Below, one piece after another: positions 1-49,352 of a DNA stretch of 49,352 bases. The notes beneath the pieces are model-generated. The model was given only the letters and a program-made list of their open reading frames with translations. It did no database searches and was not told the origin of the DNA. A program made the position numbers and the translations under genes. This stretch comes from Flavobacteriaceae bacterium (lineage in GTDB: Bacteria > Bacteroidota > Bacteroidia > Flavobacteriales > Flavobacteriaceae): positions 1-49,352 of the forward strand of contig JAHEMY010000004.1 in assembly GCA_024643425.1 (NCBI GenBank), read 5' to 3'. The first letter of the stretch is position 1. Every line of letters begins with the position of its first letter.

Positions 1-10
1 CCAATATGGG

Positions 11-150
11 GTGGCGAGCTTCAAAGCGAGCCGTTTTATTCTTTCCCATAACAACTGTTTACCCTTCTTTTATTTATATAAAATAGAGTGTCATGCTATA
101 GAAGTCACTCGTATTATTACTATCCATATCGATCTTTACCTTTTTTTTAT
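11..150. repeat. Intergenic direct repeat, copy 1
   Basis: This roughly 140-nt stretch recurs at 231-369 with a shift of 220 nt and only scattered substitutions. Each copy opens with GTGGCGAGCTTCAAAGCGAG, which itself contains GCGAGC twice, and ends in a run of T. No convincing coding frame is present; the 72-codon open frame at 11-229 has no recognisable protein character. Together with 231-369 and the hairpins at 181-216 it fills most of the 490 nt before the first gene. Confidence 0.8.
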
Positions 151-180
151 TGCTAGCCGCTGCCGCGGGTATCTCCATCA

Positions 181-216
181 AATGTCCTCAGGACATTCGA
201 TTTTGCTCCGCAAAAT
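181..216. repeat. Two adjacent small hairpins between the repeat copies
   Basis: Two perfect 7-bp stems with 3-nt loops lie back to back: AATGTCC-TCA-GGACATT (181-197) and ATTTTGC-TCC-GCAAAAT (200-216). They sit in the spacer joining the two direct repeats at 11-150 and 231-369. The shared geometry suggests a structured intergenic element (REP-like) rather than a single terminator, but neither stem is followed by a clear T tract. Confidence 0.6.
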
Positions 217-230
217 TTTATTTCAATAAG

Positions 231-369
231 GTGGCGAGCTTCAAAGCGAGCCGTTTTATTCTTTCCCATAACAACTGTTTACCCTTCTTTTAATTATATA
301 AAATAGAGTGTCACGCCTCAGAAGTCACTCGTATTATAACATCCCAGATGGACCTTTACCTTTTTTTAT
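231..369. repeat. Intergenic direct repeat, copy 2
   Basis: Second copy of the repeat at 11-150. The first 70 nt or so are almost identical, and the end differs by several substitutions. Both copies have the same orientation, so this is a tandem arrangement with a 220-nt period including the hairpin spacer. Confidence 0.8.
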
Positions 370-412
370 GAATTAAATTTTCTTCCTAAACAATCTAAGT
401 TCTCGTAATAAA

Positions 413-446
413 TTTATCATCCATAACAAACTCTTCTTTAATTTTG
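413..446 (+). promoter_or_regulatory. Candidate promoter of the START-domain gene
   Basis: TAATTTTG at 439-446 matches the Bacteroidota -7 consensus TAnnTTTG exactly. TTTA at 413-416, 22 nt upstream, is a weaker match to the -33 TTTG. Transcription would start near 452, about 40 nt before the start codon at 491. A 6-bp inverted repeat (AACAGA at 454-459, TCTGTT at 465-470) would lie at the start of the transcript; its role is unknown. Confidence 0.5.
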
Positions 447-490
447 CCTAGTGAACAGAGCTATTCTGTTTTATATAAAAATCTAAGCCT

Positions 491-1075
491 ATGAAATTCG
501 TGATTCTAGCTCTTGCTTCCCTATGCACGCTCATGCAGACAAACTGGGAGCTTAAAAAAGAAAAGGATGGTATTAAGGTGTATCTCGCCAATAGTGATGA
601 AACTAATATGAAGCAGTTCAAGGTAGAAACCTTTGTAAAGGCAAATCCTCGTAAAATTGCAGATGCTGTAGTTGATCTAGAGAACAACTATAAATGGTTT
701 TTAGATGTAGAGCAGGCCGAGCTTCTGAAGCAAATTGGAAAGAATGAGTTTGTCTTTAAGCAAGTCATTCAGATGCCCTTCCCTTTTAAAAATCGAGAAG
801 TGATAGAATATTGTAAAGTAACCGAGCTGCCCAATGGTGTGGTGCGCATCGACCTAAAAGAAGACAATACCTTTATTCCGGAATCCAAAGATTATGTTCG
901 AATGCCTATTTCCAGAGGATATTGGATTCTCACCCCTGCCGGAGCCGGAACAGACATTGAATATTCCTTCCTGGCAGACCCGGGGGGTAGCATTCCGGCT
1001 TGGATTGCGAATCAATTTATTGTGAGTAATCCATTGAAAACCATAAAAAACCTAAGGGAATATCTAAAAACGTAA
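491..1075 (+). CDS. START domain-containing (lipid-transfer-like) protein
   Basis: A 194-residue protein with a short hydrophobic N-terminus (residues 1-15) that looks like a signal peptide, although the cleavage site is unclear. The rest resembles a single START/SRPBCC helix-grip domain: an amphipathic segment with ANPRKIADAVVDLENNYKW, then FKNREVIEYCKV, and a C-terminal helix after ADPGGSIPAWIANQF that would close a hydrophobic pocket. START domains bind lipids or other hydrophobic ligands; the ligand here is unknown. The gene stands alone, behind its own promoter candidate, and ends at a shared terminator facing the superoxide dismutase gene. The family call rests on overall pattern and is fairly secure; the location (periplasm) is inferred. 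Confidence 0.75.
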   Translation: MKFVILALASLCTLMQTNWELKKEKDGIKVYLANSDETNMKQFKVETFVKANPRKIADAVVDLENNYKWFLDVEQAELLKQIGKNEFVFKQVIQMPFPFKNREVIEYCKVTELPNGVVRIDLKEDNTFIPESKDYVRMPISRGYWILTPAGAGTDIEYSFLADPGGSIPAWIANQFIVSNPLKTIKNLREYLKT

Positions 1076-1101
1076 TTAATCCATTCAAATTCAATCCATA
1101 A

Positions 1102-1130
1102 AAAAGGCCGTTCTTTTGGAACGGCCTTTT
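1102..1130. terminator. Bidirectional intrinsic terminator
   Basis: GGCCGTTC (1106-1113) pairs with GAACGGCC (1119-1126) across a 5-nt loop, flanked by A and T tracts on both sides. It lies between two convergent genes, so it can serve the START gene on the plus strand and superoxide dismutase on the minus strand. Confidence 0.9.
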
Positions 1131-1147
1131 CATTAAAGTATGATTTA

Positions 1148-1756
1148 TTATTTCCCTGCTTCAAATCTTGAAGCTACTTCATTCCAGTTGATTACATTAA
1201 AGAATGAAGAAACGTAGTCTGGTCGACGGTTTTGATAATTTAAGTAATACGCATGTTCCCAAACATCAATTCCTAGGATGGGAGTTCCACCACAACCTAT
1301 GCCCGGCATTAAAGGATTGTCCTGATTTGGAGTACCGCAAACATCTAATTTTCCTCCTTTATGAACACACAACCAAGCCCAACCTGAACCAAATTGCGTT
1401 TTCGCAGCATTTGAAAATTTTTCTTTAAAAGCATCGAAACTTCCAAAGGAATCGTCAATGGCTTTTGCCAGAGCACCGGAAGGGTTTCCTCCTCCATTCG
1501 GACTCATAACTTCCCAGAAAAGGCAGTGGTTATAATATCCCCCACCATTATTTCTTACCGCCTTGTTATTCATATCCAAGTTCTCGAGGATTGCCTCGAT
1601 GGATTTTCCTGCCATGGCAGTTCCTTCTATGGCAGCGTTCAAATTATTCGTGTAGCCGGCGTGGTGCTTTCCATGATGAATTTCCATGGTTCGTGCATCT
1701 ATGTTTGGCTCTAATGCGTTGAATGCGTATTTCAGTGCTGGTAATTCGAATGACAT
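1148..1756 (-). CDS. sodA: Superoxide dismutase (Fe/Mn family, Mn-like)
   Basis: A 202-residue enzyme that converts superoxide to oxygen and hydrogen peroxide, about the normal length for the family. Metal ligands are visible: His27 in the [11 protein letters not shown] segment, the His in NHCLFW, and the Asp and His in the signature [11 protein letters not shown]. Two features resemble Mn-type rather than Fe-type enzymes: the NGGGYYNH segment (Gly where Fe enzymes carry the active-site Gln) and the Gln in TPNQDNPLM. Cambialistic use of Fe and Mn cannot be excluded. There is no signal peptide, so the protein is cytoplasmic. It is transcribed divergently from the AddA-like gene and ends at the bidirectional terminator at 1102-1130. 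Confidence 0.95.
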
Positions 1757-1897
1757 ATGATTGAATTTTTAAGATTAGTATGATATTGAACTCCAAATTT
1801 AACTATTAATAACGGGAATGTATGTTATAGAATTTATAAGATTTTTATTCCGTCATAGAGATTCTAAATAGTATCTTTAAACGTAATTAGTCGCTGC

Positions 1898-4800
1898 ATG
1901 ATTATTGACCAAAAACCTACCTTCTTAGTTTACAATGCTTCAGCAGGGAGCGGAAAGACCTATTCGCTCGTAAAGTCCTTTCTATCCAAAATATTGATTC
2001 ATCCACAACCGGATTATTTCAAACATATTTTGGCAATCACATTCACGAATAAAGCAGTTTCAGAAATGAAATCGCGCATTCTAAGTCTGCTGATTCAATT
2101 CGCTAAAGGTCATTTTGAAGGTCAGGCCGGAGCCATGGCAAAGGACTTGTCAAAAGAATTGAATTTTGATTTAAAAACACTTCAGCAACGATCTGAAAAA
2201 ATACTCAAGGTTCTATTGAATAATTACGCCCTGTTTAGCGTAGAAACCATTGATCAATTCAACCACCGGATCTTACGAACCTTTGCACGTGACCTCAAGC
2301 TGTCATCGCAATTCGAAGTGAGTATGGACACCCCCTACCTCCTAGCACAAGCAGTTGACCGACTTATCGATAAGGCCGGGGAAAATGAAGAAATTACGAA
2401 CATGTTGTTGCAATTTGCCCTTCAAAAGACTACGGAAGATAAGTCTTGGGATATCTCTTTCGATCTAAAAAAATCGGCGGGTTTATTAGTCGACGAAAAT
2501 AATCGAGAAGAACTTTTCACATTAAAAAATACCACTACCGAACAGTTCGAATCCCTTCAAACTAAATTAAAAAACGCTTTAAACGAGAAAGAGGCTCAAA
2601 TCTCAGAAGCCGCTTTATCATTGCTGCAACTCTTTGAAGAGCGAGGTATTGAAGCGTCACATTTTACCGGAGGCTACCTCTACAGTTTTTTCGAAAAGAT
2701 TTCAAAGGGCGATTTCAACCAAAAATTTGATTTGGGATGGCAACAAAAAATTGGTGTAGAAAATTTATACCCTAAAAAAATAACCGACTCGGAAGCGCAA
2801 GCCATCGATAGCGTGGTTCCTCAAATCCTAGATGCGTTCAATGCGATTAAGTCGGAAATTTATACCGTTAAGCTTCTCAATAATTTATTGAAAAACCTCG
2901 TTCCTCTTGCAACGGTTCATTTGGTTGATTTAGAATTGCAGGCGCTTAAAGAAGAAAACAACCTGCTCCCCATTTACGAGTTCAATCGCATCATCCATAA
3001 GGAAATTAAAAATCAGCCCGCTCCCTTTATTTATGAGCGCCTCGGAGACCGTTACAAACACTTTTTTATAGACGAATTCCAAGACACTTCTTCCCTTCAA
3101 TGGGAGAACCTAATTCCTTTGGCAGACAACTCCTTGTCGCAAATAGATCCACAACTAAGTGGAGGAAGCCTTATGATAGTAGGCGATGCGAAGCAATCGA
3201 TCTATCGCTGGCGAGGGGGATTGCCGGAACAGTTTATAAATTTGTATCAAGACACGAACCCCTTTCCCTTTGTGGAGAAAGAATGTGTAAATCTAGACAC
3301 GAACTTTCGCAGTTGTCGGCAAATTGTTGCCTTTAACAACGACTTTTTCAGCTTTGCTGCCAGCTTTTTTGGAGACGATTCACATCAGCTACTCTACAAA
3401 ACGGGGAATCAACAAAAACAACATCAAGAATGTGAGGGTTATGTTCACATCGATTTTATTGAAGATCTCAAAAAAGAGGAAACTACGCCGCTTTACTCGG
3501 CGATGGTTTATGAAAAAATCGAATCCTTATTCGCACGAGGTTATTCGGCTAAAGATATTTGCATACTTACTCGTAAACGTGACGAGGGAGTAGCTATAAG
3601 TGAATACTTGGTCGAAAAAAACATTGCTGTAATTTCGGATGAAACCCTGCTTCTAAAAAATTCCAAATGGGTAAAGGCCTTGCTCCATTTATTTCAATTA
3701 CAACTGGTGCCGAATCACGATGAAGTTAAAATGGAGTTTTTGGAGTTTTTGCATGCCTTTCTGAACATAAACGAAGAATTATACGCATTCTTAGCACCTC
3801 AAATAGGTAAACCTTTAAGCGAGCTGTCAAAAAAACTGACCGAATTTGGCATCGTGATAGATTTCAGAAAAGCCCAAAGCCTTGGACTTTATGAAAATTT
3901 TGAATACTTCATCCATGCGCTGCAAATACATGAAGAAGCAGATGCATTTGTGACCACTTTTATGGATTGGGTGTTGCAATTCACGAAACGTCCTCAAAAT
4001 GGAAAACTAGAATTTCTCGATTATTGGGAACTTCAAAAAGACAAATTGAGCGTTTCATCTCAAAATACAACCAATGCCATCACAGTAATGACCATCCATA
4101 AGTCAAAAGGTCTTGAATTTCCGGTGGTCATTTTTCCTTTTGCCGATTTAGACATTTACAATGAAATAGACCCCAAGACTTGGTTTCCTTATAATGAAGA
4201 CGGATTTGAAACATTACTTATCAATTTCAATAAGGACGTCGAACATTTTGGGGAATCGGGCGCTCGAATTTACAATGAACGCCGCAATACTTTAGAGCTG
4301 GATAATATCAACCTCCTATACGTAGCACTTACCAGAGCTCGAAATGAGTTGTTTATTGTTACAAAAGATGAGAAAGACAAAGACGATCCCGTGACGTTTA
4401 GCAACTATTTTAAGTTGTTTTTAATTCATTCTAAAAAATGGCAAGAGGGAATTACAAGTTATTCGTTCGGTCATCCGCAGGAAATTATTAAAGAACTGGA
4501 GAAGGATTTAACAGAGGAAACGCTGAACTACATTGTGAGCTTACCCGAAGAGCATCCCATTAAATTGGCCCATGAACGCAGGTTTGATTTGGGAGAGGAA
4601 CAAGAAACTGCGATTCAATTTGGAACTATTTTTCATGAATTAATGTCGAGAATTGAAACTGCTATGGACGTTGAAGTGGTACTCGATCAAATGAAAGAAG
4701 ATGCTGCCTTCGACCAAGAAATTGTTCAAAAAGTTGAAGGAAGTGTCATTAAATTAATAAACCATGCAGGTTTAAAGACTTTATTTTCAGGTGAAGACCA

Positions 4801-5035
4801 AGTTTTAAACGAAAAGGAAATTGTGACTTCTTCAGGCATCGTTAGACCGGATCGAATAAATTTACACGAGGATGGCAGCCTCACCATAATTGATTTCAAA
4901 ACCGGATCTGCCAATAGTTCCCATGCGCAACAAATCGAACAGTATGGAATGGTTCTGGAAAATATGAATTATTCTGTTAGAAAAAAGCTTTTGGTCTATG
5001 TGGAAGATGAAGGGATTATAATAAATAACCTTTAA
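1898..5035 (+). CDS. addA: UvrD/RecB-like helicase-nuclease, AddA-like subunit
   Basis: A 1045-residue protein expected to process double-strand DNA ends for RecA-dependent repair. It carries a complete superfamily 1 helicase core: Walker A ASAGSGKT (14-21), motif II DEFQDT (from about 392), motif III GDAKQSIYRWRGG (about 429), an NFRS motif, motif V TIHKSKGLEF (about 732) and motif VI YVALTRAR (about 808). A C-terminal PD-(D/E)XK nuclease follows, with His913, Asp985 and Asp999-x-Lys1001 (IIDFKTG). This helicase-plus-nuclease layout matches AddA and RecB. The likely partner is the AddB-like gene at 7846. kbl starts 24 nt downstream, so the two may be cotranscribed. A TAtcTTTA box at 1872-1879 could drive it. 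Confidence 0.88.
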   Translation: MIIDQKPTFLVYNASAGSGKTYSLVKSFLSKILIHPQPDYFKHILAITFTNKAVSEMKSRILSLLIQFAKGHFEGQAGAMAKDLSKELNFDLKTLQQRSEKILKVLLNNYALFSVETIDQFNHRILRTFARDLKLSSQFEVSMDTPYLLAQAVDRLIDKAGENEEITNMLLQFALQKTTEDKSWDISFDLKKSAGLLVDENNREELFTLKNTTTEQFESLQTKLKNALNEKEAQISEAALSLLQLFEERGIEASHFTGGYLYSFFEKISKGDFNQKFDLGWQQKIGVENLYPKKITDSEAQAIDSVVPQILDAFNAIKSEIYTVKLLNNLLKNLVPLATVHLVDLELQALKEENNLLPIYEFNRIIHKEIKNQPAPFIYERLGDRYKHFFIDEFQDTSSLQWENLIPLADNSLSQIDPQLSGGSLMIVGDAKQSIYRWRGGLPEQFINLYQDTNPFPFVEKECVNLDTNFRSCRQIVAFNNDFFSFAASFFGDDSHQLLYKTGNQQKQHQECEGYVHIDFIEDLKKEETTPLYSAMVYEKIESLFARGYSAKDICILTRKRDEGVAISEYLVEKNIAVISDETLLLKNSKWVKALLHLFQLQLVPNHDEVKMEFLEFLHAFLNINEELYAFLAPQIGKPLSELSKKLTEFGIVIDFRKAQSLGLYENFEYFIHALQIHEEADAFVTTFMDWVLQFTKRPQNGKLEFLDYWELQKDKLSVSSQNTTNAITVMTIHKSKGLEFPVVIFPFADLDIYNEIDPKTWFPYNEDGFETLLINFNKDVEHFGESGARIYNERRNTLELDNINLLYVALTRARNELFIVTKDEKDKDDPVTFSNYFKLFLIHSKKWQEGITSYSFGHPQEIIKELEKDLTEETLNYIVSLPEEHPIKLAHERRFDLGEEQETAIQFGTIFHELMSRIETAMDVEVVLDQMKEDAAFDQEIVQKVEGSVIKLINHAGLKTLFSGEDQVLNEKEIVTSSGIVRPDRINLHEDGSLTIIDFKTGSANSSHAQQIEQYGMVLENMNYSVRKKLLVYVEDEGIIINNL

Positions 5036-5059
5036 ATTTGACAATTAAAATTAACTAGT

Positions 5060-6250
5060 ATGTACGGTAAGATTAAACAGCATTTACAAGAAGAACTTGA
5101 TGATATAAAGGCACAAGGTTTATTTAAAAAAGAACGCATTATCACTTCCCCGCAGGACGCAGTGATTAAAATAAGTACGGGTCAGGAAGTAATTAACTTT
5201 TGCGCCAACAACTACCTTGGTTTATCGTCGCACCCTGATGTAATTCAAGCAGCGAAGGATACGATGGATACTCACGGATTTGGAATGTCTTCCGTTCGAT
5301 TCATTTGCGGAACCCAAGACATTCATAAAACTCTGGAAGAAAAAATTGCAAATTTCTACGAAACAGAAGATACTATTTTATACGCTGCCGCATTTGATGC
5401 GAACGGCGGTGTGTTCGAGCCCTTATTTGGCCCAGAAGATGCTATTATTTCGGATTCTTTAAATCACGCTTCAATCATCGATGGAGTGCGCCTCTGCAAA
5501 GCGGCAAGATATCGTTATCAAAACAACGATATGGCCGATTTAGAAAAGCAGCTCCAAGCGGCCAATGAAAATGGTGCGCGATTTAAAATTATTGTTACCG
5601 ACGGTGTATTCTCTATGGACGGATTGGTAGCACCACTTGATAAGATTTGTGATCTCGCAGACAAATACGATGCTTTGGTAATGATCGATGAGTGCCATTC
5701 GGCCGGATTCATTGGCCCTCGCGGGCGCGGAACCCTTGAAGAGAAAGGAGTTATGGGTCGTATTGATATAATCACAGGAACCTTAGGAAAAGCACTTGGA
5801 GGCGCCATGGGAGGTTATACCACAGGAAAAAAAGAAATTATTGAATTACTTCGTCAGCGATCCAGACCCTATTTGTTCTCAAACTCTCTTGCTCCCGCCA
5901 TTGTAGGGGCTTCTATAAAAGTTTTTGAAATGCTTGACAAAGACACTCATTTAAGGGATAAACTGGAACAAAACACGGCCTATTTCAAAAAAGGAATGAA
6001 AGAAGCCGGCTTTGATATCATTGATGGCGATTCTGCCATTGTACCTGTGATGCTTTACGATGCAAAGCTTTCACAATCCATGGCCGATCTGCTTTTGGAA
6101 GAAGGGATCTACGTGATAGGCTTCTTTTACCCCGTAGTTCCTAAAGGTAAAGCTAGAATTAGAGTGCAACTATCTGCGGCTCACACTAGAGAACACCTAG
6201 ATAAAGCAATCAGTGCCTTTATTAAAGTAAAACAAAAATTAAATATTTAA
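5060..6250 (+). CDS. kbl: Glycine C-acetyltransferase (2-amino-3-ketobutyrate CoA ligase)
   Basis: A 396-residue PLP enzyme of the alpha-oxoamine synthase family. It interconverts 2-amino-3-ketobutyrate plus CoA with glycine plus acetyl-CoA, the second step of threonine breakdown. The PLP-binding lysine is Lys244 in [14 protein letters not shown], and [16 protein letters not shown] holds the cofactor-binding Asp and following His. Family length is normal and there is no signal peptide. No threonine dehydrogenase gene lies in the window. It follows the AddA-like gene by 24 nt, but no functional link is apparent. Confidence 0.95.
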
Positions 6251-6314
6251 AACTCATATCCTTATATTTAGCATAACATACGAACGTATTTCTAAAATTT
6301 TTAATAGATTTGCT

Positions 6315-6345
6315 TTTGTTAATAAACTTTAACAACTTACTTTTG
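6315..6345 (+). promoter_or_regulatory. Consensus Bacteroidota promoter of the ompA-like gene
   Basis: TTTG (6315-6318), a 19-nt spacer, and TACTTTTG (6338-6345) match the Bacteroidota sigma-ABfr consensus TTTG-N19-TAnnTTTG exactly. The predicted transcript starts about 27 nt before the ATG at 6379. This fits an abundant outer-membrane protein. Confidence 0.85.
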
Positions 6346-6378
6346 TTCTATTAACACTTAAAAATTAAACAATCGAAT

Positions 6379-7782
6379 ATGAAACATCTTAACAGTATTT
6401 TAGTTGCTGCCGCCTTATTATTTATGGTTGGTGTGGCAAATGCACAAGACAAAAACAATCCCTGGGCGGTAGAAATAGGCATCAATGCCGTTGATGTTTA
6501 CCCAGTTGGTACTACCGACAACGGACGCTTACCAGTTACTCTTGGTGGGTTAGACGTAAAAGGTAAATTATTTGACGAATATTTCAACCAAAATGACCAC
6601 TGGAGTATCCTTCCATCAGTTTCTAAAGTAGCTGTAGGTCGTTATTTAGGTGATGGTTTCACCTTTGCGGCTGTAGGTACCATTAACAAAATCGACAAAA
6701 TTGGTGATGCCAGAGTTGACGATTTAACGTATTATGGTGTAGATGGAGAAATTAAATATAGCTTCCGTGATCTTATTGGCGGACCAGGTGGATGGTTCGA
6801 TCCAGTACTTGGTATCGGTGGGGGTTACACTTGGGTTGATGAAATCGGATTTGGTACTGCAAACGCAATTGCCGGTGTTCGTTTTTGGTTTACTCAAAAC
6901 TTTGGTTTGAATTTCCAAAGTACTTATAAGCATGCTTTCCAAGAAGATTATGGAATCGTTCACTTCCAACACTCTATTGGTGTGACTTTCCAATTTGGAG
7001 GAAAAGATACTGACGGTGACGGAATCTACGATAACGAAGACGAATGTCCAGAAACTCCAGGTCTTCCTGAGTTCAACGGATGTCCTGATACTGACGGTGA
7101 CGGAATTGAAGATCGTAACGATGCTTGTCCAGATGTTCCTGGTTTAGCTGAATTCAACGGTTGTCCTGATACTGACGGTGATGGTATTCCTGATAATCAA
7201 GATGCTTGTCCTACCGTTCCTGGTATTGCAGCATTGAATGGTTGTCCTGATGCTGACGGTGATGGTATCACTGATGCAGAAGATGAGTGTCCGAACGAGG
7301 CTGGTCCAAGAGCTAACAACGGTTGTCCTTACAAAGATCGTGACGGAGACGGTGTTCTTGACAAAGACGATCAGTGTCCAGATGTTCCTGGTACTGTAGC
7401 TAACAACGGTTGTCCAGAAGTAACTGTTGAAATCATGAACCAATTGAATGAGTACTCTAAAACTATCTTGTTCGATACTGGTAAAGCGACTATTCGTCCA
7501 GAATCATACCCAGTACTTCAAAGTATTGTGGATATCATGAAAGCATATCCTAACACTAACTTTGAAATCGAAGGTCATACTGATAGCGTAGGTTCTGAAT
7601 CAAGCAACCAAAAACTATCTGACAACAGAGCAAAATCTGTACATGATTACTTAGTTTCAAAAGGAATGGACGATGATCGTACATCTTCTGTTGGATACGG
7701 AGAATCTCGTCCAATTGCTACCAACAAAACTAAAGCGGGTAGACAACAAAACAGACGTGTTGAAATTTCTCTAAAAGACTAA
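6379..7782 (+). CDS. OmpA family outer-membrane protein with TSP type 3 repeats
   Basis: A 467-residue protein that should anchor the outer membrane to peptidoglycan. It has a signal peptide (residues 1-22, cleaved after VANA), an N-terminal beta-barrel-like region (about 25-205), five calcium-binding thrombospondin type 3 repeats of the DTDGDGI..D..D.CP..PG type (about 209-346), and a C-terminal OmpA peptidoglycan-binding domain (about 347-467) with the conserved EGHTDSVG and LSDNRAKSV segments. Domain order matches abundant flavobacterial OmpA-like porins. It is transcribed from a near-perfect promoter at 6315-6345 and ends at a strong terminator, so it is a single-gene unit. Confidence 0.93.
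7003..7416 (+). repeat. In-gene thrombospondin type 3 repeat array
   Basis: Five in-frame units of roughly 75-81 nt encode DxDGDGI..D..D.CP repeats inside the ompA-like gene. The stretch repeated in each unit (GATACTGACGGTGACGGAAT and variants) is typical of calcium-binding TSP3 arrays. It is a coding repeat, not a CRISPR. Confidence 0.85.
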
Positions 7783-7806
7783 TTTCATAACCGATATAAT
7801 TAGAGA

Positions 7807-7837
7807 AAACGCCTCCATTTTGGAGGCGTTTTTTTAT
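7807..7837 (+). terminator. Intrinsic terminator after the ompA-like gene
   Basis: AACGCCTCCA pairs with TGGAGGCGTT around a short T loop, followed by a run of seven T. It ends only about 9 nt before the start codon of the AddB-like gene at 7846, so that gene needs a promoter overlapping or just after this hairpin. TATTTTTA at 7835-7842 is a possible -7 box. Confidence 0.9.
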
Positions 7838-7845
7838 TTTTAGCT

Positions 7846-10563
7846 ATGAAATCTTTTCTAGCAGAATCCCTACAAAAGCTCCTCCATCGAGACCGACCAA
7901 TATCGGATTATATTATTATTCTGCCAAGCAAACGAGCCTGTGGGTTTTTGAAACAACTGCTAATCTCAGAGGCTACCAACAGCTTCTTTGCCCCTAGAAT
8001 TCTTAGTATTGAAGAGTTTGTTGAAGAAGTCTCAGGGCTTTCATTAATGAGCCCTACCGAAGTATTAATTGAAAGTCATGCCATTTATGAAAAAATTAAA
8101 GCCATTCCTTTTGACGAGTATCTTAATTGGGCAGAAACTATTTTAAACGACTTTAATGAAATTGACCGTCATTTGGTGCCCCCGCATGAATTTTTTCAAT
8201 ACTTATCGGGAATAAAAATTCTTGAAAAATGGGGTGTTAAGGACGCTGAAACTTCCATGATAAAAGATTATTTGGAATTTTGGAAATCCTTAAATCTATT
8301 TTATACCCAGCTTAATGAGCACCTTTTGCTTCAACAAAAGGGATACCAAGGGATGATTTATCGTAAAGCTGCCGAGGAAATGGAATTCTACCTTTCTCAG
8401 CATAACAATATTCCACATATTTTTCTTGGTTTTAACGCCATGAACAAAGCTGAACAAACCATTGTTCAAGAACTATTGGAACATGGGTCTGCTGAAGTTT
8501 TTTGGGATATTGATGAATTCTTTATCAGTGATCCTTTTCATAGCGCCGCTCACTTTTTTAGAAAATATCAAAAGGAATGGAAATTTTATCAATCCCACGA
8601 AACACCAATTGGTTCCACAGATTTTACGAACCAGAAAAACATAACCATTACTAAATCACAATCGGATGTAGAGCAGGTAAAATTCCTGGGGAATTTATTG
8701 GCAGATATGTCCCCTTCAGAATTAACTAAAACGGCCGTTGTGCTTGCCGATGAAACACTCCTTATTCCTTTGCTGTATTCACTGCCAAAGGAGCTCAAGG
8801 AGGTAAATGTTACCATGGGATATCCCTTAAAAGCATTGCCTGTTGTTCAATTTTTCGAATCCCTTCTTGATGCACATAGCAAACCGAAGTTTACTATTTA
8901 CTACAAAACCATCCAAAACCTGCTTAATAATGCTTCCGGGAAAAAATTAATCTCCGGTGCCGATGCATTACTTCAGCAATTAGCATTGCAAAATAGAAGT
9001 TTCATCTCTTTAGATGCCCTTATTGACTTAGGAGCGAACGAGGCTCAACAAAAACAAATAAAACAGATTTTCGATTTTGATTTAAAAAGCCCCAACGAGG
9101 TTATTGCTGTAATCAAGGAACTCTTGAAGACCTTGCTCGAAAAACCCAATAACAACGCAATGGATCAACGAGCCTATCAAAAGTTGAACGAGGTATTTAC
9201 CGAAATCGATAACCTGGAACGACGATATAAATTCCTAAAGAGCAAGGTGGCTTTAAAGCATTTATACGATTCTTTAATTGGCAGTCAGACCCTAGATCTA
9301 GAAGGAGATGCCTACAGCGGACTTCAAATAATGGGGGTGCTTGAAACACGTGTGTTAGACTTTGAAAACCTCATTATGTTATCGGTAAATGAAGGAACCC
9401 TCCCCACCGGAAAAAGTAATAATTCGTTTATTACCTACGACCTTAAAAAGCAATTTGAGCTGCCTTTACATACCGAAAAAGATGCTATCTACTCTTACCA
9501 CTTTTTTAGACTCTTGCAGCGAAGTAAACAAATTAATTTAGTATTTAATGGTTCTACAAGCGGACTTCACACCGGAGAGGCTAGTAGATTTCTTCAACAA
9601 TTGGAAATAGAAAAAGCCCCGGAGCATACCCTATCCTATAAAAATGCCTCAGCAAAATTAAACCCCATTGTATCCCCCCTTAGAACATACCAAAAATCGA
9701 ATGGGGTACTGGAGCGTATTCAACAAATAGCGGCGAAAGGATTTTCCCCTTCGGCACTTACCTCCTACATTCGAAACCCGAAGGATTTTTATTACCAACG
9801 AATTTTAAAAGTGCATGAACTGGACGAAGTTGAAGAAACCATCGCTTACAATACACTGGGAACAATTGTCCATGAATCACTGGAAGAATTGTACAAACCT
9901 TTTGTAGGATCGTTACTAACTAAAGAAGCCTTACAAAAAACACTAAAGCAAGTTTCCCGCGTTGTTCCACTCCAATTTGAAAAGCACTATCAATTGGGAG
10001 ACATCACTAGGGGAAAGAATCTGATCATTTTTGAAGTAGCTAAAAGGTATGTTGAAAATCTAATTCACTGGGATTTGAATCAACTTAAGAACAACAACAT
10101 TGAACTCTTGAACCTTGAATTATCCTTAAGTGTGACACTCGATAACCTCAATTTAGGGTTTCCCGTAAGGTTGTCTGGATTGGTTGACCGCATTGATTGC
10201 TTCAATGGAACCACCCGAATTATTGATTACAAAACAGGGAATGTAGCCCCTGCCGACTTAACTATTTTTGATTGGGATTTACTAATTCAAGACGAAAAGT
10301 ACAGCAAAGCATTTCAAGTATTAACCTATGCGTATATGCTGAATAAAACTCAACCACAATCCCAAGTCGAAGCAGGAATTGTTTCCTTTAAAAAAATGAA
10401 AGAAGGATTTATGCCTTTTGGAACTAAAGCGAGTATGTACGCCCGCAATAAAGATCATGTAATAAATGAAAGTGTTTTGAATGAATTTGAGGTTCATTTA
10501 AAAGAACTTATCAAGGAAATCTGCGATCCCATAATTCCCTTTGTTGAAAAAGTATTGGATTAA
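7846..10563 (+). CDS. addB: PD-(D/E)XK nuclease family protein, AddB-like subunit
   Basis: A 905-residue protein, likely the partner of the AddA-like helicase-nuclease at 1898. The C-terminal nuclease shows His676 (TIVHESLEEL), Asp781 (GLVDRID) and Asp794-x-Lys796 (IIDYKTG). No Walker A motif is visible at the N-terminus, as expected if its helicase fold is inactive. The four cysteines that hold an iron-sulfur cluster in Bacillus AddB are not apparent: the segment before the nuclease reads SYIRNPKDFYYQ with Asn where a Cys is usual, and the C-terminus has one Cys only. The gene starts just after the ompA terminator. A generic PD-(D/E)XK nuclease annotation would also be defensible. Confidence 0.82.
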   Translation: MKSFLAESLQKLLHRDRPISDYIIILPSKRACGFLKQLLISEATNSFFAPRILSIEEFVEEVSGLSLMSPTEVLIESHAIYEKIKAIPFDEYLNWAETILNDFNEIDRHLVPPHEFFQYLSGIKILEKWGVKDAETSMIKDYLEFWKSLNLFYTQLNEHLLLQQKGYQGMIYRKAAEEMEFYLSQHNNIPHIFLGFNAMNKAEQTIVQELLEHGSAEVFWDIDEFFISDPFHSAAHFFRKYQKEWKFYQSHETPIGSTDFTNQKNITITKSQSDVEQVKFLGNLLADMSPSELTKTAVVLADETLLIPLLYSLPKELKEVNVTMGYPLKALPVVQFFESLLDAHSKPKFTIYYKTIQNLLNNASGKKLISGADALLQQLALQNRSFISLDALIDLGANEAQQKQIKQIFDFDLKSPNEVIAVIKELLKTLLEKPNNNAMDQRAYQKLNEVFTEIDNLERRYKFLKSKVALKHLYDSLIGSQTLDLEGDAYSGLQIMGVLETRVLDFENLIMLSVNEGTLPTGKSNNSFITYDLKKQFELPLHTEKDAIYSYHFFRLLQRSKQINLVFNGSTSGLHTGEASRFLQQLEIEKAPEHTLSYKNASAKLNPIVSPLRTYQKSNGVLERIQQIAAKGFSPSALTSYIRNPKDFYYQRILKVHELDEVEETIAYNTLGTIVHESLEELYKPFVGSLLTKEALQKTLKQVSRVVPLQFEKHYQLGDITRGKNLIIFEVAKRYVENLIHWDLNQLKNNNIELLNLELSLSVTLDNLNLGFPVRLSGLVDRIDCFNGTTRIIDYKTGNVAPADLTIFDWDLLIQDEKYSKAFQVLTYAYMLNKTQPQSQVEAGIVSFKKMKEGFMPFGTKASMYARNKDHVINESVLNEFEVHLKELIKEICDPIIPFVEKVLD

Positions 10564-10602
10564 GCGTTCCCCATTTTCATTGCTGCAGGATTTATATAAA
10601 TA

Positions 10603-10624
10603 GCAAAGCAGAAAGCAAGCTTTC
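10603..10624. repeat. Small palindromic element, related to 12293-12314
   Basis: This 22-nt stretch differs from 12293-12314 by one base. It contains GAAAGC-AA-GCTTTC and is flanked by AAATAG and CTATTT, so it can fold as a hairpin. It lies directly before the first copy of the intergenic repeat at 10630. Confidence 0.6.
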
Positions 10625-10629
10625 TATTT

Positions 10630-10718
10630 AATCATGGGAGTGGCTGCGCCCAACCCAGCATGCACACGCTACTGAAAACCTGCCCGTTGAAGGCTGGTAG
10701 AAAATCTCACGCCCTAAA
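10630..10718. repeat. Intergenic repeat flanking the BspA-like gene, distal copy
   Basis: The first 22 nt are identical to 12201-12222. Similarity continues patchily (CCCA, CTACTG, AAAATC-CACGCCCT) over about 70-90 nt. The two copies are in the same orientation and bracket the lipoprotein gene at 10802-12133. The remainder of the roughly 240-nt gap holds nothing else recognisable. Confidence 0.65.
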
Positions 10719-10801
10719 TGTAAACTTTCTCCCTCTTTAACATTTTAACACCCCCCAAATAGGATGAGGGTGGTTCATATATCAATTGAAAATTACTAAT
10801 C

Positions 10802-12133
10802 CTATGGAGAACAATTTGGAAAGCTTGGTTTTGGTAGTACCCAACTGTTCGCTCCGTAAGCGAAACCAGAACAATTATATACGTTATCGGTATCCCAAGT
10901 GCTAAGGTCTTGATTGAACGCATAACTATTATAAAACATAACTTGCATAATGGTCACATTGCTCACATCCCAATTTCCTATGGGTTGGTTGAATGCGTTA
11001 TTATAACTAAACATAGCTCCCATTGTGGTCACATTGCTCACATCCCAGTTACCTATGGGTTGGTTGAATGAAGTATTATCACTAAACATATTATACATAT
11101 TGGTCACACTACTTACATCCCAATTTCCTATGGGTTGGTTGAAGGCGCTATTATAGCTGAACATATATGCCATATCTGTCACATGACTCACATCCCAGTT
11201 ACCTATGGGTTGGTTGAATTCATGATTAGACAAAAACATACCTCTCATAATTGTCACATTGCTCACGTCCCAATCACCTATAGGTTGGTTGAATTTACTA
11301 TAACTAAACATTTGACGCATCGTGGTTACACTGCTCACGTCCCAATTATTTAAGGGTTCGTTATAATTTGTCCCCAAAAACATATATGCCATATTGGTTA
11401 CATTACTCACGTCCCAATTGCCTATAGGTTGATAGAAATATTCTAAGCTTTCAAACATACTTTCCATGGTAGTCACATTGCTCACGTCCCAATTGCCTAT
11501 AGGTTGATTGAAATATTTTAAGTCTTGAAATGTACTTTCCATGGTAGTCACATTGCTCACGTCCCAACTTGTGATGTTAGAAGTTAATTCGTATAGGTTC
11601 TCAAATAAAAAGGAAATATCCGTTACCCTTGAGGTACATATGAAGTTATAATTTTCATAGTTTTTAACACGTGACCGCAATTCAAATTCACTGATTATTA
11701 TGTACGTATTGCCGTTTACTTCACCAGAATCTCCAATTTCAGCCCATTCTTTAGCTTTAATGGTCACACCATTCTCAGCCAAATAAACTGGGTTATCATT
11801 ATCGATAACATTAACTTGTCTTGATACAACAGTAGTATTCCCTGCAGAGTCCGACACACTATACGTAACTGCATATGTTCCAGGTGTGAAGGAGTCTACG
11901 TCGCCCGAGACAACAATTTCTGATGTGAGGTTTCCGTCCACATCATCAATGGCAGTAGCACCTTGCTCAACATATATTTCTCCGAACATTATGTTAACGC
12001 TGCTTTCGCCATTAAGAGTTATGGCTGGAGGCGTGGTATCGTTGTTCTGGGTGTTTTCATTATTCTGATTGCTGTCGTCAGAAGAGCAAGCGATCAGAAT
12101 CATTATCAATATAACTTGAAGAATTCTTTTCAT
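10802..12133 (-). CDS. BspA-like (DUF285) repeat surface lipoprotein
   Basis: A 443-residue lipoprotein of unknown ligand. The signal ends in a lipobox (LIMILIACSS, Cys16) followed by an Asp/Asn-rich stretch, as for surface-exposed Bacteroidota lipoproteins. Residues about 34-113 form an Ig-like (DUF5011/HYR-type) domain (VDGNLTSEIVVSGDVD). The rest is an array of nine FNQPIGNWDVSNVTTM..MF repeats of about 24 residues plus one degenerate copy, as in BspA-family leucine-rich-type surface proteins linked elsewhere to adhesion. No T9SS sorting domain is seen. The gene stands alone between two intergenic repeat copies and beside a tRNA, which may indicate insertion or recombination. Function is inferred from family only. 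Confidence 0.88.
   Translation of the reverse strand: MKRILQVILIMILIACSSDDSNQNNENTQNNDTTPPAITLNGESSVNIMFGEIYVEQGATAIDDVDGNLTSEIVVSGDVDSFTPGTYAVTYSVSDSAGNTTVVSRQVNVIDNDNPVYLAENGVTIKAKEWAEIGDSGEVNGNTYIIISEFELRSRVKNYENYNFICTSRVTDISFLFENLYELTSNITSWDVSNVTTMESTFQDLKYFNQPIGNWDVSNVTTMESMFESLEYFYQPIGNWDVSNVTNMAYMFLGTNYNEPLNNWDVSSVTTMRQMFSYSKFNQPIGDWDVSNVTIMRGMFLSNHEFNQPIGNWDVSHVTDMAYMFSYNSAFNQPIGNWDVSSVTNMYNMFSDNTSFNQPIGNWDVSNVTTMGAMFSYNNAFNQPIGNWDVSNVTIMQVMFYNSYAFNQDLSTWDTDNVYNCSGFAYGANSWVLPKPSFPNCSP
10890..11580 (-). repeat. In-gene DUF285 repeat array
   Basis: About nine units of 72-75 nt encode the WDVSNVT repeats of the BspA-like lipoprotein. Several neighbouring units share long runs of identical DNA, such as the segment containing CCTATGGGTTGGTTGAA on the plus strand. 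The near-identity suggests recent unit duplication or conversion and makes copy-number change by slippage possible. Confidence 0.85.
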
Positions 12134-12200
12134 AATTTTCCATTGCTTATTGGAAGTAATTTCTGCAAGATATAATAATTTTTATTGAAGCTTTTAATCT

Positions 12201-12270
12201 AATCATGGGAGTGGCTGCGCCCGTCCCAACATTCACGCACTACTGCAACTATAAAATCACACGCCCTGCG
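12201..12270. repeat. Intergenic repeat flanking the BspA-like gene, tRNA-proximal copy
   Basis: Partner of the repeat at 10630-10718, in the same orientation. It ends in a small stem (GCCC-TGC-GGGC at 12263-12273) followed by a T run. The pair suggests a dispersed intergenic repeat family in this genome. Confidence 0.65.
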
Positions 12271-12278
12271 GGCATGCC

Positions 12279-12334
12279 TTTTTTTATTCCCTGCGAAGCA
12301 GAAAGCAAGCTTTCGCTTCTTGGGAATAAAAAAA
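12279..12334. repeat. 56-nt imperfect inverted repeat
   Basis: The outer arms are perfect (TTTTTTTATTCCC at 12279-12291 against GGGAATAAAAAAA at 12322-12334). The inner arms GCGAAGCAGAAAGC and GCTTTCGCTTC pair with small bulges around an AA loop. It is symmetrical and T/A flanked on both sides, so it could be a bidirectional terminator or a small palindromic mobile unit. It overlaps the start of the next hairpin by 4 nt. Confidence 0.7.
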
Positions 12335-12358
12335 TCCGCACGTTTCCGTGCGGATTTT
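12331..12358 (-). terminator. Intrinsic terminator downstream of tRNA-Ala
   Basis: A perfect 12-bp stem (AAAATCCGCACG / CGTGCGGATTTT) with a TTTC loop, flanked by A and T tracts. It starts about 10 nt past the 3' end of the minus-strand tRNA, so it most likely ends the tRNA transcript. Confidence 0.88.
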
Positions 12359-12368
12359 CTGATTGATG

Positions 12369-12442
12369 TGGAGAAGATGGGAGTCGAACCCACGACCTCT
12401 TGACTGCCAGTCAAGCGCTCTAGCCAGCTGAGCTACATCCCC
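12369..12442 (-). tRNA. tRNA-Ala (anticodon GGC)
   Basis: The minus strand gives a 74-nt cloverleaf: acceptor GGGGATG pairs with CTTCTCC, a D arm GCTC/GAGC, an anticodon arm CTTGA-CTGGCAG-TCAAG with anticodon GGC, and a T arm with TTCGACT. The acceptor carries a G3-U70 pair, the identity element of alanine tRNAs, and one T-T mismatch at the sixth pair. The 3' CCA is not encoded. The sequence upstream contains TATTTTCG, a near -7 box. Confidence 0.95.
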
Positions 12443-12473
12443 AATAATTAGAATGCGAAAATACTAAAAAAAA

Positions 12474-13268
12474 TTAATCCTGCCCTTTTAGTATCAATAA
12501 AGGTTTAGATGTGTGAAAATCTCTTTTTAACACTGTATTCGATTCCCATAGCTTTTCAAAAAATCCTCTTTTTCTTCTAAACACACAGAGCATATCCGGG
12601 TTTTGCGATTGAAAATGCTCCAAGATTCCCTGAAAAATAGTCGCATTCTCCGTAACCTGAACATTCGAATTAAACGCCAATAAAGCTGGGTCAATTTCCA
12701 TATCTTCTTCAGTAACGTCCGAGGTTTTTACCATTAATAAATTCACATTAGCACTAAAATTGTTTGCCAAAACCTTCAATGGTTCTAACATTTCTGGGTT
12801 GTCTAAGGTTCCTCGTTTAAATGCCAACAAAATAGATTCAACCTTTCTAAAAATATAATCCTTTGGAATAATAAGCACCGGAATGTTCGTTTGCTTTACG
12901 ATTTTTCCTGTAATACTTCCCAAATAAACCTCATCCACAATATCAATACTCTGTGGTGAAAGGATAATCAAATCTATTTCCAACTGCTCAGATATCCTTG
13001 CAACCCCCTCATAAGGATCTCCTTTAATCGATTTTGCAATCACCTCCACTCCTTTAAAATCAACTTCCTGGGTTACTTGCTCTAACAAATCTTCACTATC
13101 CGCAATAATAAGTTGATTCACCTTAGTCAACCCTCCTACCTTTGAAAACTCCTTATATAAATTAATAAGATACACCGTAGCCCCGTTAATCGAAGCCAAG
13201 TGAATCGCATACTGCAAGTTGATGATGGCATTAGAAAGCGTACCTACGGGAACTAAAATATTTTTCAT
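12474..13268 (-). CDS. Universal stress protein with two UspA domains
   Basis: A 264-residue cytoplasmic protein with two tandem Usp-like halves. The first begins MKNILVPVGTLSNAIINLQYA and contains LIILSPQSIDIVDEVYLGSITGKIV, resembling the nucleotide-binding loop end of UspA. The second begins near FRKVESILLAFKRGTL and is more diverged. The start at 13268 is chosen because an exact minus-strand -7 box (TATTTTTG, 13294-13301) lies 25 nt upstream, inside the longer possible frame that opens at 13352. Usp proteins support survival under stress; the specific role here is unknown. It is transcribed away from the GNAT gene. Confidence 0.88.
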   Translation of the reverse strand: MKNILVPVGTLSNAIINLQYAIHLASINGATVYLINLYKEFSKVGGLTKVNQLIIADSEDLLEQVTQEVDFKGVEVIAKSIKGDPYEGVARISEQLEIDLIILSPQSIDIVDEVYLGSITGKIVKQTNIPVLIIPKDYIFRKVESILLAFKRGTLDNPEMLEPLKVLANNFSANVNLLMVKTSDVTEEDMEIDPALLAFNSNVQVTENATIFQGILEHFQSQNPDMLCVFRRKRGFFEKLWESNTVLKRDFHTSKPLLILKGQD

Positions 13269-13293
13269 AAGATTGATTATCTTTAAATTACTG

Positions 13294-13301
13294 CAAAAAT
13301 A
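13294..13301 (-). promoter_or_regulatory. -7 box for the universal stress gene
   Basis: The minus strand reads TATTTTTG, an exact TAnnTTTG match, 25 nt before the ATG at 13268. TTGG about 23 nt further upstream is a possible weak -33 element. This box decides the choice of start for the stress protein. Confidence 0.6.
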
Positions 13302-13311
13302 ATCTTTATTT

Positions 13312-13815
13312 ATGATACGATTGGCCAAGCCCTCAGAAATTGAAAAAATCATGGCAATTACTCAGGCTTGTGCACAGAAAATGATTCGCGATGGCATTTA
13401 CCAATGGAATGAACATTACCCAAATGCACTTGCCTTTGAAGAGGACTGTTCCAGGCAGGAATTATACGTGCTATTAAACGATAATACCCTGATTGGCTGT
13501 ATCACTATTTCCGTAGTTAAAGATGACGTCTATACGCCCGTAAAGTGGCTTTCAGAAGAAAACAAACATTATTATATTCACCGACTTGCCATCGATCCGC
13601 GTTTCCAGCATCAAGGACATGCTAAAACTTTAATGGACTTTGCTGAAGCCCTTGCAAAATCCAATGGAATCAAATCCGTTCGTTTAGACACTTTTAGTAA
13701 AAACGTGAGAAACCAAAAATTCTACGAAGCGAGAAACTACATCCGTTTGGAGGCTATCTATTTTCCGAATCAAAGCGAATTTCCTTTCTACTGCTACGAG
13801 AAAATTATTTCTTAA
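13312..13815 (+). CDS. GNAT family N-acetyltransferase
   Basis: A 167-residue acetyltransferase that would move an acetyl group from acetyl-CoA to an unknown amine. The acetyl-CoA-binding core is visible as HRLAIDPRFQHQGHAKTLMD, followed by the typical SVRLDTFSKNVRNQKFYE stretch of GNAT motif B. There is no signal peptide. The gene is divergent from the universal stress gene and its stop codon overlaps that of the convergent T9SS gene (shared TTAA at 13812-13815). An AATCTTTA box just before the ATG hints at a leaderless transcript. Confidence 0.9.
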   Translation: MIRLAKPSEIEKIMAITQACAQKMIRDGIYQWNEHYPNALAFEEDCSRQELYVLLNDNTLIGCITISVVKDDVYTPVKWLSEENKHYYIHRLAIDPRFQHQGHAKTLMDFAEALAKSNGIKSVRLDTFSKNVRNQKFYEARNYIRLEAIYFPNQSEFPFYCYEKIIS

Positions 13816-15542
13816 CGAACCAACGAAAAGTAACCTGTACGTACTTTTTGATCTATGGTAATTGCCTTGTACCAATACCCGTCTGAAGGCATTTCCGTGT
13901 TTCCATAGCGACCGTTCCATCCTTCTGAATTGGCCCCAAAATTCGCAACCACCTTTCCAAAACGATCATAAATATAAATTTTCAAAATACGCAGCGGATT
14001 TAATAGCGGGGGAATGTAATTCCAGTAGTCGTTCACACCATCGCCATTAGGAGAAAAATAAGGCGGAAATCCCGTGGCAGGGTAACGCAATTCAAAATCA
14101 TCTTCAACTACGCCACAACCATTCTTATCCCGCACCAATAAGGTGTAGAATCCCTCAACAAGCCCTGAAAAAAACGGACTGTCCTGATAGGTTTCACCAT
14201 CTATGGAATATTCATAATTCCCATTCCCCGAAACATTCACCTCAACAACAAAATTTAAGCCTACTAGTGAAATTAAAATCTGTTCGATGGTTGCTTGAGA
14301 AGAGGAAGTCACTTCAAATTCTTTTGAAAAAGTGCATTCAATAGTAGAACCATCTTGATTCACCAAATTATAAATCTCATATCGATAAAGGCCCACTTCT
14401 TCCAAATCGACGAAATTTTCTTCAGAAATTAATACTTCACTACCTGAAGGCTGCACTTGAAACCACCGGTATCCATCCACAGCATCCGGTGAAGTATATC
14501 TTGTGGGAATATCATTTTCACAAATTCCAATGACATCAGGAAGTTCAGAATCGGGATAGTAGGTGATTAATTCGCCAGTTTCAGGATCGTAAAACGGACC
14601 ACAACCCAAAATAGTGGAAAACGATTCCTGACCACAATCTTGTGCCTCCCCGGCCGCATTAAAAGGGACTATTCGAATAAAATAGGTGTTATTAGATTCA
14701 AAATTTAATACAAATGTTGAGTTGGTTGTAAAAATACCCCCATCCAAAACATCGTTTATAAAAGGGGTCCGTCCTATATACACCTTGTACCCTAAAGCAT
14801 TTGGTACGGCTTGCCATTCTAAAAATGGAGAAAGTGGAACATTAATGGCTCCGTCTTCTGGAGTAATTAAAAAAGTGCATACCGGTGGATCGCCTAAGGA
14901 TGCCGTTGTGAAAGATTCTTCCAGACAACTCATCGCCATCCCATTTTCATTGTACGGTATAATTCGCACATAGATCATCGTATCCGATGGAAAATTAACG
15001 CTTGGGTTGTAGAACAAACTATTTCCCACATCAAAATTATCGAGAAGGTCATAAACTCCCGAAGCAGTCCCTATTGAAATACGATATCCTATGGCTCGGC
15101 TTGCATAAGACCAGGTAAGGTTTGTTGCGACATTTACCCCCGTCGCCCCATTTTGTGGGTTTACCAAAGAGGTGCATACCGGTATTTCGGTAACGTTTTG
15201 CGTCGTGAACGACTGACTAGCACAAACAATATTATCTTGATCAAAAAAGAACAACGTGATGCGCACGAATATCTGAGTTGATTCCGGCAAACCCAAGGGC
15301 GGTTGAAAACTAGTATCGTTCCCTACCGTCTGCTCATTCACAATCTCCCCTCCTCCGGGTGTGGTTCCAACAGAAATAATATATCCAGTAACGCCAACAA
15401 CCTCTTCCCAACTTATTGTTGTGTCAACCGGAACATTGGTGGCTCCTTGTAATGGATTTAATAGATTGGGACAATCTTGTGCATGGCACAACATTCCCAA
15501 CAGCAAAGCCATCGAGCAAAAAGAGATTTTCAAAATGTGCAT
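13812..15542 (-). CDS. Secreted surface protein with T9SS type B sorting domain
   Basis: A 576-residue secreted protein of unknown function. A signal peptide ends at CHAQ. Three fibronectin-III-like repeats follow, each opening with C..L..P..GA..V (CPNLLNPLQGATNVPVDTTI, CTSLVNPQNGATGVNVATNL, CTFLITPEDGAINVPLSPFL). After a central region comes a C-terminal gliding motility-associated domain (FPPYFSPNGDGVNDYWNY to GYFSLVR), the type B signal used by the type IX secretion system. The start at 15542 is preferred over an in-frame ATG 12 nt upstream because TGGCTTTG followed by GGGATG fits a near-leaderless start. The function may be adhesion; this is inference. Confidence 0.88.
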   Translation of the reverse strand: MHILKISFCSMALLLGMLCHAQDCPNLLNPLQGATNVPVDTTISWEEVVGVTGYIISVGTTPGGGEIVNEQTVGNDTSFQPPLGLPESTQIFVRITLFFFDQDNIVCASQSFTTQNVTEIPVCTSLVNPQNGATGVNVATNLTWSYASRAIGYRISIGTASGVYDLLDNFDVGNSLFYNPSVNFPSDTMIYVRIIPYNENGMAMSCLEESFTTASLGDPPVCTFLITPEDGAINVPLSPFLEWQAVPNALGYKVYIGRTPFINDVLDGGIFTTNSTFVLNFESNNTYFIRIVPFNAAGEAQDCGQESFSTILGCGPFYDPETGELITYYPDSELPDVIGICENDIPTRYTSPDAVDGYRWFQVQPSGSEVLISEENFVDLEEVGLYRYEIYNLVNQDGSTIECTFSKEFEVTSSSQATIEQILISLVGLNFVVEVNVSGNGNYEYSIDGETYQDSPFFSGLVEGFYTLLVRDKNGCGVVEDDFELRYPATGFPPYFSPNGDGVNDYWNYIPPLLNPLRILKIYIYDRFGKVVANFGANSEGWNGRYGNTEMPSDGYWYKAITIDQKVRTGYFSLVR

Positions 15543-15640
15543 CCCCAAAGCCAATTTTTTTTGAAGCTTAAAGATAGGGAAACCATCTTAGTATATAAAG
15601 TTTATCAATCGCGATTGAAGCCATAGAAACCGTCAATATG

Positions 15641-15648
15641 TACCTTTG
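15641..15648 (+). promoter_or_regulatory. -7 box of the MATE gene; decides its start
   Basis: TACCTTTG matches TAnnTTTG exactly. It lies directly after an in-frame ATG (15638) and 4 nt before an in-frame GTG (15653). If the box is used, transcription starts at or near the GTG, so the ATG cannot be the start. Confidence 0.6.
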
Positions 15649-15652
15649 CCGC

Positions 15653-16993
15653 GTGGAACATTTAAAAACCGATATTTCTTTCAAGCGAATTCAACAATTA
15701 GCCATTCCGGCCATTATTGCTGGTATTGCTGAACCCGTATTGTCCAGTACGGATGCTGCAGTGGTTGGAAATATCTCTGAATACGGAACCGAATCTTTGG
15801 CAGCGGTTGGTGTAGTTGGTTCTTTTCTATCAATGCTCATTTGGGTACTCGCGCAAACGCGAAGTGCCATATCTACGATTGTAAGTCAAAATTTGGGCGC
15901 AGGGAATATCAACGCCTTAAAAAGTTTTCCCGCGCAAGCCATTTATTTCAATGTAATTTTAAGTCTTATTGTTTTAGGCACCACCTACTTTTTTGTCGAT
16001 GAAATCTTTCGATTGCTCAATGCCGAAGGCCTTATTCTTCAATTCAGTATCGATTATTACAACATCCGTGTTTGGGGCTTCCCATTAACCCTTTTTACTT
16101 TTGGTGCCTTTGGCATTTTTCGAGGACTACAAAATACTTTTTGGCCCATGATGGTTGCCATTGCCGGAACCATCGTTAATATCATTCTGGACTTTTTATT
16201 GGTATATGGTGTTGACGATTTTATTCCTAAAATGGGGATTGAAGGTGCGGCATGGGCGAGTTTAATCGCTCAGGCAGTCATGGCGGTACTTGCATTAATT
16301 CTTTTACTGCGCAAGACCGAGGTATCCCTGAAACTTCAATTTCCGCTACACCCCGAAATTAAACGCTTGGTTCATATGAGTTTCAACCTGTTTATTCGAT
16401 CTATTGCTCTTAATGCGGCACTAATGTTGGCCGTTCGAGAAGCCACCGCGCTCGGAACGGAATACATAGCCGCCCATGCTATTGCAATTAATATTTGGTT
16501 GTTCACTGCCTTTTTTATTGACGGTTATGGTGCCGCTGGAAACATTATTAGCGGAAAGTTGTTGGGGGCCAAGGATTATAAAAAACTCGCCCAACTTACT
16601 CGTAAAGTAACGATCTATAATTTAGGGGTTGCCGTGTTTCTCATTATCTGTCTCATCACTTTTTACAATGGCCTAGGTACTCTTTTCAATAAAGATCCTC
16701 TCGTCCTTGAAGTATTTTATAGCATCTTCTTTTTGGTGATTATTAGTCAGCCACTAAACGCCCTCGCCTTTACTTTTGATGCGATCTTTAAGGGATTGGG
16801 TGAAATGGCCTACTTGAGAAATGTGTTATTAGGTGCGACCCTAATTGGCTTTATTCCTGTACTACTGTTTGCGAAATATTTGAACTGGGGATTGACAGGA
16901 GTATGGATTGCACTATTGTCCTGGATTGCTTATCGGGCTTTTGCGCTTATCATTAAATTCAAGAAAAAGTACGTTCCCCTCGCTGCGCATTAG
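15653..16993 (+). CDS. MATE family efflux transporter
   Basis: A 446-residue inner-membrane exporter of the multidrug and toxic compound extrusion family, probably driven by a sodium or proton gradient. The first helix region reads IQQLAIPAIIAGIAEPVLSS and is followed by TDAAVVGNISEYGTESLAAV, typical of the DinF-like branch; about twelve hydrophobic segments follow. The GTG start at 15653 is proposed because the -7 box at 15641-15648 would place the transcript start there; an ATG five codons upstream overlaps that box. It is convergent with the oxygenase gene with no gap between stop codons. The substrate is unknown. Confidence 0.9.
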   Translation: MEHLKTDISFKRIQQLAIPAIIAGIAEPVLSSTDAAVVGNISEYGTESLAAVGVVGSFLSMLIWVLAQTRSAISTIVSQNLGAGNINALKSFPAQAIYFNVILSLIVLGTTYFFVDEIFRLLNAEGLILQFSIDYYNIRVWGFPLTLFTFGAFGIFRGLQNTFWPMMVAIAGTIVNIILDFLLVYGVDDFIPKMGIEGAAWASLIAQAVMAVLALILLLRKTEVSLKLQFPLHPEIKRLVHMSFNLFIRSIALNAALMLAVREATALGTEYIAAHAIAINIWLFTAFFIDGYGAAGNIISGKLLGAKDYKKLAQLTRKVTIYNLGVAVFLIICLITFYNGLGTLFNKDPLVLEVFYSIFFLVIISQPLNALAFTFDAIFKGLGEMAYLRNVLLGATLIGFIPVLLFAKYLNWGLTGVWIALLSWIAYRAFALIIKFKKKYVPLAAH

Positions 16994-17629
16994 TTAGCGG
17001 GTTTTTAACCATCCTGTAATACTAAGTCGTTCGGAAGCCTTCACCACTTTTACCTCATGCTCTAAAAGCTGACTTTCAAAGATGACCATCCGTCCGGGAA
17101 GCGGAAGGATTTCTTTCATATCGTTCTCTAAATAAATAGCCAGCTCCCCTCCATTCTCCTTTGGCCATGGGTCTTCATTAAGATAACACACCATGGATAG
17201 TTTACGACGGTCGTCGTTTTGAAAGGTGTCCAAATGCCTTTTGTAAAAGGTTCCTGTAGGATAAACAGCATAATGAAACTCCTTTTGTAAAATACCCAGA
17301 AAACAGGTTTTATTTAGGTAACTCACCAAGGAATTGATTTTATTAAAAAAGAGCTGTTCTATAGGATCCGACTTAGATTCGTCCATCCATAAAATAAAAT
17401 CTCCTCGTATGGTTTTGTCGATCTCCTCTTGGGTCCGACTTCCAATGGCCGATTTTTTAAATCGGTCTTCTTCGTATTTCAGCAAAAGATTCGCTCGAAA
17501 TTGGACCACCTCCGCTTCCGTAAAAAAATGATCCACAACACTGTATTGTTGGTTTAGAAGGTCTTCAATAATCGATTCAAACAGCGGATTTTCAACAAAA
17601 TCCAATTGTTCAAACAATTCACTACGCAT
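16994..17629 (-). CDS. 2OG-Fe(II) oxygenase (prolyl 4-hydroxylase-like)
   Basis: A 211-residue iron-dependent dioxygenase that would couple 2-oxoglutarate decarboxylation to hydroxylation of an unknown target. The double-stranded beta-helix core shows the HxD iron motif (YKRHLDTFQ), the later iron His (SQLLEHEV) and the 2-oxoglutarate-binding Arg (SERLSITGW). The ATG at 17629 is chosen over one at 17671 because an exact -7 box (TATATTTG, minus strand 17650-17657) lies between them and the longer N-terminus looks unnatural. It runs divergently from queD. Its stop abuts the stop of the MATE gene. Confidence 0.85.
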   Translation of the reverse strand: MRSELFEQLDFVENPLFESIIEDLLNQQYSVVDHFFTEAEVVQFRANLLLKYEEDRFKKSAIGSRTQEEIDKTIRGDFILWMDESKSDPIEQLFFNKINSLVSYLNKTCFLGILQKEFHYAVYPTGTFYKRHLDTFQNDDRRKLSMVCYLNEDPWPKENGGELAIYLENDMKEILPLPGRMVIFESQLLEHEVKVVKASERLSITGWLKTR

Positions 17630-17649
17630 AGGCAGATTAAAAAAGTGCG

Positions 17650-17657
17650 CAAATATA
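17650..17657 (-). promoter_or_regulatory. -7 box for the 2OG oxygenase gene
   Basis: The minus strand reads TATATTTG, an exact TAnnTTTG match, 20 nt before the ATG at 17629. No clear -33 TTTG is seen, so strength is uncertain. Confidence 0.5.
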
Positions 17658-17706
17658 CGCTTCCGTTTCATACGATTTTGAAAAATCTTTTATTCTGAAA
17701 TTACTG

Positions 17707-17714
17707 TATCTTTG
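17707..17714 (+). promoter_or_regulatory. -7 box of queD, near-leaderless
   Basis: TATCTTTG matches TAnnTTTG exactly and ends 4 nt before the ATG at 17719 (TATCTTTG-CTGC-ATG). A TTTG at 17677-17680 is 26 nt upstream, longer than the usual spacer. The geometry equals that of the MATE gene box. Confidence 0.6.
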
Positions 17715-17718
17715 CTGC

Positions 17719-18177
17719 ATGAATTCCATTAGAATTACAAAACAATTCACCTTTGAAACCGGCCATGCCTTATACGGCTATGACGGAAAATGTCGAAATG
17801 TTCACGGACATAGCTACAAGCTTTCGGTGACCGTGATTGGCACCCCGATTTCAGACAACACTCATGTGAAATTTGGAATGGTGATCGATTTTAGTGATCT
17901 GAAAAAGATCGTGAAAGAAGAAATTGTAGATGTCTTTGATCATGCGACCGTGTTTAATAAGAATACCCCGCATGTAGAACTGGCCGGAGAATTGCAATCA
18001 AGAGGACACAATGTCCTTTTAGTTAATTATCAACCCACCAGCGAAATGATGGTCATCGATTTTGCCGATAAGATCCGCAAGCGATTGCCTGCAGAGATTA
18101 CCCTTTTTTCCCTTCGCCTCCAAGAAACGGAGAGCAGTTATGCAGAATGGTATGCATCCGACAATCCACTTCAATAA
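17719..18177 (+). CDS. queD: 6-carboxytetrahydropterin synthase (QueD/PTPS family)
   Basis: A 152-residue cytoplasmic enzyme converting 7,8-dihydroneopterin triphosphate to 6-carboxy-5,6,7,8-tetrahydropterin in queuosine (7-deazaguanine) biosynthesis. Zinc ligands are His16 (FETGHALYG), His29 and His31 (CRNVHGHSY); Cys25 is the catalytic cysteine. The conserved C-terminal ETESSYAEW includes the pterin-anchoring Glu. Length is slightly above the usual 120 residues. No other queuosine genes are nearby. lpxH starts 36 nt downstream behind its own box. Confidence 0.93.
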   Translation: MNSIRITKQFTFETGHALYGYDGKCRNVHGHSYKLSVTVIGTPISDNTHVKFGMVIDFSDLKKIVKEEIVDVFDHATVFNKNTPHVELAGELQSRGHNVLLVNYQPTSEMMVIDFADKIRKRLPAEITLFSLRLQETESSYAEWYASDNPLQ

Positions 18178-18201
18178 TTAAAGCACGAATGTCTTTTTCG
18201 C

Positions 18202-18209
18202 TATCTTTA
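18202..18209 (+). promoter_or_regulatory. -7-like box of lpxH, near-leaderless
   Basis: TATCTTTA differs from TAnnTTTG only at the last base and ends 4 nt before the ATG at 18214, the same spacing as at queD and the MATE gene. Confidence 0.4.
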
Positions 18210-18213
18210 GCTC

Positions 18214-18972
18214 ATGCAAATCCCGGCAGGTAAAAAAATATACTTTTCCAGTGACAACCATTTAGGTGCTCCCACGCTTGAAGCAAGCAGGCCTCGAGAA
18301 AAGAAGTTTGTGGCTTGGTTGGATGAAATTAAGGGAGATGCCGCTGCCATTTTTTTATTGGGCGATTTATTCGATTTTTGGTTTGAATACAAGACGGTTG
18401 TTCCTCGAGGATTCACGAGAGTGCTCGGAAAACTGGCCGAAATAAGTGATTCCGGAATCCCTATTTATTTCTTTGTTGGGAATCACGACCTCTGGATGAA
18501 CGATTATTTTGAAACCGAATTGAACATTCCTGTCTATCGCGATGTCAAAGAATTCACTTTTAACGACAAGACCTTTTTAATTGGTCATGGCGACGGAAAA
18601 GGACCGGGCGATAAGGGTTATAAACGCATGAAGAAGGTATTTATCAATCCTTTTTCAAAGTGGCTCTATCGTTGGCTACATCCGGATTGGGGCATGCGCT
18701 TCGCCCAATACCTCTCGGTAAAGAACAAACTCATTTCAGGGGACGAGGACAAGAAATTTTTAGGCGAAGATTACGAGTGGTTAGCCATCTATGCCAGGAG
18801 AAAACTGGAAACCAAACATTACGATTATTTTGTCTTCGGCCATCGTCATTTACCCATGGAGATCAACGTTGGAGCACAATCCACTTATTTCAATCTTGGC
18901 GATTGGATTCATCATTTTACCTATGGTGTTTTTGACGGGGAGCAATTTACTTTGAAGGAATTCAAGGTTTAA
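18214..18972 (+). CDS. lpxH: UDP-2,3-diacylglucosamine diphosphatase
   Basis: A 252-residue calcineurin-like metallophosphatase. LpxH cleaves UDP-2,3-diacylglucosamine to lipid X, a step of lipid A synthesis at the inner membrane. All metal motifs are present: SDNHLG (residues 13-18), GDLFDFW, GNHD, a GHGDG segment and GHRH. The insertion between GHGD and GHRH (residues about 130-205) with KWLYRWLHPDWG is typical of the LpxH cap. A close metallophosphatase paralog cannot be fully excluded. Its 3' end overlaps the convergent recJ by 11 nt. Confidence 0.85.
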   Translation: MQIPAGKKIYFSSDNHLGAPTLEASRPREKKFVAWLDEIKGDAAAIFLLGDLFDFWFEYKTVVPRGFTRVLGKLAEISDSGIPIYFFVGNHDLWMNDYFETELNIPVYRDVKEFTFNDKTFLIGHGDGKGPGDKGYKRMKKVFINPFSKWLYRWLHPDWGMRFAQYLSVKNKLISGDEDKKFLGEDYEWLAIYARRKLETKHYDYFVFGHRHLPMEINVGAQSTYFNLGDWIHHFTYGVFDGEQFTLKEFKV

Positions 18973-20653
18973 TATCCTTGATTCTCAATTGCAGACTTAC
19001 CGTGCCTTGCCATTCATTCTCATCAATTACATAAGCCATTTTAAAAGGTTCGCCTGAGCAAGCCATCTCTTTTTTGTCGGCCATCCCAAAACCAATCCCC
19101 GTAAACTTGGGCGAATCTCCTTGTTTCACCACCAAGCGTAAATGTGTGTTATCAGAACCTACTGTTTTTCCGTAACCCACATCGTGAACGCCAGTGGACA
19201 TAAAAACCGGTGTCATATTGCCGGGTCCAAAGGGTGCAAACTGTTTTAAAATCCTAAAGAATTTTGGGGTGATGTCGTTAAAATTAAGTTCAGCATCGAT
19301 TTTCAATTCCGGAGTGAGTAGCTTAGGGTCTATGGTTTCGGCAACCACCTTTTCAAAAGCTTCTTTAAACTTTTCAAAATCCTTTTCCAGTAATGTGAGC
19401 CCTGCAGCATATTTATGTCCGCCAAATTGCTCGATATATTCCGAACAACCTTCCAACGCATTATACACATCGAATCCCTTTACAGAACGTGCAGAAGCGG
19501 CAAGGGTCTCCCCATTCTTGGTAAAAACAAGGGTGGGGCGGTAATAGGTTTCGGTGAGACGCGAGGCCACGATTCCAATTACTCCTTTATGCCAATCTTC
19601 TTTGTAGACCACGGTTGTCATTCGATTTTGTTCCTCATCGGCAATGATTTGCTGCAAGGCCTCTTCGGTGATTTTTTGATCTTTATCGCGACGGTCGGTA
19701 TTAAATTGTTCAATCTCTTCAGCAAAAATCTTAGCTTGATCCAAATCGGTTTCAACAAGCAGCTCAACAGCATGATTTCCGTGTTTCATTCTTCCGGCTG
19801 CATTAATTCTAGGGGCGATGATAAATACCACATCAGTAATAGTAAAGGAAGATTTCTTCGTTTGTTGGATGATGGCCTGAAACCCTTTTCTCGGATTCGA
19901 GTTAATCACTTTTAAACCGAAATAGGCCAAGATCCTGTTCTCTCCGGTAATAGGAACGATGTCTGCGCCAATAGCCGTGGCAACAAGGTCCAAATACAAC
20001 AGTAAATCGTCGATGGTTTGTCCGCGATGATGCGCTAAGGCCTGAATTAATTTAAATCCAACCCCACAACCGCAGAGCTCATCGTATGGATAGTTACAAT
20101 CATCTCTTTTTGGATCCAAAACTGCGATCGCTTTAGGTAGTTCAGATCCCGGTCGATGGTGATCGCAGATGATAAAGTCAATGCCTTTTTCTTTGGCGTA
20201 AGCGACCTTATCGATGGCTTTAATTCCGCAATCTAAGGCAATAATGAGTGAAAATCCATTGTCTTCAGCAAAATCGATGCCTTGATAGGATACTCCATAA
20301 CCTTCTTGGTAGCGATCGGGAATATAGGTTGCCACGTTGGGATAATACGATTTTAGATAACTTGAAACCAACGCCACCGAAGTAGTCCCGTCCACATCAT
20401 AATCGCCAAAAACCAAAATGTTTTCTTCATTTTCAATGGCTTTTTCGATACGTTCCACGGCAAGGTCCATATCTTTCATAAGAAACGGGTCGTGCAGGTC
20501 TTCCAGGCTTGGTCTGAAAAAAGATTTTGCTTCTTCGAAAGTCTCGATGCCTCGTTGAAGTAACAAGGTGGCAATCCATATATCTATGCCAAGTTCTTGA
20601 GCGAGCTTGGTAACTTTTGAGCGTTCCGGTTTGGGCAATAGGGTCCAGCGCAT
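18962..20653 (-). CDS. recJ: Single-stranded-DNA-specific exonuclease RecJ
   Basis: A 563-residue 5'-3' exonuclease acting on single-stranded DNA in recombination and mismatch repair. The DHH phosphoesterase motifs are clear: VFGDYDVDGTTSVAL, ALDCGI, and CDHHRPGSELPKA, followed by the DHHA1 region with GGHKYAAGLTL and a C-terminal OB-type domain (FAPFGPGNMTPVF). Length is normal. It is convergent with lpxH and overlaps it by 11 nt, so no terminator separates them. Upstream, TACCTTTA on the minus strand about 60 nt before the ATG is a possible -7 box. Confidence 0.95.
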   Translation of the reverse strand: MRWTLLPKPERSKVTKLAQELGIDIWIATLLLQRGIETFEEAKSFFRPSLEDLHDPFLMKDMDLAVERIEKAIENEENILVFGDYDVDGTTSVALVSSYLKSYYPNVATYIPDRYQEGYGVSYQGIDFAEDNGFSLIIALDCGIKAIDKVAYAKEKGIDFIICDHHRPGSELPKAIAVLDPKRDDCNYPYDELCGCGVGFKLIQALAHHRGQTIDDLLLYLDLVATAIGADIVPITGENRILAYFGLKVINSNPRKGFQAIIQQTKKSSFTITDVVFIIAPRINAAGRMKHGNHAVELLVETDLDQAKIFAEEIEQFNTDRRDKDQKITEEALQQIIADEEQNRMTTVVYKEDWHKGVIGIVASRLTETYYRPTLVFTKNGETLAASARSVKGFDVYNALEGCSEYIEQFGGHKYAAGLTLLEKDFEKFKEAFEKVVAETIDPKLLTPELKIDAELNFNDITPKFFRILKQFAPFGPGNMTPVFMSTGVHDVGYGKTVGSDNTHLRLVVKQGDSPKFTGIGFGMADKKEMACSGEPFKMAYVIDENEWQGTVSLQLRIKDIKP

Positions 20654-20776
20654 ATTTATTAAATCCTTTAGATGATGGGGAGAGGAAGGTAAAGGTACAA
20701 ATAGTTCAAGCAGGATATGAAATATTTTCCTAACTTTAAAGGAACAAACCTCCCCTAATTTATAAAAATCAAGTAC

Positions 20777-22234
20777 ATGAAAGCAGTGCTATTTATAGGT
20801 GTTATGCTATTTGGCATCGGGCTTTGGGCGCAAGACGGGAGTCCCGATTTGAGTTTTGGGGATAATGGTATCGTTGAAACAGATCTGGGTGATGGCGAGG
20901 AGGTTTTTTATGCGGCTGCCGAGAATTCTTTAGGTCACATTCTGGTAGTCGGCGCCTTTTATCCTTACACCGGAGAACCAGAGAAATTTATCGCTTCTTA
21001 TCTGGAAAACGGCATGTTAGATATTAGTTTTGGTGATAATGGTATGATTCGTTCAACTATAATTGACAACGCCTCCTATACGGATATTAAAATTCAATCG
21101 AGCGATAAAATATTGATCAAATCCAGTGGATATAACATCCCAACCATTTTGACTCAATTTTTTCCGGACGGAAGCGTCGATACTACTTTTGGTATCAATG
21201 GTTCCATCGACCTGTTTGATTCCAATTTCTATTCGGGTCGTTTAGAGGTCGCTGAAAGTGGGAAAATAATGGCGGTCACCTTGGGGTGGGTCTCTGATGA
21301 ATATCAAATTTTGATGAAACGCTTTTTACCCGATGGAACACCGGATCCTTCATTTGGTAATAATGGCGAATTAATCTATCCGATTTCTGAGCCTTCCTCA
21401 GTTTCTTTAGGTGATGTTGAAATGTTAACAGATGAAGGATTTTTCATCCTATATCGGATTTCACAAAATAACACCCAAACTTTCATGCTTTTAAGGTTCA
21501 GTCCCAGTGGATCTCTAGACGAAGGTTTTGGAGATAATGGTCTGCAACTTATTCCAATTGAGGATATCTACACCTTTTGCAGTTGTTTAGCTTTTCCAGA
21601 TGAAAGTATTTTAGTCAGCTGTAACTATTCCGATTTCGATTTCAATGAATTTAAAAAAATGATCAAATTAAAGCCGGAAGGAGATCTTGACCAATCTTTT
21701 GGGAATGGTGCGGTGGAAGGTTTAATTGGGTCAATCATTCAAGAGAATCAAAGGGTTATTGTAGATAATAGTTTTACCGATTGGGAAGGGGGGACAGATC
21801 CTTATTATCGGAGAATTTTTAGTGATGGAAATTTAGACGTTTCCTTTGTATTACATTCAAATTCCGGGACTTTAGGGTCATACAACCTTCAAACGTTGCT
21901 CGACGGAAACCTTTTATTGACAGGAAGTTCTATTTGGTATAATCCTGAGAGGTATATTGTTTTACAAAAATTTATCAATAGTCCACTGGGGATTGAAGAA
22001 AACACCTTGAATAACGTGCTTATTTCCCCCAATCCCTCTGAAGGGGTTTTTAACATTAGAATGTCTCCTTTAGCCGATACCGTTTCCGAATACCAAATTG
22101 TAGACATCTCCGGTAAGCTTATTCAAGAAGGTGCTTTTGAATCACAAAATTTCTCGATTGATCTGTCGGCGTATGCATCAGGGATGTATTTTCTGAACCT
22201 CGCAAACCAAACCTATAAACTCCTTAAAAACTAA
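20777..22234 (+). CDS. Secreted delta-60 repeat protein with T9SS type A sorting domain
   Basis: A 485-residue secreted protein of unknown role. A signal peptide ends at LWAQ. Five or six delta-60-type repeats follow, each marked by a D.SFG.NG motif (DLSFGDNGIV, DISFGDNGMI, DTTFGINGSI, DPSFGNNGEL, DEGFGDNGLQ, DQSFGNGAV), a pattern expected to form a beta-propeller-like array. The C-terminus (ISPNPSEGVFNIR to YKLLKN) is a type A sorting domain for the type IX secretion system. The AhpD-like gene starts 2 nt after its stop codon, so the two are probably cotranscribed, although a functional link is not obvious. Confidence 0.88.
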   Translation: MKAVLFIGVMLFGIGLWAQDGSPDLSFGDNGIVETDLGDGEEVFYAAAENSLGHILVVGAFYPYTGEPEKFIASYLENGMLDISFGDNGMIRSTIIDNASYTDIKIQSSDKILIKSSGYNIPTILTQFFPDGSVDTTFGINGSIDLFDSNFYSGRLEVAESGKIMAVTLGWVSDEYQILMKRFLPDGTPDPSFGNNGELIYPISEPSSVSLGDVEMLTDEGFFILYRISQNNTQTFMLLRFSPSGSLDEGFGDNGLQLIPIEDIYTFCSCLAFPDESILVSCNYSDFDFNEFKKMIKLKPEGDLDQSFGNGAVEGLIGSIIQENQRVIVDNSFTDWEGGTDPYYRRIFSDGNLDVSFVLHSNSGTLGSYNLQTLLDGNLLLTGSSIWYNPERYIVLQKFINSPLGIEENTLNNVLISPNPSEGVFNIRMSPLADTVSEYQIVDISGKLIQEGAFESQNFSIDLSAYASGMYFLNLANQTYKLLKN

Positions 22235-22236
22235 CC

Positions 22237-22827
22237 ATGCCCTTAGTCACTCCCCTCTCTCCCGAACACGATCCGGAAACCAAACAATTGGCCGAATTCT
22301 TTAATGAAACTCTTGGCTTTTGCCCCAACAGCGTGCTTACGATGCAACGCAGGCCTGCCATTAGTAAAGCCTTCATCAATCTCAATAAAGCGGTAATGGC
22401 AAACGAAGGTCGGGTGACCTCAGCTTTAAAGCGAATGATTGCCTGGGTGAGCAGCAATGCTACGGGTTGCAGATACTGCCAAGCGCACGCCATTCGAGCC
22501 GCAGAACGCTACGGCGCCGAACAAGAACAGTTAGACAATATTTGGGAATACCGAACCCACCCTGCTTTTAACGAGGCAGAACGAGCCGCACTAGATTTTT
22601 CATTAGCAGCTTCTCAAGTACCCAATGCTGTGGATGAAGCTATTAAAACACGCTTGTATAAGCATTGGAATGAAGGGGAAATTGTTGAAATGCTGGGAGT
22701 AATTTCCTTATTTGGATACCTCAACCGATGGAACGATTCGATGGGCACCTCCATTGAAGAAGGTGCTGTGGAGAGTGGAGAACAATATCTTGGGAAACAC
22801 GGTTGGGAAAAAGGAAAACATCTTTAA
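22237..22827 (+). CDS. Carboxymuconolactone decarboxylase / AhpD-like protein
   Basis: A 196-residue cytoplasmic protein of the peroxidase-related branch of the CMD/AhpD superfamily. The redox-active pair Cys78-x-x-Cys81 with His84 (CRYCQAH) sits in the usual helix. AhpD-type proteins reduce peroxides or act as thiol-disulfide partners, so a role in oxidative defence is likely but unproven. It starts 2 nt after the delta-60 repeat gene (TAACCATG). Confidence 0.87.
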   Translation: MPLVTPLSPEHDPETKQLAEFFNETLGFCPNSVLTMQRRPAISKAFINLNKAVMANEGRVTSALKRMIAWVSSNATGCRYCQAHAIRAAERYGAEQEQLDNIWEYRTHPAFNEAERAALDFSLAASQVPNAVDEAIKTRLYKHWNEGEIVEMLGVISLFGYLNRWNDSMGTSIEEGAVESGEQYLGKHGWEKGKHL

Positions 22828-22909
22828 AAAAAATGATTGCATATTTTGGTATAATTTTAAGATTCAAGCCAATGAAAAAAAATACCTTCGTGAAATAACT
22901 ACAAAACCG

Positions 22910-24799
22910 ATGAAAAATTTTCTATCCATACTCGTACTTTCTGTTTTCTTTATAGGATGTACTGCTAGCAAAACAGCAAAAAATGATTTAGCCATTTCAA
23001 ATCCTATTGAAACAAGCCTAAGTTTAGTAAATATCACCACAGATAAAGTTCCTGTGGTAATAAATCCCGGGCGTTTTACAACACAAACTGAAATTTATCG
23101 ATTACCTAGAGTTGTTCAAGGAACTTATTCCGTAAGTAATTTTGGAAAATATGTAGAAAATTTTCGAGCTTTCGATTATAAAGGAAATGAAGTGGAAACT
23201 ACAAAAATAGACGACAACTCTTGGTCTATTTCTAATGCTTCACAGGTAGATAAAATCACCTATGAGGTAAATGACACCTTCGATACAGAATCTTCCGGTG
23301 GTATAGGAGGAGACAATCCATTTTCACCTGCTGGCACCAACATTGAACCCACAAATTATGTGCTCAACTTGCATGGTTTTATCGGGTATTTCGATACTTT
23401 AAAAAACAGCCAATACAAATTGGATGTTACCGCCCCAACGAGTTTTAAACGTTCTTCTGCTATTCAAGAACTGCAATCAACCGTTAGTGCAGATGGTTCA
23501 ACTACGACAACAACCTATTTTGCTCCTCGTTACTTTGATATTACAGACAACCCCATGTTCTATGGTGATTTGGATGTTGAGGAGTTTATTGTGGGAGACA
23601 TTAAAATTGTATTAAGTGTTTATTCGCCCAATAAAGTTCATACCGCAGCAGCTTTAAAAGAAAGTATGTTTACCATGATGCAGGCTCAAAAAAAATATTT
23701 AGGAGCTATTAATACAACTCCTCGCTACGATATCTTTCTTTATTTAAGTGATGGAAAAGAAGGCTCACCTAAAGGGAATGGCGCTTTAGAACACCATACG
23801 TCTACAGTGGTTGTGCTTCCTGAAATTTCCCCTATAGAAGGACTTGCTAAAAGCATGGTAGATGTGGTGGCTCACGAGTTTTTTCATATTGTTAGTCCCC
23901 TGAGTGTGCATAGTGAAGATGTTCATTATTTCGATTATAACCAACCTACCTTTTCAAAGCACCTATGGATGTATGAAGGTGTAACCGAATATTTTGCCCA
24001 ACATTTTCAAGTATTTGAAGGATTAATCACTGAAGATGATTTTTTTGCCACACTTATGACTAAAATTCAAACGTCAATGGGTATGGACGATACGATGAGC
24101 TTTACTACAATGAGTGAAAACGTATTGGACCAGCCCTATGCATCCAATTATTATAATGTCTACCAAAAAGGAGCCCTTATTGGGATGTGTATTGATATTT
24201 TGATGAGAGAAGAAAGCAATGGACAACGAAGTATGTTGTCTCTAATGAAAGAACTATCTGGTAAATATGGTAAAAATAAACCCTTTAACGACGACACCAT
24301 AATTGATGAAATTACTCAAATGACATATCCCTCGATTGGTGAGTTTTTAAATAAACATGTGGTGGGTACTACCCCGATTAATTATTCCGAATTCTTTGAA
24401 AAAGTAGGTTTAGAATTTACAGAAGCAAACATTAAAACAAACTTTATACAAAACGACGGTGTTTTGATTTTTTCACCTAATACAATAAGTGGAACCATTG
24501 AGTTTTCGGAAGCCGTTGCTCAAAATAGTTTCTGGAATGATAATGGTGTACTTCCGGGGGATGCAATAAAAACTGTGAATGGAACAACACTAAGCTTTGT
24601 AAATGCGCAACAAGTTTTTACAGACATGTATATGTGGTCTCCCGGAACTAAAATTAAGGTAGTTCTTGATAGAAATGGCGAAGAAGTTATCATAGATAGA
24701 GAACTTACACAGTCTTATACGCTAGGCAAAAAATTAGTCCCCAATTCGAATGCCACCACAGGACAAGTTTCATTGCGAGAAGCTTGGTTGAAAGGATGA
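22910..24799 (+). CDS. M61-like metallopeptidase lipoprotein with PDZ domain
   Basis: A 629-residue surface or periplasmic lipoprotein. The signal MKNFLSILVLSVFFIGCTAS has a lipobox ending at GC, which fixes the start at 22910 rather than further upstream inside the AhpD-like gene. The N-terminal region resembles the beta-domain of M61 (glycyl aminopeptidase) enzymes. The zinc motif is His322-Glu-x-x-His326 (VVAHEFFHIV), and YEGVTEYFAQH supplies the distal Glu. A C-terminal PDZ-like domain has GVLPGDAIKTVNGTTLSF. Peptide hydrolysis is predicted; the substrate is unknown. It is followed by the convergent rsmI with a 15-nt gap. Confidence 0.87.
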   Translation: MKNFLSILVLSVFFIGCTASKTAKNDLAISNPIETSLSLVNITTDKVPVVINPGRFTTQTEIYRLPRVVQGTYSVSNFGKYVENFRAFDYKGNEVETTKIDDNSWSISNASQVDKITYEVNDTFDTESSGGIGGDNPFSPAGTNIEPTNYVLNLHGFIGYFDTLKNSQYKLDVTAPTSFKRSSAIQELQSTVSADGSTTTTTYFAPRYFDITDNPMFYGDLDVEEFIVGDIKIVLSVYSPNKVHTAAALKESMFTMMQAQKKYLGAINTTPRYDIFLYLSDGKEGSPKGNGALEHHTSTVVVLPEISPIEGLAKSMVDVVAHEFFHIVSPLSVHSEDVHYFDYNQPTFSKHLWMYEGVTEYFAQHFQVFEGLITEDDFFATLMTKIQTSMGMDDTMSFTTMSENVLDQPYASNYYNVYQKGALIGMCIDILMREESNGQRSMLSLMKELSGKYGKNKPFNDDTIIDEITQMTYPSIGEFLNKHVVGTTPINYSEFFEKVGLEFTEANIKTNFIQNDGVLIFSPNTISGTIEFSEAVAQNSFWNDNGVLPGDAIKTVNGTTLSFVNAQQVFTDMYMWSPGTKIKVVLDRNGEEVIIDRELTQSYTLGKKLVPNSNATTGQVSLREAWLKG

Positions 24800-24814
24800 T
24801 CAGATTACTAAGGA

Positions 24815-25483
24815 TTATTTTCCGGCAACTATAATCACCAACTCCCCTTTCGGAGGTTTTTGAGTATAATGTTCCAACACAGAAGCAAGGCTTCCCCGAA
24901 CTGTTTCTTCATGTAATTTGGTCAATTCTCTGGAAACAGAGACTGCTCGATCGGCTCCAAAATATTCTGACAGTTGTCCAAGGGTTTTGACCAGTTTATG
25001 AGGGGATTCATAAAGTATTATGGTTCTGGTTTCCTCTGCCAATATCTGTAACCTTGTTTGTCTTCCTTTTTTAACAGGTAAAAATCCTTCAAAAACAAAT
25101 CGGTCGTTTGGCAACCCACTATTCACCAAAGCCGGCACAAAAGCCGTGGCTCCCGGAAGGCATTCCACTTCAATTCCGGCTTCCACACAGGCTCGAGTTA
25201 ATAAAAATCCGGGGTCACTAATAGCAGGAGTTCCTGCATCACTAATTAAAGCAATGGTAAGTCCTGAATGCATCTTATCCACCAGCATCTTCAAGGTTTT
25301 ATGCTCGTTATGCATATGATGCGATTGCATATGGGTTGAAATTTCGTAATGCTTTAGAAGTTTACCACTGGTTCGGGTATCTTCTGCAAGGATTAGGTCG
25401 GCCGACTTCAATACCTCTATGGCTCGAAAAGTGATGTCCTTCAGATTACCAATGGGCGTAGGGACGAGGTACAGTTTCCCCAT
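24815..25483 (-). CDS. rsmI: 16S rRNA (cytidine(1402)-2'-O)-methyltransferase
   Basis: A 222-residue SAM-dependent tetrapyrrole-methylase-fold enzyme that 2'-O-methylates C1402 in the decoding centre of 16S rRNA. Family motifs are visible: LVPTPIGNLKDITFRA, AEDTRTSGKLL, ALISDAGTPAISDPG and LPGATAFVPAL, plus FEGFLPVKKGR. It is shorter than enzymes with a C-terminal HTH extension, as usual in this phylum. The gene lies 8 nt downstream of the uncharacterised gene at 25492-26244 and is probably cotranscribed with it. Confidence 0.95.
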   Translation of the reverse strand: MGKLYLVPTPIGNLKDITFRAIEVLKSADLILAEDTRTSGKLLKHYEISTHMQSHHMHNEHKTLKMLVDKMHSGLTIALISDAGTPAISDPGFLLTRACVEAGIEVECLPGATAFVPALVNSGLPNDRFVFEGFLPVKKGRQTRLQILAEETRTIILYESPHKLVKTLGQLSEYFGADRAVSVSRELTKLHEETVRGSLASVLEHYTQKPPKGELVIIVAGK

Positions 25484-25491
25484 TTCGAATA

Positions 25492-26244
25492 TTAATTAAA
25501 ACGTTTTTCCAGAAGATTCATAAATCGTTGTGAGAACTCCTCTTTGTCTTGCCAATCGTTATAATCCGGTTTTATTTGATTGGCTATAAAAGCGTTTGCC
25601 TCCTCTAAGGATTCAAAAGTACTAAGTTGAGACAGTACACGGGAATAATCGTCGGTACTTCCATTAAAAAGGTGCTTGATAAATGCCAAGCGATCGTTTA
25701 ACCCAATGGACAATCCGGCATTGATGCTGTCGTTAATAGATTTTGGTCGTTCTATGTCGGTTTGTGTTTCTGAAGATGGTTCGCTTTGTTTGGATGGAAC
25801 GTCTGTAGCCGTTTCCTTTCGTTCAAAAACAGGCATGTCTTTATAATGGGCTGCAATAATATCCCAATCGTTTTCACGGCGATTATTTTTAGGTAGTACT
25901 TCTTCTAAAAAATCTTCCACCGATTGTGCTTCTTTGGGCATTTGAGCAACAATATCCTTTATTTTTTCTGTAGCCGGCTCTGTTATTTCTTCTTTATTTT
26001 CGGGTTCGGGCAACGGACTGGGTTCTTGAAACCAATTTTGTTCTCTGAAACTTTTTGAATCCATGGATTCCTCCAATACAGGAATTATCTTCTCCAATCC
26101 TTCCTGCTCTAAATACGTGATCACCGTAAGTTTTTCGAATAATTTGGCCGCCTCTTTTTTTAAAGTTATAAGGTCTGCATCCTCAGATGCTGTAATAATT
26201 TTCGCCGCTAATTCTTTCAATTCTTTGCGGAGTTGCTTTTTCAT
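25492..26244 (-). CDS. Uncharacterised acidic protein upstream of rsmI
   Basis: A 250-residue protein that I do not recognise. Residues 1-60 are helical and charged (MKKQLRKELKELAAKIITAS). Residues about 70-175 are rich in Glu, Pro, Ser and Thr and are probably disordered. Residues about 175-250 are helical with conserved-looking INAGLSIGLNDRLAFIKHLF and NDWQDKEEFSQRFMNL, a pattern of a small folded C-terminal domain. There is no signal peptide or membrane segment, so it should be cytoplasmic. It sits 8 nt upstream of rsmI on the same strand and divergent from tdk. The codon use and length support a real gene; the function is unknown. Confidence 0.75.
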   Translation of the reverse strand: MKKQLRKELKELAAKIITASEDADLITLKKEAAKLFEKLTVITYLEQEGLEKIIPVLEESMDSKSFREQNWFQEPSPLPEPENKEEITEPATEKIKDIVAQMPKEAQSVEDFLEEVLPKNNRRENDWDIIAAHYKDMPVFERKETATDVPSKQSEPSSETQTDIERPKSINDSINAGLSIGLNDRLAFIKHLFNGSTDDYSRVLSQLSTFESLEEANAFIANQIKPDYNDWQDKEEFSQRFMNLLEKRFN

Positions 26245-26344
26245 AACTTTTCTTATTATTCTATCGTTCTCAGTTTTGTTTTGTTAAATTTACGCATCAT
26301 TGATGTAAACGTCAAAGAATTCCGTTTTATTCTAAAAACTTATT

Positions 26345-26977
26345 ATGTTTCTCGAAAATACTGTTAATCAGAAGGAACAATTCGGATGGATCGAAGTCAT
26401 CTCCGGCTCTATGTTTTCCGGAAAAACAGAGGAGCTCATTCGGCGTTTAAAGCGTGCAAAGTTTGCTAGACAAAAGGTGGAAATCTTTAAACCTACGGTC
26501 GACCAACGCTACGACGACGATAAAGTAGTTTCCCACGACAGTAATGAAATTCGATCGACTCCGGTTCCTGCTGCAGCCAACATCCCCATTCTAGCCGATG
26601 GGTGTGATGTTATTGGTATTGATGAAGCTCAATTCTTTGACGACGAAATTGTGAAGGTTTGTAATGATCTTGCCAACCAAGGCATGCGTGTGATTGTTGC
26701 GGGATTGGATATGGATTATAAAGGCAACCCCTTCGGGCCTATGCCAGCGCTTATGGCTACTGCCGAATACGTCACGAAAGTTCACGCCGTTTGTACAAGA
26801 ACCGGGAATCTAGCGCACTATAGCTACCGAAAATCGCAAAGTGACGATTTGGTGCTGTTGGGAGAAACAGAGGACTATGAACCCTTAAGTCGTGCGGCTT
26901 ACTACAAAGCCATGCTCCGTGAAAAAGTACGCAAAATGGAGGTCAAGGATCCAGAACAATTGCCCGATAAAAAATAG
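26345..26977 (+). CDS. tdk: Thymidine kinase (type II)
   Basis: A 210-residue enzyme that phosphorylates thymidine with ATP in nucleotide salvage. Walker A GSMFSGKT (residues 21-28) and the Walker B-like DEAQFFDDE are clear, as is the Y-rich substrate segment YKGNPFGPM. The zinc-ribbon cysteines of many type II kinases are largely absent: the first pair reads CTRT (Cys150, Thr153) and the distal site reads EPLSRAAYY with no Cys. alr follows after 7 nt, so the two likely form an operon. Confidence 0.93.
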   Translation: MFLENTVNQKEQFGWIEVISGSMFSGKTEELIRRLKRAKFARQKVEIFKPTVDQRYDDDKVVSHDSNEIRSTPVPAAANIPILADGCDVIGIDEAQFFDDEIVKVCNDLANQGMRVIVAGLDMDYKGNPFGPMPALMATAEYVTKVHAVCTRTGNLAHYSYRKSQSDDLVLLGETEDYEPLSRAAYYKAMLREKVRKMEVKDPEQLPDKK

Positions 26978-26984
26978 GCGTTCC

Positions 26985-28100
26985 ATGGCAAACAATCAAA
27001 ATTCAGTGAAAGAAACCGTATTGGAAATTGACCTGGGCGCACTCACTCAAAACTATCATTTTTTAAAATCCAAGCTAAAATCAGAGACTAAATTTTTGGC
27101 TGTGGTCAAAGCTTTTGCCTATGGAAGTGATTCGAAGCAAGTCGCCCTTCGTTTGCAAGAGGAAGGGGTAGATTACTTCGCGGTGGCGTATACTCAGGAA
27201 GGCGTTCAGCTTCGTGATGCGGGCATTACAAAACCTATTTTGGTGCTCCATGCGTTAACGGGAAGTTTTGAAACTATTCTGAACAGGTGCTTAGAACCTG
27301 CCTTATATTCTTTTAAAATACTGAAAGAATTCATCGCTTTTACAGAGCTCCATCAACAAACTTCGTACCCGGTGCATCTTAAATTCAACACCGGTTTAAA
27401 TCGATTGGGATTTGACGAAAGCGACGTCGATAACGTTGTTGAATTGTGTAAAAAAAGTGCTGCGGTTAAAGTAAGATCGGCATTTTCTCATTTGGCCGCC
27501 AGTGAAGATCTTTCCGAAATAACATTTACCCTTTCACAAATTGAACGTTTTCAAAAAATTTCAAACCATCTTATTTCGGGTTTGGGGTATCATCCCATCT
27601 TGCATACTTTAAACACATCAGGAATTCTCAATTTTCCAAACGCCCAATTCGATATGGTGCGCAGTGGTATTGGATTGTATGGTTATGGAAACGACCCAAA
27701 ATTTGATTCTTTCTTAAAGCCTATCGCTACACTAAAAACCATTATTTCACAAATCCATGAACTTAAAAAAGGAGAAACTTTGGGCTATAACCGCGCTTTT
27801 AAAGCTAGCACCCCTATGAAAACAGCTACCCTTCCACTAGGGCATGCCGATGGAATTTCACGGATTTATGGGAATGGTAAGGGCTGGGTGCTAATTCATG
27901 GAGAAAAAGCTCCTATCGTAGGGAATGTATGCATGGACATGATTATGGTTGACGTTACAAAAATTGATTGTAAAGAAGGTGATGAAGTCGTTGTTTTGGG
28001 ACCCAATTCAAGAGCAGACACCTTAGCCGCTTCCGCTAACACAATCTCCTACGAATTAATCACTGGATTATCGCAACGCATAAAACGTGTTTATAAATAA
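26985..28100 (+). CDS. alr: Alanine racemase
   Basis: A 371-residue PLP enzyme that makes D-alanine for peptidoglycan. The PLP lysine is Lys42 (AVVKAFAYGSDS) and the catalytic Tyr is Tyr268 (ETLGYNRAF). The GNVCMDMIMVDVT segment is the conserved C-terminal beta-domain motif. The ATG at 26985, 7 nt after the tdk stop, is chosen because an upstream in-frame ATG would lie inside tdk and add a non-conserved N-terminus. Length is normal for the family. Confidence 0.94.
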   Translation: MANNQNSVKETVLEIDLGALTQNYHFLKSKLKSETKFLAVVKAFAYGSDSKQVALRLQEEGVDYFAVAYTQEGVQLRDAGITKPILVLHALTGSFETILNRCLEPALYSFKILKEFIAFTELHQQTSYPVHLKFNTGLNRLGFDESDVDNVVELCKKSAAVKVRSAFSHLAASEDLSEITFTLSQIERFQKISNHLISGLGYHPILHTLNTSGILNFPNAQFDMVRSGIGLYGYGNDPKFDSFLKPIATLKTIISQIHELKKGETLGYNRAFKASTPMKTATLPLGHADGISRIYGNGKGWVLIHGEKAPIVGNVCMDMIMVDVTKIDCKEGDEVVVLGPNSRADTLAASANTISYELITGLSQRIKRVYK

Positions 28101-28184
28101 TTGCTTTTCAAAAAGGTTTCGAAGTATTTCACTTCTAAAAATTTATTACTTTAGTCTTTAACAAACACTAAAAAACCATCCATT

Positions 28185-28592
28185 ATGCTAAAAGAATTTA
28201 AAAAGTTTATCATGACCGGTAATGTAATTGACCTCGCCGTTGCCGTTATTCTTGCTGGAGCCATTGGGGCTGTAGTAAGTGGTTTTACAAACGATATCAT
28301 GATGCCTATTGTTGGTCATTTTACCGGAGGAATGGACTTTTCAGATTTAAAGATTGTCTTAGCTGAAGCAACATTAGCTGCCGATGGGTCCGTTACCAAA
28401 CCTGAAAATGCAATTCTTTGGGGAAAATGGGTGAATGCCCTTATTAACCTGATTATTGTTGGATTTGTATTGTTTATGATCGTCAAGTCTTACAATAAGT
28501 TTAAAAAGAAAGAAGAAGCTGCACCTGCACCGCCTCCTGGACCTTCCGAAATTGATTTGTTGAAAGAAATTCGGGATGCATTAAAAAAATAA
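28185..28592 (+). CDS. mscL: Large-conductance mechanosensitive channel
   Basis: A 135-residue inner-membrane channel that opens under membrane tension and protects against osmotic downshock. The N-terminus MLKEFKKFIMTGNVIDLAVA and pore helix AVAVILAGAIGAVVSGFTND are typical of MscL. A periplasmic loop, the second helix (WVNALINLIIVGFVLFMIVK) and the C-terminal charged helix (EIDLLKEIRDALKK) follow. A terminator comes after it at 28631. Confidence 0.96.
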   Translation: MLKEFKKFIMTGNVIDLAVAVILAGAIGAVVSGFTNDIMMPIVGHFTGGMDFSDLKIVLAEATLAADGSVTKPENAILWGKWVNALINLIIVGFVLFMIVKSYNKFKKKEEAAPAPPPGPSEIDLLKEIRDALKK

Positions 28593-28630
28593 AACCATAG
28601 CGACCGCTACACTACTCTTATGAACCCTAA

Positions 28631-28660
28631 ACCCCTCAGCCATTGAGGGGTCTTTTTTTA
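28631..28660 (+). terminator. Intrinsic terminator after mscL
   Basis: ACCCCTCA pairs with TGAGGGGT around a 5-nt GCCAT loop, followed by CTTTTTTTA. It separates mscL from asd. Confidence 0.9.
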
Positions 28661-28693
28661 ATGTAAATTATTACGTTATATGGTTGGATGCCT

Positions 28694-28701
28694 TATTTTT
28701 G
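28694..28701 (+). promoter_or_regulatory. -7 box of asd
   Basis: TATTTTTG matches TAnnTTTG exactly and lies 18 nt before the ATG at 28720. It also shows that an in-frame ATG at 28684 cannot be the start. A clear -33 element is not seen. Confidence 0.6.
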
Positions 28702-28719
28702 CAGCCTAATTCAATAATC

Positions 28720-29709
28720 ATGAAAATAGCTGTGGTGGGTGCTACCGGAATGGTAGGCGAAGTAATGTTAAAACTTTTGGAGGAACGGAATTTTCCAGTA
28801 ACCGAGCTTATTCCGGTTGCTTCCGAGCGATCGATTGGAAAAGAGATTAAATTCAAAGGGCGCTCGTATGCCATCGTAAGTATGGGCACCGCCATTGAAA
28901 TGAAACCTGCCATTGCCATTTTTTCTGCGGGGGGTGGAACTTCATTAGAGTGGGCTCCAAAATTTGCTGCAGTTGGAACCACCGTTATTGATAATTCATC
29001 AGCATGGCGAATGGACGCCACCAAAAAATTGATTGTTCCTGAAATCAATGCGCATCAGCTTACAAAGGAGGATAAAATAATTGCCAATCCAAATTGCTCT
29101 ACCATTCAATTGGTCATGGCTTTGGCTCCCTTACACAAGAAATACACCATGAAACGTGTTATTGTTTCAACCTATCAATCGGTTTCCGGTACCGGCGTAA
29201 AAGCGGTTCGTCAATTAGAGAACGAAATTGCCGGAATCAAGGGTGAAATGGCCTATCCATACCCAATTCATAAAAATGCACTACCTCATTGCGATGTTTT
29301 TGAGGAAAATGGATATACCAAAGAAGAAATGAAACTGGCTCGGGAACCTCAAAAGATTCTCGACGACCGAAGTTTTTCTGTAACCGCTACGGCCGTGAGA
29401 ATTCCAACCGCAGGAGGGCATAGCGAATCTGTAAATGTTGAGTTTTTAAACGACTTCAATCTTGCCGATGTACGACAATTGTTGCACGAAACTCCAGGAA
29501 TTGTAGTACAGGACAATCCTGACACGCTCACCTATCCCATGCCTATGTTTGCCCATGAAAAAGATGAGGTTTTTGTTGGTAGACTGCGCAGGGATGAAAC
29601 ACAACCAAACACATTAAATATGTGGATTGTGAGTGATAATTTACGAAAAGGGGCTGCCACAAATGCCATACAAATAGCTGAATATTTGGAATCCCATCAA
29701 TTGGTTTAA
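28720..29709 (+). CDS. asd: Aspartate-semialdehyde dehydrogenase
   Basis: A 329-residue NADPH enzyme that reduces aspartyl phosphate to aspartate semialdehyde for lysine/diaminopimelate, threonine and methionine. The nucleotide-binding loop GATGMVGEV is at the N-terminus, the catalytic Cys126 is in ANPNCSTIQ, and GGHSESVNVEF contains the catalytic-loop His. The ATG at 28720 follows the -7 box at 28694-28701. The gene is monocistronic as far as visible. Confidence 0.96.
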   Translation: MKIAVVGATGMVGEVMLKLLEERNFPVTELIPVASERSIGKEIKFKGRSYAIVSMGTAIEMKPAIAIFSAGGGTSLEWAPKFAAVGTTVIDNSSAWRMDATKKLIVPEINAHQLTKEDKIIANPNCSTIQLVMALAPLHKKYTMKRVIVSTYQSVSGTGVKAVRQLENEIAGIKGEMAYPYPIHKNALPHCDVFEENGYTKEEMKLAREPQKILDDRSFSVTATAVRIPTAGGHSESVNVEFLNDFNLADVRQLLHETPGIVVQDNPDTLTYPMPMFAHEKDEVFVGRLRRDETQPNTLNMWIVSDNLRKGAATNAIQIAEYLESHQLV

Positions 29710-29869
29710 ATTTCGGTTCGACAAAACATTTAAAAAAGAACTTTATTTCCCCTTTTTTATGTAAATGTGTTAGAAACAGCATGGTTATGAATGTGTAAAC
29801 CAAACTTTTTATTACATTTAGAAGCTTTTTAAAAGCTGCATAATTAAAAATTGCTGAAGATTACTTTTA

Positions 29870-31255
29870 ATGAAAACCCCAATTACCCTGAGATTATTAC
29901 TACTGCTTGTTGCACTTTCCGTGATTTCCTGTAAATCTGATGATGAGAATGGATATACCCCCGTAAACATTGTTGCGAATGACGATGCTGTTGAAGTGCT
30001 TCAAAACAACTTTTTAGAATTCAATGTTTTACAAAACGACTCAAACGTTCCGGTTGACGGCTCCATGACCTTTACGAATCCATCAAATGGATTGGTGGAA
30101 ATAATTACTTTTGGTGCAGGATCAACCTTATACGACACTCGTTTGAAATACACTGCCAACGCAAATTATGTTGGAGAGGATACCTTCGAGTATACGGTTT
30201 GCGATTCGAGCGGACAATATTGTGACACTGCCGTAGTAACGGTATCGGTCACACCTATTTCACCTGTAAATGGTGACCTAAGTCAAGTTCCACATGCAGT
30301 GTTATCCGATTATAACTTCTTTAGTGGCACGATGGCGGACATGGTTCCTGAAGCTGGGGTGGTTCCATATTTACCGATTAGTTCCTTATTTACAGATTAT
30401 GCCCATAAGAAACGCTTTGTTTGGATGCCTCCTAATGTAAAAGCTTCTTATGATGGTGATGGTACCCTACTCAATTTCCCAGTGGGAGCAATCCTTATTA
30501 AATCGTTTTATTACGAAAATGTACTTCCTAATAACACAACAAAAATTATCGAAACCCGCCTCATGATTCATAAATCGGAAGGATGGATTTTTGCCGATTA
30601 TATTTGGAATGAGGATCAAACCGAGGCATTTCTTGATACCACAGGTAATGGTGCCAATGTGCCTTTTGAGTGGATTCAGGATGGTGAAACCAAATTTGTA
30701 AATTATCGAATTCCTTCTGAAAGTCAGTGCTATACGTGTCATAAAGTAAATGAAATTAATTCCCCAATAGGTTTAAAACCTCAAAATTTAAATTCAGAAT
30801 ATCCCTTTGACGATGGTCTTAAAAATCAATTGCAGAAATGGATTGAAGTTGGTTATCTCGAAAATAACCTGCCGGCCGATATCCTAACCGTGGTCAATTG
30901 GGAGGATACAAGCCAGCCTCTGGATTTGCGCGTTCGGTCTTATTTTGACATCAACTGTGCAGGTTGCCATAGCAATACCGGCCATTGCGATTACCGCGCT
31001 TTACGAATGTCGTTTAGCGATACCGAAAACCTTGAAAATATGGGAGTTTGCGTAACTCCGGACACTCCTATTCCCGGCTATGAAGACAGTAAAATGATTA
31101 TTCCCGGGGATGCACAAAATTCATTGCTTTATTTCCGATTAACCACCAACGATGAAGAATATAGAATGCCTCTTTTAGGAAGAACTATACAACATGAAGA
31201 ATCCCTCGCTTTAATTGAAGAGTGGATTAATTCATTAACTAATAATTGCGACTAA
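29870..31255 (+). CDS. SO2930-type diheme c-type cytochrome lipoprotein
   Basis: A 461-residue exported lipoprotein (lipobox LSVISCKSDD). An Ig/cadherin-like domain (residues about 35-135, with NANYVGEDTFEYTVCD) is followed by a large region beginning LSDYNFFSGTMADMVPEAGV, which matches the TIGR03806 (SO2930) pattern as I know it. Two haem c motifs are present: Cys287-x-x-Cys290-His291 (CYTCH) and Cys363-x-x-Cys366-His367 (CAGCH). Electron transfer at the cell envelope is predicted; the partner is unknown. The FG-GAP/ASPIC gene starts 22 nt downstream and is probably cotranscribed. Confidence 0.85.
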   Translation: MKTPITLRLLLLLVALSVISCKSDDENGYTPVNIVANDDAVEVLQNNFLEFNVLQNDSNVPVDGSMTFTNPSNGLVEIITFGAGSTLYDTRLKYTANANYVGEDTFEYTVCDSSGQYCDTAVVTVSVTPISPVNGDLSQVPHAVLSDYNFFSGTMADMVPEAGVVPYLPISSLFTDYAHKKRFVWMPPNVKASYDGDGTLLNFPVGAILIKSFYYENVLPNNTTKIIETRLMIHKSEGWIFADYIWNEDQTEAFLDTTGNGANVPFEWIQDGETKFVNYRIPSESQCYTCHKVNEINSPIGLKPQNLNSEYPFDDGLKNQLQKWIEVGYLENNLPADILTVVNWEDTSQPLDLRVRSYFDINCAGCHSNTGHCDYRALRMSFSDTENLENMGVCVTPDTPIPGYEDSKMIIPGDAQNSLLYFRLTTNDEEYRMPLLGRTIQHEESLALIEEWINSLTNNCD

Positions 31256-31277
31256 TCAATTTAATATTAATACTTAT

Positions 31278-32879
31278 ATGAAAAAATTACTATTCATTTT
31301 TACGCTCATTACTGTGTCAATCTCAGGATTTTCACAAGTATCCTTTACGCCACAATCCATTGGGACAGTCCATTCGGATCGCGCAGTTGTAGACATGAAC
31401 AACGACTTTTTAGACGATGTTGTTTCCGTTTCTACAACAAACATTCAAATTTTTTACCAGCAACCCGACGGTTCTTTCGTTGAAACAAACATTGTAACTT
31501 CTCCAGCCGACAACACTCCTTCGTGGAGTTTAGCAGCAGCGGATTACGATGGTAATGGATATACAGACCTTCTTTATGGAGGAGGAAATGGTGTGACTTT
31601 TATGCGCGCCAACAACACCGGAACAGCCTATACCGAAATTTCTTTTCCGGAATTTGTGTTTTCACAACGATCAAATTTCGTTGATATTAATAACGATGGA
31701 AACTTAGATGCCTTTGTATGCCATGATGTTGAACCAAACGTATACTACCTCAATGACGGGGATGGCAACTTAACTTTTTATCAAGGTGGAATAGGCGATT
31801 ACCCTTCGGGCGGTCATTATGGTTCTGTGTGGATCGATTTTGACAACGATGGTGATATGGACATGTTCAATGCAAAATGTGGTGGAGGTCCTGAGCGTTC
31901 TGCAGATGAGCTGCACGAAAATGATGGTAGTGGTGTTTTTACAGAAATTGGTGCGGCTAGTGGATTAGAAGATTCTATGCAAACTTGGTCATCGGCATGG
32001 GCCGATTATGACAACGATGGTGATATGGACGTATTTGTTGGAAACAGCACTGATCCATTTCAACACAAACTAGAAATTAACAATGGTGATGGTACATTCA
32101 GCGACATTTCAGCTTCAACCGGAATCAATGTCATGGAAGATACGGGAATAGAAAATTGCACCTACGACGTTAACAATGATGGTTATGCCGATATCATTTC
32201 CAACGGAAACGTATTATTAAATAATGGTGATTTAACATTCACCTTAGTTGAAAACGTACTTCCCAGTAACAATGGTGGATTTGGTGACCTTAACAACGAT
32301 GGTTTTCTTGATGCATTCACCGGAAGTACGATTTACATGAACGACGCCAACGATAATCATTGGATTACCGTAAATACTATTGGTGTGGAAAGTAACCGCA
32401 ATGGAATTGGTGCACGCCTAGAAGTTGTTTCCGATTTGGGGGCTCAAATTCGTGAAGTGAGAAGTGGAGAAGGATTTCGTTTAATGAGTACCTTGAACTC
32501 TCATTTTGGACTAGGAACCGATACTGAAATAGCTACACTTACCATTACCTGGCCTTCAGGAATTGTCGATGTGTTAGAAAATGTAGAAGTTGATCAAGTA
32601 ATTACTGTTGAAGAAGGTTCAACCATTTTAGGGTTAAGTGACGATTTAGTGTCTAACTTAATTATGTATCCAAACCCAACCTCAACCGTTTTAAACCTTT
32701 CAAGTATAGAAGGTTTTGATGCGGCATCTTACAGTATTTTTGACGTTCAAGGAAAGCGTGTAAAACATGCTTCATTAAAAGAAAACACCATTGATGTTTC
32801 AGCCTTGGCAAATGGAAGTTATTTTTTGAAAGTTTCCGATGCTTTCAATACCAAAACGCAAAAATTCATTAAAAAATAA
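31278..32879 (+). CDS. CRTAC1-like FG-GAP/ASPIC-UnbV protein with T9SS type A domain
   Basis: A 533-residue secreted protein. The signal peptide ends near SGFSQ. Residues about 40-340 hold FG-GAP/VCBS repeats with calcium-binding D.D.DG.D motifs (DFDNDGDMDMF, DYDNDGDMDVF, DLNNDGFLDAF), expected to fold as a beta-propeller. An ASPIC/UnbV domain follows (NHWITVNTIGVESNRNGIGA to TITWPSGIVD), and a C-terminal type A sorting domain (MYPNPTSTVLNLSS to KFIKK). It lies 22 nt after the diheme cytochrome gene, suggesting a joint role at the surface, and it ends at a strong terminator. Confidence 0.9.
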   Translation: MKKLLFIFTLITVSISGFSQVSFTPQSIGTVHSDRAVVDMNNDFLDDVVSVSTTNIQIFYQQPDGSFVETNIVTSPADNTPSWSLAAADYDGNGYTDLLYGGGNGVTFMRANNTGTAYTEISFPEFVFSQRSNFVDINNDGNLDAFVCHDVEPNVYYLNDGDGNLTFYQGGIGDYPSGGHYGSVWIDFDNDGDMDMFNAKCGGGPERSADELHENDGSGVFTEIGAASGLEDSMQTWSSAWADYDNDGDMDVFVGNSTDPFQHKLEINNGDGTFSDISASTGINVMEDTGIENCTYDVNNDGYADIISNGNVLLNNGDLTFTLVENVLPSNNGGFGDLNNDGFLDAFTGSTIYMNDANDNHWITVNTIGVESNRNGIGARLEVVSDLGAQIREVRSGEGFRLMSTLNSHFGLGTDTEIATLTITWPSGIVDVLENVEVDQVITVEEGSTILGLSDDLVSNLIMYPNPTSTVLNLSSIEGFDAASYSIFDVQGKRVKHASLKENTIDVSALANGSYFLKVSDAFNTKTQKFIKK

Positions 32880-32900
32880 TTCATTGTTAGCAATTCAAAA

Positions 32901-32931
32901 AACGCCGCTTCAAGAAGCGGCGTTTTTTTAT
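32901..32931 (+). terminator. Intrinsic terminator after the CRTAC1-like gene
   Basis: AACGCCGCTTC pairs with GAAGCGGCGTT, followed by a run of seven T. A TATCTTTA box at 32932-32939 follows immediately and may start the next gene. Confidence 0.9.
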
Positions 32932-32964
32932 TATCTTTAAGTAAACACTTAACGACCTAACCAT

Positions 32965-33345
32965 ATGAATTCAACTTTTACTAAAATCCTCAGCTACATT
33001 TTGGCCTTAGTATTAATCATCCATGGCCTAAATGAATTTTTCCATTTCAATTTCATGCCTGTGCTGTCCATCCCTGAAGAGGCGTCAAGTTTTAGAAATT
33101 CACTTTCGGCCACCGGTTACTTGCTTCCTGTTCTTGGTGTTGTTGAAATTTTTATTGCCGGATTGCTCATCATGCGAAAATGGGTTCCCTTCGCTTTATT
33201 GCTTCTTGCGCCAATTTCCATTAATGTACTTCTGTTTCATCTTTTTTTAAATGTCTCAGGAATTTGGATTGCATTAATTACCGTAGGAATCAATGTACTT
33301 CTTATTTACAAGTATTGGAAAGCATATAAACCACTTTTCCAATAA
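32965..33345 (+). CDS. Small DoxX-like integral membrane protein
   Basis: A 126-residue protein with four predicted membrane helices (about 8-24, 48-66, 72-92 and 96-117). The order of a short first loop with HGLNEFFHFN and a central GYLLPVLGVVEIFIAGLLIM helix resembles the DoxX/DUF4267-like group. No catalytic residues are recognised and the function is unknown. It lies between a terminator and the promoter of the ABC ATPase gene, so it is likely transcribed alone. Confidence 0.75.
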   Translation: MNSTFTKILSYILALVLIIHGLNEFFHFNFMPVLSIPEEASSFRNSLSATGYLLPVLGVVEIFIAGLLIMRKWVPFALLLLAPISINVLLFHLFLNVSGIWIALITVGINVLLIYKYWKAYKPLFQ

Positions 33346-33352
33346 AGTAGAT

Positions 33353-33382
33353 TTTGAAGTCCTTCCCGAAAAAGTAAATTTG
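33353..33382 (+). promoter_or_regulatory. Consensus promoter of the ABC ATPase gene
   Basis: TTTG (33353-33356), an 18-nt spacer and TAAATTTG (33375-33382) match the Bacteroidota consensus. Transcription would start near 33389, about 60 nt before the ATG at 33452. Confidence 0.75.
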
Positions 33383-33451
33383 GGAGTAAAAGAATAGGAG
33401 AATCTTTTTTATGAAAATATTCAACTCTTAAACCCCCATACATTTACTTTT

Positions 33452-34390
33452 ATGCTAGACGTCAAAATAAAATCTTTCTCTTATTCAGAAAAGGAAGTCC
33501 TTCGCGATATATCCTTCAATCTTAAAAGAGGAGATCACTTAGCCGTCTTAGGGGAAAGTGGATGTGGAAAATCTACCTTGTTGCATGTGATTTATGGGCT
33601 CCTCGACCTAAACGAAGGTTCAATTTCTTGGGGGGAGAAGCCTTTACTCGGCCCTAATTTCAATTTGGTCCCTGGAGAAGATTTTATAAAATTAGTCGCT
33701 CAGGAATACAACGTAATGCCTTTCACCACGGTGGCAGAAAACATCGCTACCTATTTACCGCGATTGGATGCGGCCCAAGACACTATGCGCGTAAATGAAT
33801 TGCTCGAAGTAGTCGAATTAGAAGAATTTTCCAGCGTAAAAGTAAAAGACCTTAGTGGTGGTCAAAAACAGCGCGTCGCACTCGCTAAAGCACTTGCAAA
33901 GAAACCTGAACTGCTGTTACTTGATGAACCTTTCAGCAACATCGACACATTTCGGAAGAACAAACTCCGAAGAAGTCTTTTTGGGTATCTTAAAAAAAAC
34001 AATGTTTCCTGTATTACTGCGACCCACGATGCCGAAGAAGCTCTTGCATTCTCAGATCAAATAGTAATTTTAAAAGATGGTATGATTGAAGCTTATGGCG
34101 AACCCCAAGCAGTTTACCAAAACCCAAAAACATTCTACCAAGCCGGATTTTTTGGTGAATCTTCATTAATTCCTAAAGGCATCTTATCTGAAAAGGAACA
34201 AATAGTTTTTCCAAATCAACTTGTTTTATCTGCAAAAAAAACTCCTTTAAAGGTTCAAATAACCAAGAGTTATTTTAAAGGAAGTCATTATCTCATCATG
34301 GCAAAATTTGAAGAAATCGATGTTTTCTTTAATCATAGCGATTGTTTAGCTTCGGAAGCCACTTATTATTTAAGATTTTTGAAAAATTAA
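33452..34390 (+). CDS. Orphan ABC transporter ATP-binding protein
   Basis: A 312-residue cytoplasmic ATPase. Walker A GESGCGKST (residues 34-42), the signature LSGGQ (134-138), Walker B LLLLDEPF and the switch ATHDAEEA are all present, so it should hydrolyse ATP. The sequence resembles the importer-type (PotA/CysA-like) group, and the C-terminal 80 residues after GFFGESSLIPKG may form a small regulatory domain. No permease or binding protein gene is beside it, so the transported substrate is unknown. It has its own promoter. Confidence 0.88.
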   Translation: MLDVKIKSFSYSEKEVLRDISFNLKRGDHLAVLGESGCGKSTLLHVIYGLLDLNEGSISWGEKPLLGPNFNLVPGEDFIKLVAQEYNVMPFTTVAENIATYLPRLDAAQDTMRVNELLEVVELEEFSSVKVKDLSGGQKQRVALAKALAKKPELLLLDEPFSNIDTFRKNKLRRSLFGYLKKNNVSCITATHDAEEALAFSDQIVILKDGMIEAYGEPQAVYQNPKTFYQAGFFGESSLIPKGILSEKEQIVFPNQLVLSAKKTPLKVQITKSYFKGSHYLIMAKFEEIDVFFNHSDCLASEATYYLRFLKN

Positions 34391-34416
34391 AGCTAAATTT
34401 ATGCTTTTGGGAATCC

Positions 34417-37221
34417 ATGGTAATGCGACTTTACATTTTTTCTTTCCTTTTTTATATTCTTCCAATAATTTCAACCGGTCAAGAATTACCTCCCGTAATC
34501 AATTACTCTGCTGAAGTATACGGAGCGGGGAATCAAAATTGGATGATCACTCAGTCCAAAGAAAATTTTATTTATGTTGCTAACAATGCCGGTATTTTAG
34601 AGTTTAATGGCTCTAATTGGGCCTTATATCCAACTCCAAACGAAAGTATTATGAGGTCGGTTAATGCCATTGGAGATCGAATTTACAGTGGTTTTTATAT
34701 GGATTTTGGGTATTGGCAAAGAAATGACTTTGGAGTGTTGAAATATACTTCATTAAGTGATCTTCTTTCGATACAGCTTATAGAAGACGAGCAATTTTGG
34801 AATATTTTCCACTATCAAAAATGGGTGTTGTTTCAGTCGTTAAACCGAATAATAATCGTTAACCCTGAAACCCTTGAAGTCAATATTATTGAACCTGATG
34901 GCTTAATCACTAAGATGTTTCAATTAAATGGTGAGCTATTTTATCAAGTCTATGGAGAAGGTTTATACACCTTAAAAAATGGGGAAAATTTAATCCTTGA
35001 TGATTCTGAAATTGCTCGCACGGTTCGGTTCGTTGGAATTTGTAGTATCAACAATAACATAGCTTTCATAACTGAAAACCAAGGTGTTTTTCTACTAGAG
35101 AATCAAGAATTAATAGCATGGGAAGCAGCCGTCAATGATATTATTTCTAATACAACCATTTATAGTTCACTCCAAAAAATGAATGGGGATCTTTTATTAG
35201 GAACAATTTCTAATGGTGTAATACATATTGATACATCGGGCAATAGACTGTATGAAATTGATCAAACGAATGGTCTCCAAAACAATACTGTTCTCAGTCT
35301 TTTTGAAGATACGAACAACAACATTTGGATGGGCTTGGATAACGGCATTGACTGCATGAATATCTCATCTCCCATTAATATCTTATTTGAACAACAAGGC
35401 AGATTGGGAACGACCTACACTTCAGAGGTGTTTAAAGATCATATTTACTTGGGAACCAATCAAGGTCTTTTTTATCGTTTGATGAACTCAAATGAACCAT
35501 TTAAACTTATTCCAAATACCGAAGGGCAGGTATTGTCATTAAATATTATTGATGAATCCCTTTTTTGCGGACATAATTTGGGAACATTTATTATTGAGGA
35601 CAATCAAGCTATTAAAATTTCAGAGGTTCTTGGAACATGGGATATAAAAACGATTCCGGAGAGGCCAGATCTTCTGCTGCAAGGAAATTATGACGGTCTG
35701 TACCTTCTTTCCAAAATAAATGGAACATGGAGTTTTGATAAAAAAATCGTTGGTTTTGATTATTCCTCCAAACACTTTGAGCTGGCTTCCAATAAAAAGG
35801 TTTTAGTAAGTCATGAATATAAAGGAGTCTTTGAGATTAACTTATCTGATGATTATTCCCGAGTTATTGACTTTGAGAAAATCACTTCCCTGAACCGTGG
35901 AATACATGCAGGTTTACAAAAATTCGACAACAATATTTATTACACCAACTCCGAAGGTGTATTTAAATCGGAATTAAGTCCCATTGATTTTAAATTGGTC
36001 CCTGAATTAAGTGTTTTGCTTGAAAACAATGAGTATAGTTCAGGAACTATGATAAGTGACGACTATAATCGATTATGGTTTTTTACGAAAAGTAATCTAA
36101 TCGCCGTGTCTAAGGACAATATTGATGAATCCTATAAAATAGAAAAAATCTCACTTCCGAATTCATCCCGAAAACAACTGGATGGGTATGAAAATATTAC
36201 GTTTACCACCAAAAGCACTTTCATTTATGGAAATTCAAGTGGGTACCTTTTTATAGACCTAGAGAAATTTGAACCTAAGGTTTTTCATGTTCTTTTTAGT
36301 CGTATTACTGCTTCTCAAAATAATGGAACTATGAAAGTTTTACCACTCAAAGAAGGCGGTAATCTGGATTATAAAATGAAAAATTTCACTTTTGACTTTA
36401 GCGTGCCAGTTTATGACAAATATCTACTAGCATCCTATCAATATCGCATTCCACCTTTTCAGGACTCTTGGAGTCCTTGGACTCAAAATTCTTCTTATTC
36501 AGTAAAAAATCTAACACCCGGGGAATACACTTTTGAAGTAAGGGCGAAAATTAACGATGAGCTTTTAGAAGATGTTTTGAAATACAAATTTGTGATTCTA
36601 AGTCCTTGGTATCTTTCAAATGCAGCATATGTAATCTACTTCATCACTTTTGTTATTATTCTCTTCCTGATAGATAATGCCTATAGAAATTATTACAAGC
36701 AACAAAGGGACCGCCACTTAATTCAAAAGACCAAAGATTTAGAGTTAAGGGAATTAGCTACTCAAAAGGAAATTATAGAACTAAAAAATGAAAAGCTTAG
36801 TCATGAAATCGAAGCAAGAAATAGAGAGCTCGCTATTTCGACGATGAATATGATTAGCAAAACATCTACACTCAATTCTTTAAAAGAACAATTAATCGAC
36901 TTTAATGAAGACAACAAACTTAAACCTGTAATTGGTAATATTAATAAGATTATTAACAACAAAAAGGATTGGGAGTTTTTCGAAAAAGCATTTAATCATG
37001 CCGATAAAAAATTCTTCAAGAAATTAAAAGAAAGACATCCTGAACTAACCCCAAATGATTTGCGTTTATGTGTATATCTGAGGCTTAATTTAACTTCTAA
37101 AGAAATTGCCCCATTACTTAACATTTCCCATAGAAGTGTTGAAATTAAAAGATACCGACTTAGAAAAAAACTTGATTTAGAACGAGATACTAATCTAAAC
37201 GACTACTTCATCAACCTCTAG
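34417..37221 (+). CDS. One-piece transmembrane PUL regulator (propeller, Y_Y_Y, LuxR HTH)
   Basis: A 934-residue regulator. After a signal peptide (MVMRLYIFSFLFYILPIISTG) comes an extracytoplasmic sensor with beta-propeller repeats (to about 660), a Y_Y_Y triple-tyrosine domain (about 667-728, SWSPWTQNSSYSVKNLTPGE), one TM helix (about 738-757), a coiled coil (765-830) and a C-terminal LuxR-type helix-turn-helix (about 870-922, LTPNDLRLCVYL, SKEIAPLLNISHRSVEIKR). No histidine kinase or receiver domain is seen. It sits just upstream of susC and likely senses glycan in the periplasm and acts on the locus. ATG 34417 (or 34423) follows a TAAATTTA box at 34394-34401; an earlier in-frame ATG lies inside the ABC gene. 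Confidence 0.88.
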   Translation: MVMRLYIFSFLFYILPIISTGQELPPVINYSAEVYGAGNQNWMITQSKENFIYVANNAGILEFNGSNWALYPTPNESIMRSVNAIGDRIYSGFYMDFGYWQRNDFGVLKYTSLSDLLSIQLIEDEQFWNIFHYQKWVLFQSLNRIIIVNPETLEVNIIEPDGLITKMFQLNGELFYQVYGEGLYTLKNGENLILDDSEIARTVRFVGICSINNNIAFITENQGVFLLENQELIAWEAAVNDIISNTTIYSSLQKMNGDLLLGTISNGVIHIDTSGNRLYEIDQTNGLQNNTVLSLFEDTNNNIWMGLDNGIDCMNISSPINILFEQQGRLGTTYTSEVFKDHIYLGTNQGLFYRLMNSNEPFKLIPNTEGQVLSLNIIDESLFCGHNLGTFIIEDNQAIKISEVLGTWDIKTIPERPDLLLQGNYDGLYLLSKINGTWSFDKKIVGFDYSSKHFELASNKKVLVSHEYKGVFEINLSDDYSRVIDFEKITSLNRGIHAGLQKFDNNIYYTNSEGVFKSELSPIDFKLVPELSVLLENNEYSSGTMISDDYNRLWFFTKSNLIAVSKDNIDESYKIEKISLPNSSRKQLDGYENITFTTKSTFIYGNSSGYLFIDLEKFEPKVFHVLFSRITASQNNGTMKVLPLKEGGNLDYKMKNFTFDFSVPVYDKYLLASYQYRIPPFQDSWSPWTQNSSYSVKNLTPGEYTFEVRAKINDELLEDVLKYKFVILSPWYLSNAAYVIYFITFVIILFLIDNAYRNYYKQQRDRHLIQKTKDLELRELATQKEIIELKNEKLSHEIEARNRELAISTMNMISKTSTLNSLKEQLIDFNEDNKLKPVIGNINKIINNKKDWEFFEKAFNHADKKFFKKLKERHPELTPNDLRLCVYLRLNLTSKEIAPLLNISHRSVEIKRYRLRKKLDLERDTNLNDYFINL

Positions 37222-37468
37222 CCACCCCTACAATTTTCCCTTTTACTACAACATTACTACAACATTTCATTGTGAAAGGTTAAAAATCCATATAAAAATA
37301 TCAAATAAGCACATAAGTAATTTTTTAACAAACTCTTATGATTAGGGCTTTTACATTGATATATTCCTAATAGTTACGGTAAATTTTTGTGATGTATGTT
37401 TTTTGTAGGGTGCAATAATGATTTATTCGCAATTTCAATGGCTAAATTGGCCGTAAACATTTTTATCA

Positions 37469-40400
37469 ATGAAAAGAGTCTTATTCTTTACGTTATTATT
37501 AGTATTTATTTCTTCTTCGATCTCGGCTCAGACCTTTTCTGTGAAAGGACAAATTATTGACGGTTCAAGTAATTCGCCATTAATGGGTGCAACTGTTCTG
37601 CAAAAAGGCACTTTTAATGGAACAACCACAGATTTTGATGGTCAATTTTCTTTAGATGGTGTAAGCGCAGGGAATACATTAGTGATTTCTTACATCGGCT
37701 TCATCAATCAAGAAGTTGTAGTGACATCCGACAAAGACCTTTCCATAACACTCAAAGAAGATATTGCTTCTTTGGATGAAGTGATTGTGATTGGGTATGG
37801 TACTCAAAAGAAGAAAGAAATTACAGGTGCTGTGTCGGTAATATCGAGTGCGACGATTGAAGAGCTTAAACCTGTTCGTATTGAACAAGCGCTGCAAGGG
37901 CAAGTTGCAGGTGTACAAATTACAACGCAATCCGGATCTCCCGGAAGTCGTTCTGACATCCGCATACGAGGAATTTCAACAAATGGTGATAACCAACCGC
38001 TTATACTAGTGGATGGGAATGTGATTGAGGACTTAAGTGTTATTAACCCTGCAGATATTGAATCAATAAATGTTTTAAAGGACGCCACAGCCGGTATTTA
38101 TGGTGTGCGTGCTGCAAATGGAGTAATCCTTATTACTACGAAAACTGGGCGAAAACAAATGCCTTTGACCTTGGAATATGAAGCTTATGGTGGTTTTCAA
38201 GAAACAACACGTAAGCTGCCAACCTTAAATGCCACTGAATACGGTCTCCTTATCAATGAAGCATTCGTAGCGAACGGAGAATCTCCTGTTTATACGAATA
38301 CAGCTTCCTTAGGTGTGGGCACCGACTGGCAAGATGAAGTGTTTACGAAAGCACCAATTATAAATCAAAGTTTTACTTTAAAAGGGGGGACTAAAAAGTC
38401 TACCTATTCCGGAGGAGCCTCTTTAATAACACAAGATGGTATTGTTGGGGGTAGCAAGGCCAACTTTACGCGATATACGTCAAGAATAAATTTTAGCACC
38501 GAAGTATTAAAAAAATTAAAATTAAACACCAGCCTTCTCTATACAGGAACTACCCGAAGAACGCTTGCAGAAAACGGAATCGGTTCTGTGCTCTATAATG
38601 CATTAAATATGAACCCCGTTTTAGGCGTAAGTGGAAATAACATGGGATTTTCAAGGGCAGAAAATCTCCCGATCGAAGTTATTAATCCATTGGCCCAAAT
38701 TGCTACCACTTTTAATCGAACTAAAGTGGATAAAATAAGTGGCGTTTTTGGAGCAGAATATTCAATTCTAAAGAATTTAAGTGCACGGGCAAATTTTCAA
38801 TGGAATTATGCCGAAGTTAAAAACCGATTCTACTCACCGATAGCCGATTTTGGTGTAGAGGGTGTTGCCGATAAAGTATTTGATCGATTGGATGTGAACT
38901 CTTTGGTTGAAGAAGAGCAATTTTTTAGAGATTACACCTTCGATGCTTTTTTAACGTATACAAATACCTTTGGCGACGCACATAATGTGAATTTGCTGTT
39001 AGCTACTTCCGTTTTTAAAACTACCGGTGACTTTTACGGTCAAACAGGGATAAACCTGCCGGATAAGCCATTTGCAGAACTTGAACTTAGCGATGCAGAA
39101 ACCATTACGAACAACTATATCAATGTGAGTAATCGCGTTTTTGATTCTAGACTGCTTTCATACTTTACAAGATTACAATACGACTATAAGGGAAAATATT
39201 TGATGTCGGCCATGCTAAGAAGGGATGGTTCTACCAGTTTTGGACCTAATAATAAATTTGGCTATTTCCCATCCTTCTCGCTGGGATGGATCACTTCTGA
39301 AGAATCGTTCTTGTCCGACTCTAAATTTATCAACTTTTTAAAGCTTAGAGGTTCCTATGGAATAATTGGTAATGATCGAATTGGCGCCTTTCGATTTGAA
39401 TCGCTTCTTAGCGGTGAGGGAGTCTATGTATTCAACAACACTTTAAATTTTGGTACCGCTATTGGAGTTATATCCAATCCCGATATCAAATGGGAGGAGC
39501 AAGTAACCATGGATGTCGGAGCAGATATGCGCTTTTTAAACAATAGGTTGAGTGTCGAAATGGATTATTTCAATCGAGAAACCCGAGATCTATTACTTGT
39601 AGTACAAACTTCTGGAACAACCGGTTCAACCGCTCCAGGGTCAGGAAACCCTACTGCCAATGCAGGAACTGTTAGGAATAGAGGTTTTGAATTTTCGGTA
39701 GGTTTTAAACAAGAATTTTCAGAAGACTTTTCATTCGGAGTGAACTATAATGTTACAACGCTCGACAATGAGGTATTAAAGGTCAATAATGGAATTGGTT
39801 ATGAAGTGGGTGGTGCTTTTGGTATTGGCCAGGATCCTCCTGCTCGTATGGAAGAAGGTTTTCCTTTGGGATATTTCTATGGGTATAAAACACAGGGTAT
39901 TTTTCAAACCCAAGAAGAGGCGGATAATGCCCCATCACAAATTGCATTGGGTGCTCAAGCTAGAGCAGGTGATTTGCGTTTTGCCGATGTCAATGGCGAC
40001 GGTGTGATAACCACTGCCGACAAAACCTATATAGGAGACCCTATTCCGGAAGTGACCATGGGATTAAACCTTTCATTTGAGTATAAAAGTTTGGATTTTC
40101 AATCCTACTTCTTAGCGTCATTAGGAAATGAGATTGTGCGTAATTATGAAAGAAACGATCGATTTACAAACCGTACCACCTATTATTTAAATCGATGGAC
40201 GGGCCCAAATTCAACGAATGAATATCCTAGAGTAACCACAGGGGCTACCTCAAATCTCGTGTTTTCAGATTTTTATGTAGAAGATGGCTCTTTCTTGAGA
40301 GCACAAAACATGCAGTTGGGATATAGTTTGAGTCAGAAATCGTTGGACCGACTTGGAATCGACAAATTGCGGTTTTATTTTTCGGTAAGTAATGTATTTA

Positions 40401-40525
40401 CCTTGACAAAATATAGAGGGTATGATCCCACATCGTCTAGTGGCGCTCCGATTGGCAGCGGATTTGACCAAGGGTTCTATCCTACTCCCAGAACGTATTT
40501 ATTAGGTGTTAATTTCAAAATTTAA
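37469..40525 (+). CDS. SusC/RagA family TonB-dependent outer-membrane transporter
   Basis: A 1018-residue outer-membrane importer for oligosaccharides, driven by TonB. It has a signal peptide (ending ISAQ), a carboxypeptidase-D-like domain (VKGQIIDGSSNSPLMGATV, residues about 24-95), a plug with QALQGQVAGVQITTQSGSPG and DATAGIYGVRAANGVILITT, and a beta-barrel ending in the aromatic LLGVNFKI. It opens the locus and pairs with the SusD gene that follows. The 247-nt upstream gap is AT-rich and has no exact TAnnTTTG box; AATTTTTG near 37380 is the closest, so activation by the upstream regulator is plausible. Confidence 0.95.
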   Translation: MKRVLFFTLLLVFISSSISAQTFSVKGQIIDGSSNSPLMGATVLQKGTFNGTTTDFDGQFSLDGVSAGNTLVISYIGFINQEVVVTSDKDLSITLKEDIASLDEVIVIGYGTQKKKEITGAVSVISSATIEELKPVRIEQALQGQVAGVQITTQSGSPGSRSDIRIRGISTNGDNQPLILVDGNVIEDLSVINPADIESINVLKDATAGIYGVRAANGVILITTKTGRKQMPLTLEYEAYGGFQETTRKLPTLNATEYGLLINEAFVANGESPVYTNTASLGVGTDWQDEVFTKAPIINQSFTLKGGTKKSTYSGGASLITQDGIVGGSKANFTRYTSRINFSTEVLKKLKLNTSLLYTGTTRRTLAENGIGSVLYNALNMNPVLGVSGNNMGFSRAENLPIEVINPLAQIATTFNRTKVDKISGVFGAEYSILKNLSARANFQWNYAEVKNRFYSPIADFGVEGVADKVFDRLDVNSLVEEEQFFRDYTFDAFLTYTNTFGDAHNVNLLLATSVFKTTGDFYGQTGINLPDKPFAELELSDAETITNNYINVSNRVFDSRLLSYFTRLQYDYKGKYLMSAMLRRDGSTSFGPNNKFGYFPSFSLGWITSEESFLSDSKFINFLKLRGSYGIIGNDRIGAFRFESLLSGEGVYVFNNTLNFGTAIGVISNPDIKWEEQVTMDVGADMRFLNNRLSVEMDYFNRETRDLLLVVQTSGTTGSTAPGSGNPTANAGTVRNRGFEFSVGFKQEFSEDFSFGVNYNVTTLDNEVLKVNNGIGYEVGGAFGIGQDPPARMEEGFPLGYFYGYKTQGIFQTQEEADNAPSQIALGAQARAGDLRFADVNGDGVITTADKTYIGDPIPEVTMGLNLSFEYKSLDFQSYFLASLGNEIVRNYERNDRFTNRTTYYLNRWTGPNSTNEYPRVTTGATSNLVFSDFYVEDGSFLRAQNMQLGYSLSQKSLDRLGIDKLRFYFSVSNVFTLTKYRGYDPTSSSGAPIGSGFDQGFYPTPRTYLLGVNFKI

Positions 40526-40583
40526 ACCGATGAAAAAGTATACAATTTTGCAAATAACAGGTATTGCTAGACAAATAAAGAAC

Positions 40584-42071
40584 ATGACTCAAATAGATAA
40601 AGTAAAGAAATTAACCGTCTTATTTCCCATCATATTAATACTCTTCTATTCTTGTAGTGATGATTTTGTGAATGTCAATTCAGAAAACCAAAACTCAGAA
40701 ACTTATTTCAATACGGAAGAGGATTATCAAAATGCGCTCATAGGCGCCTACGATTTACTTCAATCGACCTACCTCAATGTTATGATGGGAGAAATTGCTT
40801 CTAGCAATACACTAGCTGGGGGTGAAAGTGCAACAGATGTCGTAGGGATACAACAAATAGATGACATGATCCATACCCCAACCAATGAACAACTAAGAAA
40901 TGTCTGGAGTTGGATGTACGCAGGAATAAATAGGGCTAACTATATCTTAGAATTTCAAAACAATATCGAATTTCCTAACAAGGCTAGTGTTTTGGCGCAA
41001 GCAAGATTTTTAAGAGCATACTATTATTTTGAGCTTGTTAAATGGTTTGGCGATGTGCCACTAGCGGTCGATCAAAGAATCTTGTTTGGTACCCAATTTG
41101 ATTTAGATCGAACTCCAACATCGGAAATCTACACCCAATTGGAATTAGATTTAATCTATGCAGCCGATAATCTTCCGTATATGCAACCGGAGACCGGTAG
41201 AGTAACTAAAGGTGCTGCACAGGCGTTATTGGGCAAAATATACCTCTATCAAGAAAAATATCCACAAGCTGCGAGCATTCTAAGCGAACTTATAAATAGT
41301 GGTCCTTATGATCTTGTTACCGACTATAGCACCCTATTCGAAAATGATAATGAAAATAACATAGAATCTGTTTTTGAAGTTCAATATTCTGATGAAGAAG
41401 GTGCGGGATTTGGATGTCTACAATGTAGTGAAGGAAATGTGGCTGTAGGGTTTAATGGCCCGAGAAATTTTAATGGTCCTCTATTCGAATCAGGTTTTAG
41501 TTTTAATGTCCCAACACAAGAAGTCTATGACCTCTTCGAAGAAAATGATGCTAGAAAGGATATTGCCATTTTGAATATTGAAAAGTTTGCTTTGGAAAAC
41601 CAAGATTATAATAATGGTTCCGGAGTGAGCTGGACAGAGGGATATGAACACACCGGGTTTTATAATAGAAAATATATTCCTCGACAAGGAGATTCTAATA
41701 TAGGGGACCAAAACTTAACAAACCCTAATAACTACAGGGCTATTCGTTTTGCAGATGTCTTATTAATGGCTGCTGAAGCACATCACTTTAATGGAAATGA
41801 CGGCCTTGCTTTGCAATACCTCAATAGAGTTCGACTGAGAGCCGGGTTAAATGAAATCTCAGTTGGCGGAAATGAGTTAACCAATGCTATCTATTTAGAG
41901 CGAAGGTTAGAACTGGTTGGAGAAGGACATCACTTTTTCGATTTAGTGCGAACTGGTCGAGCGGCAAATGAGATACAAGGATTTACAGCAGGTAAAAATG
42001 AATTATTCCCAATCCCTGAAATAGAAATACAACTTACAGGTAATCGTTGGGTGCAAAACCCAGGATATTAA
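40584..42071 (+). CDS. SusD/RagB family surface glycan-binding lipoprotein
   Basis: A 495-residue lipoprotein that covers the SusC pore and binds the glycan. The lipobox is ILFYSCSDD. The N-terminus NSENQNSETYFNTEEDYQNA, the LRAYYYFELVKWFGDVPL helix and the C-terminal YLERRLELVGEGHHFFDLVR and LFPIPEIEI segments are SusD hallmarks. The start at 40584 gives a 23-residue signal; an ATG at 40530, 4 nt after the SusC stop, would add an unusually long n-region but cannot be excluded. The gene is cotranscribed with susC. Confidence 0.94.
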   Translation: MTQIDKVKKLTVLFPIILILFYSCSDDFVNVNSENQNSETYFNTEEDYQNALIGAYDLLQSTYLNVMMGEIASSNTLAGGESATDVVGIQQIDDMIHTPTNEQLRNVWSWMYAGINRANYILEFQNNIEFPNKASVLAQARFLRAYYYFELVKWFGDVPLAVDQRILFGTQFDLDRTPTSEIYTQLELDLIYAADNLPYMQPETGRVTKGAAQALLGKIYLYQEKYPQAASILSELINSGPYDLVTDYSTLFENDNENNIESVFEVQYSDEEGAGFGCLQCSEGNVAVGFNGPRNFNGPLFESGFSFNVPTQEVYDLFEENDARKDIAILNIEKFALENQDYNNGSGVSWTEGYEHTGFYNRKYIPRQGDSNIGDQNLTNPNNYRAIRFADVLLMAAEAHHFNGNDGLALQYLNRVRLRAGLNEISVGGNELTNAIYLERRLELVGEGHHFFDLVRTGRAANEIQGFTAGKNELFPIPEIEIQLTGNRWVQNPGY

Positions 42072-42080
42072 AATTATAAA

Positions 42081-43649
42081 ATGATGAAATCAACAACGAT
42101 TATAAAAACATTTTCCTTATTACTAGCAATCTTATTATTCCAAGGATGCAATAAGGATGAAAACGATTTGGACTTTTTGAATGATGTGGCAATTCCTTCA
42201 AATCTTGACTTACTTATTCAATTATCTCAAGACAATACCGGGACCGTTACATTAACACCTAGTGGGACCTCCTCTTCACTATTTCTATTAGATTTCGGAG
42301 ATGGGACAGAGGTTGTAGAAGTACAAACCGGAAATAGTATACAGCACGTATACCCTGAAGGCGTTTACACTGCCACGCTCATAGCAAAAAATATTAATGG
42401 TGAATCTTCAGAGCCATTTGAAGCTCCTGTAATAGTGTCTTTCTTACCACCACAAAATTTAGCCATTAACGTTTCACCGGTTGCGGGAGACAACTTTTCA
42501 ATATCGTTGTCCGCACAGGCTGACCTAGCTGTTGGTTTTGAAGTGTATTTTGGAGATGCCCCTGACGAACTTCCCACACCCTTAATGATTGGAGAGAGTA
42601 TTGTGCATACCTATCCTGCAGTCGGAAGCTATGAAATTAGAGTAGTTGCTTTAAGCGGAGGTGTCGAAACTTCGGAACTCACTGAAATTGTTGTAATCGA
42701 AAACCCTATTCTATTACCGTTAACCTTTGAGTCCGAAACCTTGGAATTCAACTTTATAAACTTCGGTGGAGGTTTCAGTACAAGAATCGACAACCCCGAT
42801 CCTTCCGGCATCAATACTAGTTCAAAAGTAGTGGAATTTTATAAGGAAGCCGGTGCAGAAGTTTTTGCAGGCAGTGTTATAGAACTTGGAGAACCCATGG
42901 ATTTTACAGAATTTCAATCATTTAAGATGGATGTGTGGTCCCCTATTGCGGGTAGTACGATAAAATTAAAAATAGAAAATGCTACTGACCCCAATATTGC
43001 GGCAGAAATAGATGCTATCACAACAACCACCAATTCTTGGGAGACGCTTTACTTTAATTTTGGAAATGCCGATTTAACTCAGGAATATGCTAAAATTGTA
43101 GTGTTTTTTGATTTTGGAAATTCTGGAAATGATGACTATTTCTATTACGACAATATTGCGCTATCTATTGCTCCCGGTAATGAAATTGCCTTACCGTTAA
43201 CTTTCGAAAATCCCGACCAAAACTTTACGATCAATGGTTTCGAAGGGGCAGAGTCAAGTTTAGAGTCCAATCCAGACCCGTCTGGGATTAATACGAGTTC
43301 AGTTGTTGTTCAAAGCATCAAAACTGTGGGTGCTCTATTTTATGCCGGTACCGCAATTCCTATAGAAACTCCTATTGTATTTGACACAACCGAAAGCATT
43401 CGCATGAAAGTTTGGTCCCCCAAAGTAGGGATTCCAATTAGGCTCAAACTTGAAAATAGTGGTGGTCAATTTGTAGAATTAGATGTAAACACTACTGTTT
43501 CCAATCAATGGGAAGAACTGGTATGGAACTTTTCAGGAATGAATACTGCCCCAGAATTCACTACCGTGGTTGTTTTCTTTGAGTTTATAGTTGACTTACC
43601 AGGGGATGGTAGCACCTATTATTTTGACGATATCGATTATGCCAATTAA
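42081..43649 (+). CDS. PKD-containing surface lipoprotein with two glycan-binding-like modules
   Basis: A 522-residue lipoprotein (lipobox LLFQGCNKDE) in the SusE/F position, 9 nt after susD. Residues about 28-205 hold two PKD-like domains (LDFGDGTEVVEV and VYFGDAPDELPT cores). Two copies of an about 150-residue beta-rich module follow (about 210-362 and 370-522), each starting LPLTFE, carrying NPDPSGINTSS, then VWSP, a WE.L.FNF strand and a final D(D/N)I. The fold looks like a beta-jelly-roll binding module. I infer that it binds the target polysaccharide at the cell surface; no catalytic residues are seen. Confidence 0.85.
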   Translation: MMKSTTIIKTFSLLLAILLFQGCNKDENDLDFLNDVAIPSNLDLLIQLSQDNTGTVTLTPSGTSSSLFLLDFGDGTEVVEVQTGNSIQHVYPEGVYTATLIAKNINGESSEPFEAPVIVSFLPPQNLAINVSPVAGDNFSISLSAQADLAVGFEVYFGDAPDELPTPLMIGESIVHTYPAVGSYEIRVVALSGGVETSELTEIVVIENPILLPLTFESETLEFNFINFGGGFSTRIDNPDPSGINTSSKVVEFYKEAGAEVFAGSVIELGEPMDFTEFQSFKMDVWSPIAGSTIKLKIENATDPNIAAEIDAITTTTNSWETLYFNFGNADLTQEYAKIVVFFDFGNSGNDDYFYYDNIALSIAPGNEIALPLTFENPDQNFTINGFEGAESSLESNPDPSGINTSSVVVQSIKTVGALFYAGTAIPIETPIVFDTTESIRMKVWSPKVGIPIRLKLENSGGQFVELDVNTTVSNQWEELVWNFSGMNTAPEFTTVVVFFEFIVDLPGDGSTYYFDDIDYAN

Positions 43650-43653
43650 AAAA

Positions 43654-45303
43654 ATGAAAATGAAGTACACTTATTTATTTTTGACCCTTATTTCAATGGT
43701 AGCTATAAGTTTTGGCTGTCAAGAAGACGATACTTCGTTTGGACCTGTAATAGCGCCAACAAACTTAGTCGCTAACATCGAAGTTGCGACAGATCAATCT
43801 GGAAATGTGACGGTGAACCCATCGGCAGATAATGCTATAACGTTTCACGTCTTTTTCAAAGAAGATTTAGACCCAGTAGTCGTTGGCAATGGCGAAACTG
43901 CAGCATTCAGATATACCGACTCCGGTCAATATTCACAAGAAATTGTAGTGATTGCTTATGGCTCAGGAGGTGCTTCCAGCTCTATAACAGAATTAATTGA
44001 CTTGGATGTTATTTTAATCATAGATCAGAACGTTTTGCTGCAACTAGCAGGGCAAGTGGGAGAAGGAAAGAGATGGGTTTGGGATTCCTCAAATGCCGGT
44101 CACTTTGGCGTGGGAGATCCAGCAGTGAATTTTCCGAATTTCTTCAGTGCAGGTGCAAATCAATTGGATCCTTGTCTTTATGACGATGTACTAGAATTTA
44201 AATACGACAGTGAGGGTAACTATACCTATTCCCTAGAAACTTCCAATGCGACTTTTATGAATTGGGCGGAAGTTAAACGATTCTTTCCGGATGCCACTCC
44301 TCAGGAATTTGTTGATGAATGTCGCGACTTAACTGGTATTCTAAGTTTTGAAACCGATTTTGTTGTGATTGAAGATGCCATCACCGGCACTTCAAACCTA
44401 ACTGTTAACAACAGTACCCTTTCTTATTGGTCTGGGGCTTTCTCCTATGAAATCGTCGAGTTAACCGATAGTAAACTCATTGTTAGAGGATTACAAGACC
44501 CTTTTGATCCGCCGGGAGCGCAATTAGCATGGTATCATACATTCGTGCCTGAAGGTGCGCCAGCACCAATTTGCGGTGCAGAGACAGGGCAAGTGGGAAA
44601 TGGAAATAATGACATATTGGTCTGGGCAGAAGAGTTTGATTCGTCCGGCGCTCCTTGTTCGGACAACTGGTCGTACGACCTTGGAACTGGGAGTAATGGA
44701 TGGGGGAATAATGAAAAACAATATTATACAGATTCTAGTTCTAACGTAATTGTCGAAGGCGGAGTCTTAAAAATTACAGCCAAAGCAGAGTCATTTATGG
44801 GAAGTAATTATACCTCCACTCGTTTGAAATCTAATTTAAACTTTGACTTTACTTATGGAAAAGTAGAAACACGAGCAAAATTACCAACAGGCGGAGGGAC
44901 GTGGCCTGCTATTTGGCTATTGGGATCAGATTATTTAACAAATACATGGCCGGGATGTGGAGAAATCGATCTTCTTGAACATATAGGAAACCAACAAGAC
45001 GTTATTTTCTCAACCCTTCATTATCCAGGAAATTCTGGAGGAAATGGTGTAACTGAATCGATTAATGTGGCCGGTGTCTCGGATGAATTTCACGTTTATA
45101 GTGTGGATTGGACTCCCTCGGAAATTAATTTTTCAGTAGATGGGAACGTTTACCACACCTTCAATAATAATGGCAATTTGCCATTTAATAACGATTTCTT
45201 CTTAATTGTGAATGTAGCCATGGGCGGCAATTTTGGAGGAAACATAGATCCCTCTTTTGTAGCATCAACCTTAGAGGTAGATTACATAAGAGTGTATCAA
45301 TAA
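43654..45303 (+). CDS. GH16 endo-beta-1,3-glucanase (laminarinase-like) lipoprotein
   Basis: A 549-residue surface lipoprotein (lipobox ISFGCQEDD). Residues about 25-125 are PKD-like and similar to the start of the preceding lipoprotein. Residues about 128-300 form a domain with GHFGVGD (149) and LYDDVLEF (about 174). The GH16 catalytic domain spans about 325-549, with the active-site motif Glu437-x-Asp439-x-x-Glu442 (EIDLLE), the bulged form found in laminarinases, and WPAIWLLG. It should cut laminarin or mixed-linkage beta-glucan internally. The ATG at 43654 lies 4 nt after the previous stop; further upstream in-frame ATGs fall inside that gene. Confidence 0.92.
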   Translation: MKMKYTYLFLTLISMVAISFGCQEDDTSFGPVIAPTNLVANIEVATDQSGNVTVNPSADNAITFHVFFKEDLDPVVVGNGETAAFRYTDSGQYSQEIVVIAYGSGGASSSITELIDLDVILIIDQNVLLQLAGQVGEGKRWVWDSSNAGHFGVGDPAVNFPNFFSAGANQLDPCLYDDVLEFKYDSEGNYTYSLETSNATFMNWAEVKRFFPDATPQEFVDECRDLTGILSFETDFVVIEDAITGTSNLTVNNSTLSYWSGAFSYEIVELTDSKLIVRGLQDPFDPPGAQLAWYHTFVPEGAPAPICGAETGQVGNGNNDILVWAEEFDSSGAPCSDNWSYDLGTGSNGWGNNEKQYYTDSSSNVIVEGGVLKITAKAESFMGSNYTSTRLKSNLNFDFTYGKVETRAKLPTGGGTWPAIWLLGSDYLTNTWPGCGEIDLLEHIGNQQDVIFSTLHYPGNSGGNGVTESINVAGVSDEFHVYSVDWTPSEINFSVDGNVYHTFNNNGNLPFNNDFFLIVNVAMGGNFGGNIDPSFVASTLEVDYIRVYQ

Positions 45304-45323
45304 TGCTCAGTTAACTGTATAAA

Positions 45324-47606
45324 ATGAAACTAAAATTATTTCTTTTAATCGTCGTGTTAACAGCCTGTAACCAGAGCTCTTCAATACATACGAACGACGA
45401 AAACCAAGCTTCATCTCACATAGATCGTCGCGTTGATTCCGTTTTATCATTAATGACGCTGTCTGAAAAAATAGGTCAAATGAATCAATACAATGGCTTT
45501 TGGGATGTTACCGGACCGGTTCCCGCTGAAGGTGACGCTGCAAAAAAATATGATCATTTGAAAAAAGGTCTAGTCGGTTCAATGCTAAATATAAAAGGTG
45601 TCGAAGAAGTGCGTCGCGTTCAAAAAATTGCCGTTGAAGAAACTAGACTTGGAATTCCATTAATTATTGGCTTCGACTGTATTCATGGATATAAAACAAT
45701 TAGCCCGATTCCTCTTGCAGAAGCTGCAAGTTGGGACATGGAAGCTATTCGTAAATCTGCGGAAGTGGCAGCTGCAGAAACAGCAGCATCAGGTATTAAC
45801 TGGACCTTTGCTCCCATGGTTGATGTTTCTCGAGATGCACGTTGGGGGAGAGTTATGGAAGGCGCTGGAGAAGATCCCTATTTAGGAAGCAAAATTGCCG
45901 TTGCTCGAGTGAAAGGATTTCAAGGAGAAGACCTTTCCGCCACCAATACAATAGCAGCTTGTGCAAAACATTTTGCAGGATATGGCTTTTCAGAATCAGG
46001 AAAAGATTATAACACTGTAGATGTTGGTACCTCTACACTATACAATACTATTTTTCCTCCTTTCATCGCGGCAAAGGAGGCGGGGGTCGCTACCTTCATG
46101 AATGCGTTTAACGAGCTAAACGGAGTTCCTGCTACTGGCAATAAATTTTTACAAAGAGATGTCCTCAAAGGGGATTGGGACTATAATGGTTTTGTGGTCT
46201 CGGATTGGGGCTCCATTGCTGAAATGATTCCTCATGGCTATGCAGAGAATGGACGCGATGCTGCCCTTAAGGCAATTCATGCCGGTTCAGATATGGATAT
46301 GGAATCTTATCTGTATGTGGCAGAATTAGAGAGTTTGGTCGAGAATAAAAAAGTAGATGTGGCCCTCATTGATGATGCAGTAAGAAGAATTCTGAAGTTA
46401 AAATTTGAATTAGGTCTATTCGACGATCCTTATAAATATTGTGACCTTGAACGAGAAAAATCAGTGGTTAATTCCAAAGAAAATCATGATATCGTTTTAG
46501 ATGTGGCTCGAAAATCTATTGTCTTACTGAAAAACGAGGGGCAATTGCTTCCATTGAAAAAAGAGGGTCAAAAAATCGCATTAATCGGAGCCTTAGCGGC
46601 AGATAAAAATAGTCCATTAGGAAGTTGGCGATTAGCAGCAGAAGATAATTCAGCTATTTCTGTTTTAGAAGGTATGCAGCGCTATCCCGCCAATGAATTG
46701 ATGTACGCCAAGGGCGCCGATGTTACCATTGGGGAAACGGCCTTTATTTCAGAAGTGACTATAAATACCAATGATAAAAGCGGTTTTCAAGAAGCGCTCA
46801 ATATTGCGAAAAAAGCCGATAAAGTAGTGATGGTACTTGGGGAAAACGGATTTCAAACCGGTGAAGGAAGAAGTCTTGCCAATTTAGACCTTCCGGGAGT
46901 ACAGCAGGAATTGCTTGAAGCCGTTTTCAAAGTAAATCCAAACATTGTACTTGTTTTAAACAACGGGAGACCACTTACCATTAATTGGGCCGCAGAACAT
47001 ATTCCAGCTATCGTAGAAGCATGGCATTTAGGAAGCGAAAGTGGACATGCTATTGCTCAAGTTTTGTATGGCGATTATAACCCGAGTGGCAAGTTGCCCA
47101 TGTCCTTTCCTAAAAGTGTGGGTCAGATTCCGCTTTATTACAACCATAAGAATACGGGAAGACCTTCTATTCCAGAACCTGGGTTGGTTTTTTGGTCACA
47201 TTATGGTGATGAGAGCAATGATCCCCTGTACGCGTTTGGCCATGGTTTAAGCTATACACATTTTGACTATTCAAACCTCCAAATCGAAAATAATTACCCT
47301 TCAAAAAAATCCATTACCGTCAAGGTTGACCTTCACAATAGTGGAAATTATGATGGTAAAGAAGTTGTCCAATTATACTTGCATGACTTGTTCGCTTCTG
47401 TTACTAGACCGGTTAAAGAATTAAAAGGACTGGAAATGGTCTCATTGGCGAAAGGAGAATCAAAAACAGTGGAATTTGTTCTAACCGATAAAGAACTCGG
47501 ATTTTTCGATAATGAAGGAGCATGGGTGATCGAGGAAGGAAAATTTGAAGTTTTTGTGGGAGGTAGTTCTCAAACGACGAATATGGCAGCCTTTGAAATT
47601 AAATAG
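45324..47606 (+). CDS. GH3 beta-glucosidase lipoprotein (BglX-like)
   Basis: A 760-residue lipoprotein (lipobox VVLTACNQS) that would release glucose from the ends of oligosaccharides. The GH3 (alpha/beta)8 domain covers about 30-365 with KHFAGYG and the nucleophile Asp294 in FVVSDWGSI. The alpha/beta sandwich (about 390-620) and a fibronectin-III-like domain (about 680-755, LHNSGNYDGKEVVQLYLHD) follow. Next to a GH16 endoglucanase it fits laminarin breakdown, with beta-1,3 activity inferred rather than shown. It follows GH16 by 20 nt and belongs to the same operon. Confidence 0.94.
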   Translation: MKLKLFLLIVVLTACNQSSSIHTNDENQASSHIDRRVDSVLSLMTLSEKIGQMNQYNGFWDVTGPVPAEGDAAKKYDHLKKGLVGSMLNIKGVEEVRRVQKIAVEETRLGIPLIIGFDCIHGYKTISPIPLAEAASWDMEAIRKSAEVAAAETAASGINWTFAPMVDVSRDARWGRVMEGAGEDPYLGSKIAVARVKGFQGEDLSATNTIAACAKHFAGYGFSESGKDYNTVDVGTSTLYNTIFPPFIAAKEAGVATFMNAFNELNGVPATGNKFLQRDVLKGDWDYNGFVVSDWGSIAEMIPHGYAENGRDAALKAIHAGSDMDMESYLYVAELESLVENKKVDVALIDDAVRRILKLKFELGLFDDPYKYCDLEREKSVVNSKENHDIVLDVARKSIVLLKNEGQLLPLKKEGQKIALIGALAADKNSPLGSWRLAAEDNSAISVLEGMQRYPANELMYAKGADVTIGETAFISEVTINTNDKSGFQEALNIAKKADKVVMVLGENGFQTGEGRSLANLDLPGVQQELLEAVFKVNPNIVLVLNNGRPLTINWAAEHIPAIVEAWHLGSESGHAIAQVLYGDYNPSGKLPMSFPKSVGQIPLYYNHKNTGRPSIPEPGLVFWSHYGDESNDPLYAFGHGLSYTHFDYSNLQIENNYPSKKSITVKVDLHNSGNYDGKEVVQLYLHDLFASVTRPVKELKGLEMVSLAKGESKTVEFVLTDKELGFFDNEGAWVIEEGKFEVFVGGSSQTTNMAAFEIK

Positions 47607-47711
47607 AACTAATGGCCGCAATAGTAAGAAGAATAAAATCCTATTTGTTGATTAAAGAGAGTTCAATTTTTCTCGTATTGATGAATCAAATAAAGAACAT
47701 TAACTAACACC

Positions 47712-48518
47712 ATGATTATGAAAAATTTTACTTGTCTCGTTATACTCCTAAGTTCAGCTTTAGGGTTTTCACAAAATTATCCCATTAATTTCGAAGAATC
47801 CGGTTTTGGCGCGGATTGGACATGGACTGTATTCGAAAATGAAACAAATCCTCCACTGGAGATTATTGCCAATCCTGATCCTTCAGGAATTAACACCTCT
47901 AGCACAGTTGCAAAATTTACTGCCTTGCAAGCCGGTATGCCATTCGCAGGAGTTGAAAGCATGCACGGATCCGATATTGGAACATTCAATCTTACCGCTG
48001 AAAATGCCATTGTAAGAATCAAAGTGTGGAAATCAGTTATTAGTGATGTGGGAATTAAATTTGCCACCCCTGCAGGTGCTTCTACAGGAGAAATTAAAGT
48101 GCCTAATACGTTGATTGATCAGTGGGAAGAACTTACCTTCGATTTTACCGGGGTTATTGACGAGCCTTCTTCCACAGGAATTGACCAAATTATCATTTTC
48201 CCAGATTTTGCAGCACGAACTTCTGATAATATTATTTATTGGGACGATATTCAATTTGGAGAGACATTAGGTCTTGGGGATAGTCCTATGAATTCACTTA
48301 TTTCATATCCAAACCCTGTATCCTCCGCTTGGAATGTTCAATGCGATGAACCTATCGTTAGCCTCACCTTGTTTAATATTTTGGGGCAAGAACTTTTTAA
48401 GACCTATCCAAATCAAAATTTCTACTCATTAAATACAAATTCATTTCAGTCTGGAATTTATTTGGCACGAATTGCCTCTAAACAAGGAAGCAAAGTGATA
48501 AAATTTATTAAAAACTAA
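47712..48518 (+). CDS. Secreted single-module binding protein with T9SS type A domain
   Basis: A 268-residue secreted protein. The signal peptide ends at LGFSQ. Residues about 22-185 form one copy of the NPDPSGINTSS module seen in the PKD lipoprotein and the next gene (FAGVES, VRIKVWKS, QWEELTFDF, IIYWDDIQ). The C-terminus (ISYPNPVSSAWNVQ to KFIKN) is a type A sorting domain, so it is released or attached to the surface by the type IX system. A second ATG two codons in could be the start. No enzyme residues are visible; a glycan-binding accessory role is inferred from the locus. Confidence 0.85.
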   Translation: MIMKNFTCLVILLSSALGFSQNYPINFEESGFGADWTWTVFENETNPPLEIIANPDPSGINTSSTVAKFTALQAGMPFAGVESMHGSDIGTFNLTAENAIVRIKVWKSVISDVGIKFATPAGASTGEIKVPNTLIDQWEELTFDFTGVIDEPSSTGIDQIIIFPDFAARTSDNIIYWDDIQFGETLGLGDSPMNSLISYPNPVSSAWNVQCDEPIVSLTLFNILGQELFKTYPNQNFYSLNTNSFQSGIYLARIASKQGSKVIKFIKN

Positions 48519-48549
48519 GCTCTTTTTGGAAGGCTTAAAACCATTTGCT

Positions 48550-49352
48550 ATGAAAAATATTATTTCTCTTTTTATTTTCTTGATCACATTAACTGTTAAT
48601 TCACAGGTCATTTTTGATTTTGAAGGAGCTCCTCCTGCATTTGGAGATTTCAATGGATCATTCACTCAGGTGATTGGTAATCCGGATCCAACAGGGGTGA
48701 ATACCTCAGCAAACGTTGCCGAAAATACTGTGCCAGCCAATGCTGCTTTTGCAGGAGTGAACATTCCTGTTTCCACAATAGACCTTTCCATAAATAAAGG
48801 TTTCACCATGAACGTTTGGTCTCCTCTGGTGAATACCCCCGTTTTATTAAAATTAGAAAGCACTACGGGTCTGCCGCAAGAAAGACTTGTAAATCTTACA
48901 ACCACAGGAGCATGGGAAGAAATAACATTCGATTTCAGTACCCTCGGAAATGAAACTTTCGATTCGGTAACGGTGTTTATGAATTTTAATCAAACCAACC
49001 CTAGTACGCAGGTTTATTATTGGGATAACTTAATTCAAGTGAGTCTTCCCCCATCACTCCCAATCACATTTGAAGGCGGTCAATTACCGACATTTGGTGA
49101 TTTCAATGGATCATTCACTCAGGTGATTGGTAATCCGGATCCAACAGGGGTGAATACCTCAGCAAACGTTGCCGAAAATACTGTGCCAGCCAATGCTGCT
49201 TTTGCAGGAGTGAACTTTCCTGTAAGTACCATTGACCTTTCAACCGACAAAGGATTTACCATGAACGTTTGGTCTCCTCTGGTGAATACCCCCGTTTTAT
49301 TAAAATTAGAAAGCACTACGGGTCTACCGCAAGAAAGACTTGTAAATCTTAC
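48550..49352 (+). CDS. Secreted multi-module protein, 3' end beyond the window
   Basis: An open frame of 267 complete codons without a stop, cut by the window end. The signal peptide (MKNIISLFIFLITLTVNSQ) is followed by one complete and one incomplete copy of the NPDPTGVNTS module (first about residues 20-160, second from about 172), with a spacing of 151 codons. The two copies are almost identical in DNA. It starts 31 nt after the previous gene and is probably part of the same operon. What follows the second module (more modules, an enzyme or a T9SS tail) cannot be seen. Confidence 0.88.
   Translation, partial: MKNIISLFIFLITLTVNSQVIFDFEGAPPAFGDFNGSFTQVIGNPDPTGVNTSANVAENTVPANAAFAGVNIPVSTIDLSINKGFTMNVWSPLVNTPVLLKLESTTGLPQERLVNLTTTGAWEEITFDFSTLGNETFDSVTVFMNFNQTNPSTQVYYWDNLIQVSLPPSLPITFEGGQLPTFGDFNGSFTQVIGNPDPTGVNTSANVAENTVPANAAFAGVNFPVSTIDLSTDKGFTMNVWSPLVNTPVLLKLESTTGLPQERLVNL
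48640..48899 (+). repeat. Near-identical in-gene repeat, copy 1
   Basis: Matches 49093-49352 at a shift of 453 nt (151 codons). By hand count about 16 of 260 positions differ, and most of these fall in 48763-48804; a 117-nt block at 48646-48762 is identical. Both copies are in frame and encode the binding-like module. Confidence 0.9.
49093..49352 (+). repeat. Near-identical in-gene repeat, copy 2 (runs to window end)
   Basis: Second copy of the repeat at 48640-48899; it continues to the last base of the window, so its true end is not visible. Confidence 0.9.

Follow-up and report, generated by a model that had tools for sequence, protein, structure and literature searches.

In the present study, one organism appears to place a known laminarin-binding module type on three different proteins. 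The window (the whole stretch of DNA that was analysed, 49,352 nucleotides from a Flavobacteriaceae bacterium) very probably encodes laminarin-capture modules of the 8QX6 type, carried by a lipoprotein in the SusE/F position and by two T9SS cargo proteins, both enzyme-free. Laminarin binding and the role of the T9SS-borne forms are what we infer from homology to 8QX6, the fold of the SE_m2 copy, the locus, and the export signals. By sequence and model, the module is a beta-sandwich CBM related to 8QX6, i.e., of a known kind, and its enzyme-free exported carriers are the least familiar part.

The locus lies on the + strand and runs in the order SusC, SusD, PKD-module-module lipoprotein, GH16, GH3, one-module T9SS protein, and tandem protein:

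37469..40525, + strand, SusC-like TonB-dependent transporter (Pfam Plug, 1.8e-20; CarbopepD_reg_2, 8.5e-20)
40506..42071, + strand, SusD-like protein, ORF as listed with an uncertain true start codon (Pfam SusD_RagB, 2.4e-31; SusD-like_3, 9.2e-24)
42081..43649, + strand, SusE/F-position protein with signal peptide, PKD region, and two modules (Pfam PKD, 6.8e-10, two stretches)
43654..45303, + strand, GH16 laminarinase-like protein, start inferred (Pfam Glyco_hydro_16, 2.1e-25)
about 43696-44580, + strand, SGBP-B-like unit, N-terminal part of the GH16 protein (7kv5, 1.7e-7; Z 21.1)
45324..47606, + strand, GH3 beta-glucosidase-type enzyme (Pfam Glyco_hydro_3, 1.3e-65; NCBIfam BglX above cut-off)
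47712..48518, + strand, enzyme-free T9SS cargo with signal peptide, one module, and type A tail (Por_Secre_tail, 7.2e-10; TIGR04183, 4.2e-12)
48550..49352, + strand, 5′ part of the multi-module T9SS cargo, start inferred; it continues past the window, with its tail at C157:51069-51278

SusC, SusD, a third surface protein, GH16, and GH3 stand in an operon-like run, by which the locus qualifies as a beta-1,3-glucan PUL. The operon context with SusC/D, GH16, and GH3 described in an earlier note on this DNA is thereby borne out, all genes being on the + strand. The signal peptide of the SusE/F-position protein, read by eye, carries Cys23 and is of the lipoprotein type. Upstream of SusC, at 34342-37221, lies a putative regulator-like protein (the label HTCS is a query name only), relatives of which sit near SusC in many related loci.

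Five copies of the module were located in the window:

42714..43169, + strand, copy 1 (SE_m1); its profile E of 6.0e-66 in its own genome is high by construction, the copy being in the profile
43191..43646, + strand, copy 2 (SE_m2), the copy chosen for modelling
47778..48260, + strand, copy 3 (T9_m1); carrier residues 31-181 match 8QX6, 5.2e-7
48607..49041, + strand, copy 4 (MM_m1); carrier residues 47-143 match 8QX6, 2.3e-4
49057..49352, + strand, copy 5 (MM_m2), cut by a scaffold gap; 94% DNA identity to copy 4

All five copies that the earlier note had described are thus present, with closely similar coordinates, and by their sequences they are not a chance resemblance. The in-window copies are 28.9-42.0% identical in protein sequence; only the tandem pair (48607 and 49057) stands out, with 89.7% in protein and 94% in DNA (over 254 bases, with a period of 453). 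Between carriers at the locus, identity ranges from 27.7 to 39.8%, with the single exception of MM_m4 and SE_m2, which are 62.5% identical. When the organism's own genome was searched with T9_m1, seven places were found, all in this locus (42786-50195; E 2.1e-110 to 0.0042), and the five-copy profile (A1) gave seven places in the same locus (E 1.1e-72 to 3.5e-32); neither search met a module outside it in the 201 contigs. As far as these searches reach in an assembly of 201 contigs (2.74 Mb, about 96% completeness), the module is dedicated to the beta-glucan locus, as had been proposed.

The nature of the module follows from its match to 8QX6. Against 177,635 PDB sequences, the five-copy profile matched 8QX6 at E 1.2e-17 over profile positions 3-152 of 154, the next chain standing at 0.52. 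A 43-row profile matched 8QX6 at 5.2e-26, followed by 1GUI (laminarinase 16A) at 0.011. Searched singly, each of the three carriers had 8QX6 on top (7.9e-6, residues 370-487 of the SE_m2 carrier; 5.2e-7; 2.3e-4), and sequence homology extends over the whole module. The structure prediction suggested in the earlier note gave a concordant answer. The AlphaFold2 model of SE_m2, one copy of the five (pLDDT 96.6, pTM 0.91), has a beta-sandwich fold like that of 8QX6, which came first in Foldseek (E 2.8e-8) and, at 27% sequence identity, in VIA-align 2 (143 residues aligned with an rmsd of 2.2; Z 18.1 against 13.0 for the runner-up). Lower-ranked fold matches include many carbohydrate-active proteins, with CBM11, CBM22, and CBM30 among several CBMs, as well as gingipain adhesin domains in Foldseek and the non-carbohydrate viral turret protein and complex I intermediates; since non-carbohydrate proteins occur there, these rows show a shared fold only.

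We take the X584 family of 8QX6 to be CBM102. Zühlke et al. (2024, Environ Microbiol) reportedly named CBM102 after work on a Christiangramia forsetii SGBP that has four CBMs, and reportedly described CBM103 besides it. The PDB entry itself, released in 2024, is titled 'Novel laminarin-binding CBM X584', and its molecule is a 'PKD domain-containing protein' of 165 aa. The laminarin-binding function proposed for the module is, therefore, supported by homology to 8QX6 in sequence and in the modelled fold.

The profile search that the earlier note recommended was silent in one part and informative in the other, Pfam giving no match below E 0.01 and the PDB sequences giving 8QX6. Neither Pfam nor NCBIfam holds a family matching the window copies below this E, which could be read as a sign that the module founds a CBM family of its own, without kinship to any described before; the 8QX6 match by sequence and fold contradicts this reading and makes it exceedingly improbable. 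The novelty that had been considered for the module accordingly did not hold, as the characterised CBM of 8QX6 was matched, an outcome that the earlier note had itself named as refuting. Matches to DUF4249, WxLIP_PGBD, UBP8, and EutL were weak and below cut-off, and were taken as chance. CBM4 (1GUI; Pfam CBM_4_9) has weak profile links to the module, namely the 1GUI match at E 0.011 and CBM_4_9 in 10 of the 43 wider members (best 5.3e-6); in contrast, SE_m2 and the other window copies lack a CBM_4_9 match, this model finding none of the five A1 modules at E <= 10. The same 43 members include one with CBM_35_2 (4.7e-6) and one each with BNR_4, Big_11, and NCBIfam Mep72.

Relatives bridge the distance to 8QX6. 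Its sequence matched 88 of 397 family genomes at E <= 1e-8; the source genome of 8QX6 was not found among these 397, the best identity being 72% (G308). The matching G308 protein, encoded between the SusD and GH16 genes, combines a PKD region with four matches to the module, one of them weak (the third, 4.5e-4). Its second module is 72% identical to 8QX6 and its fourth 56% identical to T9_m1. Similarly, the first module of G256 is 49% identical to SE_m1 and its second 55% identical to 8QX6. These mixed sets mean that window-type and 8QX6-type copies are neighbours in the same kind of surface protein. G392 (L157) has a module with 66% identity to 8QX6 whose carrier did not receive the PKD label; GH16- and GH3-like genes accompany SusC and SusD at that locus. 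Altogether, 8QX6-like modules lie on PKD-type proteins in two of the three fetched loci and within SusC-SusD-GH16 loci in all three.

The module occurs in 106 of 199 family genomes, own included (E <= 1e-5). A scan of species genomes confirmed at least 527 of 584 stretches, and the best 80 of these at least 527 were kept as related loci, a sample that leans towards close relatives of this locus type; genes were labelled by phmmer with the window's own proteins as queries. Within these best 80, the module is on a PKD-type protein in 71 loci, with one to five modules per carrier, some cut by contig ends. SusC-, SusD-, and GH16-like genes occur together in 64 of the 80, and in 50 of the 51 loci that are at least 20 kb long (L073 is the exception); the GH3-like label was given in 28 of the 80, and the module is on a GH16-type protein in three (L017, L042, L044). 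The highest number of modules among nine loci compared, seven, was seen in a 1424-residue SGBP (L123:6588-10859, - strand).

The N-terminal part of the window's own GH16 protein was considered as a further module copy and ruled out, being SGBP-B-like by sequence and model. It matches Bacteroides fluxus SGBP-B (7kv5) at 1.7e-7, and its model (pLDDT 89.9) aligns with that protein at Z 21.1 and an rmsd of 9.7 over 233 residues; the high rmsd probably reflects the orientation of two domains. By its entry title, 7kv7 is B. fluxus SGBP-B with laminaritriose. This binding protein, itself from a beta-1,3-glucan locus, is matched by the GH16 N-terminal part and not by the repeated module. A report on Maribacter GH16_3 enzymes gives, in the part consulted, a similar SGBP-B-type reading (PMC11345257). 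In Chitinophagaceae, Mucilaginibacter, and Pedobacter loci, a protein of about 305 residues with the SGBP-B-like unit is encoded by its own gene adjoining the GH16 gene.

The two exported carriers end in a C-terminal type A sorting domain, and the genome encodes a T9SS, as judged by SprA; the type A tail of this system was matched 67 times there. Hence, the view that the module is carried both by a lipoprotein and by T9SS cargo is upheld by Por_Secre_tail, TIGR04183, and SprA. T9SS type A cargo may be either released or kept anchored at the cell surface, so the secreted form proposed in the earlier note may be either. Relatives of the one-module T9SS protein were detected in 17 of 199 family genomes, own included (E <= 1e-25), some of them being the same module type inside larger proteins, e.g., the seven-module SGBP of G198. 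Among the best 80 of at least 527 loci, five T9SS-tailed carriers were labelled, probably an undercount, as the tail label came from one query. Eight relatives (L121-L128) were fetched for strong matches, not at random. T9_m1-type carriers were found in the stretches of L121, L122, L124, and L125 (the last cut by a contig end, with no tail seen); those of L123, L126, L127, and L128 held none as a separate gene, although L126 and L128 match the T9_m1 carrier elsewhere in their genomes. Phage records gave no match to the one-module T9SS protein. In the literature, screened mostly by title or opening of the abstract, no paper was found treating T9SS-borne laminarin-binding modules.

The tandem protein extends beyond the window, whose end is a scaffold gap of 100 N (C157:49353-49452) in a contig that continues to 64,028 bases. 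Past the gap follow a partial copy (C157:49455-49715), a full copy (C157:49746-50204), a cysteine-containing part, and then the T9SS tail. The last 121 bases ahead of the gap recur unchanged as the first 121 beyond it, and the two truncated copies may therefore represent a single one; as the gap also lies inside a near-identical tandem, the assembly was probably split or collapsed there. The 100 N are taken as a placeholder and not as the gap size. By sequence, the protein holds at least three distinct copies, and the corresponding protein of L121, gap-free there, has 1146 residues and five modules. Directly after the tandem protein lies a 286-residue T9SS-tailed protein (L009:9319-10179, i.e., C157:51318-52178), which, its tail aside, has no Pfam match above cut-off; relatives of it were seen in the L121, L122, L124, and L126 stretches, four of the eight that were fetched.

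A tree of 90 modules from 24 loci, built by a quick method with SH-aLRT support only, indicates exchange between carriers. The T9SS label needs 12 changes on it, against a shuffled mean of 23.9. A single origin of T9SS-borne modules is therefore not supported, the labels being clustered and yet far from one origin. The 12 changes imply an exchange of modules between exported proteins and those at the surface, and this movement suggests that they are used interchangeably. MM_m4 falls in a set of 12 rows with later SGBP modules (nine SGBP, three T9; SH-aLRT 99), and MM_m1 in one of 10 rows with exported modules, the five of L121 among them (support 98); MM_m1 bears the label 'other', its tail lying beyond the gap. 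8QX6 occupies a long branch, separate from the window copies; as it meets another long branch, its place is unsure. Its separate long branch and its 27% identity to SE_m2 mean that specificity may differ.

A possible, if doubtful, explanation is that one family serves different ligands, the SGBP copies binding the beta-1,3 chain and the T9SS copies another target, be it beta-1,6 branches, mixed-linkage glucan, the walls of algae, or the surface of the cell itself. The between-carrier identity of 27.7-39.8% (one pair at 62.5%) is consistent with such a division, as is the T9_m1 type standing in its own set of 11 rows (six T9, three SGBP, two other; SH-aLRT 100). This set joins exported modules with late modules of two SGBPs. 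However, the 12 label changes suggest interchangeable use, and MM_m4 is 62.5% identical to SE_m2. We consider it unlikely that some modules, above all those in tandem, have lost glycan binding and now serve as spacers or for adhesion. Near-identical tandem repeats also occur in stalks, and the gingipain adhesin domains and viral turret protein among the fold matches would fit this idea; the dedication to the locus, the recurring SusC/SusD/GH16 context, and the laminarin-binding title of the closest solved relative argue against it.

Under the preferred reading, that of laminarin capture by all three carriers, the PKD region of the SusE/F-position lipoprotein would hold its two modules away from the outer membrane, where they would bind laminarin near the SusCD transporter and the GH16 endo-glucanase. 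The GH16 protein would cut laminarin, SusCD would import the products, and GH3 would finish the degradation. For the single-module protein and the tandem protein (at least three modules), both enzyme-free and exported by the T9SS, the most likely role is to bind laminarin at the cell surface or just beyond it and to add capture capacity there. More tentatively, they might constitute a capture layer on or around the cell, either anchored or a diffusible 'sponge', which feeds SusCD or withholds laminarin from competitors, with recombination lengthening or shortening the tandem and thereby tuning avidity.

Laminarin is a storage sugar of algae. An excerpt of a study on Formosa laminarin PULs gives 5-15 Gt a year from diatoms (PMC6246565). 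Compared with 8QX6, the window modules are alike in profile (E 1.2e-17 and 5.2e-26) and fold (Z 18.1), and close 8QX6 relatives also stand in SusC-SusD-GH16 loci; they differ in the 27% identity of SE_m2 and in falling on a different tree branch, the place of which is unsure. At the level of the locus, the laminarin PULs of Formosa sp. Hel1_33_131 (PMC6246565) and the Bacteroides 1,3GULs (PMC7157763) share, according to the portions consulted, a SusC-type protein, a SusD-type protein, a third protein (PKD-domain protein or SGBP-B), and glycoside hydrolases. The same portion of the latter source states that Bacteroides uniformis SGBP-B binds laminarin (PMC7157763). In contrast to the present locus, enzyme-free T9SS-borne module proteins are not mentioned in those portions of either source (PMC6246565, PMC7157763). 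If the T9SS-borne enzyme-free forms bind laminarin, they would represent an external capture step beyond the SusCD-SGBP complex.
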